In this document: positions 1-64,000 of the stretch, piece after piece
Position numbering within the stretch: the stretch's first letter is position 1
Layout: every line of letters begins with the position of its first letter
NCBI RefSeq assembly: GCF_000313135.1
Contig: NW_004457592.1
Location: 445,760 to 509,759 of the forward strand
DNA: 64,000 nucleotides
DNA from: Acanthamoeba castellanii str. Neff
Taxonomy: Eukaryota > Discosea > Longamoebia > Acanthamoebidae
Direction: 5' to 3'
The notes under the pieces: generated by a model
What the model was told of the DNA's origin: nothing
Database searches by the model: none
The model's input: the letters and a program-made list of their open reading frames with translations, nothing else
Made by a program: the position numbers and the translations under genes

Positions 1-59
1 TAATATAAGCATCAACATAGCGAACAATAGATGCGAACTATACATCAACATAGCGAACA

Positions 60-2285
60 TTATCCGCAGGAGGGGCGAGAACCTTCGATGATGATGGTGG
101 CGTAGGTGCGGGCGGCGTGATTGAAGTCGTGGGCCAGGTCCTTGAGCGCGTGGTAGCGGTCGATGAGGGAGCGGTCGTCGCCCTCATTGACCCAGAGAAT
201 GTCCTGGAATGTGCCGTTCCAGTCCATGCACTTGCCGTATCCGGTGTTGGGCGGCTTCCGGCGCTTGCCCTTGGGCGAGGGCGACTTGGCGGTGGTGGAG
301 GCGGAGGCGGAGGCGGCCAGGACGACCGGCGCCGAACGGGTGACCTTCATCGGCGTGGCGTGCGGGTCGACGAGCTTGGGCTGCGTCGACTTGATGAGCT
401 GGAGCGAGAGCTCCTGCAGCTGCTGTAGCGTGCGCAACTGGAGCACCTCCTTCAGCTCCTCCTGCTCGTCCGACTGCGCCCGAAAACTTAACAACTGACA
501 CATGACACACGACGACACACGACGACACACGACGACACACAACAGGCACGACGACGAAGGGAAGAGAAGGAAACCTTGGCGAGCTGCTTGCCATCTTCGA
601 GAATGTGCAGGTACTGTTTGGCGAAGGTCGCGAGCACCTCCTCGAACCCGTTCGGTTGCCCCGATGTCACATAGTTTGTCGCCTGCTCATCATCACCGGA
701 GCTGTCGCTGTCGCTGCTGCCGATGCTGCCGTCGTCGCTGTCCGAATCCGAGTCCGAGCTCGAGTCACTCCCACTCTCTGCGTTTTAATTCGTCCATAAG
801 TGTGCGCGTGTGCGATCGCGTGCGTGCGTGTGCGGTGGACGTACCGACGAACCCACCGTAGAAGTTGGTCCCTTCCTGGTCCTCCACGGTCCCCGAGGAG
901 TCGGCGACCACCCGATCGGTTTGATTGTTGGTGCTTGGGTCGGTCGCCGCGTCAACCCCTGCCTTCGCCGCAGTCCGCGTCTTCGCTGTGGCGCTGGTGG
1001 TCGCGTCGTCGCTCCAACACCCAAACGAGTCCTCGCCGTCGTCATCTTCTTCCTCCATGTCGACACCCGTGCCCACATAGAACCCCTCCGCCTCGTCGTC
1101 TTCCTCCTCCTCGCCTTCGTTCTTTGTCTTCGTCTTCGTTTTCTTGCGCCGCCGCGATATCACCTTGTCGTCGTCGGCCTCCAGCCCGACAACCTTGCCA
1201 GGCGCCGCCGCCGATGCCGACGATGCCAATCCGCGGCCGGCCGTGTGGCCTCCGCCCGGGAGCACCACCCCGTCGTCGCTCCGGCCCATCGCCACACCGT
1301 GGAGGCCTCGTCGGGTGGGCGTGATCGGGAAGCTGCCGCTGCCGCTGCTGTGCTTGGTCGAGAGCGACGACGACCGATCGTCGCTCTCGGTGTCGATCTC
1401 GTCGGTGGCGAGCAGCGACACGCCCATCATGCCGCCGTCGCGCGCGCGCTTCATGGCCGCCTGCGAGCGGGTGAGCAGCAGCACGTTGGACTCGCCGCTG
1501 CCGGACTCGGTCAGGCTGTACTGGCGGTCGAAGTCGGACGACGCGGCGCCGATAGTGGGCGATCGGGAGGAGGGCGGCGTGACGACGAGCGAGAGCGCGG
1601 GCTCCTGGGCCTGCTGGTCCATCTTGATGAAGAAGTCCTGCAGGAGCGAGTTCATGGAGATCGAGCGTTGCTTGCGTATCCGCAGCTTCCCCTTCGCGTA
1701 GCCTCGGCTGTCGTCGTCGCTATCGCTGCCGTCGCTTTCGCTGTCACTGCCGTCTTCGCTCTCAGTATCGCTGTCGCTTTCACTTTCGCTTTCGCTCTTC
1801 TTCGCTTTCTTCCCCTTCTTTTTTCGCTTCTTGAGCTTGGCCTCGAGTTCGGCGATCGCCTTGTCGGCGCCCTTGCCTCCTCCTCCCTTCTTCGCAGATG
1901 CCGCCGCCGCCGCCGCATTCTTCTTCTCCTTCTTGTTGTTTTCCTTCTTTTCCTTTTCCTTTCTGTTGTTTTCCTTCTTCTTCTCCCTCTTGCTCCTGCT
2001 GTCGATAAGCGGCGACGACGGTGGAGACGAGGCCGTCGTCGTCGACTTGTCGCCGTCCATCTTGAATTTGATCTTCAGCTCGGGCTCCGACAGCGACGGC
2101 GAATCGGCCTTGCTGCCGCTGGTGGTGCTGCTCGTCGTGCTTCCATCCTTGGAGCGGAGGCGGTTGATGAAGGCGCGCGGCAGCCGGCTGCGCGACTTGT
2201 CCTTGCGCGTCTCTGAGGTCTTGAACGTAGCGCTCTTTGTCATCGACTGGTACAGGAAGGTCGCATCCAGATACGGGTTGTTCAT
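60..2285 (-). CDS. Charged low-complexity protein of unknown function, 3 exons
   Basis: I join three exons, 2285-845, 777-575 and 494-60, with GT-AG borders and phases that agree, giving about 692 residues. The N-terminal part is Ser/Thr rich, followed by a long Lys/Arg/Glu stretch with an alanine run, a lysine-rich patch, and then an acidic Ser-Glu-Asp tract encoded near 1700-1800. The middle is disordered-looking with further acidic blocks. The C-terminal exon looks more folded: a Leu/Gln-rich amphipathic segment (LRTLQQLQELSLQL), then KCMDWNGTFQDILWV and a helical end (YHALKDLAHDF). The basic-then-acidic layout would suit a nuclear or scaffold protein, but that is inference. The start is the ATG right after a repeat-rich 5' UTR intron. 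I do not recognise the family. Confidence 0.65.
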
Positions 2286-3410
2286 TCTCCTGTCGAATTC
2301 GATGACACGACACACGCGACACGACACGACACACGACACACGGCACACGCGACACGACACGACACGACACGACACGACACGACACGACACGACACGACAC
2401 GACACGACACGACACGACACGACATCACGCACGCCCGCACGCACGCAGCCAAAGAAAAAAGGAACATGAGCATGACGGCACGAGGGTGCGGCGAGGCACA
2501 ACTCGAAGAAACAGAACACGAGCGCAGAAAATTATACTTTAGCCTCGTGGGTGTAGGGTGTGCAAATAATAAGTAGAAACGGAACTTGTGCGGGTTATGG
2601 TAATCAGAACAACCTGATCTATTAAAAACGTAAATAAATCCGGACCGGTTGCCAATCGCGAGAAAATCGAATCTTTGGGCGGGGGGGGGGCAAAGAGCGA
2701 AAGCGAAAACGATGAGAAGGAGTGGCAGGAGGAACCAAATCAAATTGTGAGAGGGGGGATAGACAAAGATCATTATTTTTTAATAAATAAAATCGATAAA
2801 TCGTACGACGTATCGAAAACGGGGGGGGGACGAAACATACCCGTACGCGCTCTCGAGAGCAACGGGGCCGCCTTACCTTCCGTTTCCCCTTCTTCCTCTT
2901 CCTCTCGCTCGCGGCCCGCAGCGTACGGCGTGTGTTGTATGGTGTGTTCGCGCGGTCCACCAGACCACCAACCACGTACTCTTCGTCCACCGTTCCGCCG
3001 TCGGATCAGCGCTCTCCAATTTCAGCTGACCAGTCGCCCGTGCGCTAATGACATTCCCCAAATTTTCAGCCTCGCCCAATCATTTCGGCTTCCACGCTCA
3101 GGAATTTGAAAAATGACCACTCCGCAGCATGGTAACGAAATTACTTTGGCGGTGTTCGCGTTGCCAGTTCTGGTCAGGAGTGACGAGCCGAGACAAGTCG
3201 TCATGTTCACCGTCGCCACCGCCGTCGCCGCCCTGATCACCGGCGCCAGTGGCTGGCTGCGACCTCCGCAAGGACGCGCAACCCCCTTTGCCCCGTGGGC
3301 CGCTGCGCGCGAAAAAAAGTAGACTGAATTAATTCGAGGAATGGGAAAAGCCACCGTTGGCTTTCCCACACAAGATCTTCAACCAGCGCACAAGCGACAA
3401 CCACAAAAAG
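2286..3410. other. Intergenic stretch with 5' UTR intron of the left gene
   Basis: About 1.1 kb lies between two divergent genes. The part next to 2285 holds a repeat-rich probable 5' UTR intron of the minus-strand gene. The rest has AT-rich segments around 2520-2650 and 2770-2800 and G-runs near 2680 and 2820. A 69-codon ORF at 3113-3322 has no recognisable domain, and I do not call it. No RNA gene is visible. Confidence 0.5.
2316..2424. repeat. (ACACG)n microsatellite
   Basis: Pentanucleotide ACACG repeats, nearly perfect over 2348-2424, with diverged copies before. They lie just upstream of the start codon at 2285, probably in a 5' UTR intron of the minus-strand gene, where the transcript would read GTGTC repeats. 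Confidence 0.85.
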
Positions 3411-4637
3411 ATGGAGAAGAGCGACGATGAAGGGGAAATGGAGATGGAGAGAATGGAAGAGGCAAACGAGGAAGAAGAGGAAGAGGAGGAGGAAATAGCA
3501 GAGGAGGAGAAGGAAGTTGTAGAGGGGGTGGTGTACTATGGGGAGTTGAAATGTCAAGCGCGCCGAGGCTCCGGCAAGGCGTGCACGAACAACGCCTACT
3601 TCGCACAACCCAAGATCCCCTCAGGCGGCCTCGCTTCCTTCCTCACCGCCAAACATCGAAACAATATCAAAATGAATTCTAATAAGAAAAATAAGAAGAC
3701 AAACAAAAACACACAAAACCAAGAAAAAAAGAACAATAATTCTACCAAAACAGATAACCACAACAAGGAGGAAGAGGAAGAGGGGGATGAAGTGGTGGTT
3801 GAAGAGAGGTTCCTGTGCGGCGTGCACGCCAAGGACAAACTGGGCCGGCGCCCTCTGCCCAAGCGCGACCCCAAGGACCGGAAGAGAATCGAGCAGCAGC
3901 GGAACGAGGCCGACCGGGCCGCCGTCGAGCAGCACCGACAGCGCAACCAGGCGGCCGGCCGGCGCGGCGACGTCGTGCTCGAGCGGCTGCGGATGCTCAA
4001 GGCCCCGCGGCACCGCGAGGGCTACCTGCGGGTCTACCCCAACTTCAAGCACCAGAACAAGGCCGACGGCTTCGGCTGCGCGCGGCTGTCGCCCATGTCC
4101 CTCGGGCCCGTAGACCACGGCCAGCCCGACCTGCCGCCCGCGCTCAACATCGAGAACTTCCACCAGGGCACCAAGGTCTTCAAGGAGGAGATCGACGCCG
4201 AGGGCAACCCCGGGCCGCGCTACGTCGCCAACCGGCTGCGGTTCTACGAGGACCCGGTGCCGCACCGGCACAAGTACAGGGCCAGCGGGGGCGGCAACCG
4301 CAACATTCCCCTCTACTTTCTGTGGATCGATCGGCGCTACGGCAGCGAGCATCGCCTGACCTACGTCGAGAGCCGCCAGTTCTACTGCAACTTCTACGAG
4401 CGCCTGGCGTCGCAGGAGCCCGACTTCCAGAAGCTGGTGGAGATGGTGGAGGCCGGGACCAACCTGCAGCTGTGCGGCTACGACGCCCACCCGCTGCCCG
4501 AGGGCCAGACCATCGAGGGTGCCTACCTCGACCCGTCGGTGCCGTTCGGCCACGAGCGCGTGCTCTACGCCATGCTCCTCCTCCATGACCGACCTGACGA
4601 CTTTCCCTGGCGCAAGCACAAGACCTTTGATTTCTGA
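3411..4637 (+). CDS. Intronless protein resembling a giant-virus family, with N-terminal Cys/His cluster
   Basis: One uninterrupted frame of 408 codons in a region where nearly all genes have introns. The first 38 residues are almost all Glu/Asp/Met. Then come Cys48 and Cys58 (C-x9-C, ending CTNNAYF) and, after an insert, LCGVH (Cys136, His139), which together could bind zinc. Between these halves lies an Asn/Lys-rich run (about residues 81-130) encoded by AT-rich DNA without GT-AG borders, so it is a true insert. The C-terminal 230 residues are globular, with YFLWIDRRYGSEHRLTYV, QFYCNFYERLA, LQLCGYDAHPL, PFGHERVLYA and a final PWRKHKTFDF. From memory, this C-terminal pattern recurs in uncharacterised proteins of nucleocytoplasmic large DNA viruses. 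The likeness and any transfer are inference. Function is unknown. Confidence 0.7.
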   Translation: MEKSDDEGEMEMERMEEANEEEEEEEEEIAEEEKEVVEGVVYYGELKCQARRGSGKACTNNAYFAQPKIPSGGLASFLTAKHRNNIKMNSNKKNKKTNKNTQNQEKKNNNSTKTDNHNKEEEEEGDEVVVEERFLCGVHAKDKLGRRPLPKRDPKDRKRIEQQRNEADRAAVEQHRQRNQAAGRRGDVVLERLRMLKAPRHREGYLRVYPNFKHQNKADGFGCARLSPMSLGPVDHGQPDLPPALNIENFHQGTKVFKEEIDAEGNPGPRYVANRLRFYEDPVPHRHKYRASGGGNRNIPLYFLWIDRRYGSEHRLTYVESRQFYCNFYERLASQEPDFQKLVEMVEAGTNLQLCGYDAHPLPEGQTIEGAYLDPSVPFGHERVLYAMLLLHDRPDDFPWRKHKTFDF

Positions 4638-4806
4638 ACTGTTTGGTCTCCACAAAACATGTTTAGTGCGTCTTGGCAAGTTGTAGGTACAAAAGGGGGC
4701 TGTAGGGAGGGGCGTACTCGGTGTCGATGGGCACGCCAAGCTCGGCCCCGTGCTTCACCTGGTGTCGAGGTTGGGTTGGGTTTCCACACGATTACTCAAA
4801 AGCCAA

Positions 4807-7800
4807 TCAGCTCGTGGTCTCCTCGAGCTCCGGAGCCTCATCCTCTTCATGGTCGGAGTCCGGGAGGGGCGACTCGGTGTCGATGGGCACGCCAAGCTCG
4901 GCCACCAGCGCGAGCCATTCCGGTGCAAAGGTGGGCCTGGAAACCACCTCGTGAAGAATACGCCGGTACGGATCGCCGCCCAGCTTCGGGTCAGCGCCCA
5001 CTGTGGCAAGTGCATGGCACACGACACACACGACACACACGGCACACACGGCACACACGGCACACACACAACGAAATGAGACGTGTGCGGTGCAAGAGGG
5101 CGGGCGGAACGGCCACCACGTACGACGGACGAACAGGCGAGCGATATCAGCGAGCTCGTCAAAAGTCGTCTGTGTGGAGAGGTAGCGGAAGTTGAGCTCG
5201 TGAAGTTGGTAGAGGAGCTTGGTGAGCGGCGTGCACCCCTCCTCGTTAGTCACGTTGACATCGGCCCCGTGCTTCACCTGGTGTGGGTTGGGATGGTTGG
5301 GTTGGGGTGGTTGGGTTGGTGGTTGCCAACACGCGGAGCGCTGGGTACCAGAAGTTCGAGCGCCTGGCCTTGTTTGCCGACCCAAAAGCACGCCGTCTCT
5401 CCTCTGTCGTTTCGCTGGTTGGGGTCGGCCCCGTTCTACATCGCTCACGTGCGGTGAGACCCAGGTGTGGCATGCGTTATGAGCGCAACGAACACACGCA
5501 CACGCACACGCACACGCACACGCACACGCACACGCACACGCACACGCACACGCACACGCACACGCACACGCACACGCACACGCACACGCACACGCACACG
5601 CACGACGCACACGCACACGCACACGCACACGCACACACACACACGCACACGCACACGCACACACGGAGGGAGTACCTCGAGGAAGAACTTGAGCAGGTCC
5701 ATGGTCCGCTCCGTGTCCCTCTCAAATCGCCAATACCCCAGGAGCGATTTCAAGGTGGGATCTAAGCCGCGGTGGCGGGCGTCAATGTGCACTCCTACGC
5801 GGCGCAGCAGTACACGGGTCAGCCCGCACGGTGTGCGCCANNNNNNNNNNNNNNNNNNNNNTCAAGAAAGAACCGGACCATGTCCACCGACCCGTGCTGC
5901 GCCACGATTACCATGATATTCGCTGCGATACGTGCGTGTGCGTGTGCGTGTGCGTGTGCGTGTGCGTGTGCGTGTGCGTGTGCGTGTGCGTGCGTTGAGA
6001 CGATCAACCGAGCAGCAATAAAGGAGACGGACGAACGGAGTGCGCGTCGTACTCTCATGGCGGGGCACCTGCACGCCTTTGGCCACCAGCAGATCGAACA
6101 TGTCGCGCACGTGCTTGAAATGCTCCTCGGTTTCGGCCGGGTTCTCTTTTGCAAAGGAATAGCTGGCGGTTGTCTATGTTCCACCGAGCGCGCGCATTAG
6201 AGCATAAGATATATAAGTTAGATACATACAATTATAAGAAAAACTAATATGTATAAGCATTAATGTTTATAAGGCGTGGGTTGTCGCACTTCCAATAGGT
6301 CGGCACGATGGTCCATGGGCAGGCCAATGGCGTCGATCAGCATCTCCAGAAGAGCGACGATTTCTGCCGAGGGTTTGCAGCGCTGTTCAAGACACTGTGA
6401 GCACCACAGCCAAGGCCACACGCCACACGCCACACGCCACACGCCACACGCCACACGCCACACGCCACACGCCACACGCCACACGCCACACGCCACACGC
6501 CACACGCCGCCGCAATTGTCGATACGAACTTGGAGAAGGCAGGTGAGTGCATCTTTTGGGTGTGGTCCGCCGGTGGTGGCGCGCACGTTGGCGCCCTTGG
6601 CCAGCAGGAACTCGACGAACTCCTTCCGACACTGGATCAGCTGCAGAACTCGCAGCAGCGGCGTGCTCGTCATCGAACTGTGGGGCACCACGGCGTCCAT
6701 GATGCCGGGGCCAAAGTGTTCGAGGAACAGTTGGACCATGTCGGGCAGCTGGCACTCGCAGGCCAGGAAGAACGGCGGCACCGTCACAAGGTACTGTCCC
6801 CCCCCCCGCGCGCTTCAGCCAACAATAGATTTGCAAAGAACGAAGAGCGAAAGAAAGAAAGAAAAAAAGAACGAAGAAGAACGAAAGGATGGGATGTTTG
6901 GCTCCGAACCTGTTGGTCGATGGAGCGGACGGGCTCGTTGGCGGCTCCGAGTTCAAGCAGCAGGCGCGCGGTCGAAAGCTTGTCGTGCTTCACCGCCCAG
7001 TGCAGTGGTGCGAGTCTGGTGACGCGGTGAACCTGGTTGACATCTAACGCGACACGCACACGCACACGCACACGCAGGTGTGAGCGAGCACTCTGGATAC
7101 ACTCGGCGGCGAATGTGTCGCCTGTGTGACCAACGCACCAGCGCCTTTGGCGACCAGGAACCGAACCATGGCCTCACGATCCTTTTCCACGGCCAGCTGG
7201 AGCGGCGTGTTGCCGAAACGATCAGGCACGTTGAGGTACTTCGCGTCGCCCTCGTCGCCGTCCTCCTTGTCGTCCTTGCTGCCACCCTCAGCATTGGCGG
7301 CGCTGGCGGCGGCCTCATCGTCGCGGTGGAAGGTGGTGCCCTTTCCCTGGCGCGCCAGGTCGAGGAGCACTTGCACGATCTGTGCTTTTCTCCACTCAAA
7401 TCAGAATATATGAATAAAAAATAGAGAAAATAAATAAATAAATAAATAAATAGAGAACGTGACGCACACGAGTATGACCGGCGGCGGCGGCCTGGTGCAG
7501 AATGGGGATGGTGTTCTTGCGCTTGACCTTGCCCTTGCCCTTCGGCGCGCCACCCCTGCCGTCGCCACCACCGCCGCCACCCGTCAGTTGCGAGAGCTCC
7601 TCGCTGCTCGCTCCGTGCCTCAACAACACCTGCCGCCGCACGACATACACGAAACGCACGACACACACGACACACACGAAAAAATTGATTAGTTGTCATC
7701 GAAACGGCAAGTTGAGGTTGGTGGTTGCACGGACCTCGACGAGGTCGAGCTGGCCGGTCTGCACGGCGGCGCCGATCGGCGTCACGCCCGACGAGTTGCG

Positions 7801-8533
7801 CTGGTGCACGTTGAAGCCGGCCTCGGCGAGCACCTGCACCGTGGCCGGGCTCCCGCTGGCCACCGCCAGGTGCAGCGGGTACAGGCCCGAGCCGGCGTAG
7901 TCGAACGTCTCTGCGCTCCGGAACTGGCACCCATCGGCCAGCACGCGCGCACACAATCGGTGGAGGCCGCACGCGCACGCCACTCTGCACCGCAAGCACG
8001 AAAGAAGCACGAAAGAAGAACGAAGAACAACGAGATGAGGCGACTCAGTGTGTCAGTCACACTTGACGGCAAGACCGGCGGTGTGGGAGTGGGCACTTGA
8101 GGAGTTCGAGGGCGCGGGCTTCGGGTGTGAGGTCGGCGCGGTTGGCCGTCTGGTGTGCACGCCTGGCCGCCTTCACGCACCGGCTCCGCCATGACCCTGC
8201 ACCCCACACCCGGTGTTAATAGTCGATTTTGTATCATAATGATAATAATAATAAGCAATAATAATAATAATAATAATAAGCAATAATAATAAGAAAGAAC
8301 GAACCGCGGGCGGCGGTGGTGGGGCGGGAGGGGCCTTGGCCGAGGTGGGCGCGGAAGACGGTGCGCCACGTGTGGTCGTCATGGCGGAGGGCGTCGGCCC
8401 AGGCCCGCTGCACGGCCTCCACGCGCACCAGGTCGGCCGGCTCAAGGAAGCCCACGATGTGGAGGAACAGCTCCAGTGCCAGGTCGCCCACGCCCGCCTC
8501 CACCACCTTGCAGTCCTCCATCGCCTCCTCCAT
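4807..8533 (-). CDS. F-box / ankyrin-repeat protein, copy 1 (full length)
   Basis: About a dozen exons read from ATG 8533 to TGA 4809-4807. Exon 1 carries an F-box (LELFLHIVGFLEPADLVRVE) and the next a short linker. The rest are ankyrin repeats, e.g. GLYPLHLAVASGSPATVQVL, NTPLQLAVEKDREAMVRFL, LAPLHWAVKHDKLSTARLL and DMVQLFLEHFGPG. The last exon ends in an acidic tail (DSDHEEDEAPELEETTS). F-box proteins dock substrates on SCF ubiquitin ligases through Skp1, and ankyrin repeats would be the substrate reader. This role is known for the family and inferred here. Introns are filled with CACACG/GTGTGC repeats. An assembly gap falls inside one exon (5841-5861), so that repeat is incomplete. The gene is a near-identical inverted duplicate of 13230-15039. 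Confidence 0.82.
5489..5663. repeat. (CACACG)n microsatellite in an intron
   Basis: Hexanucleotide CACACG array, nearly perfect for over 100 bases, then slightly degenerate. It lies in an intron of the minus-strand F-box/ankyrin gene. Confidence 0.95.
5841..5861. other. Assembly gap (21 N)
   Basis: Twenty-one undetermined bases inside an ankyrin exon. The frame reads through if seven codons are assumed missing. Repeats of complementary sequence flank the exon on both sides. Confidence 0.98.
5929..5998. repeat. (GTGTGC)n microsatellite in an intron
   Basis: Hexanucleotide GTGTGC array, the reverse complement of the array at 5489-5663. Both lie in introns of the same gene on either side of the gapped exon. 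Confidence 0.95.
6416..6509. repeat. (CACACGC)n 7-bp tandem repeat in an intron
   Basis: About 13 perfect copies of a 7-base unit, CACACGC, in an intron of the F-box/ankyrin gene. Confidence 0.95.
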
Positions 8534-8641
8534 TGCTTGTGTGAAAATGAAGGTTGGAGTGCAAGAAAAAAAAAGAAATCCTAAAGCAATAAAAGATAAA
8601 AGCGGCCCATCTTTGTAGGATCACACAGTTTATCATTAATC
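8534..8641. promoter_or_regulatory. Short divergent promoter region
   Basis: Only 108 bases separate the start codons of the F-box/ankyrin gene (minus) and FKBP (plus), so the two promoters must overlap. An A/T motif, AATAAAAGATAAAAG, lies about 40-55 bases before the FKBP start and is a candidate TATA-type element. This is inferred from position only. Confidence 0.4.
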
Positions 8642-9184
8642 ATGGGCTACGAGAAGGAAGTTCTGGCTGAAGGAAGTGGCCCTACGCCCCAGAAGGGCCA
8701 GACGGTGACCGTCCACTGCACGGGCAACCTCACCAACCCCACCCGCAAGTTCTGGAGGTACACTACAACCCCCCCCCCTCAATGCACCTGATTCATTTCT
8801 GATCATCCACCGGCACGCAATCTACACAGCACCAAGGACACCAACACGCCGTTTTCCTTCGCCATTGGCCTTGGCAAGGTCATCCGAGGTGCGTGTACCA
8901 ACATGTGACATTGTAGATTAGTCCCTCATTTTTCATCTCTCGCCCATATAGGTTGGGATGAAGGCGTCGCCACGATGAAGAAGGGCGAGGTGGCTCGTCT
9001 CATCATGACCGGCGACTACGCCTACGGCGCCGCCGGCTTGTACGCCCCCACTCCCCCCCCCCTCCCTCTTCTCCACAGAACGAAACTCACAGTACGTGTG
9101 CGTGTTGACTCATGTAGCCCTGCCTGGGGCATCGGCCCCAACGCCACGCTCATGTTCGAGATGGAGGTCCTCGAGATCAAATGA
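8642..9184 (+). CDS. FKBP1: FKBP12-type peptidyl-prolyl isomerase, plant-like
   Basis: Four exons, 8642-8758, 8830-8888, 8952-9039 and 9118-9184, join in phase to a single FKBP domain of about 109 residues with no extensions, the usual length of FKBP12. Visible landmarks are GQTVTVHCTGNL, VIRGWDEGVATMKKGEVARL, DYAYGAAGFPAWGIGPN and the last strand TLMFEMEVLEIK. FKBPs catalyse cis-trans isomerisation at X-Pro bonds and are the receptor for FK506/rapamycin. The residue after KF is Trp (KFWSTKDT) where animal FKBP12 has the active-site Asp (KFDSS). Plant FKBP12 shows the same KFWSTKD and FPAWGI patterns, from memory. Expected to be cytosolic, since no signal peptide is seen. Confidence 0.95.
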
Positions 9185-9315
9185 ACGCGACCCAGGTGCA
9201 CGACGACTCCCCCGTCCACGAAGCAAACACGCCACTGCTGAAGTCGACTTCGCTTCGTTAGCAAAGAGAAACCTTTCATGGCCTTGAGGCTTTCACCTTC
9301 TTCTTGTTTTCGCCT

Positions 9316-11161
9316 CTACATCTCCACGTCCTTCTTCTTGAGCTCCGCTGACGTCTCGACGTTGACGTTGACGTTGTTGTCGTCGACGGCGGGTACGGCG
9401 GCAGCCGTCCGGTCGGCGCGCACGACGACGCGGCTCGAGGAGTAGTCGGGACCGTGGACGTCGAGCCCGTTGGCCTGGTCGCGGGCCACCTGGACCTTTA
9501 CCCAGTCGTAGGTCGCCCGCAGGCCATCGACCAGCCGCGTCGACGGCGCCCACCCGAGCCGCTCCCTGATCAGGTCGTTGTTGCTGTTCCGCCCTCTGTG
9601 TTCAACGGTTGTAGCCAAGTTATGTGAGCGTGTGCGGTAGTGCGTGTGTCGTGTGTCGCTGTGTGCGTGTGCGGTACCGGACGCCCATGGGGCCGGGCGT
9701 GTAGGTGAAGCCGAGAGGCTTGTTGTCGAAGGCGCAGATCATGCGAGCCATCTCCTGCATCGACACCATCTCGTCCGATCCGATGTTCAGTGGCTCACGC
9801 ACGTCCGACTGCATCAGCCGCATCAAACCCTCCTACGCTCCGCCGCACACGCACCGCCGCACACGCAAGCGCACCACAAGAAAGGGTGAGTGTGCGTTGA
9901 CGAAGGAAGGCTTCACATCATCGCGTGCGTACCACGCAGTCGTCGATGAAGCAGAAGCTTCGCGTCTGCAGGCCATCGCCCCACATTTCAAAGTTGTCCC
10001 GCGAGCAGATCACCTTCCGGCAGAACGCCGCCGGTGCCTTCTCCCTGCGCAACGTTCACCAAAAAGTAAGCACGCACCCGATGTGTGTCATGTGCGTCGT
10101 GTCTTGCGTGTCGTGTCGTCTGTAATCAAAGGTTGCAGTGTGGAGTACCTTCCGCCCTTCCATGCGCCCTTGGGTCCGTAGATGTTGTGTAGGCGGGCAA
10201 CGCGCATCTCCATGTGGTAGTCCTCCATGTAGTGCTTGCATAGCACCTCACCGTACAGCTTCTCCATTCCGTACGCGTCCTGCGGCCGCGCTGGCCACGC
10301 GTCCCCTTCCCTGACGTACATCGCCATCGCCGCACACTCTCGTCAGTTCATTCTCCGTCCGTGTCGTGTGTCGTATTGCGTGTTGTGTGTTGTGTGTTGT
10401 GTGTTGTGTGTTGTGCGAACCTGAGCCCAGGGTTGTCTTCAGTCTCCTGCTTGTGCTCCGGGTACACGCACGCAGAAGAGGTGTATAAATATCTACGGAC
10501 GCAATGCGCACGCGAGGTGAGTGTTGGCCCAGTGACAAGGTGACTTGAGACGTGGCCTTGTTGGTGGTGGTGGCTACCTCTGGACCCCGTTCAGGCGTGA
10601 GGCCTCGGCCATGTTAAAGGTGATCATGGTGTTGTTGTAGAGGATGTAGGCCTGGTTGCTCTGGATGTAGCCCATCCCGCCCATGTCAGCCGCGAAGTTG
10701 AACACCCAATGGCACCCTTTCGTCACCTCGAGGCAGTTCTCCCGCTCTGTCCCAAATGTGCGCACACGCACTTGCTTGATTAGCACGACACACACGACAC
10801 ACACGACACACAGTACTGTCGGCACCACAACGCACACATACAATACACAAAACAGGAGGGACGTACTCCGCAAGTCGACCTGGTGGAAGACGTCACAGAA
10901 CTCGTCGGGCTGCATGTAGTCGTTGGTGCGTACGTCGGCACCGACTACGGTGAACCGCCCGGCCGGGTCGTGCTTGAGCCGCCGCGCCATGTGCGAGCCG
11001 ATAAACCCCGCCGCCCCCGCCACCAGCACCACAATCTTCTTTGTGGGGTGGCCCCCAACCCCGCTGTGGCCGTTGCTGCTGCCGCTGGCGTTCTGAGCAC
11101 CGCAGTGGGCGCTGCCGTTGTTGAGGTGGTGCGCGTTCATTGTCTCACTGCTGCCGTTCAT
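9316..11161 (-). CDS. GME: GDP-mannose 3,5-epimerase
   Basis: About seven exons on the minus strand. A Ser/Asn/Gly-rich leader of about 35 residues precedes the Rossmann start VAGAAGFIGSHMARRL (GxxGxxG for NAD). Further signatures in order are FNFAADMGGMGYIQSN, the exon with SSACVYPEHKQ (the Cys is a known acid/base residue of the family), YGMEKLYGE (Tyr-x3-Lys), RLHNIYGPKGAWKGGREKAP and RNSNNDLIRERLGW near the end. The C-terminal tail is Val/Asn/Lys rich. The enzyme converts GDP-D-mannose to GDP-L-galactose and GDP-L-gulose, feeding plant-type ascorbate synthesis or glycan synthesis. Cytosolic by absence of a leader. The family call is very secure, but the pathway used in this cell is inference. 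Confidence 0.94.
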
Positions 11162-11368
11162 GACCCTCGCCTGTGCGTCTTCTTCCTCTTGCCACTTCGG
11201 GAGCTCAACTCAAAAACGGAGTTTCTTTTCCATTTCCTTTCTACACCCAAAGCGAAAAAGGAAAGTTAATGACCTATATTAGGCAAGTGGAATGCAAAAG
11301 GGCGAGTGGAATGTTGTGGCCGTACAAGGGGGCGAGGTGTGGCATCTAGCGCGCAACGAGGAGTTGCC

Positions 11369-12915
11369 TCAGTCGCTGTCGTAGTCGCTGTCGGTGTCGT
11401 CGCTGTAGTCGTGGAGGAAGTTCTGGAAGGCATCGCCTTCCACCGACTCAATGTCGTCTTTTCGCTTCAGCTCAAACAACCGCAACTTATGAAATTGTCG
11501 CAGCTATGAACGCACCCGTGTCGTGTGCGGTCGTGTGGTGCGTGTGCGTGTGTTGTGTGTGCGATTGTGTGTCAGCCAATAAAATATGTTGGCAGCTGGG
11601 AGGACTGGTTACCAGGACAGTGTCGAAGTATCGAGGAAGGTGAGCGAGGAACAACTTGGTAGCGGTGGGGTTGTGGTTCTCAAAGGCCACCAGCACTCGA
11701 CTGTCGGGTCGCGACACTCCGTGGAGCGTGTTGAGAAGTGCCATCACCACCTGGCGTCCAGGGCAATCATATTAACGTCCGATGCCGCACACGCACACGC
11801 ACACGCACACGCACACGCACACAAACAAAAACACACATCACCGCACAAGCAACAGGCTAATCATACCTTAGGCGAGTAGATGAGGTCGGCGCCGAGGACG
11901 ATGTCGAATCCCGGCTGAAAGGCGGCCAGCTCCGTTCTGCCCCTGCGCGTCCCAGCCATGCCGAGTTGAGAATGAAAAGTGGAAGAAAAGAGGGGTCATA
12001 ATGCGCGATCGACGCACCAGTGCAGCTCCTTGAGCCTGTAGGTGTGTTTGAAGGGGTCCAGGTTGTGCTCCACGTTCCTATTGGTCCACAGCAACACGCT
12101 CTCCATGTCCGTGAACGTCGTGTGCCCACCTGTGCGTGGCGTACCAGTGAGTGAGCATGCACAACCGAGGTGGTGCCTGTAGTATCGTATGCGTCGTGTG
12201 TGTCGTGTGTGTCGTGTGCGTCGTGTGTGTCGTGTCGCTCAAGTTCTAGTGTGTCGTATACCGAGAAGAGTGGCAAGGATGCCCGTCAAGCCGCAACCAG
12301 ATCCTAGTTCGATGACGCGCTTCCCCACCAGGAAGGAGGGTCCCTCCTGCCGCCACAGCTCCTCCAGAAACCGCGCCAGCGCCACGCTCTGTTGTGATGT
12401 GACGTAATCAACGAGAACACATGGCACATACGACACGACACACACGACACACGATCGGTCAGTCGCGGTACGCTAAGGCCGCACACGCACGCATGTGTGC
12501 AGGCAGACGGAGTGCGCACACTCTTCCACACGGTGAGCCCAACGGTGTTGAGTGCTCGGAAGGAGGTCTGGTGCTGGTACAGTTCTATCGTCAGCAGCTC
12601 CCCCACGTCCTCCCGAGCCGGCTGCAGCTCTTGGTGGTCGTCGCCTCCAGTAGCAGACGTGGATGACGTTGGATCGATCTTCGATGCCTCTGCAACTTCT
12701 CGATTTTCGTCATCTTCTTGAGATTGCTGGTCAGCGAGGGGGGTGAGGGCGTGTCGCGGAAGGGAGCTGCGGTAGGTGAGCAGCCTGTGTTCGTAAAGGT
12801 GGCAGTCGTCCCATATGTCCACTACTTCATCGATGTTCGCTACTTTCGCCTCCGCTTGGGGGACCAGTGGTGGGTCTTCCAACACCGTCGGTGAGGGAGA
12901 AGGAACCACCTCCAT
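11369..12915 (-). CDS. Class I methyltransferase, METTL21/METTL18-like (Methyltransf_16)
   Basis: Five or six exons from ATG 12915 to TGA 11371-11369. A disordered N-terminal half with WDDCHLYEHRLLTY leads to the catalytic domain: TVWKSVALARFLEELW, then SAM-binding motif I VIELGSGCGLTGILATLLG, then TDMESVLLWTNRNVEHNL, and the motif GFDIVLGADLIYSPK (DxxY-like). A later exon has VLVAFENHNPTATKLFL. The C-terminus is acidic and Asp/Ser rich. This layout matches the Methyltransf_16 family, whose members mostly methylate protein lysines or histidines such as translation factors and chaperones. The substrate cannot be told from sequence. Introns carry CGTGTG repeats. Confidence 0.85.
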
Positions 12916-12994
12916 CTCCAGTAATTTACGATCTTCTGTCCCCTTGGGGTTATATATTTTTATTATTTATTTATTTTTACGTCTTTTATTTTAG

Positions 12995-13184
12995 CGGCCT
13001 GTGCCCCACCTCCACCATTGCCATGGTCTTGCGCAAGAATGTTGTACAGGAAGCCATCATTGGCCAGCTTGATATGATGGTTCCCTGGTCTCCCAGCCTG
13101 ACGGACCTGGAGTTCGTCAAAGATATCTTGGGAAAAAAACCCGTGACCAACAAGAGCAAGCTCTTCCTTGAGGCACTCACATGA
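12995..13184 (+). pseudogene. Orphan terminal exon next to the duplicated F-box gene
   Basis: A T-rich tract ending TTTTATTTTAG looks like a 3' splice site. It is followed by an open frame with good codon use (VVQEAIIGQLDMMVPW, TDLEFVKDILGKK) that stops at 13184. No upstream exon can exist on this strand because the methyltransferase gene ends its 5' side there. It may be a gene remnant carried or cut by the duplication. The family is not recognised, and the opposite strand is also open here, so the call is weak. Confidence 0.28.
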
Positions 13185-13229
13185 TTCACTTATTTGAGGT
13201 TTCTTCAGTTCATTAAGCTTCAAGAAGCG

Positions 13230-15039
13230 ATGGAGGAGGAGGGCGGCAAGGTGGTGGTGGCGGGCGTGGGCGACCTGGCACTGGAGCTGTTCCTCCATAT
13301 CGTGGGCTTCCTTGAGCCGGCCGACCTGGTGCGCGTGGAGGCCGTGCAGCGGGCCTGGGCCGACGCCCTCCGCCATGACGACCACACGTGGCGCACCGTC
13401 TTCCGCGCCCACCTCGGCCAAGGCCCCTCCCGCCCCACCACCGCCGCCCGCGGTTCGTTCTTTCTTATTATTATTGCTTATTTTTTATTGCTTCAGCTGA
13501 AGCCAGTTGGGGGTGCAGGGTCATGGCGGAGCCGGTGCGTGAAGGCGGCCAGGCGTGCGCACCAAACGGTCAACCGCGCCGACCTCACACCCGAAGCCCG
13601 CGCCCTCGAACTCCTTAAGTGCGCACCCATCCCTCGCCGTCATGTCTTCATCTCATCTTAGTTCTTCTTCGCTCTTTGTTGTTCGGTGCAGAGTGGCGTG
13701 CGCGTGCGGCCTCCACCGACTGTGTGCGCGTGTGCTAGCGGAAGACAGATACCAGTTCCGGAGCGCAGAGACTTTCGACTACGCCGGCTCGGGCCTGTAC
13801 CCGCTGCACCTGGCGGTGGCCAGCGGGAGCACAGCCACGGTGCAGGTGCTCGCCGAGGCCGGCTTCAACGTGCACCAGCGCAACTCGTCGGGCGTGACGC
13901 CGATCGGCGCCGCCGTGCAGACCGGCCAGCTCGACCTCGTCGAGGTCCGTGCAACCACAAACCTCAACTTACCGTTGCCTGATTTTTTCTGTCGAATGTC
14001 GTTGGTGTCGCGTGTGTCGTGCGGCGGCAGGTGTTGTTGAGGCACGGAGCGAGCAGCGAGGAGCTCGCGCAACTTACGGGCGGCGATGGAGGTGGCGGCG
14101 GCGCACCGAAGGCCAAGCGCAAGGCCAGGCGCAAGAAAACGCTCCCCGTTATGCATCAGGCCGCGGCCGCCGGTCATACCCAGGTGCGCGAACTCCCTCG
14201 TCGCACTTCGAGCCCTGGTTTGTTTTAATGTGTGGAGAAAAGCACAGATCGTGCAGGTGCTTCTCGACCTGGCGCGCCAGGGAAAGGGCACCACCTTACA
14301 CCGCGACGATGAGAGCGCTGACCACGGAGCTGATGCTGACAGTAGCGACGGCAAAGATGAGAGCGACGCGAAGTACCTCAACGCGCCCGACCGGTTCGGC
14401 AACACGCCGCTGCTGCCGGCCGTGGAAGAGAATCGCGAGGCCATGATTCAATTCCTGGTCGCCAAAGGCGCTGGTGCACACACGACACAACGCACACCAG
14501 CCAACCCGGCTTGCTAGCTCACATCTGTCGTATGTCGTGCCATGCTGTGCCGCGTGTGGTGGCGTGTGGGCGTAGACATCAATCATAGTCACAGAATTAC
14601 CGGCCTAACACCACTGCACTGGGCGGTGCAGCACGACAAGCTTGCGACCGCGCGCCTGCTGCTTGAACTCGGAGCCGCCAACGAGCCCGTCCGTTCCGCC
14701 GACCAACGGGTGCAGAGCAGCCAAACATAATCCTCTCCTCTTTCGCTCTTCTCTCTTTCGCTCTTCGTTCTTCTACGATTATGGTTGGCGCTGACTCGGC
14801 GATGGCAACAGTACGTTGTGACGGTGCCGCCCTTCGTCATGGCCTGCGAGCGCCAGCTGCCCGACATGGTCCAACTGTTCCTCGAACACTTTGGCCCCGG
14901 CATCATGGACGCCGTGGTGCCCCACAGTTCGCTGTCCGTGTGGCTGCTGCGGGTGCTGCAGCTGGGCCAGTGTCGGAAGGAGTTCGCCGAGCTTCTGCTG
15001 GCCAAGCGCGCGACCAGCGGCGGGCGTACGTTCCACTAG
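13230..15039 (+). CDS. F-box / ankyrin-repeat protein, copy 2 (truncated inverted duplicate)
   Basis: Exon order, F-box and ankyrin repeats match the minus-strand gene at 4807-8533. The F-box exon is identical in protein for about 60 residues, and its intron shares the same ATT-rich start. Repeats present include GLYPLHLAVASGSTATVQVL, NTPLLPAVEENREAMIQFL, LTPLHWAVQHDKLATARLL and DMVQLFLEHFGPG. After FAELLLAKRATSGG the frame ends within a few codons at TAG 15037-15039, where copy 1 continues for several more exons, so the last ankyrin repeats and acidic tail are missing. The end abuts the convergent sugar kinase gene by 83 bases. It may be functional as a shorter adaptor or be decaying. The divergence pattern suggests recent duplication (inference). 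Confidence 0.78.
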
Positions 15040-15122
15040 CCACACGCTTGGCATGGATTTCGTTGTCAGACCATAAACACAATGACGCACGACACGACAC
15101 GCATGAGTCGTGTGTCGCCCAC

Positions 15123-16592
15123 TCAGTCGTGAGCGCGCGGCGTGCGGAGGAGCAGGGCGGGAAGCGAGCCTCGGTCGGAGATGCCGTTGAGGCCCGACCC
15201 GAGGCACTTGCGCGCGGCCACCAGCGAGGCCAGAGCCAGGAGCTGCGGCAGGCTCAGCCCGCGCACCAGCCCGTAGCACACGCCGCCCACGAACACGTCG
15301 CCCGCGCCTGTGGTATCGACGATGCTGGCCGGATTGAGGGGGTAGGCCGGGCAGTAGTGCACCTGGGCGTGGTGGTCGGTGTCGCGAGCAGGCCGATAGC
15401 AGAAAGTGTGCACCAGCAGACCCAGCGCGCAGTCGGCCTCGCGCTGCTCCTCCTCCGTCGCGCTCGCCAGCTCGCCGTCGCCATCGCCGTCGGCCGCGGC
15501 GTTGCCAAAGGCCCACATGCGCTGCCACTTGACCTCGACGTCCTCGTACTTGGGCACGCGCGTGAGCAGCTCGTCCATGTTGCGGACCTCGCCCTTGCCC
15601 TCCTCCTCGTCGCTTTCGGGTCTGGTAGTGGCCTCCGCGTCGGCGTCGTCGTTGGGGGCGTGGGCATGCGGCCGCCGCATGAGGAGGCTGCCCTGGCTGC
15701 CAAGCGTGGCGATCACGAACCGCACGCGCGGCAGAGCTCGCAGGAGGCTCGCCATCGCCGCCAGCAGATCCGTCTCAGCGGTTCTGCATCGATCACATTC
15801 AGGACACTCGACACACACGACACACACGACACACACACGGAGCAAAGACCTTTTGAGGAGGTGGTCGCTGTTAAGGACGAGGTAATCGGTGAGGGTGATC
15901 ATCTTCTCGGCCTGGTCTAGCTCCTCATCAAAGTCCGTGAGCACGGGGATGCCGCGCTAGAGAGACACACCGCGGCGTTTGAGTGAGTGGGTGAACGGTC
16001 AGAGGCCGCAGTCGCGCAGGTGCGTACCTCGATGGCCATTTCCGTCAGGCGGATGCCTGCGTGCGTTTGTCGCCCATCGTTCAGCAATATCGATGCTGTG
16101 TACGTGTCGTGTCGTGTCGCGTGTCATCGTGTGTCGTGTTGTTGTCACCATGAGTTATATGTCGTCGTGTGCTGTCGTGAGTCGCAAGCCGCGTGTGAAC
16201 GGAGGGGCGGAAGCAGAGTACCGCCGTCGAGGAAGGAGGATTCGATCTCGTTGGGCGCGAGCAGCTCGGCGGGCGTGTGGAGGATCGTGCGTGTGTGAGT
16301 CACCTCGTCGACGATGATGTAACTGAACGGCGAGTTGCCCTGCACCCGCCGCCGCCGCCGCCCAACACAGACCAGTCAGTTGGTTGGCCACACAACGATT
16401 GCCCGACAGAGGTGGGCGGGCGGGCGCGGGCGGGCGGTACGGGGCTGATGGAGACGCGCGAGGTGTCGATGGCGCGCTCCCTGCGGAGAGTCTCGAGGAT
16501 CTGCCGGCCGATCTCGTCGTTGCCCAGCTTAGTGATGAGCCGGCCCGCCACGCCCAGCCGACTCAAGCACACCAGTCCCTGCAGCGCATTTC

Positions 16593-16630
<38 letters not shown>

Positions 16631-16981
16631 CACAGCACGACACGCACGGCATACGCAGTCAGCGCACTCAAGAGAGGAAAGGAGCCCAATGCGGGGGGGG
16701 GTTGTACCGCCTGGTGAGGTGAAGAGTTTGGTGGTGCGCATCTTGGCGTCGGGCTCGGGAAACGAGGCCACATGTGCGAGATAGTCTTGTGGCCCACAAG
16801 GGTGGGCGCAGAACCAGAGACAGATTAGTGCTGACTGTAGAAGGGCTTGGGGGGGGGGGCAAAAAACAGGAAAAAAGGAATGATAACACATCACACTGCG
16901 CATTGCCGTCTGTCGTGTGAACGATGCCGCACCAATGCAGGTCGAGCCGGTGGCGACAACCAGTGGCTGCTGCTTGTGCAT
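15123..16981 (-). CDS. PfkB-family carbohydrate kinase
   Basis: Starts at ATG 16981 with VVATGSTCI, split by an intron from DYLAHVASFPEPDAKMRT, the normal N-terminus of ribokinase/ketohexokinase relatives. Following exons read GNALQGLVCLSRLGVAGRL, ITKLGNDEIGRQILETLR, SYIIVDEVTHTRTILHTP and TDFDEELDQAEKMITLTDY. The large last exon has VRFVIATLGSQGSLL and the PfkB signature DTTGAGDVFVGGVCYGL, with the catalytic Asp. A 70-residue acidic insert (DDADAEATTRPESDEEEG) interrupts the domain before this. Such enzymes phosphorylate sugars or nucleosides with ATP. The closest group looks ketohexokinase-like, but the substrate cannot be set. An intron contains a (CA)n run. Confidence 0.9.
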
Positions 16982-17159
16982 CTTTTTGTTCTTTTTACAC
17001 GTTTTGTTTTTCCTTATTTTGTTTTTCCTTTATTGCACTCGTATTCCTTGCATACCAGCAGCGCCAGTTTAGGCACAGAACGAAGCGACGAAGGACAGAA
17101 GAGCGAAGCGCGACGCGGAAGAGGCCGAACTCTCGACGGCGGTGGCCGAGAGAACGTCA

Positions 17160-18178
17160 AGCTGGTCGGTGTAGCTGCGCTCGGCGCCCTCGTAGATCGA
17201 GCCGGGTCGCGCCCGTGGCCCACATGCTCGCTCCGCCGGCAAGTGTGAGCTTGCGCCACTCGCCCGACTTCACGTGGTAGACGTCGACCGCGTTGGAGGT
17301 GTCCTGATAGATGATGTCGACGTTGATTGTGTAGGCCGCCTTCTTCAGGCCCGCAGCGAAGAACACAAAATCCTTGGTCGCCACGGCGGTGATGTAGCCG
17401 CGGGCGCCGCTAGGCAGCTTGGAGGTGGTGCGCTTGCCGGTGGCCACGTCAAAGATGTCAACACGGTCGGTCAAGGTGGCGGTGGCATTCTTGTTCTCGG
17501 AGTCGATGTTGAACTGGGTAATGCCGCCAGCGATGATGACCTGGCTGCAGGCGCCCGCGGCGAAGGCCTTTCGACAGGGTGTGCGCGGTGTGTTCAGTCT
17601 GAATAGCGCAGTTGGCGTCGACCGTGATGACTTCGATGGTGTTGGGGAGGTGAAGTCGCCCTGTACGCCGCCGGCGAACCAGGCCGCCTGGGGCAGGGGA
17701 TGCCGGTCAAACTAGCCCTGGCCTCGGACAGTGCGAACGAAGCGGTGGTGTTGTCGGTGGCTCTCATCGCCACGCCAACTGCGACATTTAAAATGCATGG
17801 CCGCACGCGCACCACCGCACACTCACACACACAAAGGAGTCCAGGCGCGAGGGAAAAGCCACCCTTCACTGTGGTGGTGAGGTCGACTACGGTGGGGCTG
17901 CCGTGGTGCGGCTGGCGAGGTTGATCTTGAGGAGGTCAGCGGTCGCACACAGTCACGGCACCGAACTGATCACCGGCATCGAACGTGGCGGCGAACAACA
18001 ACATGTTGGTCGTGATCTTGTAGATGGTAGCGGCGGAGGTGGCCAATGCCAACAGGCTACCTTCCCTCACCAAGTGAAGGACTGCATTGTGGTTGAGAGA
18101 GGGAGAGTGTCGAACCTGGTGTAGTTGTCCTATTTGAGCCTCTCGCAGCCAGTGCAACAAAAGGGTGATTTTCGCCAC
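17160..18178 (-). pseudogene. Decayed beta-propeller (kelch-like) gene remains
   Basis: Several minus-strand fragments read like propeller blades: SQVIIAGGITQFNIDSEN, DRVDIFDVATGKRTTSKLPS, DFVFFAAGLKKAAYTINV, NAVDVYHVKSGEWRKLTLAG and, further upstream, NMLLFAATFDAGDQFGAVTV. The alternation of V-[ED]-x-[YF]-D-V-x-[ST]-G with F-x-A-A-G is typical of kelch-type repeats. Frames change between fragments without clear splice sites, and I find neither a good start nor an end. I call it a pseudogene or a badly split gene, close to tRNA-Leu. Real introns could rescue part of it. Confidence 0.45.
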
Positions 18179-18210
18179 AACGAGTTGGGGAAGCAGTTTT
18201 TGCCACCCAG

Positions 18211-18292
18211 GGGCGGATGGCCGAGTGGTCTAAGGCGGCAGTTTTAGGCACTGTTATCTCCGGATGCGTGGGTTCAAATCCCACTCCGCTCA
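18211..18292 (+). tRNA. tRNA-Leu (anticodon UAG)
   Basis: An 82-base cloverleaf can be folded. The acceptor GGGCGGA pairs with TCCGCTC (one G-U), with discriminator A. The D-arm contains GCCGAGTGGTCTAAGGC. The anticodon stem GCAGT/ACTGT encloses TTTAGGC with anticodon TAG. A long variable arm marks a type II tRNA, and the T-arm is GTGGG-TTCAAAT-CCCAC. No intron and no encoded CCA. Confidence 0.95.
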
Positions 18293-18293
18293 G

Positions 18294-18299
18294 TTTTTT
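18294..18299 (+). terminator. RNA polymerase III T-run terminator
   Basis: Six T residues begin two bases after the mature 3' end of tRNA-Leu, the usual polymerase III stop. Confidence 0.8.
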
Positions 18300-18455
18300 G
18301 TTATGTTGTTTCCCGCGCCCCTTCTGGCGCTACGCAAGAGAAGAAAGATGCAACGAACAAAACTGTTTTTGCCGTGTGGTACATGAGTGTCGGTGGCGCA
18401 GTGGGGGTTGGTGATGACGGTAGTTGACGAGAGGCGTAGCGTGCACGCGCAGGGC

Positions 18456-20430
18456 TTAGTGCTTGGGGGCGGCGGCGGCGTGCTTCTTGGCCTCCTTCTC
18501 GAGCCACTCGGTGGTGACGGACTTGGGCCTCTCGATGGGGAGACCGAGGGCGCGGTCGAGCACCAAGCTGGGCAGAACGCCGAGGGCGCGCGACACGCCG
18601 AAGAGGACGGTGTAGTAGTTCTCCTCCTTCAGGCCGTAGTACTGGAGGAGCACACCGCTGTTGGCGTTGATGAAGACAAAGCGGCGTGAGCATGACAAAG
18701 ACAACCAGACAGAGGCAAAGTGAAGGAGGCTGCAGCGAAGGTTAGAAGCGGCAAACGAACCTGTGAGCGTCCACGTTGGGCCACGGGTTCTTGGTCTTGC
18801 CCTGCTCAGTGAGCACGGGGGGCACGACGGCGTAGAGCTGCTTGACGAGCTTGACGAGGGGATCGTTGGGCAGGTACTCAGAGGCGAACTCGGCCTGAGC
18901 GGTGAAGCGAGGATCGGTCTTCCTGAGCACAGCGTGACCGAAGCCAGGGATGACCTACACAACAACAACGACAGCAACGCGTTAGGACGTGGTGATGATT
19001 GCGCGTGCGAGAGTGGAGTAGAAAGAATGTGCAAGCAGCAGTAAGTACCTGGCCAGAGTTGAGGAGATCCCAGAGGGCCTTCTTGAGCTCCTCGTCGGTG
19101 ACCTCGCGGCCGCCGAACTTCTCCCTCAGCTTGAGGATGAACCTGAGGACCTCCTGGTTGGCAAGACCGTGGAGGGGACCGGCGAGACCGTTGAGGCCGG
19201 CGGAGAAGGAGAGGTAGGGGTCGGAGAGGGCGCTGCCGACGAGGTGGGTGGTGTGGGCAGAGACGTTGCCGCCCTCGTGGTCCGAGTGGAGGACGAGGTA
19301 GAGGCGCATGAGGTCGACGAACTCCTTGTTCTCGAAGCCGAGCTGGTGAGCGTAGTCAGCACCCATGTCGAGCTTGGGGTCGGAGGGGATGAGCTTGCCG
19401 CCGTGGTAGACGTTGCGGTAGATCTCAGCGGCGGTCCTGGGCAGGAAGGAGATGAGGTTGAGCATGTCCTCGTAGGCGTACTCCCAGTACTTGGCCTTGT
19501 TGACGCCCTCGAGGTAAGCCTTGGCGAACTGGCTCTCGGTCTGGAGGGCGTTGACACCGATGGTGAACTGGGTCATGGGGTGCATGGTGGTGGGCAGGTT
19601 CTTGAGGATGTGCGAGACGTGAGCGGGGAACTTCTTCGAGCGCTCGCTGATCTCGTGGACGAGGTTCTGCGTCTGCTCCTCGGTCGGGATCTCGCTGGTG
19701 AGGAGGAGCCACAAGAGGGCCTCGGGGAGCGGCTGCTTGCCGTCCTTGGCCTTGGGCAGCTTGGCCTGGCACTCGGGGATCGAGTAGCCCCTGAAGCGGA
19801 TACCCTTCAAGATGGGAAAGGAAATGCGTTCGAAAATTAAGCAAACCGCTAAAATTCAACGATCAAGAAAATCTTGCCAAATGTTGAGCGATTGAACTAA
19901 GAAAGGGGCATACCTCCTCAGGGTCAAGAAGGGAGGTCTCAGTGACGAGACCCTTGATGCCGCGCATACCTCCGTAGGCCTGACAGAAGGGAGAAATCGT
20001 TAAAATCGAATCAAGTAGCCAGATCGTCTTGTCGGGCAGCTGCGCTTACCATGCTGAGCGTGACCTGACCGAGAGGAAGATCGCCATGCTCGGTCTTGAG
20101 CTTCTTGACGCGAGCCTGCTCCTTGGGGACGATCTCGCTGAACTTGTCCTTCAAGCTCTGTTAATTGCGTAGGCAAACGCGATTGGAGCCGGTCAGAACA
20201 AAGGCACAAGATCTCTTACTGGTCGTGCACTTCGTATCGCATAGAAGGACAGGAGTAGACGCGAAGATGGAGCGTTGATCCGGAAGAAGATCAAAATGTG
20301 GAATGAAATGAATGGGCACACGAACCGCGGTGGCGTAGAGGCGCTGGCTCTGGGCCAGGGCGCGGGCCTGAACGGCGACGGCAGCGGGGCTGGCGGCGGA
20401 CTTGGTAGCGATAACGGTAGCGCGGCGCAT
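18456..20430 (-). CDS. CS: Citrate synthase, mitochondrial
   Basis: Six exons, 20430 to about 20325, 20157-20050, 19980-19914, 19804-19049, 18954-18761 and 18657-18456, join in phase. The first encodes a basic, Ala/Arg/Ser-rich presequence without acids ([10 protein letters not shown]...LYATAV), consistent with mitochondrial import. The core shows [31 protein letters not shown], the catalytic His segments [15 protein letters not shown] and [16 protein letters not shown], and the catalytic Asp in [15 protein letters not shown]. The enzyme condenses acetyl-CoA and oxaloacetate to citrate, the first step of the TCA cycle. Length (about 475 residues) and motifs match eukaryotic mitochondrial citrate synthase. 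The tail is Ala/Lys rich ([10 protein letters not shown]). Convergent with tRNA-Leu. Confidence 0.97.
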
Positions 20431-20754
20431 TGTGTTGTGATTCTCTTGAAGGGACGACGAGAAGGCAAAGAAGTTGTGGAGGTCGCAAGCGCCAGCAAAC
20501 GCGGAGGCCGAACATTTTGCCCAGAGCCTAACGTCCCGACTCAACGGCTGTTCACAGCGAATTTCGCCATCATCCAACCATAATCAATTAACTTTCCGAG
20601 AATTCGGCCATTTCCACCACTCATAAATCAGACAAGTTAAAAGTGCTCTTCAGTTGTGCGGTTGGCCGCCGAAACGGCGTTTCTATCCCCGTCTATCGTC
20701 CGACAAAGAAGAAAGGCCGTAGGCCGCAGCTGCTTGCAGGCTTTTGGCGTGGGA

Positions 20755-21780
20755 TCACTTGTTGACCGGGGTGACGCAGCACTGGAGGGGCGGACGCGTG
20801 GTCCAGTGGTCGGCCAGGCCTTGCACGGGATGGGCATCGAGGTCCTTCCTCGCCTCACGAATCTTCTCAGAGTCAACGCCGAGCCTCTGGTCCCTGTGGG
20901 CAAACAGCTCCGGCTTCCACTGCTCTGTGCGCGTGCAGACCTGCGGGTCCAGAAATAGGCGTGCAGTGGGCATCAATGTTGAACACGTGAGCACGAACAA
21001 GCGTAGAGTGGACGCACCATCATCAACTGAGGAGGTCCGAGAGGGAGGACGTCGCCCCTGTCCACCTGCCACATCAAGAAGGTCTTGCCGTAGGTGTTTG
21101 CCAGCTCCTGTGCAAGCGGCCGCTGCATGGTCTCAGGCAAACCGGGAGCGATGAAGCTTGCTGCAGCCAACAAACGGGTCGTGAACACACATCGCACCAA
21201 AGCGCAGAGCAAGAAAAAGTGACATGTGTGTACCACTCTTGATGTCAGTGGCGTGGCTGTGCCAGTAGATCTGCTCCTCCTCCGGGAGCGACCTGAACAG
21301 GCGCTCGCTGATCACGTACTCAACGCCAAGGAGGCGGGCGTCGGACTTGTCGCTCTCATAGACCGCGCACTGCGTGACCTCGTCGTTGACTCGGCTGCAG
21401 TAGTGGTGCAACTCAACCTTCAAACATGACACACACAACACACGATACACGACACACAACGTGTTAGCTGCGCACCTTCAAAACATGGTGCGTTTACATC
21501 AGGTACCTGCCGATCCAGCTGGCCATTGTAGAAGGCGAAGCCCGAGAGGTGCATGTCAATCTGCTTGACGGGCGCGAAGCTCTGCATCATGCCCGTTCCC
21601 ACCTCCATGATCTTGTGCTGTTGTGGGCGTGTCAAACACTGGCACTTGCACAGTGGACACAAAGCAAGAGCAGGCCGGGGATGACCGTGTGCGCACCATC
21701 GTCGTCTTGCCCTTCCCGGGCGTGTCCGAAGGCAGGCTCTTCTGTTCCTGCGGGGGTACTCCGGGTATCTGTGTGCTCAT
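20755..21780 (-). CDS. Oil-body-associated protein (OBAP, DUF1264) homologue
   Basis: Five exons from ATG 21780. A short hydrophilic leader ([19 protein letters not shown]) precedes the family core: [100 protein letters not shown] and [11 protein letters not shown]. The conserved HHYC and WHSH histidines are present. DUF1264 proteins were first described in plant seed oil bodies and also occur in fungi and bacteria. Their biochemical activity is unsettled, and lipid-droplet association is the best documented property. Whether this one sits on amoeba lipid droplets is inference. The length (about 230 residues) is normal. Confidence 0.9.
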
Positions 21781-22622
21781 CTTTGTTGCAGTTGTGGGTG
21801 CCTAAGTCTGCGTCTGTTTCGTATCCTCTGTGCGCTTATGCTGTTGGGTACACTTGTGTGGCTCTGCACGGCCAGCAGAGGCACGGAGCACCGACCCCAC
21901 ACGTTTGACTCCAGCTTGGCGAGCCGCCGAGCACCAACTGAAAGAAGAGAGGCAAATCGTTGGGCGGCTGTGTGCGTTGCGTTCGGCGGAAGTCGTGGGT
22001 TGTGGTCCTGACCAACTGCAGAAAGGCCCACAGAAATGTGCGGCACGTGACCACCCACTGGTCAGCCCTCGCGCAGAGAGTTTTCAGGCACGCGCCCTTT
22101 GCTCCCTTGAAGGACGTGACATACTTGGAACGAGAGCGCGCCTTTCTTCTCGAAAGTTCGCGCCATCGCCCAGCCCAACAGCCACAGAACACGCAAAGGC
22201 CGTGGTCAATCCTCGCTTTTTCCCGGCACACCACCAACGGTACACTGTCGACCCCCGATGTCCGGATATTGCCGGCTTCCGCGGTTGGGCTCCAGCCCAG
22301 CACGACGGTGAGGTCTTGGGCCGGCCCAGATCCCAACCGCCGCGCATTGGCCGACAATGAACATTCCCGGTTATTTCTGGAACTGAAGGCATGGCCCAAG
22401 AGCCCCACGGAGCAGATGATGACGGCCTTCCCGCTTCCTGGCTTCCGCGATGCCGTCATGTCCGCCGTCGTCAGCGAGCGACCTGAAGTGTCAATAAAAA
22501 GGTGGAGACAACGGCCTTTCTTCTATTACTCTTGCATCCATCGACCTCCGCGCCACACACTCCAGCCGCACTTTCCCTCTCTCTCTTTACACTTCCACCA
22601 CTACTCTTCTTTCCCGCCCAAG
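21781..22622. other. Gene-poor upstream region
   Basis: About 840 bases with no recognisable domain on either strand. Open frames exist on both strands because the DNA is GC rich, but none resembles a family I know. An ATAAAAAGG motif at about 22493 could be a TATA-type element for the short ORF that follows. Confidence 0.4.
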
Positions 22623-22784
22623 ATGCTCGAGGGATTCATCCTTACCAACTACTGGCACACGATGAAGGCGAGGATGGGCACTGCCCAATCTTCGGCCGGA
22701 CCTGCCGGACCCTCGACCCACCCACCGGCGGCGGCCGCGAGGAGGGCGCACGCGCCCTACCCGAGCCATCCCTTCCTCAAGTAG
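22623..22784 (+). CDS. Small ORF, 53 codons, unknown
   Basis: ATG in a good context (CCAAGATGC) about 130 bases after an A/T-rich TATA-like motif. It encodes MLEGFILTNYWHTMKARM followed by an Ala/Pro-rich end and a stop at 22784. No relatives are recognised. It could be a genuine short protein, a first exon, or chance, and the upstream frame is also open. Confidence 0.25.
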   Translation: MLEGFILTNYWHTMKARMGTAQSSAGPAGPSTHPPAAAARRAHAPYPSHPFLK

Positions 22785-25897
<3,113 letters not shown>

Positions 25898-26201
25898 CAG
25901 GGGAGAGTTGTTGATGGGTGGTGTTGATGGTACAAAGGTGAGGGAAAACAAAAGACAAGAGGAAAGGCCAACGGCTTTTTTTATGTTCATGGCGTCGACC
26001 CGATACGTGTCGCTAGCTCCGTCACGAGCCAATGGTGCACCCGCAACTGTTGGCTCTTTTTTGCAAGCCAATGGGGTAATGATATGTTATATCATGTGCC
26101 GATCAGACTACCTCATTTGCCAAAAGTATGCGACAAGACTCCTCTTGTTTCACTTTTGTTTATTTTCTAAGAGAAATATTTATTTATATATTTATATATT
26201 G

Positions 26202-28310
26202 ATGGACCCGTTGGAGGTGTTGCCCGAGGAGGTGTGGCTGCACCACGTGCTGCTGGCCCTCTTCGCACATGACGACAGCGCTAGCGCGCCGTCTCTGCTG
26301 GGCCACAAGGCCGTGCTGGCCTGCGCGGGCGTGAGTCGCAACTGGCGTCGGCTGGCCCTCGATCAGGCCCAGTGGCGCACTGCGGTGTGGAAACAATGGG
26401 GCACCGACCTGCTCCCACTGCCCGCCTCCAAGTCCCCCCTTCTCTGGGCGCCTCCCCACAGCCAGCCCCCAACGACCGAAACACAGCTTAACTCACATCA
26501 GGTACTCCTTTCTATCATTTCTATTTATTTTTGATTTTTTTATTATTTTATATTTATTGTGTATTTTTATTATACGTTACTAAAAAGTTGTAGGACCCAG
26601 CGGGCTGGCACGAGTTCTTCTGGGCTGCGCACCGGGCGCTGCGGGGAATGTCGAGGGGAGCGCCCGGTTGGGAGGATTGCGCCGTGCGTTTCGGATTGAT
26701 GGGCGCCATCAGAGACCCCCTCGATCGCAACAGCGACATCGACTGCTGGGCGTCCTGCTTCTTCGCCGCCACGCGCTGGAATCGTGCCGATGTGTTCGCG
26801 CGACTGGTCACCATGTGCGAGGCGCGTGGCGGCTTTGCGCTGGTGTGGCGGGCCTTCAGCCACGGTGTGGATCTGCAGTGGGGCGACGGTCACCAGCACA
26901 GCCTCATGCATGAGGCCATTCGTAGCGGCTCTGCAGAGATCTGTACGCACGACACACGACACATGATGCACGCTACACACGCGACAGAGCTAACACACCG
27001 CTTTGGGCAGTGCGCACTCTGTTGCGGTACTATGGAGACACCAATCGTGGTCTTCTGTTGATCTGGTGCGCCCAGGGCAACGCACACGGCAAGGAGGTTC
27101 GTGGCTTCTTCGAGTCACTAACTAGCCTCAGCCTCGTAGCTGAAGCGTGCAGTGTGTGTGTGTGTGTGTGTGTTGGCGGGTGTTCAACACAGGATCTAGT
27201 GGAAATGGTGCTCGAACCAGAGCGAAACAGACATGCGGTCACCCACCAGGTCTGCAAGCAGGGCCGGGATGCCCTCATCACCGCTTGCCTCCACAACGAC
27301 TTCAAGCTGGCCAAGCTTTTCATTCAAGTAAGACCAATTCAGTTCCCACTGCACTTTATTATGACTGACGACTCTCGGGATGGACGCAGTATGGCGCTGA
27401 TGTGAACAAAGTGCGCCCCTCGGGCGACACGCCCCTCTCTTGCCTCGCCCGCTGTGGTCGATTGGAAGGTGAGCTTCACATCACTGGCCTAGCTTGCGCG
27501 TGACGCTTACGGGCACGCTTATGGTTGACAGCTGCGCGCTGGCTGATTGGCGAGGGGGCGCGAGTACCGGAGAGCTGCCTGGTACAGTATTGTGGCGTCG
27601 CTGGTGGTACTGTCGAGGTGGTGCGTTAGGAAAAAACACCCATTACCCACCATCACCCTAAGTGGCTGCTTGCTTCTCACCTCCGCTCTGCACTCACAGG
27701 TGGAGCTGTGGATTTCCGCGGGCGCCAACGTGAACGCCCTGGACACCCACGACGCTACGCCCCTCCACAAAGCGGCTGAAGCCAACAATCACCAGGTACC
27801 TGCCCATCGCCATCCCCTTTCTCATCGCTCTTAACCATTTCCCCTCCTCCGTGTCGTTGGTCGTGTCGTGTCGTGGCGCGCTGTGCGTTTCAGCTGATCC
27901 ACACACTAGTAAAGCATGGAGCTCACACCGATGCGCGAAACAAAAGCCAGCGCACGCCACTGCACATAGCGGCCAAGCGTGGTCACAGCGCCACCATCCG
28001 CGCTCTTCTCGGTACGCATCACGCACGTCCCGTTTGTTTTGGGGCTCGCCTGCCGACCAACTCACAATCGCTTCGCTCTGTGTGCGCTGCCGGACCAGAT
28101 GCGGGCGCGGAGGCCTCGGTGTGGGACGCACGCGGGCGTCGGCCGCTGGACCAGTTGGCCGCCAGCGTCCATCCAGTGACACGAAAGCTCCTTGCTGACC
28201 GAACGAGTGCGCCCGAGGCTCAAGCTCCACCACCGACCAGTGCTGCCGCCACCGCCGATGGCGATGACGATGACAATGGCGATGACGAAAGCAGCCTCAA
28301 CATCTGGTGA
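26202..28310 (+). CDS. F-box / ankyrin-repeat protein (third locus)
   Basis: About nine exons. The N-terminus has an F-box-like segment (LEVLPEEVWLHHVLLALF, then AVLACAGVSRNWRRLAL). Later exons read WNRADVFARLVTMCEARGGF, KQGRDALITACLHNDFKLAKLFIQ, YGADVNKVRPSGDTPLSCLA, SAGANVNALDTHDATPLHKA and HGAHTDARNKSQRTPLHIAA, which are good ankyrin repeats. The tail is Pro/Ala then Asp rich and ends SSLNIW. It is clearly the same class as the two F-box/ankyrin genes at the left but not a close copy. A substrate-adaptor role in SCF ubiquitin ligase is inferred from the architecture. Introns contain short GT runs. Confidence 0.85.
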
Positions 28311-28426
28311 ATCAGTCCCCATTTTTATTTGTACACTTTACTGCAGCCTTCTTGTGGTTGGCTGCGGCTCAACCAATTTAGGTCTGTAGGGCCACTGCCT
28401 TTGCTTGTGTTCTGCCTCTGGTGAAG

Positions 28427-29693
28427 ATGAAGAGTGTCGGCTTGTTGGTGGGCGGGCTGGTCGTGCTGCTCGCCTTTGCCGCGTGGAGCGCGCATAGTTT
28501 GGAGGGCACGGCGACTGTTTACTACGACCCGGCCACCAAGCACATCTACCTGCTTCCCGGTCGCGTCGATCTCCGTCACGGCGCTGCCGTCGGCGAGTAC
28601 CACGATCACATCGAAAAGGATGGTGCGAAGACATCATGCATCTTCAAGATCCGATTTCATCAATCGTAGAATGTCAACTCATCATCTTCTCAATGATCTT
28701 TCACTAGGCTGGGGCAAGTTGAGCATCGAGGGCAACCCTCTCCACGAAGATGAAACCCAGATGTTCGCCGCAGGTGCGCTGCCCACCTATTTTATATTTA
28801 TTTATTTATTTATTTTCTAATTTCTGCACAAACGAAAAAGGTTATCTGGAGGGCGCGATGACGCAGAAGCGCATCTACCAGCAGTACACCAACATCCACT
28901 CCGTGTTCTGGCACAACGCAACGACCATCCCGGCCTCGCTGCAGGCCTGGCTCAAGGCGCAGGTTCGTGGTGGCCCTCTTCATGGACCGCTTCTTCTCAC
29001 AGCGATTCTGATCTCACATTCCACACTCGTCGGCGTGATCGGTACGAACGTATGACCTGATCCGTCCAGGACAAGTGGGTGCGGGACAACGCGGCGGAGA
29101 AGAGGGCCGCGGACCCCTACTGGGGCCAAGTGGCCAACGTCCTGGCCCAGTTCGATGGCCTTGTCAAGGGCTACAACGATTTCGCCCCGGTTGCCGAGGT
29201 CTCTCCACTCTTTCCCCCTCGTCCTTAAATGTGTGCTGACTCTCGTGCCACGCACGCACTGCACATCACACACTCTACACACCACCCACACACCCACACA
29301 CCAACAGAAACTGGACTCTCTTGCTTTTTCGATTCTCAGTGGCGTTGGTGATCTACTGGACCTCACCACCGCCTTCCGTGACGAGGTACTTCGTTGTAAT
29401 CTGTGATTACTTAAAGGTTTCTTTGCTCTTCTCGCGACCATGTGTGTTTAGCCAATCGCCAAATGTGGTGCCTGCGCAGGCCCTCCCTGGCCGCCCTCCT
29501 CGCAATATGATGAGTGAAGATCAATTGCGCAACTGGGTGTACAACACCCATTGCTCGGCGCTGATCAAGGTCACCGGAGATCTCTCGGACATCTTCGCCG
29601 GTGCGCACCGCATTCCGTTCACCCCATTCCCACACACATGCGAGAGCTCACTCGTCTTGTTGTGTGTGTGTGTGTGTGTGTGTTGTGTGTGTG

Positions 29694-29733
<40 letters not shown>

Positions 29734-31232
29734 GTCACACGGCCTGGTTCTCGTACGAGTCGATGCTCCGGATCGCCAAGTCCTACACCCTGCCGCTGTC
29801 CAACCCCTCCACCCAGTCCAAGAGCGTCATCTTCTCTTCGTACCCGGGCTTCCTCGTGTCCCTTGACGATTTCTACATCACCGACAAGTGCGCTTAGCCA
29901 CGATCTTGAGAGCCGTGTGTGCAAGTGAGCCAATGACTCAGTCTGATTGTGACACGACACACGCCAGGGAATTGGTGGTGATCGAGACCTCGCTCTCGGT
30001 CTTCAACGAGAGCCTCTACACCATCGTGCGGGACAACACGCAGGTGCTGCTCAGTTGGCAGCGCACCATGCTGGCCAACAGAATGGTACCTAGTCCCGTT
30101 GACCTTAAGGCCTTGCGAGGCTGGGTAGCATGGCTCACCACCTCTCTCCCTCTTATTGCAGGCCAGTTCCGGTCCGCAGTGGGCCAGCACCTACTCGAGG
30201 TACCAGAGCGGGACGTACAACAACCAGTGGATGGTTCTCGGTACGTCGTTTATAGGTAAATCGCATTGCACCAACAACTCACGCACGCGACTGTGCAGAC
30301 ACCAAGCGCTTCGAGCAGGGCGTGCAGCTGAACCCCTACACGCTCACCATCCTCGAACAGATCCCCGGCTACATCCAATGGTATGCTTCTCATACCCTTG
30401 GCCAACCATATTTATTTTATTTACTCTTTTTTATGATACGCAGGGACGACCAGACGAGCATTCTCGCGGAGGGCTACTGGCCGTCCTACAATGTCCCCTT
30501 TTACCCGCGCGTGTACGAGGCCGCGGGCTACGTGGAGATGGCCCAGAAGCAGCCGGTCATGGCCAGCTACCAGCACTGCTGCCGCGCCAACATCTTCAGA
30601 AGGTGGTCGCTTCCTACCCTATTTTATGTCCGAACTGTGGGTAACTTATCGGACACTCACATCATCAACAAACGGCTTGATATGTTTATGTCCGACCGGT
30701 CACAGGGATCAAGGCAACGTCACGGACTTTGAGGCGTTCAAGTCCATCCTCCGCTACAATGACTGGCAGAACGATCCCTATTCCCAGGGCCACCCCGGTG
30801 CGGCACATCGTGTGCGTGTCGCATGTTCGGTCGCGCTGACGCATCTTGGCCAACCACACAGGCTATTCGATTGCCGCTCGTTTCGATCTGGAGAAGTCCA
30901 ATCCTTCGCCCGAAGGCGGCTACGACACCAAGGTACACCGACGCCACCCACTCTCCTCAGCGTTCCGTATGTGCCGTGTGTGTTGCGTTGCATGTCGTGT
31001 CGTGTGCGTTGCGTCGCGTCGTGTGCCGCTCATGACTTGATTTCTTGTGTATGGCCAGGCCACATCCTACGCCCGAGTGAAGCAGATGAAGTTCGAGGCC
31101 ATCAACGGACCCACCTACCAGGAGCAGCCCGTATTTGCTTGGACCAGCCAGTGGGACGCCTACTCGCACGTCGGCCAGCCGCTGCGGTTCCACTTCCCCT
31201 TCGTCACCATGCAGCCCGCCCAGTTCCAGTGA
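28427..31232 (+). CDS. Phospholipase B-like (LAMA/PLBD) lysosomal hydrolase
   Basis: A dozen or more exons. It starts with a signal peptide (MKSVGLLVGGLVVLLAFAAW), with the first true ATG at 28427. The chain contains GKLSIEGNP, GYLEGAMTQKRIYQQYTN, WVYNTHCSALIKVTGDLSDIF, HTAWFSYESMLRI, VIETSLSVFNESLY, YNNQWMVLDTKRFEQG, LEQIPGYIQWDDQTSIL, YWPSYNVPFYPRVYEAAGY and PGYSIAARFDLE, the standard order of the family. Members are N-terminal nucleophile hydrolases that self-cleave, and the Cys in HCSALIK is the likely nucleophile by analogy with animal PLBD2. They are secreted or lysosomal and act on phospholipids. Introns include a (GT)n array at 29661-29732. The stop is TGA 31230-31232. Confidence 0.93.
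29661..29732. repeat. (GT)n microsatellite in an intron
   Basis: Nearly pure GT dinucleotide run interrupted by two TT steps, inside an intron of the phospholipase B-like gene and ending right at its 3' splice site. Confidence 0.95.
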
Positions 31233-31858
31233 GCTCAAAGGTCCTGTGGTCACCACCCAAACACCATGTGCTAGGCCGCTGCAACAGAACATAGTGATTT
31301 GCGTTACGCTTGTGCGTGCCGCGGTATTTAACCAACATGGCTTGATTACGTCGAACATGTTGCAGTCCTGATGGTGGTGTAGAATGTTTGTTTTTGGGGT
31401 TGGTAGGGAACCGCTCAGCCCCTCGGAATAGAGGAACGAGCAGGCCACCACTTTAAGTGATGTAGACTATGAACCGGAGATATAATTCTGCGGTTGGTAA
31501 TGCCAGTACTGGCCAGCCGCCTCGCTACTGCAACTCTTGACCTTCTTCGTCCATTGTGGGACGCTCTTTACCTTTGGCTGAACTGACACACTCCGAGCAG
31601 CAGGGAAAAAGAAAGAACGAAAAGTTGGAATAAAAGTTCAAATAAAGAACGAAAGGTTGAGAGAGGTTCACTGCGGTGGTCCCACAGGAGAGGGAGAGGT
31701 GTGGTTGGCCATGCACATCACCACGCAACACTTGCTCCCCAACGTCTGTCAGAGGATAGAGAGTGAGTGTGGCGCTCCGAAGTTAGTGGCACACTAAAAA
31801 AGAAAGAAAACGAAATCGAAAATGAAAAAAATGGCAGTTCGCGCGTATTCGTCAGAGG
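31233..31858. other. Intergenic region between phospholipase B-like gene and synapsin gene
   Basis: About 625 bases with no conserved ORF. It holds 3' UTR sequence and the upstream region of the synapsin-like gene. I checked for tRNA B-box and 5S rRNA patterns and saw none. Confidence 0.5.
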
Positions 31859-34264
31859 ATGGAAGAGGATCAAGCGAAGAGCCCAGAACACCAAGCGAAG
31901 AGGAAGAAAGAGAAGAAAGAGAAGAAAAAGAACGAAAACGAGACCCAGATGGAAAAGAACGAAAGCGCTGGTGACGTGGGCGATGAGGAGACCACCCCCA
32001 AGCCAACGGTCGCGAAAGTGCCACAGCTGGTGAAGCGTCGCACGCTGCTCGTCATTGGCGGCAAGGCCTCCATCGACTGGCCGGCAGTGTTCAAAGGCGC
32101 CACATTGCACGCTGGACTGGTCGACGTAACCGTTGAAATGGCCTCCTGGGAAGGTACTTTCTAATTGTCCATTTATCTACATTTTCCTTTATTTTATGAT
32201 AATAATAGAATTCACAAATTAAATAATTCATTTTTTTTGAAAAAATGTAGATATTAGGATGGTGTCATACAGCGACTGCGGGTGCGTGGTGGACATCGCT
32301 CCGGCGGGCGGCAGTCGCAAGTCCATCACCCCAGACTTCCTACTCGTCCGCAGTGCCCTACAGGGCGTCTTTGGCCAGGTACCACCGCACACGCACACGC
32401 ACCATCGCACGCGCACCAGCGCACAGGCACACGCACCACCGCACACGCAGGATAACCGTCGTGGAATTATTGTAGGACTACAGGAACAGGCTCTACGCGT
32501 TCATGCACTCCAACGTGCCGTCAGTCAACACCCTGGATTCGCTGTACCTGTGCCAAAACAAGGTACGCTCAACAACAACAACGTCGTACCTTCCCAATCT
32601 CGAGCGCCGCGAGTGTAACAAAAAGTAACTCCTACCGCTTGGGTGCAGCCGATCGTCTACGGCAAGCTGAAGGCCATCCAGAAGGTGCTCGGCAAGGATG
32701 AGTTCCCGCTCATCGAGCAGGCGTACGTCTCGATTTGACTTCGTCGTGTTGCGCTAAACGCAAACTTTGACTCTGGGCTCTCTCTCTCTCTCCTTTGGTC
32801 AGTTGCTATGCGGACTGGAAGGCGATGACCTTCTGTTCGGGCTTCCCCATCGTCGCCAAACTGGGCACCGCTCACGCCGGTGCGCACGCCCCCTCTCATC
32901 TCACTTGTTGGCATTTACTCACCGCGCCCCAAATCAAAGGGTTTGGAAAGATGAAACTGAACAGCCAGAGCGAGTTTGAAGACTTTCAGAGCGGTACGTG
33001 TCCACGAAGGCGCACTTTCCCTTCTTTTTGATGGTCTTTGTTCTTCGTTCTTCTTTCGTTCTTTTTCCCCCATTTTATGGCGAGCTCGACTCACGATGCA
33101 CGGGGGTGGACACAGTGGTGGCACTCCAGGATCGCTACGTCACCACAGAGCCGTTTGTAGGTGCGCATCTCACGCCAGCGGCCCTCGCAGCTGCTACTCA
33201 ATCAAAAAGCACCGCACTCACCCAAACACACAAACGCACAGACTGGGACTACGACTTCAGGATTCAGAAGATCGGCGACAACTACCGCGCGTTCCGGAGG
33301 TACGAGAGTCGTATCAGCCTCTCCGGCAGGGTCGTCGGCTTGCTTATTGTTTGCTGCTGACCTCCCGTTCGGTGCGATCGATAGGTTTTCGACCAACTGG
33401 AAGGGCAAAGGCTTCAGCCAGAAAGACGAGGACATCCCAGTCACGCCCCAATACAAACGTATACCGCACGACACACACCACACGCCACACACACACATGC
33501 ACCACCGCACACGCGCCACCGCACGCGCATGTACAAGCTGACGAAAACGAGCGATCAACATGTAAGGTTGGATTGATTTGGCGAGCAAGGCCCTGGGGAT
33601 GGATGTCTGCGCGTTGGACGGAGTGCACAGCCGGGACGACGGCAAAGAGTACATCCTCGAGCTCAACGACTCGGCCATTGGGCTCAACGCGCGCTACGAG
33701 GACGAGGATCTTCTCCACATCCGCGACCTCGTGCTGTTCCGTATGACCCAGGTCTGGCCACATGCACCACTGCACATACACACGCCACCGCACACACATA
33801 CACGACCGCACACGCACACACACGCACACACGCACGCACACACACGACCGCACACGCACCACGCGCGCGTAGACCATGCAACTAATAAGCTGTGATTGGT
33901 GCAGGCGTTCCCCTTGCCCACGAACGAGTTGACTGAGTCACAAGACGCGGACGAAGTAGAAGACGAGGACAGTATCGATGCGCTGAAGGAGAAGATCGCC
34001 AAGCTTCAAGTCAAACTCGATCAGGTTAGTTCTCAACCACCACCACCACGTTGAATGAACATAGTGTTGACTGCCTTTTGATCATTTCTTGCTGATGGCT
34101 CATCAACCAAACCCTTTGTTCTTGCCGGTGGCCACCTGCAGGTGACGGGCGAGAAGAATGCGCTGCTGGCCGCACAGGCAGAGAAGACGCCCAGCAAGAA
34201 GTCGGGTGAGAAGGACAAAGGCCACATGTTTGGCTTTGGGTGGAAGAAGTCAGACAAACACTGA
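31859..34264 (+). CDS. Synapsin-like ATP-grasp protein
   Basis: About a dozen short exons. After a charged Lys/Glu N-terminus comes the synapsin C-domain order: RRTLLVIGGKASIDWPAVF, DIRMVSYSDCGCVVDI, ITPDFLLVRSALQG, DYRNRLYAFMHSNVPSVNTL, DSLYLCQNKPIVYGKL, EFPLIEQ, GFPIVAKLGTAHAGFGKMKL, VVALQDRYVTTEPF, DWDYDFRIQKIGDNYRAFRR, FSTNWKGKG, and the exon with MDVCALDGVHSRDDGKEYILELND. These match animal synapsins block by block (for example FPLI(E/D)Q, VQKIGxNYKAxxR, ICAVxxxHGKDG). The ends differ: no short N-terminal RRLS phosphosite is seen, and the C-terminus is an acidic helix (DALKEKIAKLQVKLDQ) plus a Lys-rich tail. Animal synapsins bind ATP and tether synaptic vesicles. Here a vesicle-clustering or enzymatic role is inference. 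Confidence 0.9.
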
Positions 34265-34579
34265 CAACACTGGATTCCTTGTGGCAAGGTTCTTCTCTTC
34301 AATCAGCAGTTTCTTTCCACACGTGGAAGGGAATGGGCAGTGGGATGAAGATGGCTACATTCCCTAAGCCCACGTCATCGCCATTTTACTTGATCAGCAA
34401 TCGTGCACGATGTTCCAACGAGACCTCCGCCAATCAGCAATCGACAACAAAAGTGTGTCGGACGAAATGGGATTGGTTGCTCCTGTTCTCCGCCAATCAT
34501 GACGCAGCGCCAAATACTCAACTTTGCGTGCGCTTTTGACAAAACACACCACAGCCACAAGCTTGAAGCAAACAACCCC

Positions 34580-35468
34580 ATGGCTCACCTCAGCCTCCTC
34601 GCCGTCGTGCTGGCCGCATGCTTCTGCCTCACCCTGGCTTCCTTCAATGGTTCGTTATATATCTCCACTCTTTTGCCATAGATAAAACACGTCACCCTCT
34701 CCAACTAAATGTGTTCGCCCAACGCAGACTCCATCCAGGCCGAATCCAATCTGATGGTACAACAACTGCCTTCACCGCCCCCGCGATGTTGCGGGCTTGT
34801 TGCTTGTCTTTTGTTTTTAAAAACTGATACCCATTTTTCATTGGCCTACGGAATTATTAAAAAAATAATGTAAAAAAAACCAGGTGGGCTACTGGGCCCA
34901 GTGCTCCTCGGGCAACGAGGGCAGCCTCGCGTCGTACTGCTCCGGCAGCACCTACGACATCATCGTGATCGGCTTCATGCCCCAGTTCGGCAGCGGCGGC
35001 GACATTTCAATCAACTTTGCTGGCCAGTACGTCCAACACCATCTGCGGTTGTGTGCTGTTGCGTGCGGTTGGTTTTGGTTGTGTGCGGTGTGTGCGGTGG
35101 CTGACGAGTGGTGGGTACAGTTGCTGGCAGACGTTCCCCGGGACCAACCTGCTGCACTGCTCCGACATCGGGAGGGACATCCAGGCGTGCCAGTCCCAGG
35201 GCAAGCGCGTCTTCCTCTCGCTCGGCGGAGGCGATGGCAACTACGGCCTCTCGAGCGACGAACAGGGCAACCAACTGGCCCAGACCGTGTGGGACATGTT
35301 CCTGGGCGGGTGGACCAACAACCGCCCGTTCGACGGGGCCAAGCTGGACGGCATCGACCTCGACATCGAGAAGGGCGACCCCTCGCACTACGGCGCCTTC
35401 GTCAACACCCTCAGCAACCTCTTCAACAAGGACACCAGCAAGCGCTACTACATCTCGTACGTGTTTTC

Positions 35469-35536
<68 letters not shown>

Positions 35537-35973
35537 TGCGGTGTGTGTGCGGTGTGTGCGGTGGAGTGATGATGACTCACAGATTTCTTCTTGATTGCAG
35601 TGCTGCGCCGCAGTGTCCGTTTCCTGATGCGTTCGACGGGCCGTACTCGTGGGGCAGCGCGCTCGACCAGGGCAAGGTGGACTACATCTGGGTGCAGTTC
35701 TACAACAACCTGCCCACCTGCGGCCTGCCCAACCCGTTCAACTACTACACCTGGTCCAACTGGGCGCAGAACCACAGCCCGAAGACCCGCGTCATGGTGG
35801 GCGTGCTGGGTGCCAACTCGGGCGGCGCGGGCTTCATCGACGCCAACGGCCTCCAGCGCGCGCTGGGCGGCGTGCGGTCGGACGGCCAGTTCGGCGGCGT
35901 CATGGTCTGGGACGTCTCCCTGGCTGCTCAGAACAACTTCGGTCAGCAGATCTCTCAGTACCTCAAGAACTAG
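34580..35973 (+). CDS. GH18 chitinase (class III type), secreted
   Basis: A signal peptide (MAHLSLLAVVLAACFCLTL) starts at 34580. Two small introns, a longer AT-rich one and a (GT)n-filled one separate about five exons. The barrel begins VGYWAQCSSGNEGSLASYC, continues DIIVIGFMPQF and RVFLSLGGGDGNYGLSS, then the family 18 active site LDGIDLDIEKG (D-G-x-D-x-D-x-E with catalytic Glu), SAAPQCPFPDAF, YIWVQFYNNLPTCG and GGVMVWDVSLAAQNNFGQQ. Order and length (about 310 residues) match plant/fungal class III chitinases of the hevamine type. It would cleave beta-1,4-GlcNAc polymers, such as chitin of fungal prey or of the amoeba's own walls. Which of these is not shown by the sequence. Confidence 0.94.
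35471..35530. repeat. (GT)n microsatellite in an intron
   Basis: Perfect GT run, then GGTGTGTGC variants, in the last intron of the chitinase gene directly after the 5' splice site. Confidence 0.95.
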
Positions 35974-36019
35974 GCCTGGCGCACCCACTGGCACTGCGGC
36001 ACCACCAAAACGGTCTGCC

Positions 36020-36295
36020 AAAATGATGGGCTTAAAAATCATCTGTCATCTGCATGAAAAGAATCTGTCATCTGCACAAAAATCATCTGTCATCTGCAAA
36101 ATGGCCATAAAAATCATCTGTCATCTGCAAAATGGGCCTAAAAATCAACTGTCATCTGCATAAAAATCATCTGTCATCTGCAAAATGGGCATAAAAATCA
36201 ACTGTCATCTGCATAAAAATCATCTCTTGTCTGCCAAAATGGGCATAAAAATCATCTGTCATCTGCAAAAATCATCTGTAAACATATCCAAATTC
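36020..36295. repeat. Tandem repeat block after the chitinase gene
   Basis: Roughly nine or ten imperfect copies of a short unit reading AAAATCATCTGTCATCTGCA, alternating with ATGGGCATAAAAATCAACTG versions, so the higher-order period is about 60 bases. It starts just behind the chitinase stop codon. No spacers of unique sequence are present, so it is not a CRISPR array. The function is unknown. It may lie in the 3' UTR. Confidence 0.9.
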
Positions 36296-36486
36296 AACTG
36301 TCACTCATTACCCACCCCACAATTAGACAAAAACAAAAACAACAAATTTATCAAAATAACAAAGATACCACAAAAACCTCCCACTGCTGTTGACAGAAAG
36401 CTGCTCTTGTGGTGGTGGGGCAGGCAATGGTTGGTCAGCTGATTGGGGGTGACTGAGCAGGTGGGCAGGTGGGTGGGGAGAGTTGA

Positions 36487-36950
36487 AGGAGAGCTCATAC
36501 CTCACATGCTGGTACTGTCCAGCATGCAGGAGAAGACCATGAGTGGCAGCTTGTAGAGCAGAACATTCATGGCTGGCATCAGGGAAATCTGACAGTGGTT
36601 GGCCCAGGTTGAATGGTGGCGCCTGCATGTTGATTGGCTTGTAGCCACCTGTGTGGCCCACACCACCACATCAGTGAGTTGTTGGTTGGTTAGTGTTTTA
36701 AGTTGATTGCATATCAACAACACACACAATGCAATTAATTTGCATTTTAATTGAATTAACAAACAAAACAAAACAAAAAAAACAAATAACAAAAAACAAA
36801 AGAATGAGGTGATGGAGCTATGTGGGAGGACGGGCCACACCTTCAGCTTACCCCAGGCCAACACAGTTCTGCATGGTTTGAGAGTGTTCACTTGGGGCAA
36901 TCTTTTGGAGAGATTGCTGGAGGTGTGGGTGACAGACTGGTCCATGGCGT
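36487..36950 (-). pseudogene. Possible gene fragment, unassigned
   Basis: Minus-strand frames GGYKPINMQAPPFNLGQPL and SALQAATHGLLLHAGQYQHV, ended by a GT-type border at about 36505, look like a real exon. A second open stretch (SSNLSKRLPQVNTLKPCRTV) lies upstream beyond an A-rich segment. I find no start codon or end. It could be a remnant of a methyltransferase or glycosyltransferase-type gene, but the assignment is too weak to name. Confidence 0.3.
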
Positions 36951-36985
36951 GTTGCCGTTACACTACAGCCCCCTGTGTTGGGAGT

Positions 36986-37082
36986 GGAGCTGCCAGGAGT
37001 CGAACCTGGTTAGCCATCGTGCATGGTAAAGGTCCAGCCGTCGAGATGTCCTCCACCGTAAGCATTAGAGCACCTCTGCTCC
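36986..37082 (-). ncRNA. tRNA-like element, anticodon not assignable
   Basis: On the minus strand there is a perfect T-arm, CCAGG-TTCGACT-CCTGG (37009-36993), which includes a perfect polymerase III B-box (GGTTCGACTCC). Its 3' acceptor CAGCTCC can pair with GGAGCAG at 37082-37076 in six of seven positions. The total length of 97 bases would fit a tRNA with an intron of about 24 bases. However, I cannot fold a convincing D-arm and anticodon arm, and no T-run follows directly. It could be an intron-bearing tRNA, a decayed tRNA or a tRNA-derived repeat. Confidence 0.4.
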
Positions 37083-37259
37083 CAGCATGCACACACCGCT
37101 ACCACTTGTGGCTGAAGGCACAGCTCCTGTGTTTATTGTGGGACTGCCAATGGTTCGGTGAAGCACTCTGGGTACCAGTCCATCAACAGAGAGCAGATGG
37201 CACAAGCCAAGGCTTCGTGCTGCATTGGGCCTGCACGCCGATCATTTGGGAGCGAGTGG

Positions 37260-39133
37260 TTACGCAGGAGCGAGGTCGAGGAAGGAGTGGAAGGCGGTGT
37301 AGCCGCGCTCGTAGTCGTCCTCGTGGGCGAGGTCGAGCGCCACCCCCAGGAAGTGAAGGAAATGGCGGAAGGTAAGGCCCTCGTCGCTGTCGGCACTCGG
37401 CTTGAGCAGCTCTTCCCACAACTTCTGCAGCTGGGGCTGTGACGTGTGTACACGTACATTCCTTCGAGTTAGGCGTGTGTCGTGCGGAAAGTGTGATGTC
37501 GTGTTGTGTTGCGTACGTCGTGTGCGCACGACCCTGAGAGCAAAGAGAGGAATATGAAGGGCACGTACACAGCTCTTGGGCGAGCAGGCGGGATTGTCAT
37601 CGCGCGCTGAGTTGGTCGCGTACTCCCACACCCTGCAAGAACGAGCGTTTGCACCAACGCACACGACACACGACACACGACACGACGCACGCGCTTTTAT
37701 GCGATATCTCCTCGTACCTGCCATGAGCCTTGCCGCCTGCACAACAGTGTCACTGTGAGGAAGGGCCTCGGTAGGTACAGCGGCAGCAGATGAGGAAAGA
37801 AACGGCGTACCGACGGAGAGGCTGATCTTGCAGGTGGTCACATTGTACTGGCCATCTCCGCCTGCATGAGGGTCACCACCCCAATGAGCCCCTTTTAAAA
37901 TGTCGCACAAGTGGGCGCGTGAGGGCTGTGTGTGCGTGTGTCGTGTCGTGTGCGATCCATACAACTGTACCAGAGGATTCTACGCTGGAGACAGTGTTGT
38001 CACGAAGGAACCCGAGCGTCACGTTCTTCCTGCTGGTGCCGAAGATACCTAGAAGCGCCCACGAAGTGAGGTGATGGGGTAATTCGTCCGGAGTGAGACT
38101 CACTACAGCGTACGGGCCACGGAAACAATATCTCGCGTTCATAGGCGGGTGGTGGTGTGGGTTACCGCGGTAGTCGTCGCCGCAGGAGAAGTCGTTGTGC
38201 TTGGTGACGCGCATCATGTTCAGGAGCATGCGCACCTGCATCTTCTGCAGATTAGTCTCCAGCTTGGGCTCGCTCCTGGCCAGCTTGTCCTCGTCTTCAT
38301 CGTCTTCGTCGTCGTTGTCGTCTTCATCGTCACCATCCTTCTCCTTTTCCTCATCGTCTTCGTCATCTTCACTCTCTTTCTTTTCCGCCTTCTCCTCTTG
38401 GTCTTCGTTCTTTTTCTTCTCGTGATGACTCTCTTCTTCGTTCTTGTCGTCGTCTTCGTCGTCGTCGTCTTCGTTGTCGGCTTCGTCGTCGCCGATCCAA
38501 GCGGCGATGCGGGTCTCGACGGTGTCCCGGAACTTCATGAGCGCGGTCGCCTTGGCCAGCTCCTCCAGGCCGCCCGCGCGGTCGGACGCCACGTCCGCCA
38601 GCAGACGGCGCCAGGCCAGCTTCTCGTCTTACGAACGCACACACCGCACACGTGTGCGCACACACAGGAAATTTCTTGCGCGTGAGTGCCAACTTTTCAC
38701 CTGGAATGCAACTTAACTTAAGCGGGAGAGCACCAGTTTCGATGAAGGCCTCGCACCACACGCTGCGCTGCGGCAGCGCGGCCGCCGCCTCCCCGGCCCC
38801 ACCGGCCATGGCCTGGAGCAGGTTCTCGCGGTCGGCCACAAACACATGGCGCACGGCGTCGGCCCCGTGGAGCTGGACCAGCGCGCTCATGGCCGCGTAG
38901 GCCGCCGGGCCGCGCTCGCGCCGGAACAGCTCGCGCCACACCGGGGCACCGTCGGTCGGGTGGGCGATGAGGCGGTGGAGAGTGCGGCTGACGCACGAGA
39001 GGCGCACGAGGTCGGCCCCGGCGTGGACGTGGCGGCACACAGCCACCAGCGCGTCGTCGGTGAGGGTCTCGTCCAGACCCACGCCGCCGGGAGTCGCTGC
39101 CACCGGTCGGCGCGTGGGCGCCACAACCTCCAT
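37260..39133 (-). CDS. F-box protein with long acidic region
   Basis: The N-terminal exon (39133 to about 38675) reads DETLTDDALVAVCRHVHAGA, DLVRLSCVSRTLHRLIAHPT and VWRELFRRERG, an F-box with the usual Leu/Val spacing. After an intron come WRRLLADVASDRAGGL and then about 75 residues that are almost only Asp, Glu, Lys and Ser. Next exons carry LQKMQVRMLLNMMRVTKHND, KNVTLGFLRDNTVSSVESSGT, VTLMQAEM and KISLSV. The last (about 37440-37260) has LQKLWEELLKPSADSDEG and HFLHFLGVALDLAHEDDYERG, ending at TAA. Probably an SCF adaptor (inference). The C-terminal half belongs to no family I recognise. Small exons near 37580-37900 are uncertain. Confidence 0.68.
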
Positions 39134-39421
39134 GACGTCTTCTGCTTCTGTGGTCGAGTCCTGCCCCCCAAGCGTAATATTTTACCTTAAATTATGGCGC
39201 GTCCCACAAGAGGGGGAGGAGATGGTACCAGGCGGGGCTTCTTGGGCTGCTTCTGGGCTTGCTTCTTGGTTCGCTTCATTGTTGGCCTGCTGTAGATTAT
39301 GACAAAAACAAAAGAGATAAAACAGCAGCGCACTTTTTGGTGGAGGAAATATTTCGGAGTAATGCAGCCAATGGTTGGTTTTTGGTGTTTTATTGGTTTC
39401 TTTTTTTTTAGATTTGGGCAG

Positions 39422-40330
39422 CTATGGCCAAAAGTGGAAGACCATATCATCTCGGCTGCGCAGATTTCGCAAGATGGCCTCGGTCTGCGCGAGAGTGTGT
39501 GGAAAAAGGTCTCTAGGCCAGTAGGGCACCATCATGGGGTGGTGGAAGTGGAACTCGACCATGAGCTCGTCGATCAGGCGAATGGCGCCGGTCAGCTCCA
39601 GCCGCGGGATGATGTTCCACTCCTCCCCTTCGATGTCGATCTTGACCACGCAGTAGTCCTTGCGCTCGACATGCGCCAGCAGGAAGTGGTTGAGGTCGCC
39701 CGGCGAGTGGTCGGTCAAGTTGGCGCTGACTCTGGCGGGGAAGAGGGTGATGCTGTCAAGCCATCGCGTGGCAGCGTCGGCGGTCAGGTTGTACACGGTT
39801 ACGGCAGCCCCGGGCTCGGGCTTCTCGAACAAGTCCTCCATCTCTTCCCAGGCGTAGATCTCGGTGAAGTCGACTGGGTAGTTGGCCTTCATCCAACCCA
39901 CGCTCGAATTGAAGATGTTGGCGCCCACGTCGAGATAGACCCGGCGCGGTGGCAGTACGGCAGCGAGTGCCTGGCGCAGCGGCAGCTCGCGCTCACACTG
40001 GCCACTTGCGTGGTCGAGCTTGTTGAGCCGGCAGAGGTGCTTGTGGATCGAGTGCGGCAGCAGCCGCAGGAAGGAACGGTCCTCCAACTTTTCGCGGCTG
40101 AAGCTGCCGTTGGCGTTGGGCCGGTAGCGAAACATGTTCTCGCTGAGCAGGGGCTCCACCTCGAGGTCTGGCAGCGGCAGCGAGCTGAAGGGCGGGAGGG
40201 AGTAGCGGCCGCCAGAAGAAGGCGCCTCATGAAGCGGCAGGGCGAGAGGCCACAGAGACTCATAGTTTACAAATAACAACCAGACGCACAACAGCCCCAC
40301 CAACAGACACGCAGGGCCGGTCTTCTTCAT
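39422..40330 (-). CDS. Membrane-anchored FkbM-like methyltransferase, intronless
   Basis: A single exon of 302 codons. Residues 1-24 form a signal anchor (MKKTGPACLLVGLLCVWLLF), so the rest likely faces the Golgi/ER lumen. The body has RRVYLDVGANIFNSSVGWM, a SAM-binding motif I; DFTEIYAWEEMEDLF; YCVVKIDIEGEEWNIIPRL, resembling the FkbM DIEG motif; IDELMVEFHFHHPMM; and ends HTLAQTEAILRNLRSRDDMVFHFWP. FkbM proteins methylate hydroxyl groups on sugars or small molecules. With the anchor, a glycan substrate is plausible but inferred. It is one of only two clear intronless genes of normal length in the window, which may point to late acquisition or retroposition. Confidence 0.75.
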   Translation of the reverse strand: MKKTGPACLLVGLLCVWLLFVNYESLWPLALPLHEAPSSGGRYSLPPFSSLPLPDLEVEPLLSENMFRYRPNANGSFSREKLEDRSFLRLLPHSIHKHLCRLNKLDHASGQCERELPLRQALAAVLPPRRVYLDVGANIFNSSVGWMKANYPVDFTEIYAWEEMEDLFEKPEPGAAVTVYNLTADAATRWLDSITLFPARVSANLTDHSPGDLNHFLLAHVERKDYCVVKIDIEGEEWNIIPRLELTGAIRLIDELMVEFHFHHPMMVPYWPRDLFPHTLAQTEAILRNLRSRDDMVFHFWP

Positions 40331-40424
40331 GATCGAAAGGACGAGAAAAGAACAAGTCAGTCCCGGGCCAGTAACAATTTCCTTTCTTGTATTTATTGGT
40401 ATTATTTATCTCATCTTTAGCCTG

Positions 40425-43400
40425 TCAGCAGTCGATGGTGCCCTTGGAGGTGAGGACAGGATCACGTGGCTCGTCCATGTCGTGCCGCACACCTTGTGTT
40501 GTTGTTGGTTGTTGTTGTGTTTTTTCGTGGAGCAGTCAGAAAGGTGTTAAGATGATGTGAACTTGATTTGATGGAGAACTAAAGGTACCGATGTAGGAGG
40601 GAAAGCGCGGGACGCCGTCGGGCGTGAGCTCCTGGAAGCGATACGTGATGATCGCCCCCACCGCCGGCGGATCCTCGCGTTCGGCATCCGACAACCTGGC
40701 CATCGTCGTCGACGACATCAACCATCAGTCTGTGGCCCAAACTGTGGTCCAAAGCCTTCGCGTGAAGTGCGTACCCGGTGCCGACTTTGAAGCGGGTGCC
40801 GTTTGCCATCTTGCAGTTGAGGGCGCCCACGCGGCCCTTGTGCTTGCCCTTACCGGGCTCGTAGGAGAGCACGACGGCTTCGGCGTCGTGGAAGCTCTTC
40901 ACCTTGAGCAGCGTCGTCGAGCGACCGGCCACGTAGAGCGACTTGGGCTTGCGCAGCATGACGCCCTCCCCGCTCTTCTGCTCGATCCGCTTCAGCTCGG
41001 CCTCGAGGTGGCTCTGCCCCTTGCACCTGGTCATCTTGAGCACCTGGTGCCCAACAAACCGCCACCGATCAGCACAAAGTCAAGTGTGTGTGTTGTGTTG
41101 TGTGTGCTGTGCTGCGTGCGTGCGTGCGTGCGTGCGTAATACCTTGGCGTAGTCGGTGGGATGAGCGCTGAACCAGTCGTTGATGGCCTGGAGCCTCTCT
41201 TCAAAGGTTTTGTTGAGACCCGGAGCATCGAAGATCTGTTTATCAAATGGAGCTAAGTATGATGACTCGTGCATGAATGCCGCACCCACACCCATCGCAC
41301 GCACACGCGCAAGTGTGACATATCTACCTGGAATTTGAGGTTCTTCCACCGCACGTCTGATCCCTGGCTCTTGGCCACCGACACTGTGATCTGGAACTTG
41401 CCTCGGCCGCCGAACAGTTCCTGCGCGGACAACGGAGAGTACTTTGGTGAGACCCCAAAGAACTCCAAAAAGGCGCCGGCTGCCGCGAGCAGTGTGTGCG
41501 TGTGCGTGTGTGTGCGTGTGTGTGCGTGTGTGCGTGTGCGTGTGCGTGTGCGTGTGCGTGTGAAAGAGCGTACGCCATCCAAGGGCATGTTGGTCGGAAG
41601 TGCCTCACAGAACCAATCTAGAGAGGGGAAAACAGCAAAAGTGTCAGTGATGTTGGTATTTCTGTGTTCGATGTGCTTGTGCGGCGTACCCGGCGCGTAG
41701 AAGGCATTGCCAAGGCGCGAAATAAACGCTTTGCCGTTCCAGTAGGCGCGCACGCCGTCCTGCCACACAGCAAACGTTTGCGTACGCGCAGGTGTGAGTT
41801 GACGATGTGGTGCTCGCAAGAAAGGGGAGAGCGAGGTACGAGCTTCTCGGACAGCCACCAGCCGGTCGGGTCGACGCTTGGCTCCCATTTGTGAGCCAAC
41901 AGGAGCTTGGGCGCGTCCTTCTTGGACGCTGTGAAATATGGCAGTGAAAATCAGTTGGCTGACCCATTGGTTGCGCGCGTGCGGTGGTGGCGCGCGTACC
42001 TGCTTTAACGATGGGCGCCGAGGCAGGCCGACCACAGCGCACGGTCTCGTACTCATCGCCCAGAAATTCGCGCAGATGCTTGCACGTGCGCCTGCGTTGT
42101 TGTGTTGACGTGCGTCGTGTCAGGCCTCAGTGTTGTGGTCTGAGAGCGCGCGTGCGCGTGCGGCCTGTAAAAGAAATCCAAGGAGCTGGGTACCTGTCGA
42201 CGGGCTGGTTCTGGTTCTTCCACGCAGGGCACAGGCAATAGTAGATGTCGCCCGCACACTTCTTGATCTGCCACTTGCCTGAATGTGTCCATATTTGCGC
42301 ATAAATAAATAAATAAATAATAATGTAATTATAATTAAAATGAGGTAACGCACTGCCGCCGCTCATGGACTCGACCTCGCGCGTCTCGCCGTCTTCCATC
42401 GTGTTCTTGGGCTTCGGCAACTTCACCTTCCTGCGCGCGCAGTGTTCAGCTTACACAGTTCTTGCCGAGGTGAATCGACGCAACTAAGCAGCGCGGTCGT
42501 ACCCTTCTTGGCCCCAGTTACCGCCGCCGCCTAGCTCATCGCCGCCGCCGCCCTCCGCCTCCGCCTCACCTTCGTCATCGTCGTCGTCATTGACCGGAGC
42601 TGCGGGCTTGGCCTTCTTCTTGGTCACAGCCTTTTCCTTGACCACCTCCTCCTCTTCCTCCTCCTCGTCTTCTTTGTCATCGTTCTTGCTGCTGCCTCGA
42701 TTCTCCCACTCGTTCATGAGCTGCATGAACTTTTCTTCGGTCCACACCTCGCATCCGCAGCTCTCCGCCTTCTCCAGCTTAGCACCGGCCTTATCACTGT
42801 AGCGCATATGTGCGGCGGTCGCGCAAAATTGTGTAGCGCGCGTGTGAACCACGATGCAGCGCTCTGCAATTCTGATAAGAGCGGGCCGTAATCGTACCCA
42901 CAGATCACGATGTCCGTGTTACGGGTGACGCCGCTGCCCACCAAGGCACCCATCTCTTTGAGCCTGGTCGGTGGTCGACGAAAAAGCGAGAACTTAGTGT
43001 ACGGACGGGCTGGTCTCAGTCCGAAAAGAGAGGAAACGTACTTGGCGGTGGCTTCCTTGCGTGCCATCATGAGTGCGCCGGTGAGGACGACCACCTTACC
43101 GACCACCTGCGCCGCCAGGCCTGAGACCCATGGGTCATGAGAGTCAGTAATTCCGTCGGTGGCCGCCCTCTGGAGTGGGCTGAAGGAACGAACCTGATGA
43201 AGGGTCGGCCTTCTTCTTTGCCTCGGTCGTGGCCTTGGCCTTGGTCGGCTTGGGCGCCGGAGTGGCGGTGGACTTGGCCGGTGCCGGTTTCTTCGCTTCC
43301 TTTGGCTTGGGGGCAGCAGCCGCTTCGTCGTCGTCCGGGTGCGAGAATCGGGCACGATGGTCGGCATTCCTGATGTGGGCGATGAGAAAACCAAAATTAA

Positions 43401-44694
43401 TATTAAAATTAAAATTAAATAACGTGGACGCGGCGCAACAACGTACTTGCGGTAGCAGTCGGCCCCGAAGGAGCATGCAGGCTTGGAGCCGGCGCTGTCG
43501 CTGTCAAGCTTCCGCTTCTTGGACTTGGGCCTGGGCGAGTCCCAGGGTATGTCCTAGGCGCAAGAACAAACGTTGGTGGTGGTGGTGGTCGTGTCAGCTG
43601 AGTGGTGTCCATTCATCAAACAATTGAAGGAGACGTGGTGTGCGGTTCACTCACCTCGCTCGAGGCGACGGGCTTCTCCTCCTTAGCCGCCTGCACTTTA
43701 GCTTTTTCCTTCTTCTTCTGCTTCTTCTCTTTCTCGAGCCTTTCGGCGAGACTGGTCACTTCGTCGTCGATCGACATGTCCAGCTCCTACGCGAATCAAG
43801 TCACCACACGACACGACCACGCCACATGCGACGTGATGAGACCATAGCGATTCGCCTCTCGCCATTCAGCCGAAGGTAGGGCAGACGGACCTGGGTCACC
43901 CTGGGGCTGACGTCACCCCCACCCTCGTCGTCCTCTTCTTCGGCAAATTCCTTTTGCAGGGCTGCCAAGTCCATTTCGTCGGTGTCCTCGCCGTCCTCGA
44001 CGCCGTCGTCCACCCAGGGCTTGGGCCGTCCATCACCGCCGCTTGCCGATGATGATGCGCGCGACGACGAAGAAGAAGACGACGACGACGACGATGACGA
44101 TGACGAGGCCACAGCGGGTTCCTCGAGATTGCGCTTCCTGGCCGAGGCGGAAGGCGCGAAGTTGAAGCAGGGCACGTCCATGTCCACAACGAGACGAACC
44201 GCGCCTGGTTGTGTTGTTCACATGTTAACGTAAACGTAAACATAAAGGTTTGCACACTGAAGTGGTTCCACGCACCAGCGCCATCGGAAATGACGAGCGA
44301 GATGGAGTCGCCGGAGATGAGGGACGCCGGCGGGTCGCCCTTGCCCAGGTTGAGCTCCTCGCCGGTCTGCGTGGAGCGGAGCACCACTGCGTTGGTGCCC
44401 AGGGCCTTCACCTCGACCCGGGCCTCGGCTCGCAGAAAGCGGAGCTCGACGTGCTGGCGCGACACGCTGCGGCACTGTCCCGGCGACAGGCGCTCCTTCA
44501 GCCCCAAAAAGTCTGTCTCTCGGCCCAACACCAGCGGCTGCACACCATCGCAAAGAATTAAAACAAAAATGAAGATAAAAAGAGAGGGCCAACGAAAAAG
44601 AAAGATTAAATAAGTGCTGGGCGGCATGTACCTGGCCAGGACGAAGTACGCACAATCGCTCCGCATCATCTCTCAGGTAGCAGTGCAAGAGCAT
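40425..44694 (-). CDS. Multidomain ATP-dependent DNA ligase: FHA - PBZ - BRCT - SWIM - ligase
   Basis: About 17 exons from ATG 44694 to TGA 40427-40425. Domains in order: a PNKP/aprataxin-like FHA (PLVLGRETDF, SRQHVELRF, ALGTNAVVL); a Ser/acidic linker; a Lys-rich coil; a PAR-binding zinc finger split by an intron (C-x5-C-YRKNAD-H-x5-H, about 43460-43340); a BRCT domain (VVGKVVVLTGALMMARKEA, GALVGSGVTRNTDIVICG, GCEVWTEEKFMQLM); an acidic linker; a SWIM-type motif (YYCLCPAW ... RTCKHL, CxC...CxH); then the nucleotidyl-transferase with motif I SEKLDGVRAYW (active Lys), motif III LDGELFGGRGKF, motif IV EGVMLRKP, motif V LLKVKSFHDAEA and an OB-fold ending FPSYIGVRHDMDEP. The ligase part resembles small bacterial/viral ATP ligases. 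A role in sealing DNA breaks at poly(ADP-ribose) sites is inferred from the domains. Confidence 0.9.
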
Positions 44695-44873
44695 CTTCTT
44701 TAGTGCGCCTCCTGTTACTGTTTGGTGTGTTTGGTCTGGTTCGTTTGATGTTGGTAGTCGTGTGATTTGGCGCCTTTTTCTTTCGCTTTTATTCGATCTT
44801 TTCCTGGTATCAATCTCAATTAGCACCACCTTAAAGTGTCCGACGAACTCCCCAAAACAACAAACCTGGCACA
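44695..44873. promoter_or_regulatory. Divergent promoter region of DNA ligase and a secretory-pathway protein
   Basis: 179 bases separate two divergent start codons, so this segment must hold both promoters and 5' UTRs. I see no clear TATA box. The assignment rests on position only. Confidence 0.4.
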
Positions 44874-45511
44874 TGGCACAGAAGAAGGCCACGACCCACC
44901 GTGGGCTCGGCCTTGGGGTGGCGGCACTCGGTGCGCTGGTGGTGGTAGTGGCGCTGCTAAGCATGCCGGAGGGGGCGAGCGGGGAGGAGCTGTGGACGCG
45001 GTGGGGCGACCGAGCGCTCACCACCTGCCTCAAGCTCATAAAAGGCCGCCCGGGCCGAGCCAAGCTCGAAGTCGTGTGCGACAACTATCAAGAGGTGGTT
45101 GAGGAGGAGATGAAGATGATGGCCATCAACGTACGCCACCCCCTAATTAATTTTTCAATTATTTTTCTTTTAAATTGTCCTTTTAATAATCTAAGTGCAT
45201 TTATTTTGCAGGCAGGTGCAGCGTTGGGCAACAAGGAGGCGGAGGACAACGTCAAGTTCACAACCGAGCTGTCGGTGCGGCTGGAGCGTGCGCCCTACCG
45301 GGCGGATGGCGATCAGATTCTCGCGGACTCGGCGCGCCACTTCATCGAAGAGGGCATCACCTCGCCCAAGAAGATGAAGCAGTACTTCTTCACGCAGTTT
45401 GCGCAGTGGCTCATGAACGCGGCGGTCGACAACGGCAAGTCGCTCAAGTCCATGCCGGTCTACCCCAACATGGATGACCTGGAGAGGCGCATGCACAAGG
45501 ACGACCTGTAG
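44874..45511 (+). CDS. Small signal-anchored protein of unknown function
   Basis: Two exons (44874-45130 and about 45211-45511) join to roughly 185 residues. The N-terminus is MAQKKATTHRGLGLGVAALG followed by a hydrophobic stretch (ALVVVVALLSM), a signal anchor or signal peptide. The rest is soluble and helical: WTRWGDRALTTCLKLIKG, VVCDNYQEVVEEEMKMM, FTTELSVRLERAPYR, FIEEGITSPKKMKQYFF and DDLERRMHKDDL. The last four residues, KDDL, resemble ER-retrieval signals of the KDEL type, so ER-lumen residence is plausible (inference). The intron is AT-rich with normal GT-AG ends. Family not recognised. Confidence 0.7.
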
Positions 45512-45660
45512 GAGGAGAGATCTCACCACCGTTACACACACGTCATTGCTCACCTCACCTGACCACGTCATCTGTATGTCAGCAACACACAAACAAAACA
45601 ATAGCATGAAGAAGAAGAATGATGATGATGATAAGCCAAAGAAAAGAGGATAGATGAGTT

Positions 45661-47138
45661 TTATATTGAACAAGACAAAAATAATAAATAAATTAGGTGG
45701 TGAGGAGTTACTCGTCGCCGAGCTGTACAGTGTCTTCTGGTCTTGGGTGACTTGGCTTGGTTTTGAGGTGCCGTCGCTCTTCTGCTCGCACCCTGGATCG
45801 TCGGCAGCACGAACAGAACACGGATCGCAAATGCGCGAACAGCTGCTCGTGCAGTTCCTTGCTCCACCTGTGGTGCGCGCGCACAACCCGAAAGACAACA
45901 AGAGCGTAAGTGGTACAGATCTCTAGGCAGGAGGGAAGGGCGTTCGACGAACCCGTAGACGATCGAGTTGAGCCACCCGGTCAAGGGAAGCAGGAATGCC
46001 GTCATGCACTCAAAATAAAAGCGAGGCTGCGTACGCAGTGGTGGTGGTGTGGTGAGCGAAAGATTGGAGAAGCAATGGCGCGGCGGCGTCAAGTGCACTT
46101 GTGGTCCAGTACCTGAGTTGGCGAGGAGTCGATGGCTTCGTAGACGTTCGTGGCCAGCGCCGGGCCCCAGCAGAGGATAAACGAAAGAATGTAAGCCGGC
46201 ACCTTGGTCTCCAGCTTAAATGCTCGTCCTGCGACGCACGACGCATTGTTTTACGAAGAGTCGGTTACCAATCGCGCGCACAAGACTCTTTGAACAGGGT
46301 ACGCGTACCTTGTTCAGTGTTGTAGATGGCGGAGAGTTTGAGCATTTGGAAGTAGCGTCGCGTGACGAAGGCGTAGATGATTATACAGTAGAGCACGGTG
46401 AGCACCACCATCCCGAGGAACACGAAGCTCCACACCTCTTGCGGGTCTGAGTACCAGCAACTGTTGCGCGTCTACGCCGTCAGCAACGAACTCCATTTAC
46501 AAATTGATTTTTATATATTTATAAACAATAAGGTGGATAAATAACATAATTATTATGTTATTTATAAGGCAATTAAAACATTAAATAAAATCAAAAATAT
46601 AAAAATCGCGCAATTAAATAAATCGTACAAAAATCGCAATTAAACCGTACCTGTAAGCGCCGTTCGACATGGAGCCGTCGACGAGTGGCCACACGACGAA
46701 GGGCAGAGGCACGACCCAGGCGATGAGGTGGTAGTATCGCTCTTTGAAATTGGAGTGCTGGGGAATGAGGACGTCGCCGAAATGCGAAAATTTGATGTGG
46801 GTGAAGCGATACAGCATCTCGGTAGCGATGAAGGCGGTCCAAAAGAAGGACGCGAGGTAGAGGTATTTCTTGTAGGGGCCGAGGATGCGGCACACGTAGT
46901 CCGACTCGTCCATTATGCCTAACGTGACGAGCCATTCGATGGCGTTGAAGAGATCGACGATGGAGAGATAGAAGACGAGGCGTTGGAAGTAGTTGCGTCG
47001 CTCTTGCTGGATAACGAGGAAGCAGTAGACGATGAAACCACACCCGAGCGCCGACAGGATGTTCGATACGCCGCAGATGTACTTGAGCGTTTGCGCCTGC
47101 GACGCGGACCACCCGTCTTCATCACCGTCCTCCATCAT
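45661..47138 (-). CDS. Seven-transmembrane receptor, cAMP-receptor/secretin-like
   Basis: The first exon (ATG at 47138, or the next codon) encodes five helices: YICGVSNILSALGCGFIVYC, YFQRLVFYLSIVDLFNAIEW, KYLYLASFFWTAFIATEMLY and YHLIAWVVPLPFVVWPLV are visible. The next has VFLGMVVLTVLYCIIIYAFV and RRYFQMLKLSAIYNTEQ; then KVPAYILSFILCWGPALATN; then MTAFLLPLTGWLNSIVYGFV, helix 7 with the N-S-I-V-Y-G signature. This order fits Dictyostelium-type cAMP-receptor-like and secretin-like receptors (class B/E), which couple to heterotrimeric G proteins. The ligand is unknown. The cytoplasmic tail runs in the same frame to about 45661, but its true end is uncertain. It has Cys, Arg and Thr-rich sequence. 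Confidence 0.85.
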
Positions 47139-47436
47139 CTTCCCTTCCTCCTGTCGATCGGTCAAACCCCTCTCGCAGGCAGTGATCTAATAAAAGAATA
47201 GTAGTGTATTGCCTTGATGAGCAAGTGTTCACCCCGTCGTCCGCCCTTTTCGTCCACCATCTCCTTGAATCTCACAAGTTTCAAATTCTTTGGTTTCAAA
47301 GCTTGACTAGCCGACAAAATGGTAAAATTTGAAGAATTTCAACTGTGCCTGGTTCGGCAAATGGCGGAGAGGAAGCAACTGAAGTTTTGTAGGCAGCACA
47401 CCAGGAGCACGGTACCCTGTGCAACGGAGAGGAGCG

Positions 47437-49117
47437 ATGAAGGTGACCCAGTTGGTGGTGATGCCGCAGGGCAGGGACCTCAACGGCTGCGGCTTCCACG
47501 CCCTCTTCAACGCGAGCACCGTTCTGACCCGCCTCGCCCCCTCCAGTGAGGGTCTTGCCGGTATGTCAACAACAACGCATAGGTGCCATTCGAACCAGCC
47601 ACCTTCATCTTCTCCCTGTGCTCATCTGCTGAGAGTTGTGGTGGCTGCAGTGGTCTGCACGATGAATTGGCCTTCCAGAGCGAGCGCGCTGCGTGGGTGG
47701 CCGCGCTCAAGGCGAAAGCCCAGCAGGAGGGCGACCGCTTCTACCCATGGACGATCCGCTGCGTGGACGCAGGTGCTGCATGCCCACGTTCATGAGTGAT
47801 CTCCACCATGGCGACACTCACCAATTGTTGGTGATCACCAACCCAAACGACGTCAGGAGTGCTGGAGCGTCTGCATGCCGAGTACTTGATCGAACACTAC
47901 CCTTCCCTCGCAGCTCTGGGGGGTTCGTCTTCAGCTGTCCTGGAATGGTGGAGATGTGGTCACACTGTATTTGTGCTGCTGACATGGCGCTGTCCGCAGG
48001 GAAAGAGGCGTTTGTGCTGCTCCCCGAGCTGTGCACAGAATCGCTCAAGACCGGACTGTTCGGCGAGGCCGAAGCTACGGCCGTGCACGGCCACATCCAG
48101 GCATTCCGCCAAGCATCGGTTCAGGCCGTGGTATGACGGGCCTCTGCTCAGGCGACACTCTGATGATGCCCTCAGCCGTCACACATCTGCAGGCATTCCT
48201 CATCGGCTCGCTCAATCACTGGGTCACGCTGGTCGCTCACAAGCGCGGGACCGACGTCGAACTGTGCGTTGCCTACGCTCTCATCTCTCCGGGCGTAGTG
48301 ACCGCTGATGGTATGGAGTGTGTAGCTGGTATATGGACAGCCGCGGCTACGACATAGCCGTGTGTGCGGGTGACGAAGAGCTACTGCACCACATGGTGCA
48401 AACGTACGTCGAGGCAACTGCAAGCGAGGTACGTACCGACCGAGGAGTGATGAATGATAGCTTTGCCGCTGCTGGTTCCACTCGTCTCATGGCGCTCTCT
48501 ACACAGTCGCCCCTGGGCGTTGAAGAACGACGGAGATCTCACCTCCAGTCTCTGCGAAGCACCCACTTTGCCATTCACCTGCTGGCAGACTGCCTTGCAG
48601 GTCTCTTTCCTGTCGTGTGTGTGTGTGTGTGTGTGTGTGATGTGTCGCTCACATGCGAGTCACGTTTTCTGTGACAGGTCGCACCCACTTCCCTGACGTC
48701 GCGTTTGGGTATGCAGTGGAAGGCATTGCCGAGTGTTGGCTTGCCTTTCGCAAGGAAAAGACGCCGACCTCGCCGCCACTGAGCCCGTCCTGGACCGAAA
48801 ACGACGCGAGGGAGCGACGGAAAGCGCTGGTGCTGGAGTGGTTGCGTGACTACAACGGCCTGCAGGCCCTGGAGCGCGACGTGGTGAGGAAGATCGAGAT
48901 GCGGGGCGGTATCGAGAAGCTGAGCCCGCAAGCGAGGCTTACGCTTCGAACGTGGCTGGACGACATGGTCGGCCACCACTTGAGCGAAGTGCAACCACGA
49001 GACGTCGAGCCGGTGGAAGCAGAGAGCACGACAGGCGCAGCTGTGGGTGAACGAACATTGGCCAGCTTGGTGACCTTGCTCCGGCCACTGCGCCAGCAAC
49101 TAATGCAAACTAGCTGA
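47437..49117 (+). CDS. Putative papain-fold cysteine peptidase, family not identified
   Basis: About seven or eight exons. The first frame from ATG 47437 reads VTQLVVMPQGRDLNGCGFHALFNAS; later exons give ERAAWVAALKAKAQQEGDRF, GVLERLHAEYLIEHYPSLAALG, EAFVLLPELCTESLKTGLF, FLIGSLNHWVTLVAHKRG, ELWYMDSRGYDIAV and a helical C-terminal part (ALVLEWLRDYNGLQALERDV). Cys in NGCGFHA, His in NHWVTLV and Asp in YMDSRG occur in the order C-H-D of papain-like and deubiquitinating peptidases, and the spacing and HW pair resemble them. Activity on ubiquitin or a related tag is a guess. Upstream ATG 47320 leads into another frame, so an unseen first exon is possible. Some internal exon borders are tentative. 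Confidence 0.62.
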
Positions 49118-49153
49118 TCATTAGCATTGCATTCACGCACGACCACACGCACG

Positions 49154-49154
49154 A

Positions 49155-49203
<49 letters not shown>
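49154..49203. repeat. (CA)n microsatellite between convergent genes
   Basis: Pure CA dinucleotide run lying between the stop codons of the peptidase-like gene and TFIIIC subunit 6. Confidence 0.95.
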
Positions 49204-49204
<1 letters not shown>

Positions 49205-49247
49205 GAGGTGGAGAGAAGCGAGGCCTGGTGGGTTTGAGAGAGTTATT

Positions 49248-49922
49248 CTATGGTTGTCGGTCGCGATTGGGTTCGTTGGTGGTGACGTAGAAGGCCGGCT
49301 GTTCTTCGGCGTCCGGCTCCCGCTGGGCCGGGGGCCTCTCCTCGGGCGGCTTCTGGCCCTTCTGCAACACCGTGTCCTTGGGAATGAGGTCGATCTTGCG
49401 GAACACCAGCTTCTTCTGCGCCGAGCACACGAAGCGCACGTCCTCTTCCTCGTTCGCTTCGGCATCACCTGCGTAGCATTCGAAGGTTAAGGTGCTGTTC
49501 GTGTCGTGCCGTGTGTCGGGTGGTGTGTTGTACCTGATGCGGTCGTTGGTGGTTCGAAGTAGAGATGTGTGCCGATGATGTGTTCGTAGGAGCCCTGGTA
49601 CGCAGTGTTGTCGAGCTTCAGTATCGGGTTGGGCGTTTCGAGTCCCTACGCGCGACACATGATCAGCACGCGCGCGTTCCCTTCCACCACCGTGACGCGT
49701 ACGGTGGAAGAGGAAGGTGCACAGGCAGAGGACGAGTGAGGCACGCCGTACGATGAGGGAATAGTTTTTGAAGGTCTGCAGCAGATTGGTGCCCTGATAA
49801 TCCACAAATTCGAGCGGTATGTAGAATTCCTCCACCTCTTCATCTTCTTCTATCATCTCCCCGCCTTCTGCTTCCCTACGCTCCTTCTCGCCTTCCATTA
49901 CGCCATGGCCTGCGTGCTCCAT
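49248..49922 (-). CDS. GTF3C6: Transcription factor IIIC subunit 6 (TFIIIC_sub6)
   Basis: Three exons. The first (from ATG 49922) is Glu rich and ends in EFVDYQGTNLLQTFKNYSLI. The second (about 49646-49535) reads GLETPNPILKLDNTAYQGSY then EHIIGTHLYFE, the hallmark of the family (P-I-L-x-(L/V)-D, G-x-Y-E, G-T). The third has VRFVCSAQKKLVFRKIDLIP and a Pro/Glu-rich tail. It corresponds to human GTF3C6 and to the tau55-type core, a small beta-barrel subunit of TFIIIC, which binds A- and B-box promoters of tRNA genes for polymerase III. Nuclear location is expected. The length, about 155 residues, is short but complete. Confidence 0.88.
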   Translation of the reverse strand: MEHAGHGVMEGEKERREAEGGEMIEEDEEVEEFYIPLEFVDYQGTNLLQTFKNYSLIVRRASLVLCLCTFLFHRTRHGGGRERARADHVSRVGTRNAQPDTEARQHCVPGLLRTHHRHTSLLRTTNDRIRYNTPPDTRHDTNSTLTFECYAGDAEANEEEDVRFVCSAQKKLVFRKIDLIPKDTVLQKGQKPPEERPPAQREPDAEEQPAFYVTTNEPNRDRQP

Positions 49923-50031
49923 CTTCACGCTTGTGTATTGATTTATTTGTTTATTTTCCCATTTATTTTTCTCTTTTGTTTTTCAAGCGGCCACGAAGGC
50001 AAACCTTCACTTCCTCGAAGTTGCGGTGGAG
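49923..50031. promoter_or_regulatory. 109-base divergent promoter: TFIIIC subunit 6 / aspartyl-tRNA synthetase
   Basis: The two start codons face away from each other with 109 bases between them. An AT-rich core (TTATTTGTTTATTTTCCC) sits in the middle. Shared control of a tRNA-gene transcription factor and a tRNA synthetase is possible but only inferred from layout. Confidence 0.4.
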
Positions 50032-53000
50032 ATGAAGGCACGCCTGGGCAGTACTGGGGTGTTGCGTGCTGGTCGCACCGGCCGAGCGGCAAGTAGCGCG
50101 GCGGTTCCGGCACGGCATGCGGCCGGGCGTGCGAGCGCTCCTGTACGGGAGGGGATTAGCAGCTCCAATTCGCGACCGGGCGCGATCATCAGTGGCCTCA
50201 GATGGGGGCGCCCCTCTTCAACATGGCTCCCTTCGTCGGCAGCTCCACAGTGGCCTCAGCTCCGGAGCTTTTCCACTTCATCTTCGCCCGCACCCAAGAA
50301 AGCGGGCCTGGGCTCGACCACACCCGCCCTCGACCGCACCCACCACTGCGGACGAGTGACCGCGGCCGACGCTGGCACCTCCGTCCGGCTCTGCGGCTGG
50401 CTCACCGCCTCCCGGTACCGATTTATTTATTTTATTATTTATTTTAATTCTTGCTATTTTATGCAATTGTTATTATTATTTTGTGAGCCATTTGTTTATT
50501 AAATAAATAAGTACTGATTTATTTATTGTTGCCAAAGGGATTTTGGCGGCGTGCTGTTCCTGGTGGTGAAGGACCACACGGGTCCGGTGCAGGTGCTGGT
50601 GGACGAGAAGCGACTGACGCCCGGCCTCAGGGAGCAGGTGGCCAGTTGGCGCATTGAGAGCGTGGTATGAGATCTACCTCTCATCATCGCCTCTTCTTCT
50701 ACCCAAAATCTCCTGCACGCACACGCACACGCACACGCACACACACACGCACACGCACACGCACACGCACACGCACACGCACACGCACACGCACACGCAC
50801 ACGCACACGCACAACCGCACACGCACACGCACACGCACAACCGCACACGCACCACCGCACACTTGTCGCTTACGCAAGGGCCGTTGGCGTGCACAGGTCA
50901 CGGTCACGGGCAAGGTGCAGCTGCGCCCGGCCAGCATGCAGAACAAGGACATGCCGACGGGCGAGATCGAGATCGTGTGCGAGGACATCGCCCTGCTCAA
51001 CCCCACCTCGCACACGTCCCTGCCCTTCCCCTCGTGGAGTTCGCCCCTTCACGGCGACGAGCGTGACGCTCTTCCGCCCGAAGAACTTCGGCTCAGGTAT
51101 GCATCTTCTTCGTGTGCGTGCGTGCGTGCGTGCGTGCGTGCGGTTGTGCGCTGAATGCACTTGTTTATTTGTTTTGGGCAGGTATCGCTTCCTGGATATT
51201 CGGCGGCCGTACATTCAAGACAACCTGCGACTTCGATCGCAGCTGTCGCTGGCGGCGAGGAACTATCTGCACGGCCAGGGCTTCTCTGAGAGTACTCCCT
51301 CTCTTTCTTTCAACCCCTTATCTTAGCCACTGTGGACCACTAACAAATTCGCCATGACGCACACGCACCACCGCACACGCACCACCGACACGCACACCAT
51401 CGACTCTCAACAGTCGAAACGCCCACACTCTTTCGAAGCACGCCCGAGGGCGCGCGGGAATTCATCGTTCCCACGCGCACCCGTGGCAAGTTTTACTCGC
51501 TGCCGCAGAGCCCGCAGCAGTACAAGCAGCTCCTCATGGTGGGCGGCATCGACCGCTACTTCCAGTTCGCCCGCTGCTACCGCGACGAGGGCATCCGCTT
51601 CGACCGACAGCCCGAATTCACACAGGCACCCCATCCGCCTTGTCACTCTCTATGTTGCTATTATATTTACATATCTTACATATTCTCACATATTCTCACA
51701 TATATTCTCACATATTGGGCAGATTGACATGGAGATGGCGTTCGTGGGCGACCGGGACGTGTGCAACCTCACCGAAGGCCTCGTTCGAACAATGTGGAAG
51801 ACGGCTGGACACGTGCGCTCACCCAACCACGCACCACCGCACACGCGCACACATCACCGCACACGCGCACACACACGCGCGCATGTGCCTGGCCTAATCT
51901 CTGCTGGACCGTTCGCGTTTTCTCGGGTGCAGACACTGCCCGACCCATTTCCTCGCATGTCGTTCCGGCACGCAATGGAGACCTACGGAAGCGACAAACC
52001 CGACACACGGTACTCAAGCCAACACGACACACGACACACACGACACACGACGCACAGTTTTAAAGAAAAAAACCCAATGCGTGCAGATACGACCTGTTGC
52101 TGAGGGACGTCACCGACATCCTCCAGCAGAGCCGCGTCAACGTGCTCACGGCCCCGCTGACTGCCGGCGCCAGCACCGACGCCGCCGCCCACAAGAAGGG
52201 GCCGGGCAGGTGCATCAAGGCCATCAACGTCCGGGGCATGGCCGACCTCTCCCGCGAGGACAGCGACGGCATCCAGAAGCGGGCGCGGGACCTGGGCGGG
52301 AAGGGCGTGGTCGAGATCCGGTGCGGGCCGGAGGGCAAGTGGCGGTCGCCCATCGAGAAGCACCTGACCGACGGCGAGCGGCGGCGGCTGGGCGACGCCC
52401 TCGAGGCGCAGGAGGGCGACCTGCTCCTCCTGTGCTCCGGCCCCGAGCGCGACGACGTCTCGCTCATCCTCGGCGGCATCAGGTGCCCGCTCCACCGCAC
52501 AAGCGTAGTAGCGCGCCTCGTCTCTTGCGCTTACACGACACACACCGCACACACCACACACACCGCACACACCACACACGACACGACACGATACACGCGA
52601 CACATGCAGGTCGCATTGTGCGAAGCTGATGAAGCGGCGCGGCAAGCTGAGCATTCCGGACGACCAGTACAACTTTCTGTGGGTCGAGGAGTTCCCGCTG
52701 TTCTCGTTCGAGAGCGCCAGCCCGGGCGAGGCCAAGCGCATCGTCACCACGCACCACCCGTTCACCGCGCCGCACCCCGACGACATCGATTTGCTCATGT
52801 CCTCCGACGCCGAGCATGATCTCTTGCGCGTCAGGTACGCACGTGTGCAGTGGTGCGTGTGCGATCGTGCGTGTGCGGTCGTGCGTGTCTCACAAACAGT
52901 TTCATCGGTTCCCAGAGGTCTGCACTACGACTGCGTGGTCAATGGCGTAGAACTGGGCGGCGGGTCGATCCGTGTGCACAACGAAGCCATGCAACGGTAC

Positions 53001-53489
53001 ACCCTAAGTGAATTGCATGTCGTGTGTTGTGTGCGTGGCATGTGTCCTGGGTTGTGTTGTGTGTCATACGTGTAATCTGATGAGCGCACACACGTGTTTC
53101 TTCTTCAAAAAAGGCACATTTTCCGTGTGTTGGGCATGTCCGACAATGTCATGACTCGATTCCAGCACCTGCTCGACGCGCTGGGCATGGGCTGCCCACC
53201 GCACGGCGGCCTCGCCATCGGTTTCGACCGGTACACAACAAAAACCACCCGCCCCGAACTAACCACCACGCATCTCTTGCTCACGATGCTGATGATGAGT
53301 GTCGTGTGCGTGTGCGGTGCGATCAACAGGCTGATGGCCATCTTGTGCCACGCCGAGAGTCTCCGCGAGGTGATCGCCTTCCCGAAGACGGCCACCGGCA
53401 ACGAGCTCATGACCGGTGCTCCCTCCGAGCCGGGCCTCGACGAGCTCAAGGAGTACCACATCTCCGTGGCCGCCGCACCTCCTTCATAA
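50032..53489 (+). CDS. DARS2: Aspartyl-tRNA synthetase, bacterial/organellar type
   Basis: About a dozen exons. The first encodes a long Arg/Ser/Ala leader with almost no acids ([20 protein letters not shown]), a likely mitochondrial presequence, then [20 protein letters not shown], start of the anticodon-binding OB fold. Next are [40 protein letters not shown] (motif 1 region), [40 protein letters not shown] (motif 2), a bacterial-type GAD insertion ([19 protein letters not shown]), [29 protein letters not shown] and [17 protein letters not shown] (motif 3). It attaches Asp to tRNA-Asp in mitochondria. The bacterial insertion distinguishes it from the cytosolic enzyme. Introns are packed with CACACG-type repeats. 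Confidence 0.95.
50716..50851. repeat. (CACACG)n microsatellite in an intron
   Basis: Hexanucleotide CACACG array with a few ACAACCG steps in the second half, in an intron of the aspartyl-tRNA synthetase gene (sense strand CA rich). Confidence 0.95.
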
Positions 53490-53527
53490 CACTTTTTAAT
53501 TATTTATAAATAAAAATGAAAATGGGC

Positions 53528-56500
53528 TCACAGGTCAGGGAACAGCCGGCGGTTGTCGGCTGCCCTCCGTTCGGCTTCGGCCAGCTGGGCAGAGACCCCC
53601 TTTTCCTCCTCGGCCCGGCCGATGGTGAGCTGGCGCAGCCGGGCCAGGAGCACGGCCTTGCCCTCGAACAGGTCGGCCTTGAGCGGGTGCCGCCCGGGCA
53701 GCAGCGCGTCAGCCACCGCCTCCAGCCGCTCCGCCAGCCGCAGACCCGCCTCCACCTGCTTCCGTATCGCCGCGCGCTGGTCCTCGTTCATACTGAGCCC
53801 CGCCCCGCCGCCGCCGCCGGCGGCCTGAAGCGGCGGCAGGCGCCCGTCGAGCTTGCGGCGCAGGAGCTCGCCGTGGAGCAGGTAGATCTGTAGGAGGAGG
53901 TAGTGGTGCGGATGCATGACCGGCCCGGCGTGGTCGGCGATGACGGCCTCGAGCTGCTGGAGCGCGGCGGCGAGGTCCTGCGTGGCGCCGAGCGCGGCGT
54001 GGGCCTCCTCGAACCGCCGGACGAGGCCGGCCTCGAGGCGCTCCACGTCGCGGGCGAACCCGGCGGCCCGGCCGCACGCGGCGTTGTCGCAGCGCCAGCG
54101 GTCCTCCTCCGTCTCGATGCCCGCCTGGGTCAGCGGCAGCGGAACGAGCAGGCCCTCGTTGCACGCCTTGCACGCGAACGCTCGCAGGTGGCACTCTGCA
54201 GAGTCGAACGTTCGTGAGACACACACAACACGCAGCACGCATGACACGACACGACACGCACGACACGCATGGTACGCACCGGTCAGATCCAGGCAACGCT
54301 CGCACTGGCAGAGGAACACCTTGGTCTGGTACAGCTCGCGCTGCCGGATTTGGGTAGGAAGCAACGGGTTGCTGACGTGTCGTGTGTCGCGCGTGCCGTG
54401 GGTGTGCATCCGAGCGTGCGGTCGCGCGTGTGCGGTGGTGCATGTGCGGTGGTGCGTGTGTTAACGCAGGACGGGTGCTGCGAAAGGCGGGTGAGGTGCG
54501 TACCCCAGGTAGGACCAGGTGATCTCACTGCCGGCCGCGATCGGTTCCAGGGCCAGCATCGCCAATCGTCTCCCCTTCGTACGGTGCATCGCGTTTTCCC
54601 GGCAACTACGCCGTCGCACGTGTCGTGTCGTGTCGTGTCGTGCGTGTTGCGTGTTGCGTGTTGCGTGTGTTGCGTGTGTTGCGTGTGTTGCGTGTGTTGC
54701 GTGTGTTGCGTGTGTTGCGTGAGCCGAAAGTAGAGGGGGTCCAAGCAAGACGGGACTTACCTGTGGGAGACGATGGCGGAGGTCAAGAAGAGCCCAGATC
54801 CCTCGCCGTCCTTCGACTGCCCCTCGCCGCTTTCGTTCTCTGCACCATGCCAGCCTTTCCATCAGAGGGGGGGGAACGACTCGCCAGTGCGTGTGCGATG
54901 TGTGCGGTGTGTGTGAGAGCGGAGATGTACCGGCGGGAGGGCGTCCGACGGCAAACTGATTGACGGAGCAAATGCAGACAATGATGAGCATTGCCTCCTT
55001 GGCCACCTTCATCTCCGCGGGCAAGACCTGACCATCCACTCACACGTACGTCAACGACGACACACACACACCACCACCACCACCACCACCACCACACACA
55101 CAACGACACACGCCAGGCACGCGCGCGCGCGGGTAGGTCCACGATGGGAACAAAACGCACCCGCAGCATGTCCTCAACGGCCGGAGCGTAGGTCTGCAGC
55201 AAATCGATCTGGGATTCGGCATGCGCCTGCATGTGCATCATGCGATCGAACACCGGCGTGCCCTCAACTCCCCTCTATTGCGTGGGTCGTGTGCCATATG
55301 TTGTGAGTGTTGCGTCGTGCGTCGTGTTGCGTGCATCGTGTGCCGTGAGTGACGTGAGTGGTGTGCCGTAGTTGGGAGGCGACCTTTTGGGAGCTGAGGG
55401 TCTCGAGCCATCGGGCGATGACGATGCGGAGCAGCAGCAGGATCTCCAGATTCACAATGAGGTGCCCGAGCTTCTTCACGTAAAAGCACTCCACCCGATG
55501 CAACACCTCTCCCTCGGCTCTGCGCCCAGTCATCAGTCCGTGCGTGTCGTGTCATGTCGTGCGTGTGTCGTGTGTCGTGTGTCGTGTGTCGTGTGTCGTG
55601 TGTCGTGTGTCGTGTGTCGTGTGTCGTGTGTCGTGTTCTGTGTCGTGTGTCGTGTGTCGTGTGTCGTGTGTCGTGTGTCGTGTGTCGTGTGTCGTGTGTC
55701 GTGTGTCGTGTGTACCGGCAAGCGGGGGAGCAGAAGGCGATGGTGTGGCACTTGTTGCACCGAGCGGCGGCGGCGGCCGGACCCGGGGCCATGGCCTTGA
55801 AGCAGTGGTGGCACACATCGCGTCGCCGGAGCGTGCGGCACGAGGGCGCGAACGCGTAGGCCTCCTCCTCGAACGGCTCCTCACCTCTGCGCGTGTCGTG
55901 TCGTGTCGTGTCGTGTCGTGTCGTGTCGTGTCGTGTCGTGTCGTGTCGTGTCGTGTCGTGTCGTGTCGTGTGAGTCGAACGATCAGTGAGTAGAGAGGAG
56001 TGGTGGGGCGACGAAACTGTGCGATGTCGCGAACGGCGAATGCGGCGCGGCCCTTGCCCTCGACCTCGTCGCGGATGACGAACGCCCGCCTCGAGTCGTC
56101 GTCTTCGCCGCCGGCCTCGCGCTGCAGCGATCGGGCGAAGCGTTCGAATGCCTCGACGGCGGCGGCGACTTCGGCTTCGGTGGCGGGAGCGGCCACGGGC
56201 GGCCGTCCGGAAGCCACTGCCGCCGGACGTTGCTGCGGCAGCTGCGCACTGGTGGCAGCCGAGGCCGAGGTGGCCGAAGTGGCGGCAGCCAGGCGCGGGC
56301 ACTCCTGCTTGTGTACGGCCTTCCAATGGCTCACCTGGTGCTCTGCCAGAGCCAACCACCCATTGCAACAATTTAGTCGCGATTTATTATTTTTTCTATT
56401 TATTTTAAAATTAATAGACTCTGCATAGGCCACTCAGCCTCGCCAAGTTCAACCACCTCTTTTTTATAAAAAACTAAAAAAAAAATCTAATAATCTCGCT

Positions 56501-56662
56501 ATTTGAAGATTCAGATTCAAAATTGGGAATTGGAATCTTTAGAGGTCAAGATTCGCAGGGTGTACCACGGGAGCAGTACGCGGTGGTCCGGCACACCGAA
56601 CAGCGCGAGAGATTCGTCCCACTGGCCCCGCACACCGCGCATCGGAGCGCCGGCGTAGCCAT
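53528..56662 (-). CDS. SET-domain lysine methyltransferase with two MYND zinc fingers (SMYD-like)
   Basis: Exon 1 starts at ATG 56662 and encodes half of a MYND finger, RCAVCGASGTNLSRCSVCRT then AYCSR. The next exon supplies its end (HQVSHWKAVHKQECPRL). After an Ala-rich linker the SET domain begins (GKGRAAFAVRDIAQ) and is interrupted, as in SMYD proteins, by a second MYND: DVCHHCFKAM, RCNKCHTIAFCSPACR. Later exons give RIVIARWLETLSSQK, the SET core SAIVSH|SCRENAMHRT (the NHSC-like motif across an intron), MLALEPIAAGSEITWSYLG and the post-SET cysteines VFLCQCERC, followed by a helical C-terminal part. SMYD enzymes methylate lysines in histones and other proteins. Two MYND fingers in one chain is unusual. 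Small middle exons near 54960-55260 are tentative. Confidence 0.85.
54625..54721. repeat. GTGTGTTGC-type tandem repeat in an intron
   Basis: Five-base TCGTG copies pass into perfect 9-base units (TGCGTGTGT), inside an intron of the SET/MYND gene. Confidence 0.9.
55556..55712. repeat. (GTGTCGT)n 7-bp tandem repeat in an intron
   Basis: About 21 copies of a 7-base unit, GTGTCGT, broken once by a TTC step, in an intron of the SET/MYND gene directly following the second MYND exon. Confidence 0.95.
55892..55970. repeat. (GTGTC)n 5-bp tandem repeat in an intron
   Basis: About 15 perfect pentanucleotide units in the intron before the second MYND exon of the same gene. The same unit, in reverse complement, occurs at 2348-2424. 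Confidence 0.95.
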
Positions 56663-56752
56663 CTTTACTTCAGAAAAAATAAATGAAATAAAAAAAAAGA
56701 AAACAGGGCCGCTGTGTTTAGATGGCCGGTGGTTGACGGTGGTTGCAACCGC

Positions 56753-58529
56753 TCAGTAGCTGGCGCGGTACTTGCCCGTGACGGGGCACAGGTCGCCCAT
56801 GCCCCGGAAGTTGCCGTTGGGATCCACGTCCAGCCCCAGCTTCCTCGTCGCCTCGTAGCTCGCCTGCGACAAACGCGAGTGTGAGCGCACACGCACCACC
56901 GCACACGCACGAACGCACACACCACGCGAGTGCGGAGTGCGCGCACCTTCTTGCGGTTGAGCTTGGCGAGGTTGAGCGCGTCGTTGAGAGCGAGGACGTG
57001 GCCGGCAAGGTGCCTGGCGCACCACTGCTGGGCGGCGAACGTGCGCACGCCGTCCTCGGCGCCGGTCAGGCCGGCCTCGCCGCCGCCCGGCCACGCGGCG
57101 TGCTCGATCAACAGCGCGGCGATGAAGGCGGCCGCCATCGCGTACGACACGTCGCGGGCGATCGACTGCGAGAAGACGTGGCGCTTGTCTGTTGGGTGGG
57201 GGGTGAGAAGCCGCGCTAACTAAAGAGTGCGCGTGACGTCATCAACGAAGGGGGGAGGGGAAGCGTAGGTACGTACCGGTGTCCATGTCGTGCGTGATGG
57301 CCTCCACGATGTCGGTGAGGGCCTTAACCGCCTGACGCACCTGATCGGCGCAGTCCTTCAGCGGCGCCGAGAGGGAAGGCAGCGCCACCACGCGATTGAT
57401 GTGGTTGCGGTACTCTGATACAAAAATGGGGGGACATGTTAGAGAGATATGAGGCCCATGTGTGCGCGTGCGTGCGTGCGTGGCCGCTGGGGCGTACCGA
57501 CAAAGGCGTTGGGCTCCCGGTCGAGGATGCGAAGAATGTCCATCGACAGCACGTTGGTGGTGCCCTCCCAGATCGTGTTCACCTGCACAATTAGAATAAA
57601 ATAGTATCATTATTATTATTATTCTTAGTACTATTATTATTTATTATTTGAACGTCAAGTGGGTTGCAACGCGATCGGGAAATGGGACTGGGAGCGAAGG
57701 TACCTGCTGTTCGCGTAGGAGTTCGGGCAGGTCGGTGGCGTCCTCCATGTAGCCATTGCCGCCGAGGGCCTCGATGCATTCCGAAATGGTGGCCAGCGAC
57801 AGCTTCGCGGTGTACAGCTTGCCGAGGGTGGTGAGCACGCGCAGCAGATCGTTCTCGCCCTTGGTGGCGCGGCCCGTCTCCATTTTGCCCTGCACGCGCC
57901 AAAACGTTCAGAAAAAACAATGACACACGACACACACCGCACACACACCGCACACGACACGAAAATCTACCTCGAGGAGAACCGTGTGGAAGAGAAGCTG
58001 CAGGCAGCCCCTGTAGGCGACCTCCTGCTGCGCGAGAGTCTGGACGTGGAGCGGCAGCTCGGCGATGGCCTTCCCGAAGGCGTGCCTCCTGTGGGCATAG
58101 TCCCTTGCCACAGCGATCGCCTTCCTAGAAAAGACAAAGTGTACGCGTGAGTGTGTGCGGTCGTGCGTGTGCGGTGCGGCCGAGCGTGCGCGTGTGCGTA
58201 CCGCATCGAGGCAACAGAAGCCGAAGCAGAGTAGATGCGAGTGATGTTGAAGAGTGTGGCGATGGTGGCCACACCCCGACCCACTTGGCCGACGAGCCGT
58301 GCCGGCGTGCCGCAGAGCTCCAGCTCGGCGGTGGGCAGGCTCTTCGTGCCGAGCTTCTCCTTGAGGCGCCGAATCTTGATGTTCTTGAGGTTGCCCTCGT
58401 CGTCCCTGAGCTGGATGTAGAATAGGGACAGGCCCCGGCTGCCGGCCACCCCCGTCGGGCCAGTCTTGTCATCGATCACACGAGCCAGCGCGAACGCCGT
58501 CTCCGACAACGTGGCCGAAGTGAAGAACT

Positions 58530-58566
<37 letters not shown>

Positions 58567-58810
58567 CGGCACACGGCCGAAGCACAGAGCACTGTTAGAG
58601 TGGTGCTGTGGTGGTGTCATACAACAACTACAAATGGCACAGCTATTACCTTGATGCCGTGCAGGCGGTACATGAGCTTGTCACCGGGAACGGGCCTGGC
58701 GATGGTTTCGGTATTGCCCACGTCGCTGCCGCCGGGCTTTTCGGTCATCCACTGACCCGACGTCCAGAACTTGGCCGGGTCCTTCGACGTGTAGTGGTCG
58801 AACAGGTCTA

Positions 58811-58844
<34 letters not shown>

Positions 58845-58857
58845 CACACACACACAC

Positions 58858-58888
<31 letters not shown>

Positions 58889-59910
58889 CACACACACACA
58901 ACACACACAGCGTAAGCCGAGTGCTTCGGCGAGTGAGTGAAAGGTGGCAGTTCGTACCGTGGATGGAATAGGGCGTCCCGCTGTCGTCGCCCACGCGCGG
59001 CTTCATGATCTCGCACAGGCGCGTGGCACCGTCGGTCATCGACAGAGGACACGTGTAGACCGCCGAGTACGGTCCAAACAGGTGCATCTTGGCGAATTGG
59101 TAGACACGGCTAGAGAGTGTTGTGTCGTGTGTGCGTGCGTGTGTCGTGTGTGTGTGCGTGCGTGTGTCATTTGTGTCGTGTGTGTCGTATGTGAGCGTAA
59201 CGGTAATGCGCAAGCGTAGTGGTGGTGCGGGTCGACGTCGTTACCTGTACTCCTTCTGCTTCCTCTCGTAGCCGATGGCGATGAGGCCCTCCTCGGCAGA
59301 GACATCGTTGAGCCTCTTCCAGCCCTCGCCGATTCGAATCTGGTCGATGCGCCTGGTTGGTGTTGTGGTGGTGGTGGTGGTGGTTTGTTCGGTGGTGAGT
59401 GGCGGCACACTAAGCCGGAGGGCCACGGGCGAGATGCGAGGGAGGGCGCGTACCGACCCCAGGCGTTGTACTGCACTAGCACGGGCGGCTGTTGCTTGAT
59501 GTTCTTTCCTGTGGAGCACACGACACAGGGGGGAGGGGGTGAGCCTCGCGGTTCCCCCGCAAGCAGGAGCATTCACAACCAACCGGAAGCAAGTGCACAA
59601 AAAAATTCACCACAACCGCAACATTAGAGGGGACCACTGCCTTTCCCTGGTCGAGATTGATTTATTTATTATTGTTTATTATTTATTTATTTATTTATTT
59701 AAAATAAATGCCTCAATATTAGGTGGGGGTACCGTGCAGGGTGCACTCCTCGACTACACGCCAGCCAAAGCGCTGGAGGTCGGGTTCGATGGACTGAAGC
59801 ACGTCTTCGGGCAGCAGACGCTGGAGCACCTCACGCAAAGGGGTGTCTTCGATGTACTGGTTGCCCAGTCTCGGTGGGTCCTGCAGGAATCCTTGGCCTC
59901 CGTCCTCCAT
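56753..59910 (-). CDS. Acyl-CoA dehydrogenase family protein, AidB/ACDH-11 type
   Basis: About a dozen exons from ATG 59910 to TGA 56755-56753. Early exons: NQYIEDTPLREVLQRLLPED, QPPVLVQYNAWGR, RIDQIRIGEGWKRLND; then the acyl-CoA dehydrogenase fold: MHLFGPYSAVYTCPLSMTDG, WTSGQWMTEKPGGSDVGNTE, GLSLFYIQLRDDEGNLKNIK, GTKSLPTAELELCGTPARLV, RDYAHRRHAFGKAIAELPLH, ECIEALGGNGYMED, NTIWEGTTNVLSMDILRIL and a C-terminal helical domain ending GDLCPVTGKYRASY. The N-terminal extension and the C-terminal domain match E. coli AidB and nematode ACDH-11 rather than short beta-oxidation enzymes. It binds FAD. Known relatives act in alkylation defence or in lipid regulation, and the substrate here is unknown. 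Confidence 0.9.
58527..58563. repeat. (CA)n microsatellite in an intron
   Basis: CA dinucleotide run in an intron of the AidB-like gene. Confidence 0.9.
58812..58909. repeat. (CA)n microsatellite in an intron
   Basis: Long CA run with regular AACA interruptions in another intron of the AidB-like gene. Confidence 0.93.
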
Positions 59911-60324
59911 CTTGCTCTCTTTCAAGAGAAACAACTACTGTGGTTTGGCTGGTTTTTCTCCAAGCATCTAAGGTGGCGCGCCACGTCATGGCATACCTAA
60001 GGCCTGACGTGGCATTCTAATTCATTTTAAATATTTTCCTGTTCGTTGCCTGGCTGTACTTTGTTACGTATCTCCTGTAAGTTGTATATATTGTAATATA
60101 TTGGTTTTCAAAGTCAAAAATGCTCGAACATACGTAAGTATCTTCGCGGTGTGGCGTGCCCGAACGGGCCGTGACCACGCGGCCATCACAGAGCGCTTTG
60201 TGATGGCCAAAAGAGGTGAGGAAGAATAATATCAGATAGAGGAGAGAAAGAGATAAGTATGATATGTCGTGCGCGGAGTACGGCGGCTCTCTGGTTCGCC
60301 GCGTCCTCTTCTTCTGCTTCTTCT

Positions 60325-61806
60325 TCACAGGTCGAAGCTGAGGAAGGACGACAGGAGGATGTCCGATCGACCCGACGAAGAAAGAGAGAGCGAGGAAGGC
60401 TGCGGCGCAGGTACGGCCTCCGACGAGTAGAGCATCGACGTCGCGGGTGGCATCGAGGTGTAGGCGAACGGGGCGGCCGCACAGTTGTCGACGACGCCGA
60501 AGCCGCCAGCCACCGCCGTGCTGGCGGCCGGGTAGCTGGGCCAGGCCGGGTAAGGATAATGATAGGGCAAGCTGGTGGTCGCGGCGGCGGCCGGGTAGTA
60601 GTAGTTGGGCGGAAGCGGAACCGAGACGGACGAGGTGTAGGCCGGTAGCGAGGTGAAGAAGGGCATGCCAGCGGGTGTGGTCGCGGTCGGGGGGAAGGTG
60701 GACCACTCGTAGGGCGACGCGACGGTGGGCGACGGTGACGAGGACGAGGTGCAGCCGGCGTCGGCGTCGGGGGCAGAGTAATAGGTGGTGCCCTGGTTCT
60801 GCTCGGCGGGGTAGTAGTGCTGGGGCTGAGGCTGGGGCGGGTAGTACTGAGGGACGCCGTAGGCCTCGGTGACCTCCTCGGTGTCGTCGGTGAGGGGCTC
60901 CTGCTTGATGTTGCCCATGCTGAGCATCTCGGTCTCGAGTTCGGACTCGAGGTCGATCAAGACCTGCTCCATGTTGTGCTGCGCCCACTGCTGGTGGCCG
61001 TCGTGGTGGTGGTTGTAGTCATGCGGCTGCTGCTGGGGCGACGACGCGGCCGACGTGGAATAAGGCGAGGAGGTGGCGGTCGTCGTGGTTGTCGTGGATG
61101 ACTCGACCGAAGGCGAAGATACGACGGAGGAGGAGATGGGCGAGTGGGCCGGGGAAGAGGCCGAGGAGTCGAGTTCCTCGCGACGGACGAGGCCCTTGTA
61201 GCAGTGGCGGGCGCGGATGCGGGGACCCATGCGGCAGGACTTGATGCCCGGGAAGGCCTTGTGGACGAGCCGACCGAAGGCGGGCGCGGTGAGCTGGGGC
61301 TCCTTGCCCATGCGCGCCCACTCGCTCAGGTAGTCCTCGAAGATGTCGGCCTTGGCCGTCCACCCGTGCGCGGCCACAGAGTAGGTCTGACGAATCCTGT
61401 GATTGTTTTTGTTTTGTTGCGCACGCACCAAAAGGAGAGGATGTCAGTTTGTTGGCCCATCGTAATCTTACGGTGCACACAAATCCCATCTTCCGGAAAA
61501 GGAAAGAGTAAAGAGAACGAACAACGAAAAGATCGAAGAGGGACGAGGTGGGTACCATTGGACCACGCTCTGCTTCATGGCGCGCAGGGGGAGATCTTTG
61601 GCGGTGAGGAGGTTCGGCGAAGACCACGACGTCGCGGCGTCGCTGTCATCTGAGTCGCTGCTGGAGTGCTCGCGCTTTACCGCGCGCATCTTCTTGTGAT
61701 GGCGCTGCTGCTGCTGTGTAGTTTCCTCTTCGGCGTCGTAGGTGCAGTCGCTGGAGTCATCTCCGTCCTGCTGGTGTTGCTTGTTGATGACCTGCTTCCT
61801 CTTCAT
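60325..61806 (-). CDS. RFX-type winged-helix transcription factor
   Basis: Two exons. The first, from ATG 61806, is basic and Gln/Ser/Asp rich (MKRKQVINKQHQQDGDD) and ends LPLRAMKQSVVQW. The second starts near 61398 with RQTYSVAAHGWTAKADIFED, YLSEWARMGKEPQLTAPAFG, RLVHKAFPGIKSCRMGPRIR and ARHCYKGLVRREE. This matches the RFX DNA-binding domain (winged helix; F-G-K-L-V, F-P, R-x-G-x-R-x-x-x-x-Y). The remainder is a long Ser/Pro/Tyr-rich, probably activating tail with an acidic helix (QVLIDLESELETEML). RFX proteins bind X-box promoters; in animals they drive ciliary genes, in fungi cell-cycle and DNA-damage genes. Targets here are unknown. The dimerisation domain of animal RFX is not seen. Confidence 0.85.
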
Positions 61807-63678
61807 CTCTGGAACTCGAGTTTGTGTTGGTGGGATGCGCTTGAGCTGCGACTTGAACTTGTGGTGGACGGCGAGGAGAGGCGAAGTGGAAGGGGGTTGA
61901 GGTTGGCCGCGAGGAGTGTTGCGTGCGCGGGCTTGGATAGTTGTTTTCTTGAATGGCTCTTGTCCTGCCGCACGTTTTAAATGGGCGGAGCTGTGCACCT
62001 CTCCTCTTCGTTCCGGTAGCTACCAGGCTAACAACGACGCGGTCGTCAACCGGGGGCGACAAGACACGCGGCATTAGGTCTGCCCTGCAGCGACGCGAAC
62101 AACACCCTTGCCTTACCTGATCCTGCTCGGCGCAATCAGTTGCCTACAGCCCGGCACGCGAGGCCTTGAATTCCGAACGGCGAATGAACCACCGCACAAG
62201 TGTCTGCCACAACACGAAATTGGGTCAGGACTGCAGGCGAGAGCCAGGGGCTGGCACAGCCAAAACACTGTTTGGTAAGGAGGGGGGGTCACCTGTGGCA
62301 ACAGTTCATGGTGGAGGCCATTTAGGCCGCGCTGGATTGGTAGCAGACGAGTCTGGCATAGATGGGGACATTTTTGGATCTCCTCCGCTGTACCATGTGA
62401 CGAACACCGCCTCCGGTTGGTCCATGTTCGGGAGACCTGCCAATGGCGCACGAGTACCAAGGAGCTCTGGTTGGCTGGAGCGTAACTCCAGGCGCTCATT
62501 GGCTAGAACGTCTCCGCTTGGTACCGCCTTCTTAAATCTGGGAGGAGAGAGGGTCAGAGCCAGTCTTGCCCGGCTCCCGGCATTGGCGCCAAAGCCCGCC
62601 TGAGCATCCCCGAACCGCGCCTTGTTGCAGGCCGGTGGAGTGAGCCTCGAGCTTGGCGAGCAGGACGAAAGATCTTGCGTTTGAGGCCGGGGCCTCCATC
62701 TATGTCATAGCCAAGATGGGAATTGGCTCCTTCTTCGTACCTGCTTCATATCACTGCGGGCGATGCCGCGTCGGCCTCCTCTTCCAACGGCTCGTTCTTT
62801 CATCAGACGGCAGCGCCCCCTTACAGCTCATGCTTGTCGTCTCCATGGTTGTGAAGGAAGAAAAGTGGAAGAGTGGCGCTCCTCGCCCGTGCGTGTGAAG
62901 GCGCTACCTGGTTTTGCGGCGGTCTCCCGGTGCGCTGCCGTTGGGGCCATTTTGCGGCTCCGTGCTTTGGTGTTCTTCGATTGGAATGTCAAACATTCCT
63001 GTGACTTTGGCTGTTGAATGTTTTGAATGTTTCGTTTAGAGTTAGCTGACCCGCACCTTGGGAGAGGTCATACATCGCCGAGAGACTGGCGGAAGGGCCA
63101 AGTTTAAAAAAGCACGGAGCGACAGTGGCTCCAAGCTCGCCAACGCACCTGCGGCGAGCAGACACAAGCTCGAGGCGCGGACAGGAAGACGGCGGGGGAT
63201 GACGAGGGGGCGAGATTCGACGGTGGGTGCACGCTGGGTGTGCGACTGGCGAGGGAGACGCCGAGATGCTGCGCAGGAAGGTGGAATAGAGGCGGTGTAT
63301 CTCTCTTCCCTGTCGTTGAGGCCGAGGAGTGATGGACAACGCAGTGCAAGGGATGCATCAAGTACGCATGGTGAAGGTGTAATGGTGCTTTTGATTTGCG
63401 TCCCTGCCCGTCTGACCCAGATCGGCGGCTGAGTTGTTTACTCCCAGAGGAGTGCCAAGAGCTCCGCAAACTAGCTTAGATTTTTGTAGACGCATTCTTG
63501 GGGAGGAATGCAAATTTCTTTTTTTCTTTCTTTCTGGTATTGTGGCATCTCATAAATCGGCCGATAAGGGAACCGCCTTGAGAGCATCATGTGGGGAGGT
63601 ACTGACTTCATTCTTGATTGTTCTTGATTTATATTTTAAAAAGAGGCCTTCGTTCCTACCTCCTCCAATCCAATCCCA
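61807..63678. other. 1.9 kb upstream region with no recognisable gene
   Basis: Contains the promoter side of the RFX-like gene and of the proline-rich gene at the right edge. Open frames occur on both strands, but none shows a domain or consistent splice sites. A T-rich stretch at 63510-63660 ends in a 3' splice site at 63679 and is probably an intron of the last gene. Confidence 0.45.
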
Positions 63679-63679
63679 G

Positions 63680-64000
63680 GTCCACCGCCATCCGGCTACT
63701 ACCCACCCCAGTCAACTGGGGCACCCCCCTACTACGCGCCGTCCTACCCGACCGCAGCCACGCCCTACGGGAGCGCTGCACCCTATCCACCCTACAGTGC
63801 TGGATACCCGTACGGTGCGGCGCCGCCGTCTTCTGCGGGCGGCGGGCTGGACATGTCCTCTTCAGTGGCCTTCCCCTCCCCCGGCGCCCAGTACGACGCG
63901 CAGTCGCTCGGCGCCAGCTTTGGCGCGCTCTCGCTCAGCAGCGGCTACGGCGGGCCGCCGCCGTCGCAGGGACCGTCGGTGACCGTCAGCTACCCGCACG
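63680..64000 (+). CDS. Proline/tyrosine-rich protein, partial (runs off the right end)
   Basis: After a splice acceptor (CAATCCCAG) the frame PPPSGYYPPQSTGAPPYYAP stays open to the end of the window. The encoded segment consists of Pro, Tyr, Gly, Ala and Ser repeats (YPPYSAGYPYGAAPPSS), then AFPSPGAQYDAQSLGASFGA and GGPPPSQGPSVTVSYPH. Such regions occur at the N-terminus of COPII coat, ESCRT and RNA-binding proteins, so the identity must come from sequence outside this window. The first exon is not located. Confidence 0.6.

What the first reader, a model, noticed from the sequence alone, without database searches (positions are those of the whole stretch)
40425..44694. One-chain break-repair ligase: FHA, PBZ, BRCT and SWIM modules fused to an ATP-dependent DNA ligase
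Seen directly: a PNKP-like FHA start, a C-x5-C-x6-H-x5-H PAR-binding finger, a BRCT domain, a CxC...CxH SWIM motif, and ligase motifs I, III, IV and V with a C-terminal OB fold. All are linked by in-phase GT-AG introns in one gene. Known: in animals, FHA (aprataxin, PNKP, APLF), PBZ (APLF), BRCT (XRCC1, LIG3) and the ligase sit on separate proteins held together at breaks. Inferred: this protein could find poly(ADP-ribose)-marked or phosphorylated repair sites and seal the nick without scaffolds. I do not know whether this combination has been described.
Basis: partly seen in the sequence, partly recalled or inferred. Interest (0 to 1): 0.9.

Follow-up and report, generated by a model that had tools for sequence, protein, structure and literature searches.

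The report
Repair ligase with built-in targeting modules
A microbe, probably an amoeba, appears to make one DNA-sealing enzyme that carries its own set of damage-finding parts, an unusually complete version of a ligase family already linked to radiation tolerance in rotifers.

Summary
Confirmed as one gene. The minus-strand model (44694-40425) has 20 exons and 19 GT-AG introns, encoding 859 aa. A transcript-derived relative, P0007, has the same order FHA-PBZ-BRCT-SWIM-ligase on one chain; a closer relative, P0001, is one uninterrupted frame through 17 of 19 junctions. Pfam passes PBZ, BRCT, ligase and OB. FHA is sub-threshold in the window protein but passes in P0007, and a three-sequence profile finds the aprataxin/PNKP/APLF class. 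Pfam SWIM misses the window protein, but 120 of 120 listed relatives have the motif. The core is bacterial-LigE type, not animal Lig1/3/4. PBZ-bearing LigE/LigK is already published (PMC6264785, PMC10665377), so this is a new variant of a known kind; the texts I searched do not describe FHA, BRCT or SWIM on it. 'Without scaffolds' is doubtful: this FHA class docks on phosphorylated XRCC1/XRCC4, and the genome has an XRCC1_N gene with a nearby TEEMD-type motif array that the ligase echoes. Best reading: a probably nuclear ligase brought to breaks by poly(ADP-ribose) and a phosphorylated XRCC1-like scaffold. Function is untested.

The parts
40425..44694 (-). whole gene, 20 exons, 859-aa FHA-PBZ-BRCT-SWIM-LigE ligase
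   Evidence: spliced model with 19 GT-AG introns, one terminal stop; P0001 continuous through 17 of 19 junctions, P0007 aligned through 19, linkers poorly
44179..44694 (-). FHA domain, about aa 1-117 (exons 1-3), aprataxin/PNKP/APLF class
   Evidence: G26 R27 S47 R48 H50 N70 shared by three ligase FHAs; profile finds aprataxin, PNKP and APLF FHA; Pfam FHA_2 sub-threshold here, above it in P0007
43966..43992 (-). acidic motif GEDTDEMDL (aa 180-188), candidate phosphorylation site of the type seen in the XRCC1-like locus
   Evidence: GEDTEEMDL in P0001
43330..43484 (-). PBZ finger, aa 281-306 (C284, C290, H297, H303), split by intron 5
   Evidence: Pfam zf-CCHH 44.2 bits; APLF PBZ structure 2kqb E 2.7e-8; F286, Y291, R292 at the ADP-ribose-contact positions named in PMC6264785
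42718..43100 (-). BRCT domain, aa 359-426 (exons 7-9), bacterial LigA-like
   Evidence: Pfam BRCT 34.3 bits; LigA models 61.7 and 56.1 bits over this stretch, below their full-protein cut-offs
42076..42237 (-). SWIM-type finger CxC-x14-CxH, aa 538-557, split by intron 11
   Evidence: motif in 120 of 120 listed relatives and 103 of 115 further ones from a core-only search; Pfam SWIM does not match here
40467..41911 (-). LigE-type ATP-dependent ligase core, aa 589-846, catalytic lysine Lys611 at 41843-41845
   Evidence: Pfam, PDB LigE 8u6x 1.3e-61 and 4d05 5.5e-60, NCBIfam PRK09125

Best explanation
The gene encodes a single-chain, probably nuclear, ATP-dependent DNA ligase of a SWIM-LigE subfamily. 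Shown by sequence: a LigE core with its motifs; a SWIM-type finger just in front of it; a LigA-like BRCT; a PBZ finger with most ADP-ribose-contact residues; an N-terminal FHA of the aprataxin/PNKP/APLF class. Inferred: PARPs mark a break with poly(ADP-ribose), which the PBZ finger binds; the FHA docks on a phosphorylated TEEMD-type motif of an XRCC1-like scaffold; SWIM and BRCT help hold the nicked DNA, standing in for the helical DNA-binding domain that LigE lacks; the core then seals the nick with ATP. It thus unites recruitment functions that animals divide between APLF-like adaptors and Lig3.
For: One chain: in-phase 20-exon model; same order in transcript-derived P0007 and an uninterrupted frame in P0001. 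Catalysis: motifs present; the P0007 model is 44% identical to LigE 8u6x over the aligned stretch. SWIM: 120 of 120 and 103 of 115 relatives, spacing x14 in 189 and x15 in 34 of 223, within 110 residues of the catalytic lysine in 220 of 223; pLDDT blocks of 84-97 in P0007. PAR system in the genome: 28 PARP and 13 PARG exon matches. Scaffold: XRCC1_N, and 1.2 kb on a 456-aa frame with four TEEMD-type motifs. In the window plus 31 own-genome loci (365,750 six-frame residues, overlaps counted again) the motif pattern occurs only in the ligase, that frame and a BRCT stretch on C235.
Against: No transcript of this species, no binding, localisation or ligation data. The FHA_2 and SWIM Pfam models do not pass in the window protein, and its FHA alone finds no FHA structure. 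Only one PBZ, and PMC6264785 cites studies that tandem PBZ fingers bind about 1000 times more tightly than single ones; though AvLigE-A, with one PBZ, had the larger effect in human cells (PMC10665377 passages). The first ADP-ribose-contact tyrosine is Phe. LigE binds DNA stably with no appended domain (PMC6144786 passages), so SWIM need not be a clamp. XRCC1_N and the motif array were not shown to be one gene; the motif pattern was made after seeing it in the ligase and that array, and the loci scanned were picked for repair domains. AlphaFold did not model the P0007 FHA well (blocks of 28-72 pLDDT).
Confidence: 0.62

Rival explanations
1. It is simply the local form of the already described PBZ-bearing LigE/LigK ligase, with FHA and BRCT as lineage-specific decorations that change little.
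For: Core and PBZ shared with published eukaryotic LigE/LigK; accessory domains vary: by the Pfam column, PBZ in 15, BRCT in 11, FHA_2 in 1 and WGR in 65 of the 120 listed relatives (counted by eye).
Against: FHA, PBZ and BRCT recur together in P0007 and in a second gene of this genome, and the FHA keeps its shared residues.
Confidence: 0.26
2. Two adjacent genes (an APLF-like FHA/PBZ/BRCT gene and a ligase gene) were joined by eye.
For: No RNA from this species; the linker around exons 9-10 is acidic, low-complexity and poorly aligned.
Against: P0001 and P0007 are each one frame through the equivalent linker; no stop inside the joined frame.
Confidence: 0.05
3. It is an organellar LigK-like ligase whose N-terminal domains serve something other than nuclear repair.
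For: LigK of kinetoplastids shares the two core domains (PMC10665377 section 7).
Against: The N-terminus is an FHA, not an obvious transit peptide; a basic KSKKRK stretch before the PBZ resembles a nuclear signal (read from the sequence; the signal type is recalled). No localisation program was run.
Confidence: 0.07

Closest known systems
Eukaryotic DNA ligase E/K with PBZ (Adineta vaga AvLigE-A/B, Mortierella verticillata, Thecamonas trahens; PMC10665377, PMC6264785)
   Same: LigE core (PF01068 + PF14743) plus PBZ finger(s) on one chain; PMC6264785 says extra domains such as PBZ generally lie on the N-terminal side, as here
   Different: AvLigE has its core at the N-terminus and PBZ behind it. 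FHA and BRCT are not in the LigK section of PMC6264785 (read whole); 'swim', 'fha' and 'brct' have 0 occurrences in the main text of PMC10665377 (figures not held)
Leader-less Myxococcales LigE cluster with a few eukaryotic, mainly fungal, sequences (PMC8455567, passages)
   Same: Same core family; likely the bacterial side of the SWIM-LigE group (my inference)
   Different: That study took ligases of 250-370 aa; 'swim', 'wgr', 'brct', 'pbz' have 0 occurrences. Here bacterial members carry SWIM, often WGR, sometimes BRCT
Bacterial LigE (8u6x, 4d05, 6gdr)
   Same: Catalytic core and motifs
   Different: Most LigE lack appended domains and have a predicted leader for the periplasm (PMC6144786 passage)
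APLF
   Same: FHA at the N-terminus plus PBZ
   Different: No ligase core and no BRCT (recalled)
DNA ligase III with XRCC1
   Same: BRCT and zinc finger on a ligase that works at PAR-marked single-strand breaks (recalled)
   Different: Other ligase subtype; here FHA and PBZ are on the ligase itself
Dictyostelium APL, Ku70 with PBZ, and macrodomain-bearing DNA ligase III (PMC8529158, passages)
   Same: An amoeba joining ADP-ribose readers to repair proteins; APL has FHA and PBZ

Membership tests
DNA ligase E/K family | PF01068 adenylation plus PF14743 OB domain | tested here: met
   PRK09125 327.6 bits against cut-off 200
DNA ligase E/K family | Nucleotidyl-transfer motifs with KxDG lysine | tested here: met
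   Lys611 and five further motifs; E657 K658 L659 D660 G661 invariant across 46 aligned relatives, P0007 numbering
Bacterial periplasmic LigE | N-terminal leader peptide and no appended domains | tested here: not met
   four appended domains, N-terminus is an FHA; no leader predictor was run
PBZ proteins | C-x5-C-x6-H-x5-H with ADP-ribose-contact residues | tested here: met
   44.2 bits; second Tyr and Arg kept, first Tyr is Phe (sequence against positions named)
PBZ proteins | Binds poly(ADP-ribose) | not testable with these tools
   needs a binding assay
Aprataxin/PNKP/APLF FHA class | Profile match to that class and shared FHA residues | tested here: met
   rests on a three-sequence profile, since the window sequence alone finds no FHA structure
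Aprataxin/PNKP/APLF FHA class | Pfam FHA_2 above cut-off | tested here: not met
   16 bits against 23.1 in the window protein; 27.9 in P0007; 18 in the C233 paralogue
Aprataxin/PNKP/APLF FHA class | Binds CK2-type phosphopeptides | not testable with these tools
   needs a peptide-binding assay
SWIM zinc finger | CxC-xn-CxH pattern | tested here: met
SWIM zinc finger | Pfam PF04434 match | tested here: inconclusive
   no match in the window protein; 9 of 46 relatives at E<=1, best 7.1e-5
BRCT | Pfam BRCT above cut-off | tested here: met
   34.3 against 21.3
DNA ligase III | DNA_ligase_A_N helical DNA-binding domain and Lig3 BRCT | tested here: not met
   neither family listed for the joined protein at E<=1

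The most novel reading that the evidence does not exclude
SWIM-LigE is an overlooked ligase subfamily spanning Myxococcota and eukaryotes whose near-constant SWIM finger is its DNA clamp and whose break-sensing modules are swapped by kingdom: WGR (a PARP DNA-sensing domain) in bacteria, PBZ/BRCT/FHA in eukaryotes. In this lineage it has become a main break-sealing ligase, docking by FHA on a phospho-TEEMD array of an XRCC1-like scaffold and on the same motif in its own chain, so that ligases cluster at PARylated breaks.
Probability: 0.3. Interest if true: 0.78.

Novelty: new variant of a known kind. Interest (0 to 1): 0.6.

Why it matters
[quoted passage not shown] A form that also carries an FHA of the scaffold-docking class and a BRCT gives a natural test of how much recruitment, rather than catalysis, limits break sealing. 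The family also suggests that bacterial and eukaryotic relatives added different damage-sensing domains to one catalytic unit, and the TEEMD-type motif is a concrete FHA-ligand candidate shared by ligase and scaffold.

Tried and rejected
The window FHA alone against PDB sequences gave only de novo trefoil designs through a short stretch, rejected as chance; four- and three-sequence profiles resolved it. A homolog search with the P0007 FHA found only P0007 itself at E<=1e-3 among 94 candidates; that search sees only proteins of like length sharing short exact words, so FHA-LigE elsewhere is not excluded. Origin by transfer from bacteria was not shown: in the 121-row tree the named eukaryotes lie in one 48-row set and the named bacteria in the other 73 rows, but with two distant LigE outgroups the 25 rows I called eukaryotic are not one clade (best tree holding them together 19.25 log units worse, p-AU 0.0585). 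P0193, which I called bacterial without a name to go by, sits there with a eukaryotic row; the kingdom of unnamed metagenome rows is my assumption. The genome-contig scan with P0092 found 5 loci, too few for a distribution. Lig3: DNA_ligase_A_N occurs on C15 and C78 only; LIG3_BRCT hits C235, where tblastn of C15/C78 reading frames found no ligase exon (not a complete view), so presence of Lig3 is undecided. Literature searches: ('SWIM-type zinc finger' with 'DNA ligase': 0 papers). Only PMC papers under CC0, CC BY or CC BY-SA are held; figures and preprints are not.
Full report
The observation. On the minus strand of 44694-40425 I rebuilt one gene of 20 exons with 19 introns, all GT-AG, 71-153 nt long, giving 859 aa and one terminal stop. 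Keeping an intron would shift the frame or add a stop in 15 of 19 cases. Pfam passes its cut-offs for PBZ, BRCT, DNA_ligase_A_M and DNA_ligase_OB_2.

One chain or two genes. A search with residues 500-859 gave 943 relatives among 5425 candidates, 120 listed. P0007, named by its source as an ORF of a Trinity transcript, has FHA_2, two PBZ, BRCT, ligase and OB on 910 aa. It aligns through all 19 junction positions, but in the linkers (for example exons 3/4, 6/7 and 9/10) the alignment is too poor to test the junction itself. P0001 (702 aa on a 2191-nt contig, 76% identity over the query part) is one uninterrupted frame through 17 of 19 junctions and begins behind the FHA. These make the split-gene alternative unlikely; no RNA of this species was seen.

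The ligase core. Sequence (8u6x 1.3e-61, 4d05 5.5e-60), NCBIfam PRK09125 (327.6 bits) and the fold search with the P0007 model (8u6x, 4d05, 6gdr on top) all say LigE. The motifs from KxDG (Lys611) to LLKVK are present, and the KxDG lysine is invariant in 46 aligned relatives. No Lig1/3/4 helical domain is matched.

The SWIM finger. CxC-x14-CxH lies at 538-557, 54 residues before Lys611. All 120 listed relatives have CxC..CxH. That search included the finger, so I also searched with the core alone: 103 of 115 newly listed proteins have it, and three of the 12 without it keep a cut RTCKHL or RSCKHL remnant at their start. Among the 223 with it, the spacing is x14 in 189 and x15 in 34, and it lies within 110 residues of the lysine in 220. 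Pfam SWIM does not match the window protein and matches 9 of 46 relatives, best 7.1e-5. I regard the finger as a near-constant part of this subfamily, and its clamp role as inference; LigE without appended domains binds DNA stably (PMC6144786 passages).

PBZ and BRCT. The PBZ (CSFGADCYRKNADHRARFSH) matches the APLF finger structure 2kqb at 2.7e-8. Of the ADP-ribose contacts of the first APLF finger named in PMC6264785 (Y381, Y386, R387), the second Tyr and the Arg are kept and the first is Phe. The BRCT resembles that of NAD-dependent bacterial LigA; P0049 and P0092, unnamed proteins that I take to be bacterial, also have a BRCT in front of SWIM.

FHA. The window FHA alone is weak (16 bits against 23.1; no FHA structure). 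With P0007 and the C233 copy it shares G26, R27, S47, R48, H50 and N70, and their profile finds aprataxin 1.1e-7, PNKP 1.8e-7 and APLF 0.0023. AlphaFold did not model this domain well in P0007. The FHA of APLF binds CK2-phosphorylated XRCC4 and/or XRCC1, and a title in the same paper's reference list extends this to aprataxin-family FHAs (PMC5207133, passages).

The genomic setting. The genome (38.4 Mb, 250 contigs) has nine PBZ matches, the intron-split PBZ of the window gene not among them, 28 PARP and 13 PARG exon matches, one XRCC1_N match (28.3 bits; a typed piece 22.2 bits) and two loci with DNA_ligase_A_N. From 1.2 kb beyond XRCC1_N a 456-aa frame carries DSDTEEMDELDL-type motifs. The pattern [GSDE][DSGE]T[DE]E[MI][DE] occurs in seven distinct places in the window and 31 own-genome loci: once in the ligase, four times in this frame, twice in a BRCT stretch on C235. 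I read it as a candidate FHA ligand, with the caution that the pattern was drawn from the first two genes, that the loci were mostly picked for repair domains, and that XRCC1_N and the array were not shown to be one gene.

A second copy. Contig C233 (L022) holds FHA, PBZ, BRCT, adenylation and OB pieces in the same order. PBZ, BRCT and the catalytic pieces are found by tblastn; the FHA I read by eye, and it is 35% identical to the window FHA but below the Pfam cut-off. Neither the SWIM finger nor the KxDG stretch is found in the 8.7 kb; nothing corresponding lies between MSE and SRLGN. It may be a non-ligating copy, a decayed gene or an assembly gap.

Relatives. By the Pfam column, PBZ occurs in 15, BRCT in 11, both in 8, FHA_2 in 1 and WGR in 65 of 120 (counted by eye); none of the 120 has both PBZ and WGR. 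In the tree of 121 rows the named eukaryotes lie in a 48-row set and the named bacteria in a 73-row set, each at 99. With two distant LigE outgroups the window gene, P0001 and P0007 stay together (97/82), but the rows I called eukaryotic are not one clade. I therefore claim no direction of transfer.

What is known. PBZ-bearing eukaryotic LigK/LigE is described in PMC6264785 (section 9 read; other passages) and PMC10665377 (section 7 read; other passages). PMC8455567 (passages) noted a leader-less Myxococcales LigE cluster joined by a few eukaryotic, mainly fungal, sequences. In the passages and sections I opened, FHA, BRCT, SWIM or WGR on LigE is not mentioned, and the listings show no paper that by title or abstract start describes it; figures, subscription journals and preprints are not covered.

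Verdict. Real, one gene, a new variant of a known kind. The full five-part order was seen in the window gene and P0007; the C233 copy has it without SWIM. What the parts do is inferred from their families.

Noticed in passing
L022 1680-4545 (G000:C233, minus): Second FHA-PBZ-BRCT-LigE gene in which the SWIM finger and the KxDG lysine stretch are not found; possible non-ligating or decayed copy, or assembly gap.
   Followed up: partly
L023 2000-4430 (G000:C9, minus): Neighbouring exon pieces with zf-PARP (41.4 bits), FHA, PBZ and CUE (23.8 bits); perhaps an APLF-like adaptor with a PARP-type finger. One gene not shown.
   Followed up: partly
L036 3518-4885 (G000:C218, plus): Array of acidic TEEMD-type motifs in a frame 1.2 kb beyond an XRCC1_N match; candidate phospho-docking array.
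   Followed up: partly
L040 3389-4900 (G000:C235, minus): BRCT stretch with a LIG3_BRCT match (33.6 bits) and two TEEMD-type motifs.
   Followed up: partly
relatives P0028, P0092, P0098, P0049: SWIM-LigE proteins, by the named ones mostly Myxococcota, often carry a C-terminal WGR domain (P0028, P0092) and some an N-terminal BRCT (P0092, P0098, P0049; WGR of P0049 sub-threshold).
   Followed up: partly
relatives P0002, P0003: Two Agaricomycete fungal proteins with four SWIM-type motifs before the LigE core.
   Followed up: no
window 39425-40405, minus: Uninterrupted 327-aa frame next to the ligase with weak FkbM methyltransferase similarity (18.3 bits, cut-off 22.7).
   Followed up: no
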